Positions 1 to 64,000 of a stretch of DNA of 64,000 bases are shown here, in pieces; the stretch's first letter is position 1; the number at the start of each line of letters is the position of its first letter. Source of the DNA: Candidatus Coprenecus stercorigallinarum (lineage in GTDB: Bacteria; Bacteroidota; Bacteroidia; Bacteroidales; UBA932). The DNA is taken from contig DVIL01000036.1 of the NCBI GenBank assembly GCA_018711305.1, forward strand, positions 1 to 64,000. Reading direction: 5' to 3'. The notes beneath the pieces are model-generated. The model saw only the letters and a list, made by a program, of their open reading frames with translations, had not been told where the DNA came from and made no database searches. A program made the position numbers and the translations under genes.

Positions 1-629
1 CGCTTGGTGCTGCCTCCTCCGATGAGGAAGCCCACGGTCATGGGTATCATGGGGAAGACGCAGGGGGTGATGACTCCCGCCAGTCCGGCGAGGAAGGCTA
101 TGAGCAGGAAGCTCCAGAAGCCCTGGCCGCCGGCCTTGGCGTCTTTAGAGGGAGCGGATGCCTCTCCCGGCGTCGCCGTGGGGTCCACCTTGACGGACAC
201 CTCGCTCTCGTTGAGGGTGCACTCTGCCCCGTTGCAGGTCTGGTACTCGAGGTATCCGGTCACGGTGAAGGTCTCCTGCGAGGCGGGGACGATGACCTGG
301 CGGAATTGTGCCGTGCCCTCGAAGTACTTGACGTCGATGCCGAATCCCTCGTCCAGTTTGACGTGGGCCTCCTCAACGTCCTGCAGCCCTCCGGAGAGGG
401 TGAAGGCGGCGCTTTCGTCCGCGGTGAAGGAGGTGGCCATCGGGCCTCCGCTCACCGGCACGGTGCTGTACATGTACCAGCCCGGCTCGAGGCTGACGGT
501 CAGCAGCAGCTCGACGTTCCCGTCGGGCAGGACGGAGGCTCTAGAGTCTACTGAGATTACTCCCTGGGCGCTGGCGCACAGGGTTATAAGGCCGGCTAAG
601 ACGGCCATGACAGTTCTTTTGAAGTTCAT
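1..629 (-). CDS. dsbD: Thiol:disulfide interchange protein DsbD, N-terminal part (cut by window edge)
   Basis: The visible 209 residues start with a signal peptide (MNFKRTVMAVLAG...). A beta-rich periplasmic domain follows, with a cysteine pair in CNGAEC, and then a hydrophobic segment with GLAGVITPCVFPMIPM. That last motif is typical of the first membrane helix of the CcdA/DsbD core. The family moves electrons from cytoplasmic thioredoxin across the inner membrane to periplasmic thiol proteins. The start ATG at 629 lies 7 bp after the stop of the TlpA-like gene, so the two are probably co-transcribed and the TlpA protein may be its client. The remaining helices and C-terminal thioredoxin domain lie outside the window. 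The 498-aa plus-strand ORF over this area is an antisense shadow. Confidence 0.85.
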   Translation of the reverse strand, partial: MNFKRTVMAVLAGLITLCASAQGVISVDSRASVLPDGNVELLLTVSLEPGWYMYSTVPVSGGPMATSFTADESAAFTLSGGLQDVEEAHVKLDEGFGIDVKYFEGTAQFRQVIVPASQETFTVTGYLEYQTCNGAECTLNESEVSVKVDPTATPGEASAPSKDAKAGGQGFWSFLLIAFLAGLAGVITPCVFPMIPMTVGFLIGGGSTK

Positions 630-636
630 AGTTTAT

Positions 637-1818
637 TTATTTGAACAGTTCGGCTACTTTCTCCGCCAGAGCCTCTCCACGGACATTCTCAGCCACGATA
701 CGGCCGTCGGAGTCCACAAGGTACATCGTAGGGATGGCCCTCACCTTGTAGAGTTTGGCGATGCCGGACTCATCGAGGAAGTTGGGCCATGTAAGCTGCT
801 CATCCTCGATGGCTTTCTTCCAGTCCTCCGCATTTTTGTCTCTGGAGATGCTTATAATCTGGAAGCCTTTGGAGCCGTACTTGGCATAGAGATTCCTGAG
901 GTTGGGTATCTCCCTGCGGCAGGGGGCGCACCACGATGCCCAGAAATCGATCAGGATGTATTTCTTGCCCTCACTGAGCTGCGCAAGGGAATATTCCTTT
1001 CCGGAAGCGTCCTTGACGGTGAAGTCGGGCACCTTCTCACCTATCATTCCGGCGGGATACAGTTCGGCACGCACCATCTTTCCATAATAGGAATCCTTAG
1101 CCTCCTGGCTGAAAGCCTCATATACGGGACGCATGTCCTCGGACAGATATGTTGTCAGGGATATCATCATCAGGGGTGCCCAGAAAGAGTCCTTGTTGTC
1201 CATGAAAGTCTTGTTGTACAAGGAATCCAAGGTGCTGAAGAACTTATGCTCGTCTGCCTGCATCGCTTTTCCGGCCTTGCTGTTCATGAGTTCCTCGACC
1301 TTCCTGGTATCGCCCTTTCCCTTTGCCTCTCCGATTGCAGCTATTATCTCTGCATGCCTGCGCTGATTGGCACTGAAAACCGAATCCATGCCGTAGCGGA
1401 CCTGCATGAGCTCATAGTAACGGTCGCTCATAGGAGAGCCGGTCACCTTGAGAGCTTCCAGCCCATAACTTGCCGTGCCGTCAGCGCCGGCAGAGGATGA
1501 CACTGAGCCCGATATCTCCATTTTGGTATTTTCCACCATAAGATTGCGGGAGCCGTAAGCATCCTTCACTACCAGAGACACGGCCGTAGGCTGCTCCACG
1601 ATACCGGTGAAAGTAAACTTACCGTCCGTTACGGTTGCCTCCGCCAGAGGATCCATCACCTCGTGAGCGACAGGTATAAGCTGAACGACCGCATTGTCGG
1701 GGATACCCTCGACTGAGCCTTTGATGATGTAACCGCCCTTGGGCGCCTTCGGGCCGCATGCCGAGACAGCTGCGACAGATGCGAAGAGGAGAACCAGTTT
1801 AAAAAGATTACTTTTCAT
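637..1818 (-). CDS. TlpA-family thiol-disulfide oxidoreductase lipoprotein (DUF4369 + thioredoxin-like)
   Basis: This is a 393-aa secreted protein. The N-terminus has a lipoprotein signal ending in AAVSAC (Cys about residue 21). Residues about 28-120 resemble the DUF4369 beta domain often fused to Bacteroidetes thioredoxins. A helical linker follows, then an AhpC/TSA-thioredoxin domain from about residue 260. The redox motif WCAPC is at about residues 296-300, and the cis-proline loop reads RAIPTMYL. It should act in the periplasm as a reductase or oxidoreductase attached to a membrane. It sits between susD (17 bp upstream) and dsbD (7 bp downstream), so it probably receives electrons from DsbD and serves the SusC/D uptake system. 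Its substrate is unknown. Confidence 0.88.
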   Translation of the reverse strand: MKSNLFKLVLLFASVAAVSACGPKAPKGGYIIKGSVEGIPDNAVVQLIPVAHEVMDPLAEATVTDGKFTFTGIVEQPTAVSLVVKDAYGSRNLMVENTKMEISGSVSSSAGADGTASYGLEALKVTGSPMSDRYYELMQVRYGMDSVFSANQRRHAEIIAAIGEAKGKGDTRKVEELMNSKAGKAMQADEHKFFSTLDSLYNKTFMDNKDSFWAPLMMISLTTYLSEDMRPVYEAFSQEAKDSYYGKMVRAELYPAGMIGEKVPDFTVKDASGKEYSLAQLSEGKKYILIDFWASWCAPCRREIPNLRNLYAKYGSKGFQIISISRDKNAEDWKKAIEDEQLTWPNFLDESGIAKLYKVRAIPTMYLVDSDGRIVAENVRGEALAEKVAELFK

Positions 1819-1835
1819 TTTACATTGATTTTATG

Positions 1836-3245
1836 TTATCTGTCTACATTCTGCGTAATGGTGCCGTTTCCGGGGTTGTTGATGGCTCCGGCCGGGAATG
1901 GCATGGTCCATAAATGAGAGCCGGGGCTGAGGGTATAGGTCCGGCCGTCGTATTCCTTGGTCAGGGTACGGGCGTAGGTACCCTCGGCGTTGAAGCGGCG
2001 GGCATCGGCAAAAGGCACGATGGAGAAAATCAGCTCGTTGTCCTTTGTCCGGCGGATCAGGTCAATCGCCTCTCCAAGATCTGACGCAGTCAGGGGTACA
2101 TACACATCCGGACGGATACGGGTCTGACGCACGGTGTTGAGCACGTCCATTGCTCCGGGAATATCTCCTCCTCGGGCCAGACACTCGGCCTTGATGAGGT
2201 ACACCTCGCAGGTAGTGAGTCCGCCCCAGTTGAAATATCCGTTACCCACTCCGTCATAGTAGGTATCCTGATTCTCGGAGCGGTATTTCCAGCGGGACAT
2301 GAACTTGGCGTCTCCTTTCTCGAAACGCTCCGCCCTCCAGACCGGAATATCCAGTTCGTTGGTGGTATAGTTCGGAGAGCCGTTGCCGCAGCGGAAATAG
2401 TAATTCTCCACGTAGGAATAGTCTGTCGGGGTAGGCAGGCCGGTATAGTCGTCAGGATTCTCTATGGCGGCGATATGGTCGTCATAATAGGCGTTCCAGT
2501 CGTAGAGAGCGCTGTTTTGGTCCAGGGCCAGGTCGGCATACCTGAGGGCTTCGGTGTAATCCTGCATCTGGAGATAGACACGGGCCAGGAGAGCGTAGGC
2601 TGCACCAAGATTAGGATGTATCACCGTCATGGATTCCTCGGGAAGACCTCCGTCGATGGCTTCCTCCACACCATCTATGATGAAGTCATACATCTCCTGT
2701 ATGGTCACCTGCTCGCTGGGAGCATCTATCACCGAACTGGTAATGAGGGGCACACTCAGTTTCTCCCCTGCCGTGGCGGTCTCGTATGTGTCGGCATAGT
2801 AGTTGACCAGTACGTAGTAGCAGAGGGAACGGATGACCTTGGCGTATGCAATCACCTCCGCCCTCTCGGCATCAGTAGCCTCGGTCGCAGTGGGGACGTA
2901 TTCAATTATAAGGTTGCAGGAAGAAATAGCGGAGTACATCCGATAATATGTACCCTCATCCGAGTTGTTCAGCATGATACGGTCGGCCGACTCATCCCAC
3001 ATGTAGTTGGCCCGGGTAAGGGTGGGACTGTTGAGATTGGAGACGGTCACATAGTAGTCATTCAGCAGATAAAGGGCGTTGCTGACGGGAGTCTGTCCAA
3101 TGGTGTACTCGTCGCGCAGCAGTGACTCGAAGTCTGCAAGTGTAGTAGGTACCTTCTCTCCTTTCGGAACTATATTCAGATAGTCGTTGCACGAGGAGAA
3201 GAACGGAAGGCATGCTATAACGAATATGTACAGAAACTTTTTCAT
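1836..3245 (-). CDS. SusD/RagB-family nutrient-binding outer-membrane lipoprotein
   Basis: The predicted protein is 469 aa. The start was moved to the second ATG (MKKFLYIF), which gives a normal lipoprotein signal ending FFSSC. The ORF-track start at 3254 adds only MIF. SusD features include the N-terminal NDYLNIVPKGE stretch, helical TPR-like repeats (AYALLARVYLQMQDYTEALRYA; YLIKAECLARGGD) and a C-terminal region with ELIFSIVPFADARRFN. SusD proteins cap the SusC barrel and bind the substrate at the cell surface. The gene begins about 20 bp after the SusC stop. Sequence alone does not give the ligand. No glycosidase sits in this operon, so a polysaccharide is less likely than a peptide, thiol or metal-complex ligand. 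Confidence 0.92.
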   Translation of the reverse strand: MKKFLYIFVIACLPFFSSCNDYLNIVPKGEKVPTTLADFESLLRDEYTIGQTPVSNALYLLNDYYVTVSNLNSPTLTRANYMWDESADRIMLNNSDEGTYYRMYSAISSCNLIIEYVPTATEATDAERAEVIAYAKVIRSLCYYVLVNYYADTYETATAGEKLSVPLITSSVIDAPSEQVTIQEMYDFIIDGVEEAIDGGLPEESMTVIHPNLGAAYALLARVYLQMQDYTEALRYADLALDQNSALYDWNAYYDDHIAAIENPDDYTGLPTPTDYSYVENYYFRCGNGSPNYTTNELDIPVWRAERFEKGDAKFMSRWKYRSENQDTYYDGVGNGYFNWGGLTTCEVYLIKAECLARGGDIPGAMDVLNTVRQTRIRPDVYVPLTASDLGEAIDLIRRTKDNELIFSIVPFADARRFNAEGTYARTLTKEYDGRTYTLSPGSHLWTMPFPAGAINNPGNGTITQNVDR

Positions 3246-3265
3246 AAATATCATCTTTATCTACA

Positions 3266-6200
3266 TTAGAAATTCAAATAAACTCCAAGGATGAAGGTCG
3301 GCTTGTTGTAGCCTCCCAGCAGGTATTTGGCCTCGGGACTTGCCGCCACCATGAAGAGGTTCTCCGCTGCCGCCATGATACGCGCACCCTTCATCGCCAG
3401 CTTGCTGCATGCATTGGAGGGCAACCTGTAGGTGAGCGACAGATTGTTCAGCGACAAGTTGGATGCATCTATGATATTGACAGAGGACTGGGCATACATG
3501 GTGTAGTAGTTGTAGTTGTACAGCGGGTTCTCGGAAGAGATGTAGCGCGGCACATCAGTATGGGCCTCGTCACCGGGCTGCTGCCAGCGGTCGGTAATGC
3601 GGTTGCTGACCGGAGCTATGCTGCCGTTGATGAACGGAAGGCTGGTATTGCGCATCTTGTGTCCTCCCTCGAAGAGGAACTGAGCCGCCAGTTCCCAGTT
3701 GCGCCACCTGAGATTGAGGTTAAGCGCACCGCTGTAAACAGGCACCGTTGTTCCGAAATATAGCAGATCCTCGATATCGGACGGAGTCATGTCATCGTAC
3801 AGCTCTCCGTTACGGTCGTAGAGCTGGGGTGTTCCCTGAGCACTCAGACCTGCCCACTGATAGCCGTAAATGGCATTATAAGGATTGCCGATGCGGGGAT
3901 AGGCAGCAGGATAATCAATCAGCAGGTAGGACACAGGAGCCTCAACATTGACGTAGGTCACCTCATTCCTGTTGTAGCTGAAGATAGCGCCTATGTCAAA
4001 TCTCCAGTCACTTGTGCTGACCGCCGTACCGTTCAGGGAGATCTCAAAGCCTTCGTTGACCATCTCTCCGTTGTTGATGGTGTAGGTACTGTAGCCCCAA
4101 CCCTCGGTCGGCACGCCGTTGGTGTTGGCCAGGAGGTCTGTACCGTTTTTATAGTAGTACTCCACTGTACCGCTCAACCTGTTGTCCAGCAGGGAGAAGT
4201 CTACTCCGACGTTGGTGGTGGCTGTCTTCTCCCATCTCAGGTTGGGATTCGGGCGGCTCTGAATGGTTCCGGAGATACCGCCTACGTGCTGGTTGGAACC
4301 GAAGTAGGCAGTCATGTACGGGGCTGAATTCTTCGCGATGTTACCGCCGATACCGTAGCTGAAACGCAGCTTAAGCATGTTCACCCAGTCGGCACCCTGC
4401 ATGAATTCCTCGCGGTCGATGTTCCAACTGGCTCCCACGGACCAGATGGGACGTTTCTGGTATTTCGAGCCGGTGGAGAAGAGATTGGTCTTGTCCCAGC
4501 GGATACTTCCTGTCACTGTGTACCGTCCGTCGTAAGTGTAAGCCGCATTGCCGTAGAACGACACGTAGCGGTTGATCAGCTCCAGAAGATAGGCTGTATT
4601 CTGAGTAGTGAAGCTGCCCCAGCCCCAAATGCTGCCCATGGAGCTCAGGCCGACCTGGTCGATCAGGGAATAGGTCATCAGATCAGGATCGTAATTGTAG
4701 AGAGTACGGTTCTCATAATTGTTCTTGTTCTCCCTGGTCTCGGTACCCACCAGGGCGGTAACCTCGTGCTTGCCGGCGAAAGTCTTGTTGAAATCCAGCT
4801 GCTGACGGAAATTGTACGCTCTGGTAATATTGTTTGAAGTGAAGTAAATGTTTCCGTAAGGGATATTGAATGTCGCAGTTCCGTCCCCGTTGGCAGAGGC
4901 GTATGTATTCACCGTATTGCGGACATCGTAGGAGTCCTTGCTGCGCAGCTGTTCCGTAGCGTAATTGGCATACTCGTACTGGAAAGATGCCGTGTATTTC
5001 AGCCAGTCAGTGAACTTAATGGCAAGGCGGGCGTATGTACGGTTACTGAAGTTCTTCTGACGGGTCAGGTTCATTTTTATCTCGTCAAGGGGAGTGATGT
5101 CGAGATTATACAGACCGTTTGAATTGAGGATACTCATATTGTATGCCGAGTACCTGTCTTCCTGACGGTTGGTATAATACGAGCCGTCCCCGTTAACCAG
5201 CCTGTCGTAGGGCATGTAGGTATATCCGGGAGAGAAAAGGCTGAAACTCTGGGTACTGCCGCTGCCGTAATTGAGATAGGTACCCACATCCAGGGTGAGC
5301 CACTTGGTTATCTGAGTGGTATTCTGAATGTTGATGCCGATATCGTCATTATCGGTGTATTTATCGCTTTCCAGGTTGTTGCGGTAGGTGATGGAGGCAT
5401 TGAACGTATTTTTCTCGCTGCCCCTTCCGAAAGAGAGGTTGTACTGCTGGCTGAAAGGGTTGCGGGCGCCGTAACGCTTGATGTCATCATAGTAACTGTA
5501 TCCCATAGCCGCAAGAGCAGCGAGCTGCGCGTCCACTTCCGACTGAGTCATCTGGCCTGCATAACCGCGGAGCAGGGCGCGGATACCCTGTGTGGTGAAG
5601 GTATTGTCATCCAGCAGTCCCTGGGCGTACGCCGCTGCTCCGGCTCCCTGCAGATTAGGGTTCTGGGCAGCCCACTCGCGCTCGAGTTCCACCATAGTGG
5701 CGGCATCTGCCAGATATTTATCGGCGTAAGTGGAATAGGGCTGAAGTGACAGTGTAGCGGAGAAGGACACATTCATCTGGTCTTTCTGCGCCCTCTTGGT
5801 AGTGATGACGACCACTCCGTTGGCGGCACGTGCACCGTAGATGGAAGCAGCTGCGGCATCCTTCAGGACAGTGATGCTCTGGATGTCCTCGGGGTTGATG
5901 TCAGGCACGCTCTCCACCCAGTTGCCGTAGCCGTCATTGGTGGTCTTCTCTACCGGGAAGCCGTCGATAACGTAGAGCGGAGTCGTCAGACCATTCATGG
6001 ATGTGACACCCCTTATCTGCCCGTCGGTCAGACCTGCGACACGTCCTTCCAGCATGGTGCTGACATTTGAGATACGCTGGGTCTCGAACTGTTCGGAATT
6101 GACCTTGGCGAAAGCACCTGTCGTACGTTCCTTGGAAATAGTCTGATAACCGGTAACGACAACAGCATCCAGCATCTCGACATCGGGAAAAAGAATGACG

Positions 6201-6760
6201 TTTATCCTATCACGCGAACCGATGAGCTCTTCATGAGGTTTCATACCGAAAAAGTTGAATACCAGGGAGACTTCCGGATTATCCGGAACTTCTATCTCAT
6301 AGTATCCGTCCACATCGGTATAGACTCCGGCTGTAGTGCCTTTCACCAGAACATCAGCACCGACCAAAGGGATATCCTCATTGTCGAGAACCTGGCCCCG
6401 GATTTTCCTTACACCTTGCTGAGGAGCTGCCTCCTGGTTGTTCTGAGGAACCTCCTCCTGACGCAGGGCGATCTGTTTGTCCATCAATATCCATGTGATT
6501 CCAGTCCCTTCAAAGACTGCTTCCAGGACTACATTGATATCAGGGCTGCTGACATTGACAGTAACGGTCCTGGAAAGATCCAGCGAGGTGTTGTTGTACA
6601 CAAAGCTGTATCCGGTTTCCCGGGTAACTTCCTTAAGTACTTCAGAGAGTCTGAGGTTACTGCAGTTCACCTCATAGTTTTCCTGCGCCGAAGCCGATGC
6701 CATGGAAAGCATGAGCGAGACTATAAGCGCCGGCAAGAATTTGACTAATATAGATTTCAT
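3266..6760 (-). CDS. SusC/RagA-family TonB-linked outer-membrane transporter with STN signalling domain
   Basis: The 1164-aa protein has, in order, a signal peptide (cleaved near SASAQ), an STN domain (about 28-100; SEVLKEVTRETGYSFVYNN) and a carboxypeptidase-regulatory-like domain (about 118-205; GQVLDNEDIPLVGADVLVKG). A TonB plug with LYVIDGFPVE and AAAASIYGARAANGVVVITT follows, then a long beta barrel ending in aromatic YLNF. The STN domain is the part that touches a FecR-like anti-sigma factor, which fits the sigma/anti-sigma genes just upstream. It imports an unknown ligand through the outer membrane using TonB energy. The operon continues into susD with an 11-20 bp gap. Family assignment is secure; substrate is not. 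Confidence 0.95.
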   Translation of the reverse strand: MKSILVKFLPALIVSLMLSMASASAQENYEVNCSNLRLSEVLKEVTRETGYSFVYNNTSLDLSRTVTVNVSSPDINVVLEAVFEGTGITWILMDKQIALRQEEVPQNNQEAAPQQGVRKIRGQVLDNEDIPLVGADVLVKGTTAGVYTDVDGYYEIEVPDNPEVSLVFNFFGMKPHEELIGSRDRINVILFPDVEMLDAVVVTGYQTISKERTTGAFAKVNSEQFETQRISNVSTMLEGRVAGLTDGQIRGVTSMNGLTTPLYVIDGFPVEKTTNDGYGNWVESVPDINPEDIQSITVLKDAAAASIYGARAANGVVVITTKRAQKDQMNVSFSATLSLQPYSTYADKYLADAATMVELEREWAAQNPNLQGAGAAAYAQGLLDDNTFTTQGIRALLRGYAGQMTQSEVDAQLAALAAMGYSYYDDIKRYGARNPFSQQYNLSFGRGSEKNTFNASITYRNNLESDKYTDNDDIGINIQNTTQITKWLTLDVGTYLNYGSGSTQSFSLFSPGYTYMPYDRLVNGDGSYYTNRQEDRYSAYNMSILNSNGLYNLDITPLDEIKMNLTRQKNFSNRTYARLAIKFTDWLKYTASFQYEYANYATEQLRSKDSYDVRNTVNTYASANGDGTATFNIPYGNIYFTSNNITRAYNFRQQLDFNKTFAGKHEVTALVGTETRENKNNYENRTLYNYDPDLMTYSLIDQVGLSSMGSIWGWGSFTTQNTAYLLELINRYVSFYGNAAYTYDGRYTVTGSIRWDKTNLFSTGSKYQKRPIWSVGASWNIDREEFMQGADWVNMLKLRFSYGIGGNIAKNSAPYMTAYFGSNQHVGGISGTIQSRPNPNLRWEKTATTNVGVDFSLLDNRLSGTVEYYYKNGTDLLANTNGVPTEGWGYSTYTINNGEMVNEGFEISLNGTAVSTSDWRFDIGAIFSYNRNEVTYVNVEAPVSYLLIDYPAAYPRIGNPYNAIYGYQWAGLSAQGTPQLYDRNGELYDDMTPSDIEDLLYFGTTVPVYSGALNLNLRWRNWELAAQFLFEGGHKMRNTSLPFINGSIAPVSNRITDRWQQPGDEAHTDVPRYISSENPLYNYNYYTMYAQSSVNIIDASNLSLNNLSLTYRLPSNACSKLAMKGARIMAAAENLFMVAASPEAKYLLGGYNKPTFILGVYLNF

Positions 6761-6844
6761 CTCGGTTAATATTGGTTATTGCCGTCATGGTAATTTACCT
6801 GACTACAATAATTACAATATTCTGCCCGAGTACCCTAAAGAAAC

Positions 6845-7717
6845 TTAACCTATCGTGATATTATTTCCATCCAGAACATAGACGACATCACAGGTAAAGG
6901 ATAGAAGCTCGAGAACCTGATGAATGGACTCGGAACGGAAATCAGCAGTAAATGAATTCCTGTATATGGAGTTGTCCCTGACAGTTATATGTACACCGTA
7001 CCAGCGTTCGAGCGACTCCAGCACCTCCTTCATCGGAGTATTGTCAAAATGCAGGATTCCGTCCTTCCAGGCGGTATCACCGTCTATGTCGGGGGTCGTG
7101 TCAGCATAGGCGGACTCCTTCCTAACAGTGATTTTGGACCCCTCTTCCAGTGTGAACACATCCTCCTTGTCAGTCATCACCTCAACAGACCCTTCCAGCA
7201 ATGTCAGCTTCACCTCCTCGTCTGGAGAATAGCAGGAAAGATTGAAAACGGTTCCGGTAACCTTGATGGTGGGGCCGTCAGGAGTCCGTACATAGAACGG
7301 GTTCGAAGGATCGGAGTACACGTCGAAATAGCCTTCCCCGTGCAGGGAGACCTCCCTGTTTCCGTCCTCAAAATTATCGGCCACGAGCAGCTCACTGCCG
7401 CAGTTGAGCCAGATGACGGAGGAGTCGGGAAGGACGACACGGCTTCTGACACCGTTGGGCACCGTATAGACATCTGCTGCCTTGGCAGTAAACTCCAAAG
7501 GGTCAGGAGCGACTACAGGCTCCGGTCTGAACTGTGTCCAAATGAAAAGACCGGCCAGGATAACCGCAGCCGCGCGGAAACACCAGTCCACGGCAGGGGT
7601 TTTCCGCCTCCTGCCGCCGAATGACGGGACAGGCCCCAGATAGGGCTCGTCCGGCATGGTCGAGAACACCTCGGCATTGAATTTACTCAGTTTTTCCTTA
7701 TCCAGCTTTTCTTCCAT
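6845..7717 (-). CDS. FecR-family anti-sigma factor
   Basis: The protein is 290 aa. The track start at 7756 is a TTG; the ATG at 7717 (MEEKLDKEKLSKFN) is preferred. There is a short cytoplasmic N-terminus and one membrane helix (CFRAAAVILAGLFIW). The periplasmic FecR domain contains NGVRSRVVLPDSSVIWLNCGS and EGYFDVYSDPSNPF. A C-terminal DUF4974-type domain (LHFDNTPMKEVLESLERWYGV) then contacts the STN domain of the partner transporter. It should hold the neighbouring ECF sigma factor inactive until the SusC transporter binds its ligand. It lies between the sigma gene and the STN-SusC gene, the standard order for this system. Confidence 0.93.
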   Translation of the reverse strand: MEEKLDKEKLSKFNAEVFSTMPDEPYLGPVPSFGGRRRKTPAVDWCFRAAAVILAGLFIWTQFRPEPVVAPDPLEFTAKAADVYTVPNGVRSRVVLPDSSVIWLNCGSELLVADNFEDGNREVSLHGEGYFDVYSDPSNPFYVRTPDGPTIKVTGTVFNLSCYSPDEEVKLTLLEGSVEVMTDKEDVFTLEEGSKITVRKESAYADTTPDIDGDTAWKDGILHFDNTPMKEVLESLERWYGVHITVRDNSIYRNSFTADFRSESIHQVLELLSFTCDVVYVLDGNNITIG

Positions 7718-7797
7718 AATCGGATCTCTAATCTTTTCCTTGTCTATATAATACAATCAACTCCTGCCCTAGCCTAAAAATTTTTCAAAATTTTTCA

Positions 7798-8337
7798 CTA
7801 CAGATATTCTTTCAGCCTGTTGCGGAAATGCCGCAGCGAGATCTTGATGTGATATTCCACAGCTTTGACGCTGAGTCCCTTTTTCGCGGATATCTCCCTG
7901 TTGGTCATACCGTCGAGCCGGCTCATGTGGAAGGTGTCCCTGGCGGTGTCAGGCAGGGAGTCGAATGTCTTCCTAATTAAAGAGGACAGCTCCAGCGAGT
8001 CTATCAGATGTTCTACTGACGGATCCTCAAGGGCAGCTGTCCTTTCTTCTAAGATAGCCGTAAGTGAAGGATCGGAAAAAAGTTTCTTTTCCTTCAGAAA
8101 ATTCAGAGTCCGGTTCCTCGCTATGGTAAAGACCCATGCGCGGAGATTCGAATCAGGCCGTATGGAATAACGCTTCTCCCACACAGTGCACAGCACATCC
8201 TGGGCCAGGTCGCGGGCCTTCTCACTGTCGCAGATATAACTTGTAATGAAATGTACAAGGTTGTTGTATTCCAGGCGATAGAACATTTCAAACGCCTTTC
8301 CGTCTCCATTACGTATGTCTTCTGCGATATTGGCCAT
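7798..8337 (-). CDS. ECF-type RNA polymerase sigma-70 factor
   Basis: The protein is 179 aa starting at ATG 8337 (MANIAEDIRNGDG). The longer track start at 8388 would overlap mrp. Sigma region 2 is visible as YNNLVHFITSYICDSEKARD...VLCTVWEKR, followed by AWVFTIARN. Region 4 is LPDTARDTFHMSRLDGMTNREISAKKG...VEYHI, a helix-turn-helix. It should direct polymerase to the susC promoter and perhaps to its own. The FecR-like anti-sigma gene follows after 80 bp, and mrp ends 13 bp upstream, so sigma expression may partly come from mrp read-through. No recognisable ECF promoter could be assigned by eye. Confidence 0.93.
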   Translation of the reverse strand: MANIAEDIRNGDGKAFEMFYRLEYNNLVHFITSYICDSEKARDLAQDVLCTVWEKRYSIRPDSNLRAWVFTIARNRTLNFLKEKKLFSDPSLTAILEERTAALEDPSVEHLIDSLELSSLIRKTFDSLPDTARDTFHMSRLDGMTNREISAKKGLSVKAVEYHIKISLRHFRNRLKEYL

Positions 8338-8350
8338 AAGCAGATTCTCA

Positions 8351-9421
8351 TTACAGCCTGTCGGCAATGGCCGCAAAGGCTGCAGCATCGGGGCCGTCGG
8401 AGAATGCGGCGGGTTTGCCGGCGTCTCCGCCCTGCTCCACTGACATGTAGATGGGGATGCTGCCTAAAAGCGGGATGTTCAGCTCTTCCGCCATCTTCTT
8501 ACCGCCGTCCTGACCGAAGATGTAGTACTTCTCGTCGGGGTGCTCCGCGGGGGTGAACCAGGCCATGTTCTCGACCAGGCCGAGGATAGGTACGTTCACA
8601 TCCTTGTGGCGGAACATGTTGATGCTCTTTATCACGTCGGCAATGGCCACCTGCTGGGGAGTGGTGACGATGACAGCCCCGGTCAGAGGGATGTCATGCA
8701 CCATCGATATGTGGATGTCGCCCGTTCCGGGAGGCAGGTCTATGAGCAGGTAGTCAAGTTCGCCCCAGTCCACCTGCATGACTATCTGTTTCATGGCGTT
8801 GCTGGCCATGGGTCCGCGCCATATCAGGGCCTGCTCGGGTGCAACCAGGTGACCTATGGACAGGAGCTTTATCCCCCATTTCTCGAGAGGTACGATCAGA
8901 TCCTTTTCTTCGTCCATGTACGGAACTTGTCCCTCAGTTCCGGTCATCTTGGGAATGGAGGGGCCGTAGACGTCCGCATCCACAAGTCCCACCCTGTATC
9001 CTTTGAGGGAAAGGGCCACGGCGAGATTGACGGAAACGGTGGACTTGCCCACTCCGCCCTTGCCCGAAGCAATGGCTATGATCTTGCCGATATTCTGCAG
9101 CTGGGTATCGTCCAGGTCGTTGACTGTCTTCTTCGTCGGTTTGCGCTCCCGTACCAGCTCGATGATGGATATCTTGGCATGGGGGAACTCGGCAGCCATT
9201 GCCTCCTCGCACTGCTTCTTGATGGAGGAGAGGAGGGGGTCAGGAGAGGGCACGACCAGTTTGAAACGGACCAGCACGGCCTTCTCTCCGGCCTGGGGGT
9301 CCTCGGGTTCGACGGCAGCCCCGTTCCCGTCAAAGAGCTTGATGTCCTCGACGAGACCCAGGGAGACGATGTCCTTGTCAGCCGCCGGATGAATGATCTT
9401 TGAAAGGGTTTCTAAAATCAT
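8351..9421 (-). CDS. mrp: Mrp/ApbC/NBP35-family iron-sulfur cluster carrier ATPase
   Basis: The 356-aa protein has an N-terminal MIP18/DUF59 domain (about 1-90) and a P-loop ATPase domain with the deviant Walker A ASGKGGVGKST at about residues 118-128. It also has VGLVDADVYGPSIPKM and LIDLPPGTGDIH. The family binds and transfers Fe-S clusters in the cytoplasm. The C-terminal region where enterobacterial ApbC carries CxxC reads ENMAWFTPAEHPDEKYYIFG and has no cysteine pair. From memory that is the usual form in Bacteroidetes. The ATG at 9421 is good. The gene lies 17 bp after the S46 peptidase gene, so it may share a transcript with it. Confidence 0.93.
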   Translation of the reverse strand: MILETLSKIIHPAADKDIVSLGLVEDIKLFDGNGAAVEPEDPQAGEKAVLVRFKLVVPSPDPLLSSIKKQCEEAMAAEFPHAKISIIELVRERKPTKKTVNDLDDTQLQNIGKIIAIASGKGGVGKSTVSVNLAVALSLKGYRVGLVDADVYGPSIPKMTGTEGQVPYMDEEKDLIVPLEKWGIKLLSIGHLVAPEQALIWRGPMASNAMKQIVMQVDWGELDYLLIDLPPGTGDIHISMVHDIPLTGAVIVTTPQQVAIADVIKSINMFRHKDVNVPILGLVENMAWFTPAEHPDEKYYIFGQDGGKKMAEELNIPLLGSIPIYMSVEQGGDAGKPAAFSDGPDAAAFAAIADRL

Positions 9422-9438
9422 TTCAGCGCGGGAGTAAA

Positions 9439-11589
9439 TTATTCAACGATATCCAGTTCCTCAATGAGGTTGGTGGCTCCGCCGAACTTCTCGATGATAA
9501 AGAGGACGTAGCGGATGTCCACGCTGATGCATCTCTGGAGCTCGGGCTCGAAGATGATGTCACCGCTCATTGACTCCCAGTTGCCGTCAAAGGCCAGACC
9601 GATGAGCTCGCCGCGGCCGTTCATGATCGGAGAGCCGGAGTTACCGCCGGTAATGTCGAGGTTGCCGATGAACGCTACCGGCATCTCGCCCTTGTCGTTG
9701 GCATAACGGCCATAGTCCTTGGCCTCGTACAGTTCCTTCAGTTTCTCGGGAACCACGAACTCCCAGTTGTTCGGATCTTCCTTCTCCATCACGCCCTTGA
9801 GGGTGGTGTAGTAGTTGTAGAAAACGGCATCGCGGGGATAGTAGGGCAGGACTGTTCCGTAAGTCAGACGCATGGTGAAGTTGGCATCGGGATAGATGGC
9901 CTCGCCCTCGCGCATCTCGAGAGTACCTGCGATATAGTCTTTCTTGCCCTGGGCAAACTGCTCTGAGAACGAACTGTACACCTCAGCATGAGGGCGTACG
10001 GCAGCGAGATAGGACTCCCTGATCTTTGCGGCGGGGTCATTGTTCAAAGCCTCGGTATCCCCGGCAGCTATTGCAGCATTTACCTTATCCAAAGATGTAT
10101 ACAGAGACTTGTCATACAGGTCCTCCACAAAAGCGTTGATATCACCTCCGAAACGGCTGTCGATATCCTGATAGAACGAAGGCAGCTGGTCTGCGGGAAT
10201 GCTCTCCTTGAGCAGCTGTATCATGGCTACGGCCACTTTCCTGTCAGTAGGCATCGAATAGTCCTCGTAGAATGATTCCAGACGGCGGCTTACTGTTGCC
10301 AGCTGCTCCTCCTTTGCTGCAGGATCCGCGGCCGCAAGGGCATCCGTAATCCTCTTGCCGTTGGCCGAAGCGCTCACAAGCTCGATACGGCCTACGCTTT
10401 CATTGATGTAGGTCATCAGGATATTGTCATTCTTGCGTCCCTCAACGGCAGCATTGATGTTCTCGAGAGCCTTGCCGTAACGGGCGATACGCTCCTCGCC
10501 GCCGGCATTGACCCACTCGGTGAAAGCCTGCTCCTCAGCGGCGCGGCGTGCTTCTACCCCGAGTTTCTCGAATGTCTCGTTCATACCGATCCACTTTTTC
10601 CAGCCGTTGGACGAGCCGGCATATTTGCTGGCGTACTGGAGCATGATCTTAGGGTCAGCCTCCATGTCGGCCATCAGCACGTCCTGACGGAGGGTACGGA
10701 CCTTGATAGCGGCCTCGTTGCGCTCGGCAGTCTCGCGGAGTTCGGAAGCGGTCATGAAACGGTTGGTGGAGCCGGGATATCCCATGATCATGGCGGGAGA
10801 GCCCTCCTCGTAACCTGCGATAGACACCTTCAGATACTGTTTCGGGGTATAGGGCACATTGTCCTCGGAATACTCGGCGGGGTTGTTGTTCTGGTCGGCA
10901 TATACACGGAAGATGGAGAAGTCTCCGGTATGACGGGGCCACATCCAGTTGTCGGTATCGGCGCCGAACTTACCTATCGCCTGAGGGGGAGCACCTACGA
11001 AACGTACGTCCCTGTACACCTTGTACACGATGAAGTAATAGGTATTGCCGCCATAGAACGAGTTGATACCGCCGACAGTGAACTTATCGTCGCAGCCGGC
11101 CTTCTTGGCGAGCTTGTTCTCGAGTTTGGCCATGGCCTTCTCCCTGTCCTCGGAAGTCTTTGCCTTGGCCAGCGCCTTGTTTACCTGCTCGGTCACATCG
11201 GTAAAACTCTCGAGGAATCTCACGCTGAGACCCGGAGCGGGGAGCTCCTCCTCAAGGCTCATGGCCCAGTAGCCGTCGCGGAGGTAATTGTGTTCCACGG
11301 AACTGAGGCTCTGGATTGTACCGAAACCGCAATGGTGGTTGGTGAAGAGCAGTCCCTTGTCGGAAACGATCTCACCGGTACATCCGCCGCCGAAAATCAC
11401 GATAGCGTCCTTCAGCGAAGAATTGTTCAGGTCATATATCTGCTGAGGTGTGATTTCAAATCCCAACTCAGTCATTTTCCCGCTGTTCATTTTTTCCAGC
11501 AGGGGCAGCAGCCACATACCCTCGTCAGCCTTCACGGGAGCCAGGGGCAGAAGCAGCAGCATCAAGCCAAGCAATGTTGATTTTTTCAT
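9439..11589 (-). CDS. S46-family dipeptidyl-peptidase, DPP7-like
   Basis: The 716-aa protein has a signal peptide (MKKSTLLGLMLLLLPLAPVKA). Chymotrypsin-fold landmarks of family S46 are present: FTNHHCGF around residue 85 (catalytic His), an Asp region near WMWPRHTGDF, and GGNSGSP with the catalytic Ser at residue 651. It cleaves dipeptides from peptide N-termini in the periplasm of asaccharolytic or proteolytic Bacteroidetes. The residue 18 positions after the Ser is Gly669 (LAFDGNWE). As I recall the family, Gly there marks DPP7 (hydrophobic P1) and Arg marks DPP11 (acidic P1), so DPP7-type specificity is inferred. A well-matched promoter lies 29 bp upstream. Confidence 0.93.
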   Translation of the reverse strand: MKKSTLLGLMLLLLPLAPVKADEGMWLLPLLEKMNSGKMTELGFEITPQQIYDLNNSSLKDAIVIFGGGCTGEIVSDKGLLFTNHHCGFGTIQSLSSVEHNYLRDGYWAMSLEEELPAPGLSVRFLESFTDVTEQVNKALAKAKTSEDREKAMAKLENKLAKKAGCDDKFTVGGINSFYGGNTYYFIVYKVYRDVRFVGAPPQAIGKFGADTDNWMWPRHTGDFSIFRVYADQNNNPAEYSEDNVPYTPKQYLKVSIAGYEEGSPAMIMGYPGSTNRFMTASELRETAERNEAAIKVRTLRQDVLMADMEADPKIMLQYASKYAGSSNGWKKWIGMNETFEKLGVEARRAAEEQAFTEWVNAGGEERIARYGKALENINAAVEGRKNDNILMTYINESVGRIELVSASANGKRITDALAAADPAAKEEQLATVSRRLESFYEDYSMPTDRKVAVAMIQLLKESIPADQLPSFYQDIDSRFGGDINAFVEDLYDKSLYTSLDKVNAAIAAGDTEALNNDPAAKIRESYLAAVRPHAEVYSSFSEQFAQGKKDYIAGTLEMREGEAIYPDANFTMRLTYGTVLPYYPRDAVFYNYYTTLKGVMEKEDPNNWEFVVPEKLKELYEAKDYGRYANDKGEMPVAFIGNLDITGGNSGSPIMNGRGELIGLAFDGNWESMSGDIIFEPELQRCISVDIRYVLFIIEKFGGATNLIEELDIVE

Positions 11590-11604
11590 TTTTCCGAAAT
11601 TTTT

Positions 11605-11612
11605 TAAATTTG
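11605..11612 (+). promoter_or_regulatory. Putative -7 box for glycerate kinase gene
   Basis: TAAATTTG fits TAnnTTTG and lies 19 bp before the ATG at 11632. No TTTG is found at the expected upstream spacing; the nearest TTG is about 25 bp away. The box overlaps the transcription-start zone of the divergent peptidase promoter. Confidence 0.4.
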
Positions 11613-11617
11613 AGACA

Positions 11618-11649
11618 CAAATATAAAAAATATGAGCGGTTTTGGCAAA
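11618..11649 (-). promoter_or_regulatory. Promoter of the S46 peptidase gene
   Basis: On the minus strand this reads TTTG (11646-11649), 20 bp, TATATTTG (11618-11625). This matches the Bacteroidetes -33/-7 consensus TTTG-N19/21-TAnnTTTG. Transcription would begin about 11612 and the peptidase ATG is at 11589. The -33 box lies inside the first codons of the divergent glycerate kinase gene. Confidence 0.65.
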
Positions 11650-12795
11650 ATAGTAATAGCTGTTGACAAATTCAAGGGTTCAATGACCGCCGTGCAGGCC
11701 TCAGAGGCTATCCGGGACGGCATTACGGAAGGATGCCGGGAAGCCGGAAATGCAACTCCGGAAATCATCCTGCGTCCCATGGCGGACGGAGGGGAAGGCA
11801 GCATGGGGGTAATGGAAAGGGCCCTTCGGGAGAGCGGCAGAAGCTATCGGAAGGAATTCATTCCGACGGTCAATCACCTGGGCTCGCAGATCCTTGCCCC
11901 GGTACTGCTGTACAACGCGGAGGACGGCACCCGCTGCGCATTCGTGGAGATGGCCTCGGTATGCGGCCTCAACATGATACCGCGCGACCGGCGCAACCTC
12001 CTCCGCTCTACCACTTACGGTCTCGGCATTGTCCTGCGCGAATGCATCGGAAGCCACGGAGTGAGGGAGATACTCATGGCTATCGGCGGAAGCGGCACCA
12101 ACGACGGGGGCTTCGGCCTGCTTTCTGCCCTCGGGTGGTCCTTCTCAAACTCCAGTCCCTTCCGCAACAGGGACATACCCACTTTCATCAGCGGCATTGA
12201 GACAGCCTCCGACCGCTCTGTGGATGACATCTGTCCCCATCTGCGCCAGACCCGCATCACCGTAGCCACCGACGTGACAAGCCCGCTGCTCGGTCCTCTC
12301 GGAGCCACGGCGGTATACGGTCCGCAGAAAGGATGCCGCAAGCAGGACATCCCGGTATTCGAGAATGCTTTGGAAAACTGGGTGAGGGTCATCGGAGTTC
12401 CCGACTTCCCCGGGGCCGGAGCTGCCGGAGGTACGGGATACGCCCTGAAAGCCGCTTTAGGAGCGGAACTTGCGGCCGGATGGCAGGTCTTCGCCTCCAT
12501 GCTGCATCTGGAAGAGGAGATTGCGTCGGCCGATCTGGTCATCACCGGCGAGGGCCGCTTCGACAAGTCATCCCTGACCGGCAAACTGCCCGCCGGCATC
12601 GCCACCCTGTGCCGCCGTTACGACAAGCCCCTCTGGATCGTCACCGGCACCTGCCGGGTTCCGGCAGACCAGCTTGCAGCCATAGGCATTTCCCGTGTCA
12701 TCGAACTTTCATCCTCGGCTGCCCCGGGCGAAGACACCTACGGTGACGCGCCGGCCATTATCCGGCATGCCGTAGCCTCGGCCCTGCAGGACTGA
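11632..12795 (+). CDS. Glycerate kinase (GckA/GlxK type I family)
   Basis: The 387-aa protein begins FGKIVIAVDKFKGSMTAVQA, the hallmark of the GarK/GlxK family. Later motifs are MADGGEGS, MAIGGSGTNDGGFGLLSALG and ITGEGRFDKSSLTGK. The enzyme phosphorylates D-glycerate with ATP, giving 2-phosphoglycerate, and so feeds glycerate from sugar-acid or serine breakdown into glycolysis. Length and motif order are normal. It is divergent from the S46 peptidase (42 bp between ATGs) and convergent with the esterase gene (15 bp between stops). No other glycerate-pathway gene is adjacent. Confidence 0.93.
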   Translation: MSGFGKIVIAVDKFKGSMTAVQASEAIRDGITEGCREAGNATPEIILRPMADGGEGSMGVMERALRESGRSYRKEFIPTVNHLGSQILAPVLLYNAEDGTRCAFVEMASVCGLNMIPRDRRNLLRSTTYGLGIVLRECIGSHGVREILMAIGGSGTNDGGFGLLSALGWSFSNSSPFRNRDIPTFISGIETASDRSVDDICPHLRQTRITVATDVTSPLLGPLGATAVYGPQKGCRKQDIPVFENALENWVRVIGVPDFPGAGAAGGTGYALKAALGAELAAGWQVFASMLHLEEEIASADLVITGEGRFDKSSLTGKLPAGIATLCRRYDKPLWIVTGTCRVPADQLAAIGISRVIELSSSAAPGEDTYGDAPAIIRHAVASALQD

Positions 12796-12810
12796 GGGAC
12801 AGGAAGGTGG

Positions 12811-13998
12811 CTACCGGAACAGAAGAGGCAGGAACTCCGTGAGGTAGATCCGCCAATTGCGCCATATATGCCCCCCGCCATTCTCATAGTAGGTATAGGG
12901 CCAGTCATGACTGTCCAGAAATGCGCGGTAGTCCTCATTATACCCGTACAGGAAATCCTCCTTGCCGATACCTATCCAGTAAAGAGCCGGCTCCTTGGAG
13001 AACTGCTCGGCCAGACTGCTCTCGATATCCGAATACGCCCCGGCGGCGGAACCGCCTTCCGTCCTCTTCTCCCTCGGCATTACAGCCGCTGAAAACAGGC
13101 CCACGTAATCGAACATGTCCGGGTACATCCTCGAGATGTTCATCGCATGGCCGCCACCCATCGAAAGACCGGCTATGGCTCTGAAAGCCTTGTCCTTGCG
13201 CACACGGTAATGCTGCTCGACATAGTTGACGATATCGGGGAAGGACTCCTCCATCGTACAGGCTGCCTCTCCGGAGCGGTTGAAATCAGGCTGCTCCAGA
13301 CCGCCCGGTGCCTGACCGGGGGCAGCATCGTTGAATACATGGCCGTTAGGCATTACCACTATCATCGGCAAGCAGCGGCCGGCAGCTATGAGATTGTCCA
13401 GAATCTCCGCTGCCCTGCCCAGGTCGCTCCAGGCCTCCTCGTCCCCGCCCATGCCGTGCAGCAGATAAAGCACAGGATACCGGCCCTTGCCGTTGTCATA
13501 GCCAGCAGGAGTGTAGACTGTCATGCGGCGGACCGTCCCTAAAGCCGGACTGTCATACCAGACTTTGGAGACAGTACCGTGCGGAACGTCCTGCACGGAA
13601 TACAGGTCTCCGGGATTACCTTCCACGATGAAATAATTTGTCAGAGAGGAGACATCCCTCTTTATGAAAACATTGGACATGTCCAGGACCCTCAGTCCGT
13701 CCACTATGAAAGTATAGCTGTAGAGCTCTGAGCGAAGCGGAGGAGTCGTATGCTCCCAGACACCGTCCTCGCCCTCACGGAGCTCTGCCCTGTAATTGCC
13801 CTGGAAATCACCCTCGACCCATACCTCCACCGCCTTCGGTGCGAACAGACGGAATGTAACCCTGCCGTCAGGATGTACTTCAGGAGAGGTGACTGCCCGT
13901 GTAGACCAGATGGCCTGCTGCGCTCCGGCTTGAAATACTGATAGAAGTACGGCGGTCAGAAAAGCTGCCGCGCTTCTGTTCCAATTTACAACAAACAT
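12811..13998 (-). CDS. Secreted esterase, CE1-like (E-set domain + alpha/beta hydrolase)
   Basis: The 395-aa protein has a signal peptide (AAAFLTAVLLSVFQAGAQ). An N-terminal immunoglobulin-like E-set/CBM48 domain (about 35-115; VTFRLFAPKAVEVWVEGDF) precedes an esterase-D-type hydrolase. Catalytic signs are the oxyanion region LLHGMGGDEEAW, the nucleophile elbow GLSMGGG and a late His in GGGHIWRNW. This architecture is common in Bacteroidetes acetyl-xylan and feruloyl esterases and in enterochelin-esterase-like proteins, so it probably removes acyl groups from plant or host glycans. It starts 18 bp after the debranching-enzyme gene on the same strand, which supports a joint role in carbohydrate use. 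Confidence 0.85.
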   Translation of the reverse strand: MFVVNWNRSAAAFLTAVLLSVFQAGAQQAIWSTRAVTSPEVHPDGRVTFRLFAPKAVEVWVEGDFQGNYRAELREGEDGVWEHTTPPLRSELYSYTFIVDGLRVLDMSNVFIKRDVSSLTNYFIVEGNPGDLYSVQDVPHGTVSKVWYDSPALGTVRRMTVYTPAGYDNGKGRYPVLYLLHGMGGDEEAWSDLGRAAEILDNLIAAGRCLPMIVVMPNGHVFNDAAPGQAPGGLEQPDFNRSGEAACTMEESFPDIVNYVEQHYRVRKDKAFRAIAGLSMGGGHAMNISRMYPDMFDYVGLFSAAVMPREKRTEGGSAAGAYSDIESSLAEQFSKEPALYWIGIGKEDFLYGYNEDYRAFLDSHDWPYTYYENGGGHIWRNWRIYLTEFLPLLFR

Positions 13999-14016
13999 AA
14001 TCCTTACTTTTTATAA

Positions 14017-16347
14017 TTATTCTATACTCTGATAATCCAGGGGAGGGTCAAAATAGCGGGACAGCGACTTGAGGTTCTCGCGGTAGTTGGGAGCAGCGAA
14101 GTCCGTACCTTCGAAGAAGCGGTTCCACTCCTCGTGGAGAGCGGCAATATGCGGGTCCGCCTCAGCCTCCGTCTCGTACAGTACCGTACCGTCGGAAGCG
14201 TACAGCCTGGCTGTGAGGGATTCGGGTGAACACGACAGGGTCAGCAGGCCGCCCTGTGGTACGGTCACTTCGACAGGGGCAAAGACCCCGATGGAGACGC
14301 TGAGAGTGACTTCCCGGGAAGCGGTCCACTCATAGCGGTATTCGGTCCGGCCGCCGGGGCGGGTGGCGTACTTGCAGTCCAGCGCTCCGTCGGCAATGCT
14401 GACACGCTGGTCCAGAGAGGTTATTACAGAAGGAATACGGGGCTGGATATCAATCCGGCCGCTGAGCATATCGGGCCGCACACCGAGGAAATACTGATCC
14501 CACACACGGATATGCTCTCCGTTGCTCCAGGCCTGGAGGAATGTACCCGAACGCCTTACCCAAGTGCTGCCCGGACGGGGCCATGGATCTGCGCATTCGG
14601 ACAGACTGCCGACCGCACCCTCACAGAGTGCCTGCCGGTTCATGTTGGAGAAAAGTCTGAACGCAAGGTCCTGCTGACCGTACTCTATCATCCTCTGCAT
14701 CGCCTGACCGTTGAGCCAGAGCCAGACAGTGCCGTTGTGATAGGCATCGTCCTTATGGTAGCGGTGCCACATCTCATGCCACGGATGGAACTGAGCGTCG
14801 TTCTGGTCGAGGCTCGACACGCCCCAGGGATAGACCAGGTGCTCCCACATCCGGCGGGTATCCTGCATTCTCAGCAGGGTATCGGATATCAGCTCGTGGG
14901 CGTAGACGGTATTGGGACGCAGCTGCAGGTCGGGAGTGCCGTCGGAATTGAGATGGTCGTATATGATGCCCGACTCGCGGTCGATGAAATCGTGCCCGAA
15001 ATTTGCGCGGACCTTTTCGGCCAGAGCCTCCCACTGCCGGGCCTTGCGCTCCTCGCCCATGTAACGGGCCATGTCTGCCGCACATCTGAGCTGCTGATAC
15101 CATAGGGCCTGGATATCCACCGCTCTGTCTCCGCGGGGAGAGCACGGGTATTGGCCCTGACGCTTGGCATCCATCCAAGTATCGGCGTCGGCATGGGTCA
15201 GATAGCCTCGGTCATCGGTGAAAAGCCGTGCCGAGGCGTCAGTGGCGGTCTTCACGGCGGGGTATATCTGCTTGATGAAGTCCACGTCTCCGGTGTATTT
15301 CAGATACTCGTAGGCCTGAATCACAAAGCGGGGAGTACCGTCGGTGGTGTTGTAAAGAATACCGTCGAGGTTCAGGCGGTTAGGTACGCGGCCGTAAGTC
15401 TCCGACTCCGGGTCGGTATCCTGATAGCGGGCAAATGACAGAAGAATATCCCGGGCGACATCGAACTCTCCGGTACAGAGCACTGCTCCCGGCATAGCAA
15501 TGAACATGTCCCTGCCCCAGAAATCGGTAAACCATGGAAAGCCGGCGTACATGCCCCAGCCGCCGTGCTGACGGGTCACCAGCTCGTCCGCAGTCAGTTC
15601 TATCCATGCGACAGCCCTGTCGAGAGAGGGCAGGTCGGAGCGCATGGCATTGTCATCCAGAAGAGCCTGCATCCGTTGCTGCCGCTGAGCGAGCCACTGC
15701 CGCCCTTCGGAGCGGAACTGCGAGGCGAGCTCCCGGCTTTCCGTCTCATTGCCGTAGGAGATGATGAAGCCGCCTGCATTGCGGGGAGCCTCCACTACCT
15801 TACCGTCGAAACTCAGCTGAACATCCGGATTCAGAGCGGAGATACGGACAAAATCTCCCCGTGCCTCCACCGCCGCGTATATCACGGAATTGCCGTCCTT
15901 GCGGGGCAGAGTGACATTGCTGCCGATAAGCTCCAGTCCTATCCGGCTGCCGGCCACGTCTTCAACTCCGACAAACAGTACCTTCCGGCTGTCCACCAGG
16001 GCAAATGTCTCCACAGCGCAGTCATGAACCCTCTCAAGCCGGTCAGGCCACACCGTAACGGAGGCATTCCTGCGGCTGAGCATCCTGCCGTCCACATACA
16101 GCCGGTAATCGGCGAAAATCCTCTTGGCCCGGATATTCCACCCGGCGTACCAGTCGCCGAAATCGTCCGCGGAAGTCTGGCCGTAATAGAAACCGGCCTC
16201 CTTGTCACTGTAAGAGTATTCCCTTGACTGACCGGATGGTACGGTAACTCCAAGTTCCTCAATCCGGAGAGGGGAATACGCGGCTGCTCCGGCTGTTGCG
16301 GCTGCCAACAGTACCGCCGCTGAAGTAATCCTGAGTGCTTTCTTCAT
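14017..16347 (-). CDS. Secreted amylo-alpha-1,6-glucosidase / glycogen-debranching-type enzyme
   Basis: The protein is 776 aa from ATG 16347 (MKKALRITSAAVLLA). The track start adds 53 residues reading through the promoter region and is rejected. A signal peptide ending ATAGAAA places it in the periplasm or at the surface, unlike cytoplasmic glycogen-debranching enzymes. The C-terminal (alpha/alpha)6 domain has the GDE-type signatures FPWFTDFWGRDMFIA, GRVPNRLNLDG and HADADTWMDAKR. It probably hydrolyses alpha-1,6 branches of starch-like oligosaccharides. A candidate -7 box TATCTTTG (minus strand, 16381-16388) lies 34 bp upstream. It is followed by the esterase in one likely operon. Confidence 0.85.
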   Translation of the reverse strand: MKKALRITSAAVLLAAATAGAAAYSPLRIEELGVTVPSGQSREYSYSDKEAGFYYGQTSADDFGDWYAGWNIRAKRIFADYRLYVDGRMLSRRNASVTVWPDRLERVHDCAVETFALVDSRKVLFVGVEDVAGSRIGLELIGSNVTLPRKDGNSVIYAAVEARGDFVRISALNPDVQLSFDGKVVEAPRNAGGFIISYGNETESRELASQFRSEGRQWLAQRQQRMQALLDDNAMRSDLPSLDRAVAWIELTADELVTRQHGGWGMYAGFPWFTDFWGRDMFIAMPGAVLCTGEFDVARDILLSFARYQDTDPESETYGRVPNRLNLDGILYNTTDGTPRFVIQAYEYLKYTGDVDFIKQIYPAVKTATDASARLFTDDRGYLTHADADTWMDAKRQGQYPCSPRGDRAVDIQALWYQQLRCAADMARYMGEERKARQWEALAEKVRANFGHDFIDRESGIIYDHLNSDGTPDLQLRPNTVYAHELISDTLLRMQDTRRMWEHLVYPWGVSSLDQNDAQFHPWHEMWHRYHKDDAYHNGTVWLWLNGQAMQRMIEYGQQDLAFRLFSNMNRQALCEGAVGSLSECADPWPRPGSTWVRRSGTFLQAWSNGEHIRVWDQYFLGVRPDMLSGRIDIQPRIPSVITSLDQRVSIADGALDCKYATRPGGRTEYRYEWTASREVTLSVSIGVFAPVEVTVPQGGLLTLSCSPESLTARLYASDGTVLYETEAEADPHIAALHEEWNRFFEGTDFAAPNYRENLKSLSRYFDPPLDYQSIE

Positions 16348-16465
16348 ATCGCTTGAATTATCGTTGTGAAAAAAATCATTCAAAGATACTAAGGAATATG
16401 AAGGATTGGAAAGATTCTCAAAAATGACGCATGTTATTTTTTGAAGATTCCTAAATTTGCAACCT

Positions 16466-17167
16466 ATGAGTGAGAAAAAATTAGTGATATTCGACCTGGA
16501 CGGCACCCTGCTCTACACCGTCCCCGACATCGCGGCGGCAACCAACCAGGCCCTTGCAGCCTGCGGCTATCCCGTCCATAGCGAAAAGGAAATAGCATCA
16601 TATATCGGAAACGGCATCAACAAGCTGTTCGAGAGAGCATTGCCGGAAGAAGCCCGCAACAAGGAAGAAGTACTGCGCATCAGGAGCCTCTTCCTGCCCT
16701 ACTACAATGAGCATTGTGCGGACGCGACCCGCCCATTCGACGGCATCCCGGAACTTCTCGCCACAATCTGCCGTTGCGGCATCCAGGTCGCCGTCGCCTC
16801 GAACAAATACCATCCCGCGACAGTCAGGCTCATGCAGCATTTCTTCCCTGAGATACCTTTCTGCGCCGTATTCGGAGAAAGGGAGGGAGTGCCCCGCAAG
16901 CCGGAGCCGGCGATAGTATGGGACATCCTTCGCGTGGCCGGAATCAGCTTTCCAGACCCCGGTCACAGCCCGTCACTGACAGCCGATGACGGACGCGGCA
17001 GCGTACTCTACATCGGGGATTCCGGCGTGGACATGCAGACCGCCGCCAACGCCGGCATCGAAGCCGTTGCCGTCACCTGGGGCTGCCGCACCCGCGAAGA
17101 ATTGGCATCCTGTTCCCCCGCCCACATAGTGGACAGGCCGGAGCAGATTGCGGAGATACTGTTTTGA
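16466..17167 (+). CDS. HAD-superfamily hydrolase, phosphoglycolate-phosphatase-like
   Basis: The protein is 233 aa from ATG 16466; the track start at 16457 is a TTG. HAD motif I is VIFDLDGTL, motif II lies in AVASNKYHPATV, motif III is the RKPEPAI lysine, and motif IV is YIGDSGVDMQTAANAG. The cap region (VPDIAAATNQAL, YIGNGINKLFERALPEEA) matches Gph-type phosphatases, which dephosphorylate 2-phosphoglycolate or similar small phosphates. The -7 box TAAATTTG (16452-16459) ends only 6 bp before the ATG, so the message may be nearly leaderless. It is divergent from the debranching-enzyme gene. Confidence 0.85.
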   Translation: MSEKKLVIFDLDGTLLYTVPDIAAATNQALAACGYPVHSEKEIASYIGNGINKLFERALPEEARNKEEVLRIRSLFLPYYNEHCADATRPFDGIPELLATICRCGIQVAVASNKYHPATVRLMQHFFPEIPFCAVFGEREGVPRKPEPAIVWDILRVAGISFPDPGHSPSLTADDGRGSVLYIGDSGVDMQTAANAGIEAVAVTWGCRTREELASCSPAHIVDRPEQIAEILF

Positions 17168-17214
17168 CTTCCGGATTCAACAATCTAATCCAACCGGCAT
17201 ATCACGTGCAACAG

Positions 17215-17252
17215 GAAGGTGACGATGAAACACCATTTTCGTCGGCACCTTC
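17215..17252 (+). repeat. 38-bp hairpin repeat, copy A
   Basis: GAAGGTGACGA, a 16-nt loop and TCGGCACCTTC form an imperfect stem of 11-bp arms. Seven more copies of exactly 38 bp occur at 28401, 39634, 39740, 39846, 39952, 61655 and 61761. The left flank (ATCACGTGCAAC) matches that of the 61655 copy, and the right flank (TTCTGGGCTACCTT) resembles that after the 61761 copy. This copy is therefore a one-hairpin version of the 61-kb element. The rest of the 17168-17482 gap holds one AGTCTGTTTT motif (17322) and nothing I can call a gene. Confidence 0.85.
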
Positions 17253-17482
17253 TGGGCTACCTTAAGCAATACGGAACAAGAAGAACCTCTTGTCAGAAAT
17301 CCCTCTGAGATTGGCTCTGAGGAGTCTGTTTTGGCGTTGAAGGGCTACGCCATGGCATTGGACGAGCGGAAATACGCCAGACATTGCTTGTGGAAGGGGA
17401 AGGGAGGTTCCAAACCGCTACCGCCTGCAAAGTACCTGCACCGTATCCTTCATTATTCCGGCTTCACTCCGGCCTCCATTCC

Positions 17483-17659
17483 CACGATGCTTTTTAGTTA
17501 CATTGTAATGGATTATAAATAAAGCGATTAACGAAATGTCAGAATTCAACATGAAGCGAAAACAGGACATTTCAGTCCCAAAACGCGCCATGTTCAAAAT
17601 AGCTATATTGGCAACATGCTTAGTATCAAGCATATTTGTTATAACTAAAAAGCATCGTG
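17483..17659. mobile_element. 177-bp MITE-like element, copy 1
   Basis: The element begins CACGATGCTTTTTAGTTA and ends with its exact reverse complement (TAACTAAAAAGCATCGTG), giving perfect 18-bp terminal inverted repeats. It has no coding capacity. An inner stretch AATTCAACATGAAGCGAAAA matches, in reverse orientation, the second copy at 28177-28353, which is also exactly 177 bp. No target-site duplication is evident. It lies directly 5' of the decayed AlbA_2 gene and may mark an insertion into it. Confidence 0.8.
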
Positions 17660-17665
17660 AGAAAT

Positions 17666-18454
17666 ATGTTTGATGGCATCTGTTTCACTATGCAGCGCAA
17701 TTTATCGGACTATAGAAATTTTGCTTTTCTGTCTTTGACGGTTTTCAATTTATCGGGGGTAAGTTTGCGGATAATCATTTCGAAGAATCCATGTTCTCTG
17801 ACAATCCTTCCAAATTTTTCCCATATACCCAAGTCGATATCGTTGTGTATCCGAATGGCAAACTACAGGATCCTTCAAACTTCATAGAGGTTCCTTCCAT
17901 CAAAGGCACTGTGGACTTTATGATTAACGAGGTAATGACATATTTGCGGACAAATATCATCAAAGAGCGCGTGCTCAAACCGGGAGACAAGGCTGAATCC
18001 ATACGTTTTTCTTCAATTATCCGTATCAGGCATTGGAAGAAGCTGTTGTCAACAGTCTTTACCACAGAGATTACCAGATGCGCGAGCCCGTGGAGATTAC
18101 TATTGAGCCGGACTGCATTCGAATAATCAGCTACGGCGGGCCGGACCGGTCCATAAGATTAGACGACCTTAACCGTGGCGCGGCTCATGCGCGGCGTTAC
18201 TGTAACCGCAAACTCGGGGATTTTCTAAAAGAACTGGATCTTAGGCATTCATCCAAAATGAGCCCCAAAAATCAATTGTTCTCACCCCAAGGCAGAGCAA
18301 GATGTTGAAGTTGATAAGGAGTAATGACAGAATCACGCGGGCACAAATGTCCGAAGAGTTGAAAATATCGGAGGCCACCATCAAGAGGGAGATAAAGCAC
18401 TTAAAGGAGCACGGGATTCTGAGTTATGACGGCCCTGCAAAATCAGGCAAGTAG
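17666..18454 (+). pseudogene. Decayed ATP-binding AlbA_2/HATPase_c_4-type regulator
   Basis: Pieces in different frames line up with one family of putative ATP-binding transcriptional regulators. The first is GGKFADNHFEESMFSDNPSK, continuing FFPYTQVDIVVYPNGK. After a frame change near 18010 comes NYPYQALEEAVVNSLYHRDY and VEITIEPDCIRIISYGGPDR. A later fragment LGDFLKELDL is followed by an out-of-frame winged helix (RITRAQMSEELKISEATIKR) ending at 18454. At least two frameshifts and an internal deletion are visible, and the N-terminal AlbA_2 domain is missing. The 177-bp MITE abuts the 5' end. An intact relative with an AlbA_2 domain is at 28754-29638. Exact limits are uncertain. Confidence 0.7.
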
Positions 18455-18505
18455 ACCATAAACCCTTCTGTAAACATAAAACCAAGTAGTGTGGTCTGGC
18501 TCCGG

Positions 18506-19192
18506 TTACTTCTTGCGGGCAGCCACAGCCAGCAGCACTCCGAGGGCGACTCCGAGCAGGGCGGCGCAGAGGACACGGCCCGAGGGCGGCAGCAGGAACG
18601 TCACGGTATGGGCGGGGAACCAGAAAAGCGGAATGGTCTTCTTGAAGACAAAGCCCCACTGGGCCTTCCAGTTGACGCGGCTCATCAGTTCGCCCATCTT
18701 CCAGGGCCTTACCAAAGCGAGGGCAGAGCCGTTATAGTCGGCGATATGGATGTCGCATATCTTGTGCAGGGTCATGAAGACCGGAGCGAAGATGGAGTTC
18801 ATGGCCACGGAGACGCAGAACGCCACCAATACTTTCTGCCAGCACATAGGTCCCGCCAGATATTCCGTGGCACCGGCCAGACCCATGTATTCCATAAACG
18901 CCGGCGTACCTGTCGAGAATATGATCATCGCCATGTTGATGCCCATACCGAGGATGCCCCATACTATCATCTTGGAGACCAGACCGAAACCCTTGTAATA
19001 ATACCGGCCCGTGGAAATACGTGCCCCCAGCATCTCGCCGGCAGTTGACAGTACCGCGAACTTTATGAAGCTCACTATCATTCCGTGAGCGGCATTGAAA
19101 CTCTTGTACAACCCGTACAGGGTATCCGAAAGCACGAATGGCAGGAACACCGCCGCCACCGCGCATATAAAAATCAGGTCAGCTTTCTTCAT
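18506..19192 (-). CDS. Conserved integral membrane protein, possibly Mpv17/PMP22-like
   Basis: The protein is about 228 aa from MKKADLIFICAV; an ATG 18 bp upstream (19210) is also possible. Hydropathy by eye suggests four or five membrane segments (IFICAVAAVFLPFVLS, MIVWGILGMGINMAMIIF, VLVAFCVSVAMNSIFAPV, LLGVALGVLLAVAA). A conserved-looking loop carries RVNWKAQWGFVFKKTIPLFWFPAHT. The late W-x-P-aromatic pattern recalls Mpv17/PMP22 proteins, but I would not assign a function. It lies about 50 bp downstream of the membrane/cytidylate-kinase-like fusion gene on the same strand and probably shares its transcript. Confidence 0.7.
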   Translation of the reverse strand: MKKADLIFICAVAAVFLPFVLSDTLYGLYKSFNAAHGMIVSFIKFAVLSTAGEMLGARISTGRYYYKGFGLVSKMIVWGILGMGINMAMIIFSTGTPAFMEYMGLAGATEYLAGPMCWQKVLVAFCVSVAMNSIFAPVFMTLHKICDIHIADYNGSALALVRPWKMGELMSRVNWKAQWGFVFKKTIPLFWFPAHTVTFLLPPSGRVLCAALLGVALGVLLAVAARKK

Positions 19193-19243
19193 GCCGCGAA
19201 TATACTGCATGAATCCTGAAAACCGGTAACTTACCGCACTTTT

Positions 19244-20614
19244 TTACAGGGCATGACCGGCCTGACCGAGGTCCTTCGAGGCCCGCAGGATGATGTCGAC
19301 TGCCCCGTCGATGCCCACCCGGTCGGTGTTGAGCATAAGGTCGTATTCGCCGATGTCGGTCCATTGCCGGCCCGTGTAGCGGCGGTAGTGGTTGGCACGG
19401 CCGCTGTTGACGCGCTCGAGCTTCCGGAGGGCCTCATCCGTGGAAATATTGAACCGGGAAGCGACACGGGAAGCGGCCGAGTCCGGGCCTGAAGTGACAA
19501 ACACCCTGAGTACGTGCGGATTGTCCCTGAGAGCCCAGTTGCCCAGACGGCCTACTATAACGCACGGGCCGTGATGGGCAAGTTCGCGGATAGTACGGCT
19601 CTGACTGACATATATCGCATCATCCTTCGAAGGATTCATTGAGACCGGAATACCGCTGTCCTCGAAAATCATCTCCCACAGCTTGGCCGTGGAGATATTC
19701 TGCTCGTTCTCGGCCACGAACTCCGGCGTGCGTCCTATCTGCGCCGCCGTCCGGTCGATAATCTGGCGGCTGTAGCAGGGACAGCCCAGACGGCGGGCCA
19801 CCTCCTCGCCTACTGCATTGCCCCCGCTGCCATACGTACGTGCAATGGTGACGATGCGGTATTTGCCCCAGGTACCGCCGGCTGACGAAGCCTGATCAGA
19901 AGCCTGCCCAGCCCGCTCACTCTGAGGGATAAAGATACGGTCCAGCCACCCGATACGGGGCGAGAACACCCGCACCATGAACCCTACGTAGAACATCGAC
20001 ACCAGCGTACCGGGTCCTATCATCTTCCAGTCCCAGTGTCCGAAAAAGACGAACATGAACACCACGCCGACGGACACCAAAAAAGTGTCGGTACATATCT
20101 TGACCTTCCCGAAATCCTTCTTCAGGAACTTGGCTATCGCCAGCGGGAATCCCTCTCCGGCCAGCATCAGCGAGTCGCAGCGCACCTCGCAGGCAATACC
20201 GAAAGCCAGAATGGCACCGCCTATAAGCAGTTCCACAAATCTCAGCGGATACCCGACAGCGGGATTGATGTCAAACGGAATCTGCAGGAACCCTGTCATC
20301 CACATGGTCACGTCCGTATAGAAGCCGAACAGGAAGGAGACAAGTATCTGAGTCAGCTGCCGTTTCTCGAAATCCTTCCGCAGCAGCAGTATCTGGGTCA
20401 GGATGAAGAATACGTGCATGCATATCGTCAGCTGCCCCATAGTAAGCTTCATCCCGGGGATGAGGGACAGGACGTAAGGCGGGGCGGATATAGGTGACGA
20501 GCCCAAGTTGGCCCTGATAGACAGGGACGTACCGAATGCTATGACAAACAGAATCACCACGAAGGAGGCATAACGCCTTATCCACTCCGCCCGGCTTCGT
20601 TTTATATTGCTCAT
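19244..20614 (-). CDS. Fusion: YczE/YitT-like membrane domain + cytidylate-kinase-like domain
   Basis: The 456-aa protein has two parts. Residues about 1-225 are a five- or six-helix membrane domain (SFVVILFVIAFGTSLSIRAN; NLGSSPISAPPYVLSLIPGM; FGIACEVRCDSLMLAGEGFP) resembling YczE/DUF6198 proteins. After a short linker (SERAGQASDQASSAG), residues about 248-456 resemble the cytidylate-kinase-like family 2: RIVTIARTYGSGGNAVGEEV (phosphate-binding loop), IIDRTAAQIG, GPCVIVGRLGNW and YDLMLNTDRVGID. The kinase-like half would face the cytoplasm at the inner membrane. Substrates of both halves are unknown. A -7 box TAATTTTG (minus strand, 20643-20650) lies upstream. Confidence 0.8.
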   Translation of the reverse strand: MSNIKRSRAEWIRRYASFVVILFVIAFGTSLSIRANLGSSPISAPPYVLSLIPGMKLTMGQLTICMHVFFILTQILLLRKDFEKRQLTQILVSFLFGFYTDVTMWMTGFLQIPFDINPAVGYPLRFVELLIGGAILAFGIACEVRCDSLMLAGEGFPLAIAKFLKKDFGKVKICTDTFLVSVGVVFMFVFFGHWDWKMIGPGTLVSMFYVGFMVRVFSPRIGWLDRIFIPQSERAGQASDQASSAGGTWGKYRIVTIARTYGSGGNAVGEEVARRLGCPCYSRQIIDRTAAQIGRTPEFVAENEQNISTAKLWEMIFEDSGIPVSMNPSKDDAIYVSQSRTIRELAHHGPCVIVGRLGNWALRDNPHVLRVFVTSGPDSAASRVASRFNISTDEALRKLERVNSGRANHYRRYTGRQWTDIGEYDLMLNTDRVGIDGAVDIILRASKDLGQAGHAL

Positions 20615-20809
20615 GATGTATGCTATGCGATTAACCCGGATGCAAAATTACAGCATATTCTCACTTTATGTTTAGAAAATGCAGGCTGTTTTCCAATCAC
20701 CTGATAAACAAAGCATTACGATCAGCACCGCATTTTCGCACCGCCACAAGGAGCCGAGAATTGCACCCTCTTTCACAACGCGCTGAATATCAAGGTAGTG
20801 CAAAACAGC

Positions 20810-20839
20810 TTGCATTTTTCACCGATGTTGCTACTTTTG
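20810..20839 (+). promoter_or_regulatory. Promoter of GNAT-OGT fusion gene
   Basis: TTG (20810-20812), a 19-bp spacer and TACTTTTG (20832-20839) match the Bacteroidetes consensus. Transcription would start near 20845. The track's upstream start at 20798 precedes the promoter and so cannot be used from it. The ATG at 20861 is therefore the likely start. Confidence 0.7.
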
Positions 20840-20860
20840 CATACACATTATGGCCGAATT

Positions 20861-21988
20861 ATGACTGACGGAAACAGAACAATAATAGAAACCCCGCGGT
20901 TGCTGCTGCGCGAAATGACAGCGGCGGACCGGCCGGACCTGTGCATGATACTGCAGGACAAGGAGGTAATGTACGCCTACAACGGTCCGTTCTCCGATGA
21001 GGAGGTGAACGGGTGGCTGGAGCGGCAGACGGGACGGTACAGGGAATGGGGCTACGGCCTCTGGGCAGTGGTGCTGAAGCAGACCGGAGAGATGATAGGC
21101 CAGTGCGGAGTGACCCGGCAGCTGTGGAACGGGGAGGAAATGCTGGAGGTCGGCTATCTGTTCCGGCACTCTCACTGGCATCAGGGCTATGCCACGGAAG
21201 CGGCCCGCGCCTGCATGGAATACGCCTTCAACATCCTCGGGGCCTCCGAGGTCTGCTCCATCATCAGGGACAATAACATTCCCTCCCAGCAAGTGGCCCT
21301 GCGCAACGGAATGAGGAAAGCCGAAGGGGTGATGGTAAAGCATTACAGAGGTGCGGAAATGCCCCACTGGCTGTACCTGACGACACGGGAAGAATTCAGC
21401 GGCAAAGCCGGCGGCTGCAACAACACCGGAAGCGGCTCCGGAAAGAACCGCAGAATCCTGACGGTACACTATCAGGCACCCTGCGGAGAAATGCTCCTCG
21501 GCTCGCTCGGAGACAGGCTCTGCCTCTGCCACTGGACGCATGAGCTGCATCCGGGAAGGGTAGCGAACCGGCTTAGGAGAATACTCAAGGCGGAATCGGA
21601 GGACTGCGGGCAAATAAGCGGCGATACTCCGGGGCAATCCGCATTTCCTGAGATCCTGCTCAGGACAGTCCGGGAACTGGACGAATATTTCCGCGGTGAG
21701 CGGAAGGAGTTCGACATCCCCCTGCTCCTGGCCGGCAGTGAGTTTCAAAAGCGCGTCTGGCAGCAGCTGCGGCACATACCCTACGGACAGACCGTATCCT
21801 ACGGAGAGCTGGCCGCAGCCATAGGTGCCCCGAAATCCGTCCGGGCAGTGGCCAATGCCAACGGTGCCAACGCCATCTCCATCATTCTGCCCTGCCACCG
21901 CGTCATCGGAAGCGACGGCAGCCTCACCGGCTACGGTGGAGGAATCGACACTAAACGCTACCTTTTGGAACTGGAAAAGAAATACTAA
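20861..21988 (+). CDS. Fusion: GNAT acetyltransferase + methylated-DNA-protein cysteine methyltransferase
   Basis: The protein is 375 aa from ATG 20861. Residues about 1-170 are a RimJ/RimL-type GNAT domain (TPRLLLREMTAADRPDL; EVGYLFRHSHWHQGYATEAA; CSIIRDNNIPSQQVALRNG). Residues about 195-375 are a full-length O6-alkylguanine-DNA alkyltransferase: a small N-terminal domain, then FQKRVWQQLRHIPYGQTVSY, SVRAVANANGAN and the active-site PCHRVIG with the acceptor Cys at residue 345. The second half repairs O6-alkylguanine by suicidal transfer to that Cys. The acetyltransferase substrate is unknown. It has its own promoter, and the next gene starts 16 bp downstream. Confidence 0.9.
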   Translation: MTDGNRTIIETPRLLLREMTAADRPDLCMILQDKEVMYAYNGPFSDEEVNGWLERQTGRYREWGYGLWAVVLKQTGEMIGQCGVTRQLWNGEEMLEVGYLFRHSHWHQGYATEAARACMEYAFNILGASEVCSIIRDNNIPSQQVALRNGMRKAEGVMVKHYRGAEMPHWLYLTTREEFSGKAGGCNNTGSGSGKNRRILTVHYQAPCGEMLLGSLGDRLCLCHWTHELHPGRVANRLRRILKAESEDCGQISGDTPGQSAFPEILLRTVRELDEYFRGERKEFDIPLLLAGSEFQKRVWQQLRHIPYGQTVSYGELAAAIGAPKSVRAVANANGANAISIILPCHRVIGSDGSLTGYGGGIDTKRYLLELEKKY

Positions 21989-22004
21989 ACGAGCTTCTGA
22001 TAAT

Positions 22005-24041
22005 ATGAAAACGAATCGGATTTTAGCGACAATCATCGCCATTTCATGGCTTTCGGCCGCCGGAAACTGGGCAGACGCCCGGCAATACTGGACTCTGGAC
22101 AGGAACTCCAACAGCATTTCGTGGCAGCCTGAGGCCTCTCAGGAACACTACGACCATATCGAGATGAGCGGCCGGCAGGTATCGGCCGTACTGCGCTACG
22201 GAGTAGACAGCGAAGGCAGATTCGTGCTGAACAAGAGTATGATATGGCCTATGCTGAGGACTGTGCCCAACAACACACACGCCAGCCTGATGCGCCGTTT
22301 CGACTGGAATCCGCTGGATGCGGTGACAGCGGAAGGACGCAGCCTGTCCGAACATGTGGAGAGGCTTACGATTGACGGTACACTGAAGGTACACAGCAGT
22401 ATTTCCGTCGGGAGAAACCGCAGCCTTTCACTGGAACGGACTTACTTTCCATCAACGGACATGCCGGCCCTGCTGGAGCTGTACACATTCAGGAATACCG
22501 GGACAGAACCCGTGTACATCGAATGGCCCGCGATACAGGACGAAGTGACCACCGACCCCGCCAGAGGGACAGAAGGCAGCTACCGCATCTATCTGACCGT
22601 ATCTGAGGGAGGAGCCGTAACCCTCGCACCGGGAGGCACCTGCTCGTTCGCGGCCTCAGTCTCGGCAGCAGGCCCCGGGGAGGAAAGTGTCTGCCTGACA
22701 GCCGAAGAGACCCTTACAGAGCTGGACAAACGCATGCAGGCCGTCAACGGATGGACCGGCAATCTGGTGCTGGAGACTCCCGACTCCGTAATCAACCGGA
22801 TGTTCGCCTTCTCGAAAATCCGCGCATGCGAGAGTATCTTCGAGACGGAGGGAGGCCCCATGCACGGTCCTGGCGGAGAATCCTACTACGCCGCCATCTG
22901 GGCCAATGACCAGGCCGAATACATCAACCCCTATTTCCCCTTTACCGGCTATGCCTACGGCAATGCCTCCGCCCTCAACTCATTCCGCCATTTCGCCAGG
23001 TTCATGAATGATGAATGGAAGCCCATTCCAAGCTCCATTATCGCAGAGGGCAAGGATATCTGGAACGGAGCCGGCGACAGGGGGGATGCGGCCATGATAG
23101 CCTACGGGGCCGCAAGATATGCTCTGGCAAGAGGGGACATGAACGAGGCAGGGGAGCTGTGGCCCCTGATACAGTGGACTCTGGAATACTGCCGCCGCCA
23201 TCTGAACTCCGAAGGCACCGTAAACTCTGACAGCGATGAACTGGAAGGACGCTTCCCGGCAGGAGAGGCCAATCTCTGCACGTCCTCACTATACTACGAC
23301 GCCCTGATCTCAGCTGCATACCTGGCTGAAGAGTTAGGAGACCGGCAGTCGTCCGGAAAATACCGCAAGCAGGCAGCCGCCATGAAGAAGGCCATTGAGA
23401 ATTATTTCGGGGCCACGGTAGAGGGCTACGAGACATACGCCTATTACGAGGGCAATGACATACTCCGCTCGTGGATATGCATCCCCCTCACTGTCGGAAT
23501 CAACACCAGGGCATCCGGCACGATAGACGCCCTCTTCTCACCCCGGTTATGGACGGAAAACGGCCTTCTCACACAGGCCGGAACCACCACTTTCTGGGAC
23601 CGTTCCACCCTCTATGCCCTGCGCGGGGCATTTATGGCCGGAGCTACGGAAAAGGCTCTGGACTTCCTGAAACAATATTCGGCGACCAGACTGCTGGGAG
23701 ATCACGTACCCTACGCAGTCGAGGCATGGCCCGAGGGCAACCAGCGGCATCTCTCAGCCGAAAGCGGACTTTACGGAAGAATCATAACCGAAGGAATATT
23801 CGGAATAAGACCTACGGGACTCCGGACATTCGACCTCACCCCGCACCTGCCCCAGGAATGGAATGAAATGGCACTCAGGCATATCCGAGCATTCGAAGGA
23901 GACTTCGACATAGAAGTGACCAGGGCCGGGGCAGAAAGGGAAGGAGACTTCATCCGAATTGTCGTAAAAGACCGGGAAGGAATCATCCTGGACAGGACTG
24001 TCCGGAACGGCTCGACCGTCAGCTGCCGGGCCGCACGCTAA
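22005..24041 (+). CDS. Putative secreted six-hairpin glycosidase-like protein
   Basis: The protein is 678 aa from ATG 22005 (MKTNRILATIIAISWLSAAG); the track's longer start runs through the OGT gene. The N-terminus is a signal peptide cleaved near WADA. The first third is beta-rich (IEMSGRQVSAVLRYGVDSEG; SSISVGRNRSLSLERTYFP), like the beta-sandwich of (alpha/alpha)6 glycosidases. The rest is helical with aromatic/acidic segments typical of that fold: GPGGESYYAAIWANDQAEYI, WNGAGDRGDAAMIAYGAARY, SWICIPLTVGINTR, YAVEAWPEGNQRHLSAESGL. Which CAZy family it belongs to is not clear by eye; rhamnosidase- or trehalase-like families are candidates. It begins 16 bp after the GNAT-OGT gene. Confidence 0.65.
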   Translation: MKTNRILATIIAISWLSAAGNWADARQYWTLDRNSNSISWQPEASQEHYDHIEMSGRQVSAVLRYGVDSEGRFVLNKSMIWPMLRTVPNNTHASLMRRFDWNPLDAVTAEGRSLSEHVERLTIDGTLKVHSSISVGRNRSLSLERTYFPSTDMPALLELYTFRNTGTEPVYIEWPAIQDEVTTDPARGTEGSYRIYLTVSEGGAVTLAPGGTCSFAASVSAAGPGEESVCLTAEETLTELDKRMQAVNGWTGNLVLETPDSVINRMFAFSKIRACESIFETEGGPMHGPGGESYYAAIWANDQAEYINPYFPFTGYAYGNASALNSFRHFARFMNDEWKPIPSSIIAEGKDIWNGAGDRGDAAMIAYGAARYALARGDMNEAGELWPLIQWTLEYCRRHLNSEGTVNSDSDELEGRFPAGEANLCTSSLYYDALISAAYLAEELGDRQSSGKYRKQAAAMKKAIENYFGATVEGYETYAYYEGNDILRSWICIPLTVGINTRASGTIDALFSPRLWTENGLLTQAGTTTFWDRSTLYALRGAFMAGATEKALDFLKQYSATRLLGDHVPYAVEAWPEGNQRHLSAESGLYGRIITEGIFGIRPTGLRTFDLTPHLPQEWNEMALRHIRAFEGDFDIEVTRAGAEREGDFIRIVVKDREGIILDRTVRNGSTVSCRAAR

Positions 24042-24089
24042 GCCCGGCCGGAAAGTAAAACGTAGGGACGTTTATTTATTCACAACATT

Positions 24090-25019
24090 ATGGACAACAC
24101 ATCACAGACCATCACGGTGATATGCTTCTCACCGACACATACCTCACGGGCGATAGCCGGGGCCGTGGCCGACGGAATGGCCCGTACCCGTTGCGGCGCC
24201 GGAGCAACTGCCTCTTGCCCAAGTATTGTCAGGACTCTGGACCTGACCCTCGACAGGTCCGATGAGCCGATAATCCTGACTTCGGGCGAAACCGTAGTCC
24301 TCGGCGCACCGGTCTACGCGGGCAGGGTCGCACCGGAGGCAGTCCGGCGGCTCAAGCGCATCCAGGTAGCCGCAGGAGCATCCATACCGGCCATAGTTAC
24401 GGTGACCTACGGCAACCGGGACTATGAGGACGCGCTGGTCGAGCTCTACGACCTCGCCCTCTCGCTGGGCCTCACCCCGTTCGCCGCCGGAGCCTTCATC
24501 GGAGAGCACAGCTACAGCACTCCCGGGATGCCCGTAGCCGAGGGCCGTCCCGATTCCATGGACCTGGCCGATGCCAGCATCTTCGGAGGGGAGTGCGCCC
24601 GCAAACTGGAAAGCCCTGGAGCATTCGCACCTTTCCACATCAAGGGAAACCGTCCGTACAAAGAACCGTCCCGTCCGGCGTCCTCCCCTGCAGCCGCACA
24701 TCCCTCCGGTTCCGGTACGGCTGCCGCCCCTCCAGCACATTCCGCCGTCACTGCAAGTTCTGGCACGCCTGCCATTCCCGCCGTACCCGTGACCGCCGAC
24801 GGCTGCCCGCTCTGCGGTGAATGTGCAGCAGTCTGCCCCACCGGAGCCATTGTCCTGGACTCCGGCTCCATGAAAGTGCTGACCGACCCCTCCCTCTGCA
24901 TCCGCTGCTGCGCCTGCGTCAAGGCCTGCCCCGCCGGAATGCGCACCTACAGCACCCCCTTCGCCGCCTTCCTCCACGAGCACTGCTCCGCCCGCCGCGA
25001 GCCGGAGACATTCCTGTAA
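24090..25019 (+). CDS. EFR1-family ferredoxin (flavodoxin-like domain + 2x[4Fe-4S])
   Basis: The 309-aa cytoplasmic protein has an N-terminal flavodoxin-like domain (ITVICFSPTHTSRAIAGAVA; ETVVLGAPVYAGRVAPEAV; IVTVTYGNRDYEDALVEL). An unusually long Pro/Ala/Ser-rich linker spans about 188-235. A C-terminal bacterial ferredoxin domain then holds CPLCGECAAVCP from residue 239 and CIRCCACVKACP, enough for two [4Fe-4S] clusters. EFR1 proteins are predicted electron carriers of anaerobes, and their partners are largely unknown. It follows the glycosidase-like gene by 48 bp. The low-complexity linker is GC-rich and may vary in length between strains. Confidence 0.88.
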   Translation: MDNTSQTITVICFSPTHTSRAIAGAVADGMARTRCGAGATASCPSIVRTLDLTLDRSDEPIILTSGETVVLGAPVYAGRVAPEAVRRLKRIQVAAGASIPAIVTVTYGNRDYEDALVELYDLALSLGLTPFAAGAFIGEHSYSTPGMPVAEGRPDSMDLADASIFGGECARKLESPGAFAPFHIKGNRPYKEPSRPASSPAAAHPSGSGTAAAPPAHSAVTASSGTPAIPAVPVTADGCPLCGECAAVCPTGAIVLDSGSMKVLTDPSLCIRCCACVKACPAGMRTYSTPFAAFLHEHCSARREPETFL

Positions 25020-25136
25020 GCACCACTGCCACAGACAAGAAAGAGCATGCCGATGAGGCGAATGACAGCCAAACAAGCGTTTTTGTCGTCACTTAACAGT
25101 TTCCGCAAAACGCTTATCCGCAAACTTGCCCCGGAT

Positions 25137-25400
25137 AAACGGACCTCAATTTGCCACTATACATTTTCGTTATATTGCAGTCCGCTGACTGTCAATAATT
25201 TTCCAAATCATAAAAATGTAAGGACGACGAAAATATCTCAAAAAAGGGGCTTTTTAAGGGCTTCTAACATTTTTCGATTTTACAAATGTCTTGATTATAA
25301 ACATCTTTCAATTTAACTAAAATGTATAGTGGAATTAGGTGAGGCTTCTTAGGTTTCTTGCGCCCCTGGGGTATTTCTGTGGATAACCAAAGTACACTTG
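25137..25400 (+). repeat. Dispersed decayed repeat, copy 1
   Basis: This stretch (CACTATACATT, CTGACTGTCAATAATTT, ATCATAAAAATGTAA, GGACGACGAAAATATCTC, TTTTAAGGGCTTCT, CTTGCGCCCC, GTGGATAACCA) matches, motif by motif and in order, the region 62745-63060. Its last part also matches 60980-61030. No intact ORF lies in it; the 160-aa minus-strand ORF at 25349-25831 runs across the repeat and is rejected. It is probably the remnant of a mobile element. The rest of the 25020-25775 gap holds an inverted repeat AAGCGTTTT/AAAACGCTT (25075-25115) after the ferredoxin gene and nothing else recognisable. Confidence 0.65.
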
Positions 25401-25775
25401 AGAAAGTCAAGGAAGTCTCCTGATTTCGGGCAAGTGACGGGAAGAATACTGCACCCTGTTTTGAACGAATTTACTTCGGGGTGCGCAGTGGAGAAATACC
25501 CCATGTAAATCAGATAGTTACATAACGCGCTGCACATCTGACATCTTTTGAAACACGTCAAATGTGCAGCAAGATTTGCAGAGTACTGATTTTCAAACAG
25601 TTGAAAAACGGAGTGCACCACGAAGTAAATTCGTTCAATAATGCACTCAGCCTGGCCCCTACACAGTGCCTTCTGAGCGTGGCTTGAGGACAGCTGCTTG
25701 TCTTTCTGCAGTATGGTAGGTACGGTCAAATACGGACTGCAGCCGGCAGGCTGAGTCTTCCGAAGATGGAGAAAA

Positions 25776-26517
25776 TCAGAACTTCCAAACGGGATAATCG
25801 AAGACTTTCCCGCCTCTCTTTCTTCGGACATAGACCGTCAGGCCAACGGCCAGTGCAATGCTGACAACCCGGACAATATTGGAAATCAAGCCTCCGGCTG
25901 CGACTTCCGTGCCTTCCATCGTGAAAACATGCCATGCTCCGTTCATCAGCATATGCAGCCCGACAGGAACCCATATGTTGAAATTCCACTCGACGTACAT
26001 CCAACTGAAGTACAGCGCTCCGATAAAGGTCACACCGAAAGCGGCCAGTGACGAAAGGACATCGTGTCCCTGATAAAGATGCACGGAAGCGAAATAAAGT
26101 GCAGGCAATATGACAGCCCAGAAGAAACCAGTTCTTGCATACCGGAAAAGCATACCGAACATAAAAGCTCTGAACACCAACTCTTCCTTAAACCCGGTGA
26201 GGATGCACTTATCATAAAGCACTTGGAAAGTCAACTCCGTATTGAAGTTGCCGTAAAACGGAAATACAAGATACAATGGCAACGTGCAAATGACAGCTGC
26301 TCCAAATCCTTTGAGAAGATTTCCATTCAGCCCGAGAAAAGAAAATATTTCCTTATATTTTATTACAACTGCCGCCAGAATAAAAGCCACAAGCACAAGG
26401 AGCAATGCCTTAGAGAATTGCTGTTATCCTGCCTATGTTTCTCCAGAAGAGAATGATAATCACACTCGCAACAATGGAATACAGTATTCTTGCTGCCTTT
26501 GATGAAAGTTGGATCAT
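25776..26517 (-). pseudogene. CPBP-family intramembrane metalloprotease, frameshifted near the N-terminus
   Basis: From ATG 26517 the frame reads MIQLSSKAARILYSIVASVI and continues hydrophobically to GRITAIL, then stops. The next frame carries on at once with LLLVLVAFILAAVVIKYKE, giving the 209-aa track ORF, which has only TTG/GTG starts. The body has the CPBP/Abi signatures FKEELVFRAFMFGML (EExxxR glutamates), ALYFASVHLYQG and GLHMLMNGAWH, with several membrane helices. So the gene is intact apart from one frameshift at about 26408-26418. That could be a real mutation, programmed slippage or a sequencing error. A -7 box TACCTTTG (minus strand, 26542-26549) supports the ATG at 26517. Confidence 0.75.
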
Positions 26518-28176
26518 TGATAAAGTAACTTTAATTGGCCCCAAAGGTACGCAAATACCAGTACAGTAGAAATTCTATACCCTCCAATCAAGCAGCCCGT
26601 AGGTGCAACGGAAGTTGAACTGCAAAGAGACAAGGCTGCGGACATGTGGCAAAGGGGCTTAGGTGAAACGGTCCCGGACATATGCTGAAGGCAGGGTGTG
26701 AACGAGACGAATTCCGCCTGAGCCCTTGTTAAAGGTCAGTGGCTGATATCGCCGGCAGCAACGGTAAGTAGAAGCACGCTGTTGTTTCACAATCGTCTGT
26801 TATGCAGACACTTGACAAACGGAGGCGTGCTTTCCGACCTGGAAAAACAAGTCGAAAAGATCACCTCTGTTTTGCAGCGTGCTTGTAATCAGCAATATGC
26901 AAAAACGGGGGTGCTGCACAGCATGCCGTTGTAAACTGCTAACATATCAATAATCCCAATTGACATCGATTCCATTTGGAACCTCCGCGCAACCCTAACA
27001 AAAGGCCTTGATTCCGGTGTTGAAAAATTCTGGTTCTTCCGACATTTCGAGTGTCGAGTGCTGAATCACCACGAGTGCTGTCTGTTTTTCATCACCGCCA
27101 TCAACTCTTTAATTATTAAGCTAATAGATAACATGCACGTTTACAGACACAATCTTAGCCCTTAAGCACATAGAGTCAGCGCATAGAGTCGAGTCTGAGC
27201 ACACAGAGTCTGTTTCTTTCATTTATGTGCAATTGCATGATTTTTAACATATTAGATAAAACATACCTTTACAGACACTGCAGGAACAAATGGAGTCTGT
27301 AGTTGGAACTTTGAAGCAATAAATTGGTAATCACGACAATACAAGTCTCATCCGAAAACAGACTGAAAAGCAGATACCATGGGGCAGGAATTAGACAGAT
27401 ACTGTTTCGCGGTGAGAGATGCCTACAATGGGGTTTTGAGAACACCCTTAGGTTTTGGTTTTTCGCAATGCTCCCACAAATTTTTCCACAACACCGGAAC
27501 CAAAGTCTGTCATGTGCGGAGTCTGTTTAATACTTACAGACACTCACTGATGTGGGCACTATCGAACTCATGCTAACGACAGACTAACAATAAAAAGTTC
27601 GTGCGACATTTCGCATGATTGTCGCATCACACGATATTCCGGATGAACCAAAATTCTCCGGAAGTATTTCTCCAGCCATTATAATTCCCGAAAGGCGAAT
27701 CCCCATCTCTCCGCAAAATTCCGTAATCCCTTTATTCGCAGTTTGTCAGATGACAACAGGCCTGAGACCGGGACCGAGACGGGTCAATGTTCAACCTCTT
27801 TTCTTCGGACAATACCTCATTGCCAGAAGAAAAAAATGTTTCTACTCAATCTTGCCGCCCGCTCTCCCTCTGTCTGCCTGAGGTAACTCATCTCGGAGTC
27901 CATATCGCCTTACCGCTCTCACTTCTGACCTAATCGCTCCCTTACTTGGAGCGAGTCTTTCTCTGTCGGTATTGCACTCCATTTTGGTCTCGGATTCGGT
28001 CTCGGATTCGGCCTCGGACTAGGTCTCGGACTTGCACCAGCCCCCTTCTACCGACCTGATGCCGCACCTCAAAGAGTCAGCATGTATACCGGCCTTTCAA
28101 ATTTTCTTGGAGTCTGTCTCTCTGGAGTATGTCTCTCCCTGCCGGTCACCTTTTGCTCCTTGCCGTCGCCTATTCT
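26518..28176. other. Gene-poor AT-rich island with AGTCTGT motifs
   Basis: About 1.7 kb without a credible gene. It contains at least seven exact copies of AGTCTGT or its complement (near 27206, 27294, 27358, 27504, 27520, 27582 and 28111). It also has three ACAGACAC sequences (near 27143, 27272 and 27535), far above the 0.2 or so expected for one heptamer on both strands. Short ORFs here (68, 65, 88 and 88 aa) show no domain, signal peptide or codon pattern I can recognise. Confidence 0.6.
27986..28033 (+). repeat. Four tandem 12-bp repeats
   Basis: Units GGTCTCGGATTC, GGTCTCGGATTC, GGCCTCGGACTA and GGTCTCGGACTT follow each other without spacers. One frame would encode a Gly-Leu/Phe repeat, but it sits in a short ORF with no start and no support as a gene. 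Confidence 0.8.
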
Positions 28177-28353
28177 CACGATGCTTTTTAGTTGTATTTG
28201 AAGTTATTGATATTCAAATCTTTGCCGCTCCGACCACTTTTCAGGTGGAGCAATTTTCGATGAAAACAGCCTGTTTTCGCCTGATGTTGAATTTTTAAAT
28301 TTTATTAATCACCTCATATAAAGCGGATTACGATACAACTAAAAAACATCGTG
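28177..28353. mobile_element. 177-bp MITE-like element, copy 2
   Basis: The ends are CACGATGCTTTTTAGTTGTAT and, inverted, ATACAACTAAAAAACATCGTG, a 21-bp terminal inverted repeat with one mismatch. Length is exactly 177 bp, as in copy 1 (17483-17659). The interior is inverted relative to copy 1 (CTGTTTTCGCCTGATGTTGA here). It has no ORF. A 38-bp hairpin repeat lies 47 bp beyond it. Confidence 0.8.
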
Positions 28354-28400
28354 GAGATGATGAATGCCATGCTGGAGCTGCAATTGCGCATACAACATCG

Positions 28401-28438
28401 GAAGGTGCCGATGAAATGCCAGTTTTGTCGGCACCTTT
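28401..28438 (+). repeat. 38-bp hairpin repeat, copy B
   Basis: GAAGGTGCCGA, 16 nt, TCGGCACCTTT: the same hairpin family as at 17215, with only the last stem base unpaired. It sits alone beside MITE copy 2. Confidence 0.8.
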
Positions 28439-28472
28439 TCAGTTAACCGGATTCAAAAAAGCACTGAATAAG

Positions 28473-28512
28473 CCGCAACGGCACCGAAACGCGGGATTCT
28501 CTGCCGTTGTGG
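28473..28512 (+). repeat. 40-bp hairpin repeat CCGCAACGGCA, copy A
   Basis: CCGCAACGGCA, an 18-nt loop and TGCCGTTGTGG form an 11-bp stem with one G-T-type mismatch. Identical-length copies are at 28578-28617 and 39531-39570. The loop of the two 28-kb copies is nearly identical (CCGAAACGCGGGATTCTC). Confidence 0.8.
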
Positions 28513-28577
28513 TTTGGAGCCAAACGGGAAAACGGCTCTGAGCGGCCTCTCGAAGGGGCTGCAACGATACCGGTTTA

Positions 28578-28617
28578 CCGCAACGGCACCGAATCGCGGG
28601 ATTCTCTGCCGTTGTGG
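28578..28617 (+). repeat. 40-bp hairpin repeat CCGCAACGGCA, copy B
   Basis: The second copy of the 40-bp palindromic repeat, 105 bp after the first. It differs by one base in the loop (CCGAATCGCGGG). It lies about 140 bp beyond the 3' end of the AlbA_2 gene. Confidence 0.8.
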
Positions 28618-28753
28618 TGCGGCGGGGTGGAGTGGAGAACCCTGCACAGGTGGCCTGACGAATGGGTTGCAGGTTGGTTAAGTGCAGGCAATATGGCAAC
28701 TCGGGGAAAAACCCGTTCCTGCATACCGGAAAAGATATGAAATGTAAGAATGC

Positions 28754-29638
28754 TCAGTCTTTGCCGTAATAGAGAAAGCCCCGGCTGTCGTGGTGTATCT
28801 CCACGAGACCCCAGTGCACGAAGAGCGAGAGCAGATGGATGACCCGACGGCGGGGGATGGTCACGCGGCGGCATATCTGCGACAGGGTCAAGCCGGAGGA
28901 AGAACGTGAAATAGCCGTGGAGCTGGAAGCGCCGTATGAAGCCCGGGCCGTAGGAGAACCGGACTGGGCTGAACCGGGCAGGACTGAACCGGACTGGGCT
29001 GACTGACAAGAGGTACTGCCTGAAGCGGCTGCGATGACGGCGAGCAACTCCCTTTCCTGTTCCGTGAACGTCACAGAGACCTGGTCTTGACGCGACCATG
29101 AATCCGAGACCCTGTGTCCGGAACCGGAAGTCTCATATCCGGAGCCAGGGACCTCGTATCCGAGACCCGGCGACATTCTGCCCGCACTGCCGCCACGGCC
29201 ATTGTCTGCCTCGCACCTCCACACCCCGATATGCACCGGTGAAGCTAAGATATTCTCATCCGCTATGCGCACGTAAGCCAGTTTCCGCCCGCCCTCTTCC
29301 TTCACCATCACCGGCTTGCGTGGGGCAGGCTCCACCGAGGCGATCAGCACGGAACGGCCTTCCGGACGATACACCCGCATCTCCACCTCGACCTCCGGGT
29401 CACAATAGACCTTTGCCGCTGCCTCAACCATGTACATTTCCTCCTCGCTGCGCACCCCCGCAATACGCCCGTTGTCCTTGACCCCGATCAGCAGCCGCCC
29501 GCCTTCGGTATTTGCAAAAGCCGAGAGCGACCGCGCAATCTTCCGCGAGTCCGAAACCTCGAACTTGAAATCCTGCCGGACGTGCTCGCCCTCAGCGATT
29601 AAAGCCCGTATGAACGACGTGTCATCCTGCTGCTTCAT
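28754..29638 (-). CDS. AlbA_2 domain putative transcriptional regulator / ATP-binding protein
   Basis: The protein is 294 aa from MKQQDDTSFIRAL at 29638; the track's 29722 start runs into the divergent promoter. Residues about 8-125 form a Schlafen AlbA_2 domain (EGEHVRQDFKFEVSDSRKIA; SLSAFANTEGGRLLIGVKD). A low-complexity Gly/Ser-rich stretch (about 165-255) precedes a C-terminal winged helix (LTLSQICRRVTIPRRRVIHL). The family is thought to bind nucleic acid; its role here is unknown. It is divergent from alkD with 87 bp between start codons. The low-complexity linker with near-repeats of SQSGSVLPGSAQSGS is unusual and may vary in length. Confidence 0.8.
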   Translation of the reverse strand: MKQQDDTSFIRALIAEGEHVRQDFKFEVSDSRKIARSLSAFANTEGGRLLIGVKDNGRIAGVRSEEEMYMVEAAAKVYCDPEVEVEMRVYRPEGRSVLIASVEPAPRKPVMVKEEGGRKLAYVRIADENILASPVHIGVWRCEADNGRGGSAGRMSPGLGYEVPGSGYETSGSGHRVSDSWSRQDQVSVTFTEQERELLAVIAAASGSTSCQSAQSGSVLPGSAQSGSPTARASYGASSSTAISRSSSGLTLSQICRRVTIPRRRVIHLLSLFVHWGLVEIHHDSRGFLYYGKD

Positions 29639-29725
29639 GGCTGCAAATTTACCATTTTCCTCTTTTTTCGCTACAGCTTCCGCGTTTATTCGGCTACGCC
29701 GAATATATTTGCAGAAAAACAAGTC

Positions 29726-30505
29726 ATGATAGAAAATATTTTAAAGCAACACATTCCTGAGAGGTTCGTCAACGATGAGAGGTACCGCCGGGGACACATC
29801 AGGATAATCAATCCGCTGCCGGGAACGTCGGTGCTCGGGCTGCATATCCCGGACATGAGGAAGGTGGCCTCGCAGCTGGCCGCCTCCGATGATGCCGTGG
29901 GGCTGATCGGACAGTTCGAGGCGGCTCCGGAACGCAGTCTGCTCTACGAGGAATACATGGTCTGGGGCATGATGCTGAACCGGATCAAGCTGCCGCTGGA
30001 AGAACGGCTGGAAAGAGTCCGGGCATTCGTCCCGCACATCGACAACTGGGCGGTGTGCGACTGTGTCTGCGCCGATGCCAGATGGGCCCGTCCGGACGGC
30101 AGGACCTGGGATTTCATCCGGCCGTATCTGTCCTCTGGCCGGGAGTTCGAAGTCCGCTTCGGCCTCATCCTGTACATGTCGCGGATGATGGAGGAAAGCT
30201 CGCTGCCGGAGATATTCAAGATAATGGAAAGTATTGACCTGGAGCATATCCAATCCGACTACCGGCAGGGTAAGGCCAGCAAGGACAGCGGGGACCTGTG
30301 CCCAGGACTGACGGCAGGCAGACCTCCCTACTACGTCCGCATGGGCATGGCATGGCTCATGGCCACAGCCCTGGCAAAGTACCCCGACACCACCCGCAGC
30401 CTGCTGGCACATACCCGCCTGCCCGAAGACGTGCTCCGGCTATACGTCCGCAAGGCCCGCGAGTCCTTCCGCACCCGGGATATACCGCCGTTCCAGACCG
30501 TTTGA
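29726..30505 (+). CDS. DNA alkylation repair protein, AlkD-like (HEAT-repeat DNA glycosylase)
   Basis: The 259-aa protein resembles the AlkC/AlkD family: a helical HEAT-like repeat protein with GLHIPDMRKVASQLAASDDA, LYEEYMVWGMMLNRI, HIDNWAVCDCVCADARWA and REFEVRFGLILYMSRMM. AlkD excises N3- and N7-alkylated purines without base flipping. The conserved Trp and acidic residues around DNWAVCD fit the active site. The -7 box TATATTTG at 29704-29711 lies 14 bp before the ATG. It is the second alkylation-repair gene in the window, about 8 kb from the OGT fusion. Confidence 0.85.
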   Translation: MIENILKQHIPERFVNDERYRRGHIRIINPLPGTSVLGLHIPDMRKVASQLAASDDAVGLIGQFEAAPERSLLYEEYMVWGMMLNRIKLPLEERLERVRAFVPHIDNWAVCDCVCADARWARPDGRTWDFIRPYLSSGREFEVRFGLILYMSRMMEESSLPEIFKIMESIDLEHIQSDYRQGKASKDSGDLCPGLTAGRPPYYVRMGMAWLMATALAKYPDTTRSLLAHTRLPEDVLRLYVRKARESFRTRDIPPFQTV

Positions 30506-30576
30506 TGCTCCTGACGGGCAATTGCCGATGTTTTCTGCGGTTATTCCGTCATTTTTCCCTAAGTTTGCATTCTGAA

Positions 30577-31368
30577 ATGAAAGTACGGGCAAAAAAACGG
30601 TTAGGGCAGCATTTTCTCAATGACGAGAGCATCGCACACAGAATCGTGGAGTCTCTTCTAGAGATGAATCCGCGGGGTGCGGAGTGTTCTGTGCTGGAAG
30701 TCGGTCCGGGCATGGGAGTGCTGACCAAATACCTGCTGCGGGAGGAAGGTCTGGATTTCAGGGCAGTGGAGATAGACGGAGAATCGGTGGAATACCTGGT
30801 TCAGAATTATCCCGCCATCAGGCCGCATCTGTATGAGGAGGATTTCCTGAGGATGGATCTCGGGAAAATATTCCCCGGCAGGCTCGCCGTCATAGGCAAT
30901 TTCCCCTACAACATCTCCTCCCAGATATTTTTCAAGATACTCGACCACAAGGACAATATCCCGTTCGCAGTGGGCATGATCCAGAAGGAGGTGGCTGACC
31001 GCCTCGCCTCACCTCCGGGCAACAAGGCCTACGGCATCCTCTCGGTACTGCTACAGGCGTGGTACGATATCGAATACCTGTTCAGCGTGGAACCCGGCTC
31101 CTTCACCCCTCCCCCGAAGGTGCGCTCGGCAGTCATCCGCATAAAACGCAACGGCAGGACTTCCCTCGGTTGCGACGAAGCCCTTTTCAAGAGAGTGGTC
31201 AAGACCTGTTTCAACATGAGGCGCAAGACCATACGCAACTCCATCAGGCCGCTGCTCGGAAACGGCATGTCCATTGAGGACACCCCGCTGCTGGACCTGC
31301 GTCCGGAGCAGTTGTCCGTAGAGAAGTTCGTAGAACTGACCAATCACATTATTACTAACCAATACTAA
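30577..31368 (+). CDS. rsmA: 16S rRNA dimethyladenosine transferase RsmA (KsgA)
   Basis: The protein is 263 aa from MKVRAKKRLGQHFLNDESIA at 30577; the 356-aa track ORF starts inside alkD. SAM-binding motif I is VLEVGPGMGVLTKYLL, motif IV is NFPYNISSQIFFKIL, and the C-terminal helical domain contains FNMRRKTIRNS. The enzyme dimethylates two adjacent adenines in helix 45 of 16S rRNA during 30S maturation. The -7 box TAAGTTTG (30560-30567) ends 9 bp before the ATG, giving a very short leader. The GH109-like gene starts 12 bp after the stop. Confidence 0.96.
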   Translation: MKVRAKKRLGQHFLNDESIAHRIVESLLEMNPRGAECSVLEVGPGMGVLTKYLLREEGLDFRAVEIDGESVEYLVQNYPAIRPHLYEEDFLRMDLGKIFPGRLAVIGNFPYNISSQIFFKILDHKDNIPFAVGMIQKEVADRLASPPGNKAYGILSVLLQAWYDIEYLFSVEPGSFTPPPKVRSAVIRIKRNGRTSLGCDEALFKRVVKTCFNMRRKTIRNSIRPLLGNGMSIEDTPLLDLRPEQLSVEKFVELTNHIITNQY

Positions 31369-31379
31369 TTCTTACAGCA

Positions 31380-32795
31380 ATGAAACTCAGACATTTGGCA
31401 ATCGCAATGACAGCTGCGCTCGGCATGGCCGCATCCTGCGACACCGTCCAGCACTGCGACAGCTCCATTCCGTATGACATCCAGGGCGGAAAAATAGTTT
31501 TTCAGGTACCTCCCCGCATCGAAGGACAGAAATCCGTACTCGGGCTGACCACCGAACCCATGGAGACAGTGCGTGTGGGCTTCATAGGCCTGGGCATGAG
31601 AGGTCCCGGCGCAGTGGAGAGATTCACCCACATTGAAGGCACCGAGATCAAGGCCCTCTGCGACCTGTATCCCGAAAGGGCAGCTGCAGCCCAGGAGATC
31701 CTCAAAAAGGCCGGCCGTCCCCACGCACAGGAGTACAGCGGTGAGGAAGGCTGGAAAGAACTGTGCCAGAGAGATGACATCGACCTCGTGTACATCGTGA
31801 CTCCCTGGCAGAAACATGTCGAGATGGCCGTTTACGCCATGGAGCAGGGCAAACACGTTGCAATTGAGGTGCCCGCCGCCACATCCTTAGCAGAATGCTG
31901 GGAGCTGGTCAACACGGCCGAGCGTACCCAGAGGCACTGCATGATGCTCGAGAACTGCGTCTACGACTTCTTCGAGATGACCGCCCTCAACATGGCCCAG
32001 CAGGGTCTCTTCGGCGAGGTGCTTCACGGAGCCGGCGGCTACATCCACAACCTCGAGCCTTACTGGGACGAGTACCAGGGCAACTGGCGCCTCGACTTCA
32101 ACCAGGACCACCGCGGTGACGTCTATGCCACCCACGGCTTCGGTCCCATATGCCAGGCCATGAACATCCACCGCGGCGACAGACTCCAGACCCTCGTGGC
32201 CTTCGACACCAAGTCTGTCAACGGCCTCAAACTCGTACAGGAGAAGATGGGCCTCGACGAATGCGCCAACGGCGACTACACCATCACCCTCATGCGCACT
32301 GCCAACGGCAAGATGATAGAGGTACACCACAACGTCATGACCCCCCGTCCCTACGACCGCAAGTACCAGCTTACCGGTACTGAGGGATTCGCCAACAAGT
32401 ACCCCATCGAGGGCTTCACCTTCATGCCTGAGAACATCGACACCGACGAGGTGCCTGACCATGAGGACCTCAACGCCCACGGCTTTGTACCCGAGGCCGC
32501 CCGCAAGGCTCTCATGGAGAAATACATGCATCCGATTCATAAGGAAGTCGGCGAGATCGCCAAGAAGGTCGGCGGCCACGGCGGCATGGACTTCGTGATG
32601 GACTACCGCCTTGTCTACTGCCTGCGCAACGGCCTGCCTCTGGACATGGACGTATATGACGCAGCCGAGTGGTCCTGCGTCGGCGAGCTCGGAGCAGTCT
32701 CCATGTTCCACGGCAACATGCCCGTTGAAGTGCCCGACTTCACCCGCGGCGACTGGGACAAGACCGACGGCTTCCACTTCGCCTACAAGAAGTAA
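31380..32795 (+). CDS. GH109-like Gfo/Idh/MocA-family lipoprotein (alpha-N-acetylgalactosaminidase type)
   Basis: The 471-aa protein has a lipoprotein signal ending GMAASC. A Rossmann NAD-binding domain (RVGFIGLGMRGPGAVERF; YIVTPWQKHVEMAVYAME) is followed by an alpha/beta catalytic domain (NCVYDFFEMTALNMAQQGLF; GDVYATHGFGPICQAMNIHR; GGHGGMDFVMDYRLVY). Family GH109 uses tightly bound NAD to remove terminal alpha-GalNAc, for example from mucin-type or blood-group-A glycans. Secretion and the GGHGGMDF motif favour GH109 over a metabolic dehydrogenase. It lies 12 bp after rsmA and is followed by a clear terminator. Confidence 0.88.
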   Translation: MKLRHLAIAMTAALGMAASCDTVQHCDSSIPYDIQGGKIVFQVPPRIEGQKSVLGLTTEPMETVRVGFIGLGMRGPGAVERFTHIEGTEIKALCDLYPERAAAAQEILKKAGRPHAQEYSGEEGWKELCQRDDIDLVYIVTPWQKHVEMAVYAMEQGKHVAIEVPAATSLAECWELVNTAERTQRHCMMLENCVYDFFEMTALNMAQQGLFGEVLHGAGGYIHNLEPYWDEYQGNWRLDFNQDHRGDVYATHGFGPICQAMNIHRGDRLQTLVAFDTKSVNGLKLVQEKMGLDECANGDYTITLMRTANGKMIEVHHNVMTPRPYDRKYQLTGTEGFANKYPIEGFTFMPENIDTDEVPDHEDLNAHGFVPEAARKALMEKYMHPIHKEVGEIAKKVGGHGGMDFVMDYRLVYCLRNGLPLDMDVYDAAEWSCVGELGAVSMFHGNMPVEVPDFTRGDWDKTDGFHFAYKK

Positions 32796-32821
32796 TCCGT
32801 CTCTCTGAGAGACATGTGCAA

Positions 32822-32868
32822 AACAGCAGCCCCTGTCCGTAAACTCTGCGGCGGGGGCTGTTTTATTA
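32822..32868 (+). terminator. Rho-independent terminator after the GH109-like gene
   Basis: AACAGCAGCCCC and GGGGGCTGTT form a GC-rich stem, with TTATT following. It lies 27 bp after the stop codon and is the clearest terminator in the window. Confidence 0.75.
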
Positions 32869-33873
32869 CCAAATCGGTCATTGGAGACGGATTTGGTTCC
32901 AACGATATTTTACAGGGCGGTAAACACTTTTATTAACCAACTGAAGGTCAAACAGATGGCTTTTCCATACCTTGCCATGACCCCACTATGCTATTTGAAC
33001 GTGAATTCAAAATAAGCATCGGCATCAGAAAAAGACGGGTTGTCCGTCGTTGACGGGTAAGTATAGTTTGTGTATAGTTTGCACTCAGACCTTGTTAAGC
33101 TCGCTGTGTCCCGTCTATGCCTGTTCGTTGTGCATTGCCAATGCCAGTCTGTTTTGCCATATTTTGATTAACTTTCTTTTGTATAGAGATTTACTGGGAT
33201 ATACCTGCTACAGACTCACGGAATATGAGTTGGTGTGTGGATGTCAGAATGCTTTCAGAAGCGGTATAATCGGGTACGTACATCCATACATGCGTACATC
33301 CCATCCATACATGCATTCAGTCTGTTATGCATCGGCACACGTAATCAGCTGTTCCGCAGAAGTATACACAAACCAGCAGATTACAGACATGCATGTTGTC
33401 CCCACAGTCTGTAATCCGCATATCAGCATAACGCACTCAACAACTGTCGTTTACCAGAGTATTGCCATAACAGACTGGCAGCAGACTGCCCCCGGAGAAG
33501 TCCAGCAAGAGAGACGAATGGAAGTACCTGATATCCAGACACACTGAAAAAAGCCATCTGCTGGACTGTAGGCAAAATGACGGTTTTGATGCAAAACGTG
33601 CGGGGTCCAGCATGTCTCCGAAGACATATATGCTTGACAATAAGGAGAATACATTTCAAACCATTTGCTGGACATAGTAAAAGTGACAGATAGAATTTCA
33701 GAATAAGACGGCAACGGTAAGCGAAGCAACACATTGTTTTTCCATCTCCCTGGTACTCAAAATGTTGCTTATGAGCCGCGATCTTTTCGGGCTTCGCTAC
33801 CTGCCGCAAAGATCAACTGCATAATAGAAAGCATTTACTATCAATATATTGCGGTTCAAGGGTGCTCTTGTAC
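32869..33873. other. Gene-poor island with AGTCTGT motifs
   Basis: About 1 kb with no supported gene. Between 33120 and 33480 there are five exact AGTCTGT/ACAGACT copies (near 33146, 33210, 33319, 33406 and 33469). Short direct repeats such as CATACATGCGTACATCC/CATACATGCATTCAG are also present. The 165-aa ORF at 33050-33547 is rejected: it is rich in Cys and Tyr, has no domain, and its sequence is that of the motif-rich DNA. Confidence 0.55.
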
Positions 33874-34059
33874 TTACTTACTAGAGTACAACAGACCGGA
33901 CGACCACAATGGAACTACATTTATTCCACTTATCTGACTCCGCTTCTTGTTCCGGCCTCCGACCTCAAAGGTATAGTCGCCCACCTTAAAATCAGCCGAT
34001 GGTGCGGGAATTATATCGAACACTGCACTCATCATGCTGAAAACAGGAATCTCCGCTAT
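33874..34059 (-). pseudogene. C-terminal fragment of a second AAA-family ATPase
   Basis: The minus-strand reading gives IAEIPVFSMMSAVFDIIPAP, SADFKVGDYTFEVGGRNKKR and NVVPLWSSGLLYSSK, then TAA. This matches, as I remember it, the C-terminal tail of a common Bacteroidales ATP-binding protein family, with the middle of the tail deleted (the usual Asp/Ile stretch before VPLW is missing). It is out of frame with, and just overlaps, the end of the intact ATPase gene. It is therefore a relic of another gene, not part of it. Confidence 0.5.
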
Positions 34060-35243
34060 TCAAACAATGTGCTAAGATCCCAGGACAGGAACTCTTCAAG
34101 GGGAACTCCTCCGGTGCCTACGACCAGAGAATGAAGCGGGTGGAAGGCGGCTGCAAACTTCTGGAGACTGCGGCCGGCTGTACGGCTTCCGCTTTTTACC
34201 TCCACTGCGACACAACGGCGGCGGCTGTCTATGACAAAATCTACTTCGTCATCCCGCTCCCGCCAGTAATAAACCTTATAGTCCAGTTCCTTTGCCGCAT
34301 TGAGGATATGCGCCCCGACGGCACTCTCAACCCAGCGTCCCCATAGAGCAGGAGACGTGTACACTTTCTCAAAACTCATCCCGGCAAGGGCACTCAGCAA
34401 TGCTGTGTTGTAGACCATAAGTTTCGGCACGGAATTGTATTTTCTCGCATTGTCACTGGCATACTTGTGCAGGCCTGCCAGCATCTGAGCCTCAGAGAGG
34501 GTGGTAAGATAACCTGCCAGAGTAGTCACATTGCCGGCATCCTGAAGCTGCCCCAGCAGTTTTGTCAGCGACATCTCCTCTCCGGAGTAGGTACATCCCA
34601 GCTCGAAAAGCTGCCTCATAAGTTCCGGCTTATAGACAGTCCGGGTCATCAGAACATCCTGATCTATAGCCGGAGAGACAATACTGTCCTTGATATACCG
34701 ACGCCAGCGGGACTCGTCTCCGATGAACTTCGCCGCTCCGGGATATCCGCCGAAATAGATATACTGGGAAAGTTCCAGTCCGAAAGCCCCATGCATCTCC
34801 TGCAAACTCCAGTGCGGCATACGTATCAGCTCATACCGCCCAGCCAGAGACTCAGTCAGCCCGTCTTTCAGCAGCAGACGGGAAGAGCCGAGAATCACCA
34901 CCTTCAGATTGACATCATTGAAGGTGTCCGCATCCCATTGTTTCTTGACCTCCTCGCTCCAGTTGTCGATCTTATGCACCTCGTCGATTACCAGCAGATA
35001 CTCCCTGTAGCCGCCCAGCCGCATCCTGGCTCTGGCCGTATCCCACACTTCTCCTATCCACGCAGTATTGTCTTTCGGGATACCGTCAGACGACACCATC
35101 ATATTGGGAACTTCTGTCTCCTGCAGAACCTGTCTGACCAGAGTAGACTTACCCACCTGACGAGGACCTACCAAAGCCTGAAGTTTATTGCGCTCTTCGG
35201 ATATGCGCAATGCAAGCTCTTTGAATTGCGGTCTTTTGAACAT
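34056..35243 (-). CDS. ATP-binding protein, AAA_14 + DUF4143
   Basis: The protein is 395 aa from MFKRPQFKELALRI at 35243; the longer start at 35273 is possible. The Walker A is VGPRQVGKSTLVRQVL, the Walker B is YLLVIDEVHKIDNW, and a later sensor is VVILGSSRLLLKDG. The C-terminal DUF4143 region has FGGYPGAAKFIGDESRWRRY and a nuclease-like YYWRERDDEVDFVID...VAVEVKSG. The E-x-K pattern there resembles PD-(D/E)xK folds. Such proteins are widespread in Bacteroidetes, often in accessory regions, and have no established role. It is flanked by a decayed ATPase fragment. Confidence 0.85.
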   Translation of the reverse strand: MFKRPQFKELALRISEERNKLQALVGPRQVGKSTLVRQVLQETEVPNMMVSSDGIPKDNTAWIGEVWDTARARMRLGGYREYLLVIDEVHKIDNWSEEVKKQWDADTFNDVNLKVVILGSSRLLLKDGLTESLAGRYELIRMPHWSLQEMHGAFGLELSQYIYFGGYPGAAKFIGDESRWRRYIKDSIVSPAIDQDVLMTRTVYKPELMRQLFELGCTYSGEEMSLTKLLGQLQDAGNVTTLAGYLTTLSEAQMLAGLHKYASDNARKYNSVPKLMVYNTALLSALAGMSFEKVYTSPALWGRWVESAVGAHILNAAKELDYKVYYWRERDDEVDFVIDSRRRCVAVEVKSGSRTAGRSLQKFAAAFHPLHSLVVGTGGVPLEEFLSWDLSTLFE

Positions 35244-35311
35244 AACTACCTCTGTATTTTTACACAAAGACATACAAAATACTCAAATCTTGACTACAAA
35301 ATGTTCAAATC

Positions 35312-36592
35312 TCACCCGTTGATGGCACGGACGGGGTCGACGGTAGCGGCCTTCCAGGCGGGAATGAGGCCGGAGAGGATGCCGAGGACGACGGCTATCA
35401 GCATACCGGCGATGGCGTTGTCGGGGGAGAGAGTGATGGTGAAGTATTCGGAGACGGCATTGACCGGAATGGAAATAAGGAAGACCAGAAGAATGCCCAC
35501 GAGGCCACCGGCAAGGGAGAGAAAGGAGGCCTCCACCATGAACTGCGTCAGGATTACGTAACGCTTGGCTCCGAGGGCCTTCTGAATCCCTATCTGGTTC
35601 ATGCGCTCCTGTACCGAGACAAACATGATGTTGGCGATGCCGAAGCCTCCGATGATCAGCGAGAACGCCCCGATGATCCAGCCGGCCTTGCTTATGCCCC
35701 GGAAGACAGAGTCAAGCATGTCGAGCAGGAAAGTCATCTCGTTGATGGCAAAGTCGTCCCGTTCCGAGGGAGACAGGCCGCGGCAGGAGCGCAGCAGCAG
35801 GCGCAGCTCGTCTATGAACGCATCACGGGAGACTCCTTCGGCGGGAGCCGCCATCATCATCCCCGAACCCCACGCGGAGGCCAGCACCGTCTTGCCGAAC
35901 TGCAGCGGCAGTATGACCGCATCATCCGTATTGACAATGGAAACCATGCTTTCCCCCTGTTTTTCCAGCACCCCGACCACAGTCGCACTGCCTCCCTTGA
36001 CCTTGACCTTTTTCCCGACCGGATAACTGTCGCCGAAAAGCTCCTGCGCGACATTGTACCCGAGGATAGCCACATTGGACCCTCCGCGTATCTCCATCTG
36101 CGAGAAATCGCGGCCTTCGGCGAGAGAATAGCTCATCACATTCTCCAGTCCGTCAGTGGTGATGACAAGGAAAGCATTGGAGTAGTTGTTGCGGCGGTAG
36201 GAGGCATTGCCATTGCCCATAATGACGTAGACCACATTTTCGGCGAGAGCGGCGTTACGGGCGACATATTCGAAATTCTCCTCGGTGATCTCCGGCCTCT
36301 GGAGATAGTCCCACCACTGCAGCGGCTCACCGTCCTCCCCCTCCTCCTGAGCCATGGGAAAACGGTCGATATAGACGATATCGCTTCCGAAGGACTGGAC
36401 GCCCTCCATGATATTGGCCTTGAGCGAGTCAACGGCACAGAACACCGCCACTATCGAGAAGATGCCGACAGTGACTCCGAACAGCGAGAGAAAAGTCCTG
36501 AGCTTGTCGGACCTGATGGAGAAAAACGCGAAAGAGGCACTCTCCGCAACCAACCCCACCACTATCCTCAGCTCTTTCACGAATTGTTTCAT
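35312..36592 (-). CDS. ABC transporter permease, MacB/FtsX type
   Basis: The 426-aa protein has an N-terminal helix (LRTFLSLFGVTVGIFSIVAV), a large MacB-type periplasmic domain (about 65-290) and three C-terminal helices. Typical FtsX motifs are FGIANIMFVSVQERMNQIGI, KALGAKRYVILTQFMVEASF and GLIPAWKAATVDPVRAI. MacB-type transporters are mechanotransmitters and use a separate or fused ATPase; no ATPase gene is adjacent here. It begins 16 bp after the mutS stop, so it may be transcribed with mutS. The substrate is unknown. Confidence 0.88.
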   Translation of the reverse strand: MKQFVKELRIVVGLVAESASFAFFSIRSDKLRTFLSLFGVTVGIFSIVAVFCAVDSLKANIMEGVQSFGSDIVYIDRFPMAQEEGEDGEPLQWWDYLQRPEITEENFEYVARNAALAENVVYVIMGNGNASYRRNNYSNAFLVITTDGLENVMSYSLAEGRDFSQMEIRGGSNVAILGYNVAQELFGDSYPVGKKVKVKGGSATVVGVLEKQGESMVSIVNTDDAVILPLQFGKTVLASAWGSGMMMAAPAEGVSRDAFIDELRLLLRSCRGLSPSERDDFAINEMTFLLDMLDSVFRGISKAGWIIGAFSLIIGGFGIANIMFVSVQERMNQIGIQKALGAKRYVILTQFMVEASFLSLAGGLVGILLVFLISIPVNAVSEYFTITLSPDNAIAGMLIAVVLGILSGLIPAWKAATVDPVRAING

Positions 36593-36608
36593 AAACGTCT
36601 GAAATAGT

Positions 36609-39299
<2,691 letters not shown>

Positions 39300-39325
39300 A
39301 TCCTGGTCACTTGGTTTAAGAAAGG

Positions 39326-39358
39326 CAAAATTAACAAACTGTTTTGATTTTGCCCAAA
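39326..39358 (-). promoter_or_regulatory. Promoter of mutS
   Basis: On the minus strand TTTG (39355-39358), 21 bp, TAATTTTG (39326-39333) fits the Bacteroidetes consensus. Transcription would start about 20 bp before the mutS ATG. Confidence 0.65.
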
Positions 39359-39530
39359 ATTTGGGACATATCCGTTTTGCAGGAGCGCATCATCACGGAG
39401 CCATCTCCCCGGCACCACGCCGCACCGAATCCGCACAGGAGCACACCTGCTTCACCTGCTTTCATCGGCTGCGACAACCCTTTTCCAAACCCTTCTCCAC
39501 AATGGCAGTATTTACAGGGGTTAACCCTTT

Positions 39531-39570
39531 CCGCAACGGCAGCTCTTCCCGCAATTCGGTGCCGTTGTGG
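39531..39570 (+). repeat. 40-bp hairpin repeat CCGCAACGGCA, copy C
   Basis: CCGCAACGGCA, 18 nt, TGCCGTTGTGG: same arms and total length as the two copies at 28473 and 28578, but a different loop. The arms are kept while the loop has changed, which suggests selection on or recent spread of the stem. Confidence 0.8.
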
Positions 39571-39602
39571 AAACAGTAAAGAAACATGGCCGGCGAAATG
39601 CA

Positions 39603-39993
39603 TACGGACGAGGTCGCACAGTTGCGGGCACCGGAAGGTGACGATGAAACGCCGCTTTTGTCGGCACCTTCATGAAGGGAGCGCGGATGTATGGCCGGCA
39701 GAAGGGCCTACGGACGGAGTCGCACAGTTGCGGGTATCGGAAGGTGACGATGAAACGCCGTTTTTATCGGCACCTTCTTGAACGGAGCGCGGAAGTATGG
39801 CCGGCAGAAGGGCCTATGGACGGAGTCCCACAGTTGCGGGTACCGGAAGGTGACGATGAAAAGCCGCTTTCGTCGGCACCTTCTTGAACAGAGCGCGGAT
39901 GTATGGCCGGCAGAAGGGCCTATGGACGGAGTCCCACAGTTGCGGGCACCGGAAGGTGACGATGAAACGCCGTTTTTATCGGCACCTTCTTCA
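39603..39993 (+). repeat. Tandem array of 106-bp units carrying the 38-bp hairpin (copies C-F)
   Basis: Hairpins start at 39634, 39740, 39846 and 39952, exactly 106 bp apart. Between them is a conserved 68-bp spacer (GCGCGGATGTATGGCCGGCA, then GAAGGGCCTATGGACGGAGT, then CACAGTTGCGGG). The units differ by scattered point changes. Translated units give similar short peptides ending TPFLSAPS and a stop, but there is no start codon context, and hairpin constraint explains the similarity. The 39300-40229 gap contains no credible gene. Confidence 0.85.
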
Positions 39994-40060
39994 AGGAGTA
40001 AATGGGTTCCCTTGAGCAAAACGCAGACACGAACCACTGTAGGGGTACTACACGAATTCC

Positions 40061-40156
40061 ACTCCTTCCGAAGGAGTAGGGAAATGCGCGAAAGTACGAC
40101 TCCTTCCGAAGGAGTAGGGGGAAATGGCGGAGAAGCCGACTCCCTCGGAAGGGAAC
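40061..40156 (+). repeat. Repeated ACTCCTTCCGAAGGAGT palindromes
   Basis: Near-palindromes ACTCCTTCCGAAGGAGT occur at 40061-40077 and 40099-40115. A degenerate third (CTCCCTCGGAAGGGA) lies near 40140. Each is followed by G-rich and AAATG-like sequence, giving units of about 38-40 bp. A single copy in the opposite orientation, with matching flanks (AATTCCACTCC), is at 56704. Confidence 0.7.
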
Positions 40157-40178
40157 GTGGGGTGTCCGGCAAGAAATA

Positions 40179-40210
40179 TTTGTTTTGCTATCCGTTTATG
40201 AGTAAGTTTG
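40179..40210 (+). promoter_or_regulatory. Promoter of the beta-propeller lipoprotein/glycosyltransferase cluster
   Basis: TTTG (40179-40182), 20 bp, TAAGTTTG (40203-40210) match the consensus. Transcription would start near 40217 and the ATG is at 40230. Confidence 0.7.
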
Positions 40211-40229
40211 TAGGAAAAACAGACAGAAT

Positions 40230-41267
40230 ATGGGATTACGTCTGACAATAATTGCGGCTGCTGCACTGATGACGGTGGCCGGCTGCGGACATAATGAAAA
40301 AAAATATACCGTAGTCAAGGACTTTCCGATAGAGGAGACGCTGGAACCGGTCAGGGTGGTGCATTACGATCCGGTTGAGAGCAACATCCTCACCCTGGAC
40401 AGGGCCGGGGACTGGTGGATATCCCAGAACATCAAGAATTACAGCGGTGAGTCGGACAGCAAGTGCTTCTCGCTGCTGGACGACGATTTCCGGACAGTGG
40501 TGCAGTTCGGCACATGGGGACGCGGTCCGCAGGAGTTCGTCTATGCATCGTATCAGGGATATGAGGGCATGAAAGGCGACTCGATAATCATCACGGTAAG
40601 GGACTGGACGCTTGGCCGGCTGATAAGGCTTACAGCCCACACCGGGAACGGCGGATACCGTACGGAACTGCATCAGGACTTCCATAAGAGCATGAGGGCC
40701 ATCCATTCCCTCGGAGACGGCCGCTGGCTGTGCAACGCGGACAACAACCGCTACTATTTCACCGGTCCGGAAGGGCTGCAGAAAACCTATCTCGAAGGCT
40801 GGGACGAGGGAGTAAACGAGACAGTCGAAGCCGAAATCACATACATGCCCCCGCAGTTCACCGGTGAGACCATATCTCCAGACTGTTCCAGACTGCTGGT
40901 CTACAGCATCACCTGGCCCGTCCTGTACCTGCACTCGATTGAGACCGGAGAGCGCCTGGCAGAGACATACGTGGATTACGGACCGGACGACATCGCCTCC
41001 GAGAACTACACCGCAGACCTGAGCTACAACCCTGCCCTATACCTGGGAAGCCGCCACATCGTAGGAATGCTCAATGACGAAGGAGGCTACAGCCCCATAC
41101 CATCCCGCATAGTCATCTTCGACACAGAACTGAACCCTGAGGCCTGCTACAGCATCGCCCCCGCCAACTACTTCGGCCTTGACCCGGCCACCGGCATCCT
41201 CGCCGCCATCTCCTACAATGAAGAGACCGTCAGCCTGTATGACCTTTCCGAATGGCTCAGCAAATAA
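40230..41267 (+). CDS. BF3164/TolB-like beta-propeller lipoprotein
   Basis: The 345-aa protein has a lipoprotein signal ending MTVAGC. Its repeated blades (CFSLLDDDFRTVVQFGTWGR; GRGPQEFVYASYQGYEG; PVLYLHSIETGERLAE; SRIVIFDTELNPEACYSI) match the TolB-like/BF3164 beta-propeller lipoproteins of Bacteroidales. The role is unknown; such proteins sit on the outer membrane or in the periplasm. It has its own promoter, and the glycosyltransferase gene starts 6 bp after its stop, so they are co-transcribed. Confidence 0.82.
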   Translation: MGLRLTIIAAAALMTVAGCGHNEKKYTVVKDFPIEETLEPVRVVHYDPVESNILTLDRAGDWWISQNIKNYSGESDSKCFSLLDDDFRTVVQFGTWGRGPQEFVYASYQGYEGMKGDSIIITVRDWTLGRLIRLTAHTGNGGYRTELHQDFHKSMRAIHSLGDGRWLCNADNNRYYFTGPEGLQKTYLEGWDEGVNETVEAEITYMPPQFTGETISPDCSRLLVYSITWPVLYLHSIETGERLAETYVDYGPDDIASENYTADLSYNPALYLGSRHIVGMLNDEGGYSPIPSRIVIFDTELNPEACYSIAPANYFGLDPATGILAAISYNEETVSLYDLSEWLSK

Positions 41268-41273
41268 ATCGAT

Positions 41274-42614
41274 ATGAAACGGGTACTTATCATCACATAC
41301 TACTGGCCGCCGACAGCCGGCTCGGGAGTGCAGAGGTGGCTCAAGATGTCCAAATATCTGCCTCAGTACGGCTGGCAGCCGGTCATCTACACTCCGTCGA
41401 ACCCCGAGGCCGGAATGACCGACGAATCCCTGCTGAAGGACATATGCCCGGAGGCCGAGATCATCAAGCGGCCCATCATGGAACCATACGCAATATTCAA
41501 TGCGCTGACCGGCAGCAAGGGGGCAAAGAAAAACCGGCAGAAAGACGGTAGTGGGAAACAGGCCGGCTCAAGAGCAGTCAACCCCATCAACGCCGTGGGC
41601 CACAAGTCCCCGCTGATGCGCCTCTCCCTCTGGCTCAGGGCAAATGTCTTTGTCCCCGACCCCCGCTGCCTGTGGATCCGCCCTTCCGTCAGATTTCTGA
41701 AAAAATACCTCCGCGAGCATCCAGTGGACGCCATCGTCAGCACCGGTCCTCCCCACTCCATGCACCTGATTGCAAGGAACCTGCACCGCTCGACGGGTAT
41801 CCCGTGGACAGCCGACTTCCGCGATCCGTGGACCCGGATATTCTACTTCAAGCATCTGCCGCTGACCCGCCGAAGCAGAAAGAAATACGCCGCAATGGAG
41901 CTGTCGGTACTGCATGAGGCCGACCGTGTGGTGGCAGTCACGGACAACATGGTGCGGGATTTCTTGGAGGAATTGGGAGCACATGAAAATTCCTGCGGCA
42001 AATTCCACGTCATCGAGAACGGCTACGACGAGGACGACTTCGCAGGAATCACTGCCGCAGAGCTGCCGGAAGGCTTCAATCTCGTACACACCGGCCTTTT
42101 CTCAGCGGAGGGCAATCCCCGCAAACTGTGGAAAGTCCTTTCGGAGCTGTGCCGGGAGAATCCCGACTTCGACCGCAACCTGCATCTGACATTTGCCGGA
42201 AAGACCGACCCCGAGATACTGGCCGCGATAAAGGAGGCCGGACTTGAAACCCACCTGACCGACCTCGGCTACGTCCCCCACCATGAAGCCAACAGCCTGC
42301 AGAAGGCCGCGGACCTGCTCTTGCTGCCCCTGCGGGAGGAACCGGAGGCCGCCGGAATCCTCACCGGGAAATACTTCGAGTACCTCGCAGCCGGACGCCC
42401 CATAGCGGCATTCGGCCCCCACGGCAGTGTCTTAGAGCATTCCCTCGCTGCGACCCGCACCGGAGAAATATTCGACTGGGACGAGGAGACCCCGCTCAAA
42501 GCCTGGATCACAGCCTTGTACACCCGCACCGCCACATTTGACCCGGACACCGCAGCCATTTCCGCCTACACCCGCCGCTGCCTCGCCGGACGCTATACGG
42601 AAATACTGCGGTAA
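41274..42614 (+). CDS. Glycosyltransferase, family 4/1 (GT-B fold)
   Basis: The 446-aa protein begins RVLIITYYWPPTAGSGVQRW, the acceptor-side Gly-rich loop of GT4-type enzymes. The donor-binding C-terminal half has NLVHTGLFSAEGNPRKLW and LLLLPLREEPEAAGILTGKY, then FEYLAAGRPIAAFGPHGS. The last of these contains an E-x7-E-like acidic pair. It probably adds a sugar to a cell-surface glycan or a glycolipid using a nucleotide sugar. It is flanked by two beta-propeller genes and no other polysaccharide genes, so this is not a typical capsule locus. Donor and acceptor are unknown. Confidence 0.88.
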   Translation: MKRVLIITYYWPPTAGSGVQRWLKMSKYLPQYGWQPVIYTPSNPEAGMTDESLLKDICPEAEIIKRPIMEPYAIFNALTGSKGAKKNRQKDGSGKQAGSRAVNPINAVGHKSPLMRLSLWLRANVFVPDPRCLWIRPSVRFLKKYLREHPVDAIVSTGPPHSMHLIARNLHRSTGIPWTADFRDPWTRIFYFKHLPLTRRSRKKYAAMELSVLHEADRVVAVTDNMVRDFLEELGAHENSCGKFHVIENGYDEDDFAGITAAELPEGFNLVHTGLFSAEGNPRKLWKVLSELCRENPDFDRNLHLTFAGKTDPEILAAIKEAGLETHLTDLGYVPHHEANSLQKAADLLLLPLREEPEAAGILTGKYFEYLAAGRPIAAFGPHGSVLEHSLAATRTGEIFDWDEETPLKAWITALYTRTATFDPDTAAISAYTRRCLAGRYTEILR

Positions 42615-42687
42615 AAGCGCATGCCGTTATCCAAGCGTAAGTTTTATAACATTATTTGAAAATTGTTAAACTAAAACTCTTAAAACG

Positions 42688-43770
42688 ATGAAAAAACACT
42701 TTGACCTGAAACCCATTCTGATGGCCGCAGCTGTGCTCGCAGGAGCCTGCACCGGAAATGAATCGAGAACAGTAAACCTGGAGAACAGCCTTAATTCAGA
42801 GCCGGACACAATCGGCCTGGAAAGCATCACTGAAAAGATTGAGACCGTGGAGCTCCAGTGCGACAGCCTCTACGACATACGCATCTTCGCGGACTACGAC
42901 GGCCGGCTGTACGGCACTACCTCCGACAACAGATTGGTGATATTCTCGCAGGACGGCACCTTGCTCCATGCCTACAACCGGACCGGACGCGGACCGGGCG
43001 AATACGTCTGGCCTGATTTCAACTATGACCCGTTCAACCATGAAATCATAGTTTATGATTCACAGAACAAAATCATACGCTACGATGCGGACGGCAAATT
43101 CAAGGATGAAATACGGAATGATGTCACCAGCCGGTTAGGCAGCATAATGCCTATAGACACGGACACCTACGTTTCCACTGTCATGTCATTCGTACAACGC
43201 GACTCCAGCCTCCAGTATCTTGACAGGAACATCAACGTCACCGGAAATGCACTGCCCATCTTCAACCAGGCCCAGCTCTCCAGCGAAGGACTGATCCTGA
43301 TGGAGCCCACATACCTCTACAACTCTGTCCCCTTGTACCAGCCCTATGCCGAAGACACCTACTACAGTTGGAACGGTACATCCTGGCAACCATATCTCAG
43401 AGTCGATTGCGGAAAATACCAGATGCCGGCAGAACTGGCTATAGCTGTGGGCAAGGAGTCCGAGAAGGCGAAGTACATCTTTATCAACAGGGATTATATC
43501 GCCGGCAATTACTATTTGGTTTCTTACGCCAGGTATGAAGACTTGAACCTCCACTATGACGTATACGAAATGACCGGCGGCCGCAGGCTTATGCACAACA
43601 CACAGACAGAAGACGAGATAATGGCCGGCAGTGATGAAGGCTTCATCTTCCGCCACGAAGGAGAGACCTACCGCATCATGCCCCAGTACGTCAAGGACAA
43701 CGTCCTCTACTGGTCACGCTTCTCCGAGGACGGCGGCACTACCCTTTTCAAACTGACTTTGAAAAAATGA
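42688..43770 (+). CDS. 6-bladed beta-propeller lipoprotein
   Basis: The 360-aa protein has a signal peptide with a lipobox-like LAGAC (Cys about residue 20). Repeats such as LVIFSQDGTLLHAYNRTGRG, GPGEYVWPDFNYDPFNHEII and VYDSQNKIIRYDADGKFKDE match the DUF5128-like 6-bladed propeller proteins of Bacteroidales. It lies 73 bp after the glycosyltransferase. It is distinct from, but the same general fold as, the propeller at 40230. The stop overlaps the start of the next small gene by the ATGA arrangement. The function is unknown. Confidence 0.82.
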   Translation: MKKHFDLKPILMAAAVLAGACTGNESRTVNLENSLNSEPDTIGLESITEKIETVELQCDSLYDIRIFADYDGRLYGTTSDNRLVIFSQDGTLLHAYNRTGRGPGEYVWPDFNYDPFNHEIIVYDSQNKIIRYDADGKFKDEIRNDVTSRLGSIMPIDTDTYVSTVMSFVQRDSSLQYLDRNINVTGNALPIFNQAQLSSEGLILMEPTYLYNSVPLYQPYAEDTYYSWNGTSWQPYLRVDCGKYQMPAELAIAVGKESEKAKYIFINRDYIAGNYYLVSYARYEDLNLHYDVYEMTGGRRLMHNTQTEDEIMAGSDEGFIFRHEGETYRIMPQYVKDNVLYWSRFSEDGGTTLFKLTLKK

Positions 43771-44131
43771 ATATTCTGAAACTTTTTTTCATAGCGATAA
43801 TAGTTTTTTCATTCATGATGAACGGGCAGAGTCTTATCCTTTAGATAAAGAAACTGTCATTACAGACCTTTCCGACCCTGAAGGCAGCGGGAAAATGCTG
43901 ATAAGCGTAAATGTAGACTACAAGAACGGGACAGACAGCACGCTGTATTTTGTAGGAAATTCCCCCGAAGCGGCCTTCAGAACATTAGGAATCGGTGTAG
44001 CACAAATTACAAATATGACGAATATCACCGACGAAAAATATATTAGGGAAATGCTGTTATATTTTACGGACCGCTTCCCAAAAGTCAATCTGTGGGTTTC
44101 GGTTTCTGCTGAGGTTCCTTGCTCCGAATGA
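43767..44131 (+). pseudogene. Small secreted protein gene, frameshifted after the signal peptide
   Basis: The start ATG overlaps the preceding stop (ATGA). The first frame gives a signal peptide (MNILKLFFIAIIVFSFMMNG) and ends at a TAG after 25 codons. The adjacent frame continues smoothly from about 43826 with AESYPLDKETVITDLSDPEG and VNVDYKNGTDSTLYFVGNSP to the stop at 44131. Joined, it would be a secreted protein of about 120 aa. The track reports only the second part (78 aa). No family is recognised. One base inserted near 43825 would restore it. Confidence 0.6.
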
Positions 44132-44149
44132 AAAAATTTTTTATCTTTG
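44119..44149 (+). promoter_or_regulatory. Promoter of the RND efflux operon
   Basis: TTG (44119-44121), 20 bp, TATCTTTG (44142-44149) match the consensus. The track's 44119 start (TTG) coincides with the -33 box and is rejected. Starts at 44158 or 44170 lie just downstream. Confidence 0.7.
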
Positions 44150-44169
44150 GGGGAATTATGTACTTAACC

Positions 44170-45717
44170 ATGAATACCAAGAACCTGAAATACATTCCCC
44201 ACATACTTGCTGTATCGATATGCCTGCTGATTCCACGGATTATGACTGCCGGTACAGCCGTTACGGATACGGTTTCGACCGATGCCGACGGGGAACCTGC
44301 CCGATGGGAATTCACCCTCGAAGATGTGATTGTGCTGGCGCAGAGCAAATCGCTGCCTGCATTAGTGGCCAGATACTCATTCATAAGCAGCTACTGGCAG
44401 TTCCGGTCCTACAAGGCGCAGTTTCTTCCCTCACTGAACCTGGGGGCTGACCTCGGGCAGTACAACCGCTCCATTGTGGCACTGCAGGACGCCCAGACCG
44501 GCGAGACGCACTACGTCCAGAATGACAACATGAACAACTCCCTCCAGCTGTCCATCGACCAGAACATTCCCTTCACCGGCGGTACTGTATCCCTGAACAC
44601 CTACCTCAACCGCTTCGACCAGTTCTCCCCCTACGGAGACATGGCCTACAACTCCAACCCCGTCAACATCGCCTACTACCAGCCCATCTTCCAGTACAAC
44701 CGGCTGAAATGGGAGAAGAAGACCGAACCCAAGCGCTACGAGATGTCCAAGCGCGTGTATCTCGAGGACATGGAGGAGATAGCAGTTACGGCCACAACAT
44801 ACTTTTTCAACGTGCTCCGCGCCCAGAAGAGCCTAGAGATGACCAGAAGCCGATACGAGAGCACTCAACAGCTCTACGCCATAGCCCAGGAGAGATTCGG
44901 CATCGGCACCTACACCAAGGACGAGCTCCTGCAGATGGAGCTTCAGCTGCTCAACGCGGACATAGCCGTAGCCAGCGCCGAAGTGGAGCTGCGCCAGTCT
45001 ATGCTCAGTCTCAGGTCATACCTCGGACTGACCGATGACACTGAGATTACCCTTATCACACCCACGCACCATTCAGACATCACCATAGACGAGGAGGACG
45101 CCGTAACCCGCAGCCTGCAGAACACCTCATTCAGCCTCAACAACGAGATCAACCTCATCGAGGCTGAAGCGGCCATAGCCCAGGCCAAGGCCGACCGCGG
45201 ATTCAGCGCCACCCTCACGGCCCAGTTCGGTCTGACCCAGACCGGCAGCGACTTCGTATCCTCCTACCGCAACCCCATTGACCAGGAAATCGTCGGCCTG
45301 AGCCTCAGCGTGCCTATCGTGGACTGGGGTCTCGGAAAGGGTAAGGTACAGATGGCCAAGACAGAGCAGGAGATAATCCTGACCCAGGTCGAGCAGGAGA
45401 TCATGGAGAGACGCCAGGACATCTACATCAGGGTGATACAGTTCAACGCACAGGCCAAGCAGTGCGATGTCTCGCAAAAGGCCGACGGCATAGCCACCGA
45501 GCGCTTCGAACTGGCCCTCCAGCGCTTCCGCAACGGCAGTATCAGCATCCTCGACATCAATACGGCCCAGAATGAGAGGGACGAGGCTTCTGCACAGTAC
45601 ATAGAGGAACTGGCCAATTACTGGAACTACTACTACAGCCTGCGCAAAGACACCCTTTACGACTATATCTACGGCAAGGACCTCGACGCCGAATTTGACA
45701 AACTCATAGACGAATAG
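44170..45717 (+). CDS. TolC-family outer-membrane efflux protein
   Basis: The protein is about 515 aa from ATG 44170 (MNTKNLKYIPHILAVS); an ATG at 44158 is also possible. A signal peptide is followed by two repeated coiled-coil/beta units typical of TolC (EDVIVLAQSKSLPALVARYS; TKDELLQMELQLLNADIAVA; QRFRNGSISILDINTAQNER). It should form the outer-membrane exit duct for the adaptor and pumps encoded next. The adaptor gene starts 14 bp after its stop, and the promoter lies just upstream. Confidence 0.92.
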   Translation: MNTKNLKYIPHILAVSICLLIPRIMTAGTAVTDTVSTDADGEPARWEFTLEDVIVLAQSKSLPALVARYSFISSYWQFRSYKAQFLPSLNLGADLGQYNRSIVALQDAQTGETHYVQNDNMNNSLQLSIDQNIPFTGGTVSLNTYLNRFDQFSPYGDMAYNSNPVNIAYYQPIFQYNRLKWEKKTEPKRYEMSKRVYLEDMEEIAVTATTYFFNVLRAQKSLEMTRSRYESTQQLYAIAQERFGIGTYTKDELLQMELQLLNADIAVASAEVELRQSMLSLRSYLGLTDDTEITLITPTHHSDITIDEEDAVTRSLQNTSFSLNNEINLIEAEAAIAQAKADRGFSATLTAQFGLTQTGSDFVSSYRNPIDQEIVGLSLSVPIVDWGLGKGKVQMAKTEQEIILTQVEQEIMERRQDIYIRVIQFNAQAKQCDVSQKADGIATERFELALQRFRNGSISILDINTAQNERDEASAQYIEELANYWNYYYSLRKDTLYDYIYGKDLDAEFDKLIDE

Positions 45718-45731
45718 AAACATAAGACAAT

Positions 45732-46811
45732 ATGAAAAAACTGCTGATACTGCCGCTGCTGGTCCTCACCGCTGCCTGCGGCCAGAACAAAAAGGACGTG
45801 GAAGAAGACACCCTCACCCGCCTCTCCCAGGCAGTGAAGGGCAATTACGTGGATACCATGACGCTCCGACTCCAGGACTTCACCCGCCAGACCATAAGCA
45901 ACGGCAAGCTCATGGCTGTCCGCAAGAGCACCCTGCGCTTCGGGACCACCGGCACCATCGAGCAGGTCAATTTCATCAACGGCCAGAAGGTCCGTGAAGG
46001 AGAGCTGATAGCCTCCCTCGACCAGGAGAATGCCTCCATAGCCTTGGCACAGGCTGAGAATGCCCTGAGCAAGGCCCGCATAGACATGAACGACGTACTG
46101 ATAGGCTTCGGATACGGGGACGCGGACACTTCCAATGTACCTCCCGCCACTATGGCCATCGCCCGCACCCGCTCCGGCTACGACGACGCGGAGCAGACTT
46201 ACCGCAAGGCCCTGAGCGACCTTCGCGGCACGAAGATAACGGCACCGTTCAGCGGCAAGGTGGCCGGCATCAAGGCCAGAGTCTATGAGAATGCTCCTTC
46301 GGAGGAGTTCTGCACCCTGATTGACGACAGCAGTTTCGAGGTCACTTTTCCTCTCCTCGAGTCGGAAATTCCCTCCGTCAGAACGGGTATGCCTGTGAAA
46401 ATATCCCCCTTCAACAATCCCGGGAAGACCTATACCGGCCGCATAACCGCCATCAATCCCATGGTGGACGAGAAAGGGCAGATCCAGATAACCGCCTCAG
46501 TGAGCAACTCAGACGGAAACATGATGGACGGCATGAACGTCCGTGTGACCGTTGAAGAGATTATCCCCGCACAGCAGGTAGTGCCCAAAAGCGCGGTGGT
46601 CATGCGCGACAACGAGGACGTACTCTTCGTCTATCAGGCTGCCGACAGCTCGGCCCGCTGGGTCTACGTGGACATCCTGATGTCCAACAGCGGGAGCCAT
46701 GTGGTACAGGTAAATCAGGAACGCAACGCCCAGCTGGAACTGGGTGACGCCGTCATCATATCCGGCAACCTCAACCTCGCACACGAATCTAAAGTCATCG
46801 TAAGACAATGA
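45732..46811 (+). CDS. RND efflux periplasmic adaptor (membrane fusion protein)
   Basis: The 359-aa lipoprotein (lipobox LTAAC, Cys16) has the adaptor layout. A barrel-sandwich hybrid (GTIEQVNFINGQKVREGELI; GTKITAPFSGKVAGIKARV) surrounds a short alpha-hairpin. A beta-barrel (FPLLESEIPSVRTGMPVKIS) and a membrane-proximal domain follow. It links the TolC-like duct to the RND pumps. Its stop overlaps the start of the first RND gene (ATGA), implying translational coupling. Confidence 0.93.
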   Translation: MKKLLILPLLVLTAACGQNKKDVEEDTLTRLSQAVKGNYVDTMTLRLQDFTRQTISNGKLMAVRKSTLRFGTTGTIEQVNFINGQKVREGELIASLDQENASIALAQAENALSKARIDMNDVLIGFGYGDADTSNVPPATMAIARTRSGYDDAEQTYRKALSDLRGTKITAPFSGKVAGIKARVYENAPSEEFCTLIDDSSFEVTFPLLESEIPSVRTGMPVKISPFNNPGKTYTGRITAINPMVDEKGQIQITASVSNSDGNMMDGMNVRVTVEEIIPAQQVVPKSAVVMRDNEDVLFVYQAADSSARWVYVDILMSNSGSHVVQVNQERNAQLELGDAVIISGNLNLAHESKVIVRQ

Positions 46812-49800
46812 TCCGCAAGCTCATCAAACGGCCTGTGGCGGTCTCCATGGTGCTTTTCGCCGTGGCAGTCCTCGGAGCGGTGTCCATCAAGCTGATACCG
46901 GTCTCCCTTATGCCGGACGTGGACATCCCGCAGATTACAGTACAGGTCAAGGTCGACGGCAGCTCCGCCCGTGAGATGGACGAATACCTCCAGCCCCTGC
47001 GCCGCCAGCTCATGCAGATACCCTCGCTGACCGACATCCGCTCCCAGTCCGAGAGCGGAGTGGGCATCATCCGCCTGAGCTTCGACTACGGTGCCGACAT
47101 CGACTTCATCTTCGTGGAAGTCAACGAGCGGATAGACAGGGCCATGTCCTCCCTGCCGGAAGGGGCTGAGAGACCCAAGGCCCTCAAGTCCAGCGCGACC
47201 GACATCCCCGCATTCTTCGTCAACATGACAGTCCGGGACACCTCCCGCACCATGGAGCTGAGCCGTCTGGCCTCCAGCGTCATCTCCAAGCGTATAGAGC
47301 AGATACCGGAAGTGGCGATGGTGGACCTCAGCGGACTGGTCTTCCCGGAGATACTCATCATCCCGGACATTGACAGGCTCACCGCCATAGGCGTCACTCC
47401 CGAGCGGCTCTCCGAAGCCATCGAGGCCAACAACATACGCCTTGGCAACCTGTCGATACGCGACGGCCAGTACCACTGGAATATCCGCTTCAACTCCGAA
47501 ATCAATTCCAAGGACGACATAGAGAATATCCGTCTCAATATCGGCGGCCGCGTCTACCGTTTCAGCGAGCTGGCCGAAGTCATAGAACAGCCTGCCTCGG
47601 AGGACTGCCTCATCCGTTCCGACGGCAGCCGGGCAGTCAGCATGGCCATAATCAAGCAGAGCGATGCCAGGATGAACACCCTTCAGGATGAGCTGAACGA
47701 CCGCATAGAGGAGTTCCGCGATGATTATCCGGGTGTGGAGTTCACCGTCACCCGCGATCAGACCGAGCTGCTGCGCTACACCATAGAGAACCTCGAACAG
47801 AACCTCTACGCCGGCATCATCCTCGCCAGCATCGTGATTCTGCTCTTCATGCGCAACTTCCGCTTCTCTCTGCTCATCATCCCCACTATCGTAGTCTCCC
47901 TGCTGACCTCGATGCTCGCCCTCTTCCTCATGGGCATAAGCATCAACATCATCTCCCTGGCCGGCCTCATACTCAGTGTCGGAATGATGGTGGACAACTC
48001 GATTATCGTCATAGACAACATCACCCAGCGGTGGGAAAGAGGCGACAGCCTCGAGGATGCCGTGGCCATAGGCTCGGGAGAGGTATTTGCCCCGATGCTC
48101 AGCTCCATCCTGACCAACTGCGCCGTCTTCGTACCTCTCGTCTTCCTCAGCGGAATAGCCGGAGAGATATTCTTCGACCAGGCCGTGGCCATCACCGTAG
48201 GTCTGTTCTCCTCACTGCTCTTCGCCGTCCTGGTGGTTCCCGTCTACTACTACGCGATGTACCGCCGCCGCGGACGCAAAATGGACAACAAGTACCTTGC
48301 CCGCATAGACCGTTTTCTGGAATTGGGTCCCTCCTACGAGAAAGCCCTGAAATGGACATTCCGCCACCAAGGTATTGTCCTGACTCTGATGGCAGTCTCC
48401 ATACCTCTATCCGTACTGCTGTTCATGGAACTGGACAAGAGCACCTTCCCTCCGGTAACCAAGAGCGACATCGTCCTCAACGTAGACTGGAACAGACCTG
48501 TGACCATCACTGAGAACGACCGCCGCAGCACCACCCTTGTAGAGGCCGTAAAGCCCCATACAGCCCAGGTGACACAGATGTGCGGCACCCAGCAGTTCCT
48601 CATGCCCCACACCAGGGACATGAGTCAGAGCGAGGCACAGATATACTTCAGGGCCCATACCGCAGAAGGTCTTGACAGTCTGATGAATGAGGCCGCTGCC
48701 TTCCTCAGGGAGCACTACCCGGACGCCTCGTTCAACTTCACGGACGCCGGCAACCTCTTCACCCTCATGTTCTCCAGCGACGGCTCGAAACTGACTGTAC
48801 AGATCAGCGGCCGCGACGGACGCACCCCGGAGCCGGACCGTCTCAATACCATTCTCTCGGAGATAAGCGAGGCCGCACCGGATGTGTACATCTCTCCTGT
48901 AAGCTGGCAGGAACAGATAATGCTCGTACTGGATATCGAGAAAATGTCCCTGTACAACATATCCTACTCAGAAGTCCTCAGCACCCTCCGCAAACGCACC
49001 AGGGAAGACAATATCTTCTCGATTACCACCGGCGACTACTCCATTCCCGTGGTGGTCGGAGATGAGAACCGCTCCGCTGACCTGCTCAGCGGCAGCATCC
49101 GCAACCAGGACGGGGCCGACATTCCCCTGAACGCCTTCATCACTGAAGGCCGCAGCAGGGACCTGAAGACCATTGTCTCCGGGATGTCCGGCAATTTCTA
49201 CCCCCTCGAACTGGATATTCCCGACTCTCAGGTGCCGGAGGTCATGGCCGCAGCGCGGGATATTTCCATTGAGGACGGCACGTGGGACGTGGCTTTCAGC
49301 GGCTCATATTTCTCCAGTCGCGAAACCATACGGGAGCTGATGATGATAGCGGTGGTGGCCATACTGCTGCTGTACCTGATACTCGCGGCACAGTTCGAGT
49401 CCATCATCCAGCCGCTAATCATCCTGTCGGAGATAGTGGTGGACATCTTCGGAGCCCTTCTGCTGCTGTGGATATGCGGGGGAGGTATCAACGCCATGTC
49501 CATGATAGGCATAGTCGTGATGAGCGGTATCGTAATCAACGACTCCATACTCAAAGTCGACACTATCAACCGTCTACGAAAGGAGAACGGCTACGGCCTG
49601 CTCAGGGCCATCATGACTGGCGGCTCGCGGAGGCTCAACCCGATCCTGATGACGACCCTGACCACAGTACTGGCCATGGTGCCTTTCCTCACCCGCGGGG
49701 ACATGGGCTCCGACCTGCAGTACCCGATGTCGATAGTGATGATCGGCGGCATGATCATAGGTCTGATTGTCAGTATTTTCGGCATTCCATTGATTTACTA

Positions 49801-49828
49801 CCGGATCTATAGGAAGAAGAGGAGATGA
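46808..49828 (+). CDS. RND efflux pump subunit 1
   Basis: The 1006-aa inner-membrane protein has the RND plan of twelve helices and two large periplasmic loops. The TM1 start is RPVAVSMVLFAVAVLGAVSI. The TM4 proton-relay region is GLILSVGMMVDNSIIVIDNI, with Asp followed by Asn where AcrB has Asp-Asp. The TM10 region is GIVVMSGIVINDSILKVDTI and lacks AcrB's relay Lys at the usual place. It starts by ATGA overlap after the adaptor and overlaps the second RND gene in the same way. The substrate cannot be told. Confidence 0.94.
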   Translation: MIRKLIKRPVAVSMVLFAVAVLGAVSIKLIPVSLMPDVDIPQITVQVKVDGSSAREMDEYLQPLRRQLMQIPSLTDIRSQSESGVGIIRLSFDYGADIDFIFVEVNERIDRAMSSLPEGAERPKALKSSATDIPAFFVNMTVRDTSRTMELSRLASSVISKRIEQIPEVAMVDLSGLVFPEILIIPDIDRLTAIGVTPERLSEAIEANNIRLGNLSIRDGQYHWNIRFNSEINSKDDIENIRLNIGGRVYRFSELAEVIEQPASEDCLIRSDGSRAVSMAIIKQSDARMNTLQDELNDRIEEFRDDYPGVEFTVTRDQTELLRYTIENLEQNLYAGIILASIVILLFMRNFRFSLLIIPTIVVSLLTSMLALFLMGISINIISLAGLILSVGMMVDNSIIVIDNITQRWERGDSLEDAVAIGSGEVFAPMLSSILTNCAVFVPLVFLSGIAGEIFFDQAVAITVGLFSSLLFAVLVVPVYYYAMYRRRGRKMDNKYLARIDRFLELGPSYEKALKWTFRHQGIVLTLMAVSIPLSVLLFMELDKSTFPPVTKSDIVLNVDWNRPVTITENDRRSTTLVEAVKPHTAQVTQMCGTQQFLMPHTRDMSQSEAQIYFRAHTAEGLDSLMNEAAAFLREHYPDASFNFTDAGNLFTLMFSSDGSKLTVQISGRDGRTPEPDRLNTILSEISEAAPDVYISPVSWQEQIMLVLDIEKMSLYNISYSEVLSTLRKRTREDNIFSITTGDYSIPVVVGDENRSADLLSGSIRNQDGADIPLNAFITEGRSRDLKTIVSGMSGNFYPLELDIPDSQVPEVMAAARDISIEDGTWDVAFSGSYFSSRETIRELMMIAVVAILLLYLILAAQFESIIQPLIILSEIVVDIFGALLLLWICGGGINAMSMIGIVVMSGIVINDSILKVDTINRLRKENGYGLLRAIMTGGSRRLNPILMTTLTTVLAMVPFLTRGDMGSDLQYPMSIVMIGGMIIGLIVSIFGIPLIYYRIYRKKRR

Positions 49829-52800
49829 AAGGAGGTTTCAGGATACCGTCATTCTCGGTGCTGCTTATCTTCGCGGTACTTACGGTCATCGGTGCGGCCA
49901 TGCTGCCGTCCCTCAACCTGCAGTACCTGCCGAGAGACAAGCAACAGACCATGTCGATTTCATTCTACTGGCAGGATGCATCGGCAAGGGTCATAGAGAG
50001 TGAGGTGACCTCCAAGATTGAAGGCTATATATCCTCGATCAAGGGTATCAGCCGCGTATCCTCGATGAGCCGCAAGGAAGAGGGCTCCATAGACATCACT
50101 CTCAAGAAAAAAGAGGATGTGGACGCCGTCCGGTTCGAGATATCCTCGGCCCTCCGCTCCCTCTACGACCAACTGCCGGACGGAGTATCCTATCCGGAGC
50201 TCTCAGTCTCCACCGGCGGAGCCAATGTTGACCCCATACTCACCTACACCGTCAATGCGGACCTGCCCACCAACCAGATAGAGCAGTACATCAACGACCA
50301 CATCCTCAAGGACCTGTCCATCATCGAAGGAGTGAGCTCCGTAGTGCTGTCGGGAGCTACGCCGAACTACATGGAGATAGCTTTCAATCCGGAGAAGATG
50401 AAAGCCGCAGGAGTCAGTTCCTACGAACTTTACAATGCCGTTTCAACCTACCTGGAGGGCACCAGCGTAGTCGGAAGTGCCCCTGCGTACAACCCCGACG
50501 AGGAACCGGACATCATCCTGCGCAACGCCCCGGTCGAGCTCAGCAGCGTACCCGTAGCCAACAAGGAGGGCCGCATCATCAGGCTGAGCGACGTGGCAAG
50601 TATCACCCTCAAGGAGAAAGTGCCAAGTTCATACTACCGCATCAACGGCCTCAACACTATCAACATCACTGTATACCCGGAGGAATCCATCAACACCGTC
50701 CAGGTCTGCCGCACAGTGGAGGAGACCATGACACGGCTCGAAACCGGCTTCCCGGAATCCTTCTCTGCCCTGAAGGCCTACGACGTCTCCACCGAGATCA
50801 GCGAGGAGGTGGGCAAGCTGGTACGCAGGACCCTGCTCTGCGTGGTCATCCTCCTGGCCTTCATCTTCGTCACCACCTTCAGCCCCAGATACACTTTTCT
50901 CATAGGTCTGACCCTGCTGGTCAACCTCATTGTCGCCTGCATCTTCTACGTCCTGCTGGACATCGACATACACATCTACTCCCTGGCCGGCATATCGATA
51001 TCGCTGAGCATCATCATCGACAACTCGATCATCATGGTCTCGCACTACTCCTACTACCGGGACCGGAAGGTGTTCCTGGCGATACTCGCCGCCCTGCTGA
51101 CCACCATAGGATCGCTGACCGTGATATTCTTCCTGCCGGAGGAGCAGAAACGCATACTGGCCGATTTTTCCACCGTGATTATCATCAACCTGACCGTATC
51201 GATGATCACCGCCCTGTTCTTCGTACCGGCCCTTCTGGACTACCTGCCGGTGAAATCAGAGAGCATCGCATTCTCCATCAGGCGGCGGAGGAAGATCGTA
51301 CGCTTCTCCCAGGGCTACGGACGGTTCATATTCTACGTGAAAAAATTCAATTGGGCCGTTATCCTCTTCTTCCTCCTGGCCTTCGGAGGCTCCTTCCTCC
51401 TCTTCCGCAAGAGCCTGGACGGCTTCGCGTCGATGTTCCGCCAGCCCGAGCGGCCGGTGCTCTACATCAGCGCCGGTATGCCCGAGGGATGTTCGGTACA
51501 GCAGCTCAATGAGATCATGGTCTACATGGAAAACTTCCTGGCCGGATTCGACGAGATCAAGCTCTTCCGTACCTCCATCACCTCCTACGACAGGGGCAGC
51601 ATCTCCGTAGAGTTCCACGAGGACGTCAACCGCACCTCATTCCCGGCCATACTCAAGCAGCAGGTCATCCGAAAGGCAATAGACTACGGCGGAGCCAACT
51701 GGAGCGTCTACGGCATCAACGACCAGAACTTCTCCAACTACATAGGCGGCAGCACCTACCGCAACGGCAACATCATCCTGTCGGGATACAACTACGATAT
51801 CCTCTACGGCTTCTGCGAGGACCTCGTGGAGCGGCTTTCCGCCAACCCGAGAGTCTCGGACCTGAGCATCGAAGGTCCGGAGAACTACTACTATTCCTCC
51901 TCCGAGGGCAGCCGCGAGTACCTGATAACCTACGATTACGACAACCTGGCCCTCTACGGCATCAACCCCGTGTCCGCATTCAGCGCCCTGAGCGAGAGAC
52001 TCTTCTCTCAATTTGTAGGCACCACGATGAGCGATAACGGGGAAAGGATGGACGTCCGTCTGATATCGGACGATGCAGAGAGCTTCGACGTATGGCACCT
52101 GGCCAACGAGTACATCCGCATAGACAGCACCGACATCCGCTTCGACGAGATAGGCTCGATAGACAGCCGTAACTCCGGAAACAATATCTTCCGCCAGGAT
52201 CAGGAGTACATCCTCTGCGTCCGCTACAACTTCATCGGCTCCTACAAGCTCGAGGAGCGGCTCATGGAATCCGAAATCGAACGGCTCAACACCTCAGTCC
52301 TGCCGATAGGATTCAAGGCCTCCTCCCCTCAGTACGACTGGTTGCAGAAAGCCAAGAACCAGTGGATACTGCTCGTGCTGATAGTGGTGATCATCTACAT
52401 GATATGCGCCGTACTCTTCGAATCGCTCCTCCAGCCGCTGGCCATAATATCGCTGATACCCGTCTCGTTCATCGGCATATTCCTGGCATTCAGGCTCACG
52501 GAGACCACCTTTGACCAGGGAGGCTTCGCGTCGATGATCATGCTCGCCGGCATCGTGGTCAACGCCGGCATCTACATCGTGAACGAGTACAACCGCATGC
52601 CCGCTCACAGACGTAGCTTCATACGGGCCTACAACCACAAGATCATCCCGATATCCCTGACGATACTCTCGACAGTCCTCGGACTCGTGCCCTTTCTGCT
52701 GGACGGCAAGGAGGAAGTCTTCTGGTTCGCCTTCGCGATAGGCACCATGGGAGGCATGCTCTTCTCCTACGTCGCGCTGATTATCTTCCTGCCGATGATC

Positions 52801-52926
52801 ATGCCTACTCCACCCGGTTCCGGTGGAAATGGGGAGCCGCGTAGAAAACGAAGCCGAGAAGGGAAACGAGGCTTAGGACGGCTCCTGTCAGGTAGGCGTA
52901 GGAGAAAGACAGACGCTCCCCTATAA
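49825..52926 (+). CDS. RND efflux pump subunit 2
   Basis: The 1033-aa protein is a second RND permease, only distantly similar to the first. TM4 has YSLAGISISLSIIIDNSIIM (again Asp-Asn), and TM10 has IMLAGIVVNAGIYIVNEYNR. With subunit 1 it may form a heterotrimer, as in MdtBC, or two separate pumps sharing one adaptor. After the last helix (LIIFLPMIM) comes a tail of about 40 residues, PTPPGSGGNGEPRRKRSREG and on to TDAPL. That tail is read antisense through the end of the convergent MFS gene (122-bp overlap). The basic tail may be an accident of stop-codon loss. Confidence 0.92.
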   Translation: MKGGFRIPSFSVLLIFAVLTVIGAAMLPSLNLQYLPRDKQQTMSISFYWQDASARVIESEVTSKIEGYISSIKGISRVSSMSRKEEGSIDITLKKKEDVDAVRFEISSALRSLYDQLPDGVSYPELSVSTGGANVDPILTYTVNADLPTNQIEQYINDHILKDLSIIEGVSSVVLSGATPNYMEIAFNPEKMKAAGVSSYELYNAVSTYLEGTSVVGSAPAYNPDEEPDIILRNAPVELSSVPVANKEGRIIRLSDVASITLKEKVPSSYYRINGLNTINITVYPEESINTVQVCRTVEETMTRLETGFPESFSALKAYDVSTEISEEVGKLVRRTLLCVVILLAFIFVTTFSPRYTFLIGLTLLVNLIVACIFYVLLDIDIHIYSLAGISISLSIIIDNSIIMVSHYSYYRDRKVFLAILAALLTTIGSLTVIFFLPEEQKRILADFSTVIIINLTVSMITALFFVPALLDYLPVKSESIAFSIRRRRKIVRFSQGYGRFIFYVKKFNWAVILFFLLAFGGSFLLFRKSLDGFASMFRQPERPVLYISAGMPEGCSVQQLNEIMVYMENFLAGFDEIKLFRTSITSYDRGSISVEFHEDVNRTSFPAILKQQVIRKAIDYGGANWSVYGINDQNFSNYIGGSTYRNGNIILSGYNYDILYGFCEDLVERLSANPRVSDLSIEGPENYYYSSSEGSREYLITYDYDNLALYGINPVSAFSALSERLFSQFVGTTMSDNGERMDVRLISDDAESFDVWHLANEYIRIDSTDIRFDEIGSIDSRNSGNNIFRQDQEYILCVRYNFIGSYKLEERLMESEIERLNTSVLPIGFKASSPQYDWLQKAKNQWILLVLIVVIIYMICAVLFESLLQPLAIISLIPVSFIGIFLAFRLTETTFDQGGFASMIMLAGIVVNAGIYIVNEYNRMPAHRRSFIRAYNHKIIPISLTILSTVLGLVPFLLDGKEEVFWFAFAIGTMGGMLFSYVALIIFLPMIMPTPPGSGGNGEPRRKRSREGKRGLGRLLSGRRRRKTDAPL

Positions 52927-54007
52927 CTCCGCCCAATACAAGTCCGATACCGATGCCTATGTCCCAGGAGGTGAGGTAGGTCGAAGTGGCCGTGCCGCGC
53001 TGGTCGTGCCGGCCGAGGTTGACGAACATGGTGTTGAAGGCCGGGAACATCGTCCCGAAGCCGGCTCCGAGCACAAGGGCCGTAGTGTACAGCATGATTT
53101 CAGCCGCCCTTATCGAATGGGGTGCCACTCTCTCGCACAGGAAGAGGCTCAGGAAACACAGTATCACCGGATAGAACGCGATGTGTATCACCTCCGTGAT
53201 ATGTCCGCGGTCCACCTGCTTGCCCGAGAACAGACGGGAGACGGCCAGGCCGACGGCCATGCAGGTGAAGAACAGACCCGTACCGCCGGTGATGCCCATA
53301 TTCCTGGCGTACATGGCCACGTACGTGGTGGTCATGCCATAGGGTATCGAGAGCAGCAGCAGGTCCAGGCCGAGGGGTATGCCTTTGAGCAGCACGAAAC
53401 GGTCCAGGGAAATGGCAGTACGGGGCACCGGCTGTTTCTTGGGTGTCCTGATGCAGCAGGCACATATCAGTCCGGCCATGCAGCAGCTGAGGGCTGTGAT
53501 GAAAATCGTATCGAAAGACACGTGGTCGTGCATGAACAGGCCGGTCATCGGGCCGAGGGACATGGCTATGTTGTTGGCCAGACCGTAATACCCCACCGCT
53601 TCCCCTCGCCGCGATGAGGGAGTGATGTCGATCACTATCGTATTGCCGGCCACGGTCACAGTACCGAACGAGAAACCGTGCACTATCCTCAGGACGATGA
53701 ACATCAGCACAGTCCCGGTGACGATATAGCCTCCGAATATCAGGGTGAATACTAAAAATGCTATCAGGTACAGCGGCTTGCGGGCAAAACTGTCCAGCAG
53801 ATAGCCCGAGAACGGACGGACGGCCAGAGCGGCTATCGTGTAGCAGGCGAGAATCGCTCCAACGGCCCCTTCTGTAACTCCGAACTCTTCGACCAGATAA
53901 AAAGGGAAAACAGGCATCAGCAGATAGAAGCCGAAATACAGCAGGAAGTTCGCTGCGAGGATGAAGCAGTAGCCGGGAGAGACCAGCCTGTCTTTATGCG
54001 GGGTCAT
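52805..54007 (-). CDS. Major facilitator superfamily transporter
   Basis: The 400-aa protein has twelve hydrophobic segments. MFS motif A-like sequence occurs after TM2 (VRPFSGYLLDSFARKPLYLI), with VHGFSFGTVTVAGNTIVIDI in TM4 and RRGEAVGYYGLANNIAMSLG in TM5. The last of these resembles drug:H+ antiporter-1 proteins of Bacteroidetes. Its ATG overlaps the stop of the upstream YfhO gene (4 bp). Its 3' end overlaps the tail of the second RND gene on the other strand. The substrate is unknown. Confidence 0.9.
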   Translation of the reverse strand: MTPHKDRLVSPGYCFILAANFLLYFGFYLLMPVFPFYLVEEFGVTEGAVGAILACYTIAALAVRPFSGYLLDSFARKPLYLIAFLVFTLIFGGYIVTGTVLMFIVLRIVHGFSFGTVTVAGNTIVIDITPSSRRGEAVGYYGLANNIAMSLGPMTGLFMHDHVSFDTIFITALSCCMAGLICACCIRTPKKQPVPRTAISLDRFVLLKGIPLGLDLLLLSIPYGMTTTYVAMYARNMGITGGTGLFFTCMAVGLAVSRLFSGKQVDRGHITEVIHIAFYPVILCFLSLFLCERVAPHSIRAAEIMLYTTALVLGAGFGTMFPAFNTMFVNLGRHDQRGTATSTYLTSWDIGIGIGLVLGGVIGERLSFSYAYLTGAVLSLVSLLGFVFYAAPHFHRNRVE

Positions 54008-56580
54008 CGGGGTTGTCTTTTCTTATGTCCGTAGAAAAATGAATAAAGTATGCATCCGGCCAGAGCCAGGATTATGACCAGCGAGGATGCGAGGGAAATG
54101 TTCCTGCCTATGGTGAAAGAGCCGGGGTCATATACAAATTCCACTTCATGGCTCCCCTCGTCTACCAGCAGGGCGCGGAGGGTGTAGTCGGCGCGGAGAA
54201 TGGGAACCTCCTCTCCGTCTATGAAGGCTTTCCAGCCGGCAGGGTAGTATATCTCACTGAATACGGCAAGACCTGTTGCAGTGGCATTGACATCGTATTT
54301 CAGGCGGTTGGGGCTGTATTCTGTCAGTTCTATGCTGCCGTCGGATGCACCTGGATATGCGGTTACGGTACCTTCGGCTGCCTGAGGATCGGATACTACG
54401 GCCTCACGGGCAGGATCAATCTCTCGGAGAGCGGCCATCTCCGCATCAGCGGTAGGGGCCGTACGGGAACTTTCCACAAACCATGCATTGCCGAGCCGTC
54501 CGCCGTATGTCAGAGGCAGACTGTTGCCGTCGAAGACTATGTATTTCGTATTGAGCATGGACAGCACCGGATAGTATTCCAGTCCGGCTTCCAGGTCTGC
54601 AATGGTGCGGGCCGTAGGGATGACAGCATTGACATCCGAGGCCAGACGGCTCATCTCCGGAGCGATATGGAAATCTATCAGATCCTGATACCGCTGGAGC
54701 TTGGCAGGGCTGTAGCCGCCTATTGTCTTATGGTGGTAGCTTACGATAGCGTCATTGAAGGTATTGACACTCAGGTCAAGAACCCGATAAGACAGTTCGG
54801 TGTCCTGATGTATGGCATTGTCCACCGGACGGGGATTGAACTGTTCATCGAAATTACGCCTGGTTACAAAATGATCCTTGTTCAGGTATCTCTTATCCAC
54901 ACCCCACAGATCCACGAGCAGCAGCACTCCGAGAACGGCCACTGCCGGTATTGCCTTGAATTTCCCTTTCCACGCAACTGCCAGCACTCCTGCTGACAGC
55001 ACAATGAAAACCAGCGACCTGAATGCATCTGCCCTGAGCAGGCTGCGGCGGTCATCTTCGAGCGCACCGATCAGGGACGCATTGTTCCCTAACACAGCTG
55101 CATCCGAAGCGGAGGAAAAGTCTCCTGCCAGTCCGGGGAATAAAGCGAACAGCAGGGATATGCCCCCTGTCACTCCAAGGGCCGTCAGCAGACCGTTCCG
55201 GACCTTCCTGTCAGGAAGAGGTTCCTTGCCGAAAAGGGCGGCATTGACACCGAGAATACCCATCAGCGGGACCGTTACCTGCAGAATGACCAGAATCATG
55301 GAGACAGTACGGAACTTGTTGTACATAGGAGCATACTTGAAGAACAGCTCGGAAAACCACATGAAATGCGAGCCCCAGGCCAGCAGCACGGCCAGCAGTG
55401 ACACACCCGCTATCCACCATTTGTAGCGGCCCCGTATCACACAGAGTCCGAAGACAAAGAGGAAAAGGGAGACGGCACCGAGATACATCGGTCCGGCCGT
55501 GAAAGGCTGAGGACCCCAGTACAGCGGCATACCCTTGCGCAGAGCCTCGGCATTTGCCCCCACAGAGCGCAGGTACTGGTATGTAGCCGATTCGCGGGAC
55601 AGTTCTCCGGATGAAGAACCTCCGTTGAAGTTGGGGATCAACAGATTCGGCATCTCCTCTATACCATAGGACCAGGCGGTGGCATAGTCGAGCTTCAGAC
55701 CGTCTCCGGTCTGCTTGTGCTCATCATGGGTCAGTTCAGAGCCTCCGCGCATGGTGTACTCCGCATATTCGTAGGTAGGCAGCAATTTATTGGCGTTGGT
55801 GGCGATGCCGAGCAGGCCGCCGACCAGCACGAGGACGGAGGCCATGAGCCAGCGGCCCACCGGTGTCTCACGGAAAGAGGGCACCACGGTTGTTCCGGAG
55901 CCGTTTTCCGATGCGGCCTTCATTTTCCTCTGGGCCACAACAGCCCCGCACAGCTCCGCGATGGCATAGCCGAAGACGATGAACGCCAGATAGTATGTAA
56001 TCTGGGGATGATTGGCCTTTATCTGAAAGCTCAGGGCCAGGGCGAAGAATACCGCGCCGAGGAGGGCCTTTCGTCTGTAGGCATAGACCAGAGCCGCCAG
56101 TACCCAGGGCATGAAGGCTATGGCCACCATCTTGGTGTTGTGGCCGACCTGGATGATCTGCATGTTGTAGGAGCAGAAAGTCACCGCAATGGCCCCGACC
56201 GCCGAAAGCCAGGGATTGACCCCGAAGGCCAGGAACAGCAGGAAGCCTCCGAGCAGCGAGATGATCAGATAGCTGGGCGGACGCTCGCCCCAGAACAGCA
56301 GGTCATAGAGAGGAGTCGTCGCATCCCCCTTGTACGGCACGGATATCTGAGTCGCAGGCATCCCGCCAAACATCGAGCCGGTCCACAGTGCCGGGTCATC
56401 CGGATGCCCCTCATTCCATTCCAGTATCTCGTGCGACATTCCCTTCCATGAAGAGATATCCGACTGGTCCACCACCTTACCCTGCAGCACCTGAGGCGCA
56501 TAGGCATACGCAATGACTGCAAACCCTGCCACGATAATCACATACGGCAGGGCCTTCCTGAGTATTTCCTTTATCTTCAT
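54004..56580 (-). CDS. YfhO-family membrane protein
   Basis: The 858-aa protein has about a dozen membrane segments and a C-terminal extracytoplasmic domain. The N-terminal loop (VDQSDISSWKGMSHEILEWN, TGSMFGGMPATQIS) and the late YYPAGWKAFIDGEEVPILRA are characteristic of YfhO. The family resembles GT-C glycosyltransferases, and Gram-positive YfhO has been tied to teichoic-acid glycosylation. The Bacteroidetes role is unproven. The DISSWKG acidic residue lies where GT-C enzymes have a catalytic Asp (inference). The MFS gene overlaps its end. Confidence 0.9.
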   Translation of the reverse strand: MKIKEILRKALPYVIIVAGFAVIAYAYAPQVLQGKVVDQSDISSWKGMSHEILEWNEGHPDDPALWTGSMFGGMPATQISVPYKGDATTPLYDLLFWGERPPSYLIISLLGGFLLFLAFGVNPWLSAVGAIAVTFCSYNMQIIQVGHNTKMVAIAFMPWVLAALVYAYRRKALLGAVFFALALSFQIKANHPQITYYLAFIVFGYAIAELCGAVVAQRKMKAASENGSGTTVVPSFRETPVGRWLMASVLVLVGGLLGIATNANKLLPTYEYAEYTMRGGSELTHDEHKQTGDGLKLDYATAWSYGIEEMPNLLIPNFNGGSSSGELSRESATYQYLRSVGANAEALRKGMPLYWGPQPFTAGPMYLGAVSLFLFVFGLCVIRGRYKWWIAGVSLLAVLLAWGSHFMWFSELFFKYAPMYNKFRTVSMILVILQVTVPLMGILGVNAALFGKEPLPDRKVRNGLLTALGVTGGISLLFALFPGLAGDFSSASDAAVLGNNASLIGALEDDRRSLLRADAFRSLVFIVLSAGVLAVAWKGKFKAIPAVAVLGVLLLVDLWGVDKRYLNKDHFVTRRNFDEQFNPRPVDNAIHQDTELSYRVLDLSVNTFNDAIVSYHHKTIGGYSPAKLQRYQDLIDFHIAPEMSRLASDVNAVIPTARTIADLEAGLEYYPVLSMLNTKYIVFDGNSLPLTYGGRLGNAWFVESSRTAPTADAEMAALREIDPAREAVVSDPQAAEGTVTAYPGASDGSIELTEYSPNRLKYDVNATATGLAVFSEIYYPAGWKAFIDGEEVPILRADYTLRALLVDEGSHEVEFVYDPGSFTIGRNISLASSLVIILALAGCILYSFFYGHKKRQPR

Positions 56581-56703
56581 ATTCCGTTATATTCAGTTTT
56601 TCCGTCGAAAGTTATTGCAACTTGCAAATATACTCTTTTTCCATATAAACGCGCATATTCGCAACCACCAGTATTTCCCGTCACTCCATCGTCACCCACT
56701 TCC

Positions 56704-56722
56704 CACTCCTTCGGAAGGAGTG
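56704..56722 (-). repeat. CACTCCTTC-C-GAAGGAGTG palindrome, single copy
   Basis: Perfect 9-bp arms around one central base, with the flank AATTCC on the minus strand as at 40055. It lies between the 5' end of yfhO and the 3' end of the DHA2 pump gene, so it is the opposite orientation of the 40-kb copies. It could also act as a terminator stem, but no T-run follows. Confidence 0.7.
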
Positions 56723-56740
56723 GAATTACGCCATAACGGG

Positions 56741-58120
56741 CTATCTTGTGCGGAGACGTAGGAATGACAGGCAAGAGGCGCAGACGACCAGTATGCCGGC
56801 AAGGAGCATAGCGCCATGCGGGGCCTTGTCTCCGAAGAGATGGAAAAGAAGGGCAACGAGGGCTGCGCCGGTGGCCTGGCCTGTCAGGCGGGCGGTGGAG
56901 AGCATGCCGCTTGCACTGCCGGCCCGGTGGTTGGGCGCGGAGCTCAGGAGCAGATGGTTGTTGGGCGACTGGAAGAATCCGAAACCGGCGCCGCAGAGGG
57001 CGAGTCTCCAGCCGAGGGCAAAGGGAGAAGCATCCACCGGCATCTGCGAGAGCAGGAAGCAGCCGGCACTCATAAGCAACAGACCGAAACCACCTAACAG
57101 GCCCGGGTGGATCTTGCCGCTCAGCGAGCCGGACAAAGGCGCCACGAACATCACTATGAACGGCCAGGCGGTCATTACGGCACCGGTCTCCACGGGATTC
57201 ATCCCGAAGGTATGCAGCAGCATGAAAGGCATGCCTACCAGCACCATCATCTGGGCAGTATATGAAACCACACTGGTTGTCACGGACATGGAGAAGGCCG
57301 GAATACGGAGCAGGTCAAAGGGCAGCATCGGATATCTGCGGCGGAGCTGACTGCGGATATACAGGAAACCCAGTACGAGCAGCACGGCAGCTGCCACAGC
57401 TACGACCGCAGGACTGACATCGTGCGAATACATCTCGATGCAGCCTATGAGAAGACCGAACACGGCGGCGTTGAGAAGGGCGTCCCCGATATGGAAACGG
57501 CGTCCGACGATATGAGTGGGATTGTCAGGGAGGAAACGCCACCCCATCAGGAATGTCACTATCCCCACCGGGATATTGATGGCGAACAGCCAGGGCCAGG
57601 AGGCGAAAGACAGTATGGCGGCCGCTATCGACGGACCGGACACGGCCGACAGGGCCACCACGGTGGCATTGATTCCCACCCCCTTGCCGAAATGCCGCCT
57701 GGGAAACACCAGTTTGGCCACGGAGGTATTGACACTCATCATCATCGCCGCCCCAAGCCCCTGGAATGCCCTGGATGCCACGAGCATAAGCAGACTGTGG
57801 GAAACCGTGCAGAGAACGGATGCCACCGTAAACACGGCCACTCCCGACAGATACACTTTTTTATAGCTGTACAGTTCCCCGAGCGTCGAGAAGGGCAGCA
57901 GGGCCATCATCACCACGAGCTGGAAAGCATTGACCACCCATATCGAGTCAGCAGGCGAGACACCGAGTTCCTGCGCTATCACCGGCAGGGCCACATTGCA
58001 GATATTGCCGTCCACCACCGACAGGAAGATGCCGCACCACACCGCGCCCATGGCATAGAAAAGCTGCGGCCTGTGCAGACCGTCCCACTCCAGATTGCCG
58101 GTGATCCTTTCTTCTTCCAT
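56741..58120 (-). CDS. MFS transporter, DHA2 (EmrB/QacA-like) family, copy 1
   Basis: The protein is 459 aa from MEEERITGNLEWDGLHRPQL at 58120. Fourteen-helix DHA2 signs are GIFLSVVDGNICNVALPVIA, DSIWVVNAFQLVVMMALLPF and LGAAMMMSVNTSVAKLVF. It probably exports drugs or other amphiphilic compounds with protons. A -7 box TACATTTG (minus strand, 58139-58146) lies 19 bp upstream, although the gene also follows its paralogue by only 33 bp. The two copies align along their whole length and arose by tandem duplication. Confidence 0.9.
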   Translation of the reverse strand: MEEERITGNLEWDGLHRPQLFYAMGAVWCGIFLSVVDGNICNVALPVIAQELGVSPADSIWVVNAFQLVVMMALLPFSTLGELYSYKKVYLSGVAVFTVASVLCTVSHSLLMLVASRAFQGLGAAMMMSVNTSVAKLVFPRRHFGKGVGINATVVALSAVSGPSIAAAILSFASWPWLFAINIPVGIVTFLMGWRFLPDNPTHIVGRRFHIGDALLNAAVFGLLIGCIEMYSHDVSPAVVAVAAAVLLVLGFLYIRSQLRRRYPMLPFDLLRIPAFSMSVTTSVVSYTAQMMVLVGMPFMLLHTFGMNPVETGAVMTAWPFIVMFVAPLSGSLSGKIHPGLLGGFGLLLMSAGCFLLSQMPVDASPFALGWRLALCGAGFGFFQSPNNHLLLSSAPNHRAGSASGMLSTARLTGQATGAALVALLFHLFGDKAPHGAMLLAGILVVCASCLSFLRLRTR

Positions 58121-58153
58121 TTTACTGCGTGACTTCGGCAAATGTACGCAAAT

Positions 58154-59584
58154 TTACTTTACGGGAGAACGCAGCCCGAGTCGGCTGACAGAGGAAAGGG
58201 CGCCGCAGATGGTGAGGATGCCGGCCAGGAGCATGGCATCGTGGGGAGCACCGTCTCCGAAAAGATGGAAGAAGAGGGCGACGAGGGCCGCACCGGTGGA
58301 CTGGCCTACGAGGCGGGCCGTTGCAAGCATGCCTCCCGCACTGCCGGCACGGTAGTTGGGCGCGGAACTCAGAAGCATGTGGTTGTTGGGCGACTGGAAG
58401 AAACCGAATCCGGCCCCGCACATCATCAGCCGCCATGCAATGTCCAGATGCGAGGCGTTCTCAGGAACAAATGCAAGCAGGAAACAGCCGGCACTCATCA
58501 GCAGCAGGCCGAAACATCCCAGCACTCCGGGATGCACCCTGCCTATGAGCGAGCCGGCCAGCGGGGCCACGAACACGATGACCAGCGGCCAGGAAGTCAT
58601 CAGCAGTCCGGTCTCCACGGCATTCATCCCGAAAGTATGCAGGAGCATGAACGGTATGGCCACCATTGCCGTCATCTGGGCGGTAAAGGAGATAATGCTG
58701 GTAATCACCGACATCGAGAATACGGGGATACGGAGCAGGTCGAACGGCAGCATGGGCCAGCGGCGGCGGAGCTGGGTCCGCACGTAGATGCTGCCCAGGA
58801 CAACCAGCAGGGCGACCCCGACAAGCACCGTAACGGACTTCGCCCCGTGCGAATACATCTCGATGCAGCCTATCAGCAGTCCGAAGACGGCGGCATTGAG
58901 CAGGCCGTCCCGGATATTGAAATGCCGTCCCTCGATGTGGGTAGGATTGTCCGGCAGATGCTTGAATGCCATGAAGAACGTCACTATTCCCACCGGAATG
59001 TTGATTGCGAAGAGCCAGGGCCAGGAGGCGAACGAAAGAATACCTGCCGCAACCGTAGGACCGGCCACCGAGGCAAGGGCCACCACCGTGGCGTTAAGCC
59101 CCACTCCCCTGCCCAGGTACTTTTTGGGATAGGTGATTTTCACAAGAGTGGTATTGACACTCATCATCATCGCCGCACCCAGCCCCTGGAACGCCCTTGA
59201 GGCGACCAGAAGCGGCAGCGTATGCGACAGGGCGCAGAACAGCGAGCCGACTGTGAACAGTACCGTCCCCGAGACATACACCCGCTTGTAGCTCAGCAGC
59301 TCCCCGATGGAGGAGAACGACAGCAGGGTCATCATGATCACCAGCTGGAACGAGTTGACCACCCAGATGGAGTCCGCAGACGACACCCCAAGCTCCTGCG
59401 AGATGGTAGGCAGGGCCACATTGCAGATATTGCCGTCCATCACCGAGAGAAAAATCCCGCACCACAGCGAGGCCACCGCATAGTAAATCTTCGGGCGGGA
59501 CAGACCGTCCCACTCCAGATTGCCGGTGATGTGCTCTTCCGGTTCAACTGCCGTATTCACCCCCTTTTTCATGTGCATGTGCAT
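58154..59584 (-). CDS. MFS transporter, DHA2 (EmrB/QacA-like) family, copy 2
   Basis: The protein is about 476 aa. Three closely spaced ATGs (59584, 59578 and 59572; MHMHMKKGVNTAVEPEE) are possible; the track's 59659 start lies upstream of the -7 box TATCTTTG (minus strand, 59603-59610) and is rejected. It shares ITGNLEWDGLSRPKIYYAVA, GIFLSVMDGNICNVALPTIS and DSIWVVNSFQLVIMMTLLSF with copy 1. It is the promoter-proximal member of the tandem pair. The substrate is unknown. No regulator gene is adjacent. Confidence 0.9.
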   Translation of the reverse strand: MHMHMKKGVNTAVEPEEHITGNLEWDGLSRPKIYYAVASLWCGIFLSVMDGNICNVALPTISQELGVSSADSIWVVNSFQLVIMMTLLSFSSIGELLSYKRVYVSGTVLFTVGSLFCALSHTLPLLVASRAFQGLGAAMMMSVNTTLVKITYPKKYLGRGVGLNATVVALASVAGPTVAAGILSFASWPWLFAINIPVGIVTFFMAFKHLPDNPTHIEGRHFNIRDGLLNAAVFGLLIGCIEMYSHGAKSVTVLVGVALLVVLGSIYVRTQLRRRWPMLPFDLLRIPVFSMSVITSIISFTAQMTAMVAIPFMLLHTFGMNAVETGLLMTSWPLVIVFVAPLAGSLIGRVHPGVLGCFGLLLMSAGCFLLAFVPENASHLDIAWRLMMCGAGFGFFQSPNNHMLLSSAPNYRAGSAGGMLATARLVGQSTGAALVALFFHLFGDGAPHDAMLLAGILTICGALSSVSRLGLRSPVK

Positions 59585-59702
59585 GCAGATATTGACAGCG
59601 GGCAAAGATATACAAAACCCATTAACGATATGCCGGTATGGCGGTATGCAAACCATCAAATGAAAAAAATGCTATTTTTGAGGAAAGTTTAATTTTACTA
59701 TC

Positions 59703-60272
59703 ATGAAACGGTTTTTTTTAATTCTGGCTGCTGCGTCTGTTTCCTTAGCCGCTTTTGCGCAGACCAGGGTGCAGGACTCATTTTTCGGAGTCAGGCTTGG
59801 GGCGAGCTATAAGGAAGTATTCGGGACAGATGTTGTGAAGAACGAATACCGCAGGTCAGCAGGCATGAAAAACCATCCTAAATATAGATTGAGCGTCAAT
59901 AACGTCCGGTTGGGCGGCAGGGAATGGACAGAGTGCCTGTTCTATTTCGATGACGAACACCGCCTGTATCAGCTGCGTTTTTACGATGCATTCAAAAACG
60001 AGGATGTCTCCGGTACCTGTTATGAGCAGATTTTGGAACTGCTGGATAAGAAGTACAAGGACCGTCCCGGGATTATCAGGGAGTGCCGGAGTGACTGGGA
60101 AGACAGCAAGTACGAGTCGGTCTCCTATACGGACAGGGACGGAGGAGTGTGCGAACTGGTCAGGGAGTACAAGGCATCTGCCAGCGGACACTATTTCAAT
60201 TATGTGTTCCTGTACTACTACAATAAGAATGTAAAAATGGGTGTTGAACACAGCTATATGGAGGAATTGTAA
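59703..60272 (+). CDS. Secreted protein of unknown family, tandem paralogue 1
   Basis: The 189-aa protein has a clear signal peptide (MKRFFLILAAASVSLAAFAQ). The mature part begins TRVQDSFFGVRLGASYKEVF and alternates short charged and aromatic strands, ending YNKNVKMGVEHSYMEEL. No known domain is recognised. The next gene encodes a related protein starting 1 bp after this stop. A -7 box TATTTTTG (59673-59680) lies 22 bp upstream of the ATG. The pair is probably a small periplasmic or exported protein duo. Confidence 0.75.
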   Translation: MKRFFLILAAASVSLAAFAQTRVQDSFFGVRLGASYKEVFGTDVVKNEYRRSAGMKNHPKYRLSVNNVRLGGREWTECLFYFDDEHRLYQLRFYDAFKNEDVSGTCYEQILELLDKKYKDRPGIIRECRSDWEDSKYESVSYTDRDGGVCELVREYKASASGHYFNYVFLYYYNKNVKMGVEHSYMEEL

Positions 60273-60273
60273 T

Positions 60274-60855
60274 ATGAGACGGATAATAATCGCCGTTCTT
60301 GTCCTGTCTATTGCGACTGCAGTATCTGCACGTCAGAAAGTTCAGGATACTTTTTTCGGCCTGAAATTCGGTGAACGACATGAGGACATTTACGAATTGC
60401 CGGAACTCAAGGAGCTTATGGATTGCGCCACCCCGGACGGTATGGGCAGGAAAAACAAACCGCGCCAGCATGAGGTGCTGTGGGAGGTGGATTTCGGAGG
60501 CAGGCGCTGGAGCTATATGGATTATTATTTCAGCCCCGGAGGAGTGTTCTATAAAGTAAGGGCGTACAAAAACTACGATTCTCTGGAGGATGCCCAAGAG
60601 CGCTATCTGCCGCTGATGAAAGACCTGGACATGAAGTACGGGGATGACAATAGCATAGTCCGCAATGTCGATGACTGTATGGAGGATGACAGAGAACAAT
60701 CAGTGACTTATACGGATGCCGACGGCAGGGTGTGCAAGCTGAGTATCTACTATACTGAGTCTGATGGCATGGACATGTATTATTACGTCATGCTGTACTA
60801 CTATGACAGCAGACTCCAGAAAAAGATTGAAGCTGAGTTCCTGAATGAGTTGTAA
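60274..60855 (+). CDS. Secreted protein of unknown family, tandem paralogue 2
   Basis: The protein is 193 aa from ATG 60274 (MRRIIIAVLVLSIATAVSAR); the track start at 60241 lies inside the previous gene. Shared landmarks with paralogue 1 are QKVQDTFFGLKFGERHEDIY, an aromatic GGRRWSYMDYYF segment, VTYTDADGRVCKL near the C-terminus and the ending LQKKIEAEFLNEL. Similarity is moderate, so the duplication is old. Each protein keeps one Cys in the VCKL/VCEL strand. No function is assigned. Confidence 0.75.
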   Translation: MRRIIIAVLVLSIATAVSARQKVQDTFFGLKFGERHEDIYELPELKELMDCATPDGMGRKNKPRQHEVLWEVDFGGRRWSYMDYYFSPGGVFYKVRAYKNYDSLEDAQERYLPLMKDLDMKYGDDNSIVRNVDDCMEDDREQSVTYTDADGRVCKLSIYYTESDGMDMYYYVMLYYYDSRLQKKIEAEFLNEL

Positions 60856-60867
60856 CATACAGCCGTA

Positions 60868-61035
60868 AACTGAGGTATTCATCGTTCGAATTTAGCATAA
60901 CTGCAATGGACCAAAAATTACGGGACCATAAAGCACATCTCAAACTCAAAGGAGTGCAGGGTAGACTTTCGGCGAAAATAGATTGAGGAGATGTTTCTTG
61001 CGACCCAGGAGCATTTTTGCGGATAACCATTTGAA
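60868..61035 (+). repeat. Dispersed decayed repeat, short copy
   Basis: GGTATTCATCGTTCGAATT, GGACCAAAAATTACGGGACC and AAGCACATCTCAAACTC match 62462-62545 in order. The following GTTTCTTGCGACCCAGGAGC and TTTTGCGGATAACCATTT match the end of the long copy near 63015-63055 and the 25.34-25.40-kb copy. It therefore looks like an internally deleted form of the long copy. Confidence 0.65.
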
Positions 61036-61538
61036 TTTTCTATGCAAAACCCTTTAACCCTTTAACGATACGACAGTTACCACTCCGGCCGAGCACCTCA
61101 TCATCGCCTTTTACTCGCTTGCCAGATTCAGCCGGCCTGTCTCAACTGACCTGCCCGACTCAAATTGCCTGCTTGGCTTGCCAGACTCCCCAGACTCCCT
61201 ATGAGTCTGTTTCTGCGACTTACTGTACAAGTGATTGAAAACAAGTAGATTCCCTTGATACGCAATATAACAGACTGCCAGCGTAAAGACCCTGTCTGTT
61301 TTACCATAATTCATGCATATCACTATCCTACAAGCACTTGGTGTCAACATACCGAAACAGACTTGCCTGGGAAAAAGAACCCGATAGACTCACACCCGCC
61401 TTACAATGCTTCCTGACATAGATCTCGGGCAAAATCTGCCCAACCCCTTTTCTCAGTCTGTTTTCTACATTTTAGCACAACTTATTTATTTACAGAAAAA
61501 TATGCCCGCTCATCGATTACAGACTTCTGACAGAAACA
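61036..61538. other. Gene-poor stretch with AGTCTGT motifs
   Basis: No gene supported. Exact AGTCTGT/ACAGACT occurs five times (near 61204, 61269, 61357, 61455 and 61519), often extended to AGTCTGTTT. The 79-aa ORF here has no recognisable feature. The right end is the AGAAACA target duplication of the next element. Confidence 0.55.
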
Positions 61539-61654
61539 GGGGTCAGTAGAAATTCAGCGAGGATAAATTTCTACTGTTACCTGAATTGCACTTTGGTCGA
61601 CAAACCGGCTCACAGCCCATGTCATTCAACACTACACCGCATCACGTGTAACCG

Positions 61655-61692
61655 GAAGGTGACGATGAAACGACACTTTCGTCGGCACCTTC
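61655..61692 (+). repeat. 38-bp hairpin repeat, copy G
   Basis: GAAGGTGACGA, 16 nt, TCGGCACCTTC. It lies inside the 372-bp element, and the next copy starts exactly 106 bp later. Confidence 0.85.
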
Positions 61693-61760
61693 AGCGGGGG
61701 GATACGGTGACAAGGCCGTCAGAAGGACCTGCGGACGGGGTTCCACGGCTGCGGGTGCCG

Positions 61761-61798
61761 GAAGGTGCCGATGAAACGCCATTTTCGTCGGCACATTC
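61761..61798 (+). repeat. 38-bp hairpin repeat, copy H
   Basis: GAAGGTGCCGA, 16 nt, TCGGCACATTC, with one stem mismatch. The 68-bp spacer between copies G and H is recognisably related to the 39.6-kb array spacers (GGCCGTCAGAAGGACCTGCG). Confidence 0.8.
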
Positions 61799-62241
61799 TA
61801 GGCTGCCTTGGAATCAAACTGCGCACAGCAAATCCCAGAGGGTCATCGATAAAAAGTTTTCCCCCGGATTGCAAACCTACATGCGTGTCCCGCTGAATTT
61901 CTACTGACCCAGAAACAAATACAGCAACAGAATGACGGCAACCATACCCAACCATACCCAACCATATCCAACCATACCCTGCAGCAACATATCCACCTAT
62001 CCACCCAGTAGTCCCATCTTCCTCCATCCCCTAGTCCCATCATCCCCAACGTGTGATGCGTAATACGCAGATGTCATGTCACTAAAAATAATAGTCAAAC
62101 ACAAGTATTTGATTATAATCTACTTAAAAGTCACGATATGATTTAGTGAATAGTAAAAGTACCTTATACGCGATTTTTCCTCCCTCACAACCTATCTCAT
62201 AATTGCAAGTACTTTATTTTCAAGAACTTTGTTTCAACTAT

Positions 62242-62346
62242 CGTGTTTAGTGGCGTTCACAGTTCTATGACCCGCTCCTTAGTCCGGTCAAGGAAAGGGT
62301 GTTCCTCCGTGTTTAGTGGCGTTCACAGTTCTATGACCCGCTCCTT
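62242..62346 (+). repeat. Two 39-bp direct repeats separated by 27 bp (66-bp period)
   Basis: Perfect repeats at 62242-62280 and 62308-62346 begin CGTGTTTAGTGGCGTTCACA and end ATGACCCGCTCCTT. The spacer is unique. Repeat length and period resemble a minimal CRISPR array (36-bp repeat plus 30-nt spacer). An AT-rich stretch with a promoter-like TTG-N18-GAACTTTG lies upstream. No cas gene is in the window and there are only two repeats, so a simple duplication is as likely. Confidence 0.8.
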
Positions 62347-62461
62347 GAAGCACCGATATCCCGCAACACAGTTCCTATTAAGTACACAATGTATTTTGAT
62401 AAAGATTCAGCTGTTAGTGGAGAAGAACCAGAAACTTAATATCAGGAACGCTTTACAAACA

Positions 62462-63060
62462 TAGGTATTCAATGTTCGAATTATTTAGAAGAATTGCAAT
62501 AGACCAAAAGTTACGGGACCATGAAGCACACTCCAAGCTCACAATGCATTGAATCACAGTGTTTTGCCAAAACATTCGCTGCCCTACGGCCTGTCTTTTC
62601 CGACCATAGAGCATCTAAATATATTACAATGCACTTATTATAGGCACATTACGATTTCAAGACATTCTTCATGGGCTGGTGATATGGGTAAGCCGATATT
62701 AACGTCGAGGACAGAAAAGCAGTCCTTCTATAAAATTCCGTGGTCCAATTTGTCACTATACATTGTCGTTGTATTGCTGTCCACTTACTGTCAATAATTT
62801 CAAAAATCATAAAAATGTAAAGTGCCGTTTCCTAAAAAAGGTTGACTCAAACTGTCCTATCCTGAAGAAAAAAGTTGATTCAGTTAATAAAAATCTTATT
62901 CCTAAAAAGAGGAGGACGGAAATATCTCTATAAAGGGTCATTTTAAGGGCTTCTTACATTTTGCAGTTTGCGGACATCCCGATTATCTGCACTTTTCAAT
63001 TCAACGAGTGAAGTTAAAGGAGGCTTCCTGCGGCCCAGGGAGTGCGGATAGCCATTTCGG
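62462..63060 (+). repeat. Dispersed decayed repeat, long copy
   Basis: The left end (GGTATTCAATGTTCGAATTA, ACCAAAAGTTACGGGACCAT) matches 60875-60950. The right part (CACTATACATTG, ACTGTCAATAATTT, ATCATAAAAATGTAA, GGAAATATCTC, TTTTAAGGGCTTCT, GCGGATAGCCATTT) matches 25150-25395. The left end could encode MFELFRRIAIDQKLRDHEAH in frame, but no full ORF follows. It is probably the remains of a mobile element; the family is unknown. Confidence 0.6.
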
Positions 63061-63224
63061 GCAATATGCACCGGCCTACATGTACCGGTCCCGTCAAAGA
63101 TGTGGCGTCTGTCTCAATCGACAGGAGTTTTCTGATTCCGGGCAGAGGGCGAATATGTGCACAAATGTGCCGGCAGATGCGTATTTATTATTATGTTTGC
63201 AAAAATGAATAAACACTACTGTAA

Positions 63225-64000
63225 ATGAAATCAAGCACCAAAGCCAAATCCATCTGCGCGGCTCTGATAGGAGCGGCGGCAGTAGCGGGAGTATCGTCCT
63301 GCGGCAATCAGAATCAGACAGAATCACCCATGAAACAGAAAGTTGAGGAATATGCGCCATTCGAGCTGTCTTCTCCATTGGCAGCCCAGTTGAGCGACAA
63401 TGAGAGGCAGATCGTCGAGATATTCTTCCAGATAGGACAGATAGCCGACGGGCTGTTCTGGCAGCAGACATTCGGGGACAAGAGCCTCATGGATCAGATC
63501 GCTGATCCCTATGCGAAGCAGTTCGCCTACATCAACTACGGCCCCTGGGACCGTCTCGATGACAACAAGCCTTTCATCGACGGCTACGGTGCCAAGCCCG
63601 ACGTATGCACCTATTATCCTGCCGACATCACCCTCGAGGAGTTCAACGCCTTCGACGACCCCAACAAGTCGTCCTGGTACACAGTCCTGCGCCGCGATGA
63701 GAACGGAAAGCTGAAGACCGTATGGTATCACGAGGAGTACGCCGAAGAGGTAAACAAGATGTGCGAGCTGATGCAGCAGGCTGCCGACCTGGCCGAGGAC
63801 CCCGGTCTGAAGAAATACCTGCTGGAGCGTATCAAGGCCTTCAGGACCGATGACTACCTCGCCAGCGATCTGGCCTGGATGGACATGAAGGACAGCAGGA
63901 TAGACTTCGTGGTCGGTCCCATCGAGAGCTACGACGACAAGTTCCAGGAGACCAAGACTTCCTACGAGGCATTCATCCTGCTGAAGGACACCGAGCGCAG
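63225..64000 (+). CDS. M49 (dipeptidyl-peptidase III)-like lipoprotein, N-terminal part
   Basis: The visible 258 residues start MKSSTKAKSICAALIGAAAV with a lipobox GVSSC. The following sequence matches the M49-like zinc peptidases of Bacteroidales: IFFQIGQIADGLFWQQTFGD, NYGPWDRLDDNKPFIDGYG and FVVGPIESYDDKFQETKTSY. The HExxGH-type zinc motif would lie beyond the window end, so activity cannot be judged. The track reports only a short antisense or shadow ORF here. A -7 box TATGTTTG (63192-63199) lies 25 bp upstream of the ATG. Confidence 0.8.
   Translation, partial: MKSSTKAKSICAALIGAAAVAGVSSCGNQNQTESPMKQKVEEYAPFELSSPLAAQLSDNERQIVEIFFQIGQIADGLFWQQTFGDKSLMDQIADPYAKQFAYINYGPWDRLDDNKPFIDGYGAKPDVCTYYPADITLEEFNAFDDPNKSSWYTVLRRDENGKLKTVWYHEEYAEEVNKMCELMQQAADLAEDPGLKKYLLERIKAFRTDDYLASDLAWMDMKDSRIDFVVGPIESYDDKFQETKTSYEAFILLKDTER

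Follow-up and report, generated by a model that had tools for sequence, protein, structure and literature searches.

The AGTCTGT-rich islands in the window, that is, the whole 64,000-nucleotide stretch of contig DVIL01000036.1 (Candidatus Coprenecus stercorigallinarum), are arrays of a long dyad unit, and these arrays, which have spread between the genes of one Coprenecus clade, probably represent REPIN/BIME-like repeats that belong with a domesticated-type, REP-associated Y1 (HUH) transposase specific to that lineage. The evidence comes from the build and helical spacing of the units, their conservation at orthologous loci, and the transposase gene that they frame.

Heptamer islands and the dyad unit

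The window contains AGTCTGT/ACAGACT 23 times; dinucleotide shuffles average 6.2 and never reach 23. Three islands hold 17 of the 23 copies (7 at 27.2–28.1 kb, 5 at 33.1–33.5 kb, and 5 at 61.2–61.5 kb). The six copies beyond the islands are at chance level, one of them lying at 17323, where the initial annotation had placed an extra copy at 17322. The excess that it had claimed is borne out, the islands are non-coding as it had stated, and its extension of the motif to (G/C)AGTCTGTTT agrees with, and arises from, a preference for C/G immediately outside the heptamer. Its description of the motif as "not in a fixed tandem pattern" has to be abandoned, since the heptamers are inverted pairs forming a unit of 71–73 bp.

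AGTCTGT is the outer box of this unit, which has the consensus WGTCTGTWWT-N6-AWTT-N3-TAW-N4-CTG followed by the mirror image; in 46 non-redundant 71-mers, the weak AWTT occupies columns 17–20, TAW columns 24–26, and CTG columns 31–33. Paired heptamers have 57 bp between them (58–59 bp in some units) and lie 64 bp apart from start to start, so that two inverted half-sites of ~35 bp make up one 71-bp dyad unit. Genome-wide counts, obtained by pattern searches of the window's own genome, gave 18 forward and 15 reverse matches to AGTCTGT-N45-70-ACAGACW and 0 for the reversed control. With a half-site profile built from units across the genus, the window yielded exactly nine units, and its reversed version yielded none. 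The features are as follows, with strand given where one was assigned:

27079–27364: array 1, three dyad units, gaps 57 and 16 bp (profile scan and own-genome pattern search)
27079–27149: array 1 unit, 71 bp, TGTCTGT ... ACAGACA (profile score 33.9)
27207–27277: array 1 unit, 71 bp, AGTCTGT ... ACAGACA (profile score 45.9)
27294–27364: array 1 unit, 71 bp, AGTCTGT ... ACAGACT (profile score 43.3)
27504–27585: three stray heptamers (27504, 27520, 27579), below a full unit by profile
33146–33476: array 2, three dyad units, gaps 102 and 16 bp (profile scan)
33146–33216: array 2 unit, 71 bp (profile score 54.0)
33319–33389: array 2 unit, 71 bp (profile score 44.9)
33406–33476: array 2 unit, 71 bp (profile score 52.2)
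61204–61525, plus strand: array 3, unit-16-unit-91-unit, 322 bp, the commonest arrangement (profile scan, aligned with other arrays of the genus)
61204–61276: array 3 unit, 73 bp (profile score 29.0)
61277–61292: 16-bp junction joining adjacent array 3 units, weak dyad GNRGG-N6-CCYNC across arrays
61293–61363: array 3 unit, 71 bp (profile score 36.8)
61364–61454, plus strand: 91-bp spacer of array 3, weakly alignable with spacers at other loci
61455–61525: array 3 unit, 71 bp (profile score 46.5)

The stray heptamers at 27504–27585 are probably a decayed or rearranged unit, and the 91-bp spacer, being weakly alignable across loci, is probably of common ancestry.

The dyad-paired positions are essentially without covariation over the 46 non-redundant units, a single pair (25/47) exceeding the shuffles (p 0.002), and base-pair covariation was likewise essentially absent from the 16-bp junction across 34 junctions. 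For most single units, folding is somewhat better than for shuffled sequences. Judged from this pattern, the unit would resemble a site for two-fold protein recognition of double-stranded DNA, with short single-strand pairing as a possible addition. The half-site consensus lacks the GTAG foot, and there is no REP hairpin of that type.

Array spacing and helical phase

Arrays consist of two to five units and are most often arranged as unit-16-unit-91-unit, 322 bp in total. The 158 gaps fall at 15–17, 38, 49, 57–59, 69, 79–82, 90–93, 100–104, and 124 bp, and gaps above 20 bp are fitted best by a period of 10.8 bp, the length of one helical turn (R 0.89); the distinct gap values alone still gave R 0.79, matched by 0 of 5000 random sets. 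At the fructokinase locus, a deletion has left an inter-unit spacer of genome G013 10 bp shorter than in G016 and G003, with the phase kept. To judge from these spacings, all units of an array appear to face one side of the helix.

Distribution, dispersal, and conservation

As far as found, the arrays are confined to one clade of Candidatus Coprenecus (Rikenellaceae). A scan for the two-unit pattern through the genomes of 84,980 species returned 47 stretches, all from Coprenecus records or uncultured Bacteroidales bins (including CALUPK and CALVDF), and the pattern had no match in viral contigs; neither plasmid nor phage homologs of the arrays were found. Most genomes of the genus have the paired pattern; the family's other genera show no more than background. 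Genomes carry roughly 7–20 arrays each, G001, G004, G007, and G010 being array-less within the genus, with a diverged FKBP (64–73% identity).

Within one genome, arrays from different loci can be aligned, the similarity of several pairs stopping at the outer boxes, and paralogous arrays have the 91-bp spacer in common; the arrays were therefore dispersed as blocks. Turnover between species is high, and some loci, e.g., beside fructokinase, keep their array across several species. At the FKBP locus an array is found in six species, three of which have lost part of it (G003, G011, and, to a small extent, G016), and is absent in G009. No clean empty site was found, the FKBP locus being too diverged in array-less species for such a comparison. 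Downstream of array 2, the window has a variable region, the GH109 locus; other species are array-less there, with no counterpart of array 2 at their GH109 gene. Two observations can be recorded here: at the FKBP locus (L138, L143), the G003 deletion joins near two outer boxes and the G011 deletion fuses the left half of one unit to the right half of another, and in G005 (L081 4714–6211) two similar arrays, 87% identical, lie 850 bp apart on one contig.

In orthologous arrays defined by their flanks, the inner motif columns change by 8.0%, the remaining inner columns by 19.2%, and the sequence outside by 24.4%. Controlling for base composition leaves the contrast intact (6.1% at A/T motif positions versus 17.9%, sequence pairs within a group being non-independent); it is seen in 8 of 11 ortholog groups, and the other three have few changes. 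The contact positions are selectively conserved in place. Taken with the helix-locked spacing, this conservation suggests that selection acts partly on double-stranded nucleoprotein assembly.

The probable Y1 transposase partner

All array-bearing genomes have matches to PF01797 (Y1_Tnp), and the only genomes without one are the four array-less outgroup genomes, for which a tuned Y1 profile gave 0, 0, 1, and 1 weak matches. Arrays adjoin 7 of the 41 Y1 genes examined. At all seven loci units lie 83–275 bp upstream of the Y1 gene, and at five of them further units follow ~1.1 kb past its end, beyond the fructokinase gene, the other two having units upstream only within the DNA examined. The seven array-flanked genes form one clade (clade X; support 100/98), and array adjacency is one change on the Y1 tree, a value reached by 0 of 500 label shuffles; since the seven genes are orthologous at one locus, this adjacency counts as one historical event.

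The clade-X transposase is about 300–335 aa long with a helical C-terminal region, and it has an invariant NHYH (HUH motif) and a tyrosine motif Y[IV]LRN of the YILRNP type. The PF01797 score of the G003 protein is 24.7 bits (cut-off 23), one clade member falling just below the cut-off, and NCBIfam REP_Tyr_transpos scored clade X at 30–35 bits, below its cut-off of 80. The best solved-structure match was E. coli TnpA-REP (PDB 4ER8; sequence profile, E 0.035), and the predicted fold matches this structure of TnpA-REP bound to a REP hairpin with E 4.5e-5 and a probability of 1.00. Only the N-terminal half of the clade-X protein aligns with TnpA-REP, the C-terminal helical region being without a counterpart.

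A variant of the heptamer accompanies one transposase subclade. In G006 and G015 the clade-X gene is framed by TATCTGT/AATCTGT units, and their transposases are sisters (support 96/87). Units of the form TATCTGT-N57-ACAGATA number 25 in G006, 32 in G015, 2 in G011, 1 in G017, and 0 in the others; in G006 and G015 they make a uniform element, unit-37-unit, in which 37 is 16 plus two turns. G015, seemingly array-less, uses the TATCTGT heptamer instead, and G006 retains a few AGTCTGT arrays. The repeat heptamer co-varies with the transposase subclade, in a single event. This switch from AGTCTGT to TATCTGT together with the transposase offers a ready-made natural specificity test.

The window's genome, 94% complete, lacks an intact clade-X gene. 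The nearest Y1 protein it encodes, C87, falls in a different clade that has no such arrays, and tblastn detected no convincing transposase remnant at the fructokinase locus of this genome, where arrays lie on both sides. The clade-X gene is also absent from the draft assemblies of array-bearing G008, G011, G012, G014, and G018, and present as a short remnant in G005 and a truncated copy in G002. Since these genomes are drafts, 81–99% complete, such absence is provisional. With no cognate gene in their genome, the three arrays of the window look orphaned and are probably orphaned copies. As a separate observation, the fructokinase gene between arrays in the own genome (L054 5152–7459) appears inverted relative to G003 (L063 114–2984), and the transposase gene is missing, possibly an array-bounded rearrangement.

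Proposed mechanism and comparison with known systems

In REP/REPIN systems with RAYTs, the Y1 gene is framed by repeats, the repeats are extragenic and inverted, and repeat and transposase co-vary (PMC2817692, PMC6006769). The Coprenecus arrays resemble these REP/BIME/REPIN plus RAYT (TnpA-REP) systems, or "REPtrons", in being dispersed, extragenic, and set in inverted pairs or clusters, in framing the Y1 gene on both sides with the same repeats (five of seven loci), in the co-variation of repeat and transposase, and in the occurrence within single genomes of several transposase paralogs, of which several have a repeat family of their own. From known RAYT biology (PMC2817692, PMC6006769) we infer binding, cleavage, and mobilization: the transposase, or its helical C-terminal region, would bind the half-sites as a dimer, its single-strand nuclease activity would copy arrays to new sites, and helically phased units could load several dimers into one complex.

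The differences are nevertheless considerable. Where REP is a hairpin of 20–40 nt, the Coprenecus repeat is a dyad of 71 bp whose contact boxes are short; it is without a GT[AG]G foot and without overall base-pair covariation, and it is strictly phased to the helix. The clade-X protein, with its helical C-terminal half, is also longer than RAYTs of about 150–200 aa. Some TnpA-Y1 subclasses are flanked by "atypical secondary structures" (PMC6006769), and therefore the missing hairpin and foot exclude only the canonical REP class. By analogy, the system would work like REPIN/RAYT but differ from canonical REP. TnpA-Y1 subclass 2.6 (Bertels group 5), found mostly in Bacteroidetes and flanked by atypical structures with copies elsewhere (PMC6006769), may be the nearest described relative, compared by description; it differs in its median of 179 aa and its NH[LIV]H / WQ / YIH[QN]NP motifs, against about 300–335 aa, NHYH, and YILRNP in clade X.

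Several points count against the REPIN/RAYT interpretation: an intact cognate gene is missing from the window's genome and from several other array-bearing drafts, the heptamer switch and the gene adjacency are each a single event, G006 retains a few AGTCTGT arrays, neither target-site duplications nor clean empty sites were found, a REP hairpin with a GTAG foot is lacking, and Y1 action on single-stranded hairpins alone leaves the double-strand helical phasing unexplained. Conceivably, the arrays are a distinct type of transposase-linked repeat, in which large double-stranded dyads are recognized cooperatively by a long TnpA-Y1 carrying an extra helical domain; the mobile repeat would then also be a multi-dimer nucleoprotein platform whose helical register selection maintains, and several paralogous pairs of this sort would exist side by side in the genus, at unit spacings of ~8, 10, 11, and 12 turns. 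Multi-dyad synaptic sites, resolvase res sites among them, also have several dyad subsites in helical register; unlike in res sites, the Coprenecus half-sites are far longer and the copies many and dispersed. The arrays touch on an old REP/RAYT puzzle, the joint persistence of single-copy transposases and numerous extragenic repeats.

Of the functions suggested in the initial annotation, a protein-binding site was partly right, in that contact positions are selectively conserved and a Y1 transposase clade is linked to the arrays, and so was the relic of an expanded repeat, the units being dispersed repeats; a replication or segregation signal found no support, as parS occurs independently of the arrays and the neighbor genes are unrelated. 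The 71-bp dyad, the helical spacing, and the transposase link had been overlooked.

Alternative explanations

The arrays might instead serve as docking sites for a chromosomal protein that binds DNA in an architectural or nucleoid-organizing role and is unrelated to the transposase, whose locus would contain arrays by chance. Helical phasing on double-stranded DNA, the conservation of contact positions at orthologous loci, and the persistence of arrays at the same loci across several species, such as beside fructokinase, all fit such a role, as does the number of arrays per genome, roughly 7–20 being reminiscent of site-specific chromosome-organizing systems. Nevertheless, this explanation is unlikely, given that the transposase gene lies at a conserved locus and is framed by arrays, that the heptamer switches with the subclade, that turnover between species is high, and that the common spacer ancestry across arrays bespeaks block copying, while HU-HIG distribution does not track the arrays and parS is present independently of them.

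That the arrays are transcriptional operators, through which a regulator would act on neighbor genes via phased upstream sites, is very unlikely. Sites of cooperative repressors and activators are typically phased dyads, but the arrays have no preference for gene starts over gene ends, 5′ and 3′ distances being alike (p 0.49), and their flanking genes are unrelated (fumarase, MATE transporter, FKBP, PriA, phosphoglycerate kinase, transporters, and others). Very unlikely, too, are conventional MITEs of a DDE transposon with the outer half-sites as terminal inverted repeats: the blocks do end at outer boxes and the copies are dispersed and intergenic, but 62 arrays had no target-site duplication above shuffled pairs, the supposed ends are also present internally, plasmid, phage, and viral-contig matches are lacking, and the framed gene is Y1, not DDE. 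A structured non-coding RNA or RNA hairpin element (terminator or BOX-like repeat) is suggested by the complementary outer boxes and the somewhat better folding of most single units, but is extremely improbable given the lack of overall covariation in units and junctions and of any Rfam match.

Several further candidates were rejected. A tRNA-like 71-mer with a 7-bp acceptor stem was considered because of the unit length, and ARAGORN found none. The chromosome partition site parS (TGTTCCACGTGGAACA) occurs in genomes with and without arrays (10 of 19 genomes of the genus), and the distribution of tyrosine recombinases and of HU-HIG, as possible binders, does not follow the arrays across the 19 genomes. 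CRISPR and integron attC arrays differ in kind, the Coprenecus units being inverted dyads 16–124 bp apart with no cassettes and with ordinary neighbor genes.

Other repeat families in the genus and the window

Several other Y1 clades are framed by inverted repeats of their own (AGTCCAGC-N53, CCTAACAT-N51, ACATTTT-N45, GTTCACCTGCG, CACCTTC, and ACTCCTTC), and such parallel repeat families in one genus provide a comparative system in Bacteroidales. Directly after array 2, the window has two GTCCAGC dyads (33500–33673; N53 and N55, 105 bp apart), and the GTCCAGC dyad also stands on either side of a further Y1 gene in the window's genome (contig C78, L182 819–2009). A hairpin repeat, GAAGGTG..CGATGAAA..TCGGCACCTTC, has eight copies, tandem at 106 bp, located in the window at 17201–17252, 28387–28438, 39620–39989, and 61641–61798; CACCTTC repeats adjoin Y1 genes of other clades (L195, L196, L200, L209, L210, and L213). 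At 25147–25376, ACATTTT-N45-AAAATGT dyads lie 106 bp apart with ends CCACTATACATTTT / AAAATGTATAGTGG; copies of this element are found at 62746–62969 of the window and L055 3724–3887, and the dyad also stands upstream of Y1 genes L198 and L205.

Three further features of the window lie apart from these families. At 25404–25743 there is a dispersed intergenic element with the inverted repeat GAACGAATTTACTTCG and no recognized gene, which has copies at L055 5233–5567 and L056 3528–3920. A perfect 39-bp direct repeat, its copies 66 bp apart, occupies non-coding DNA at 62242–62346, and the stretch 56741–59659 holds tandem paralogous genes, 1425 bp apart, with stretches that are 72–84% identical.
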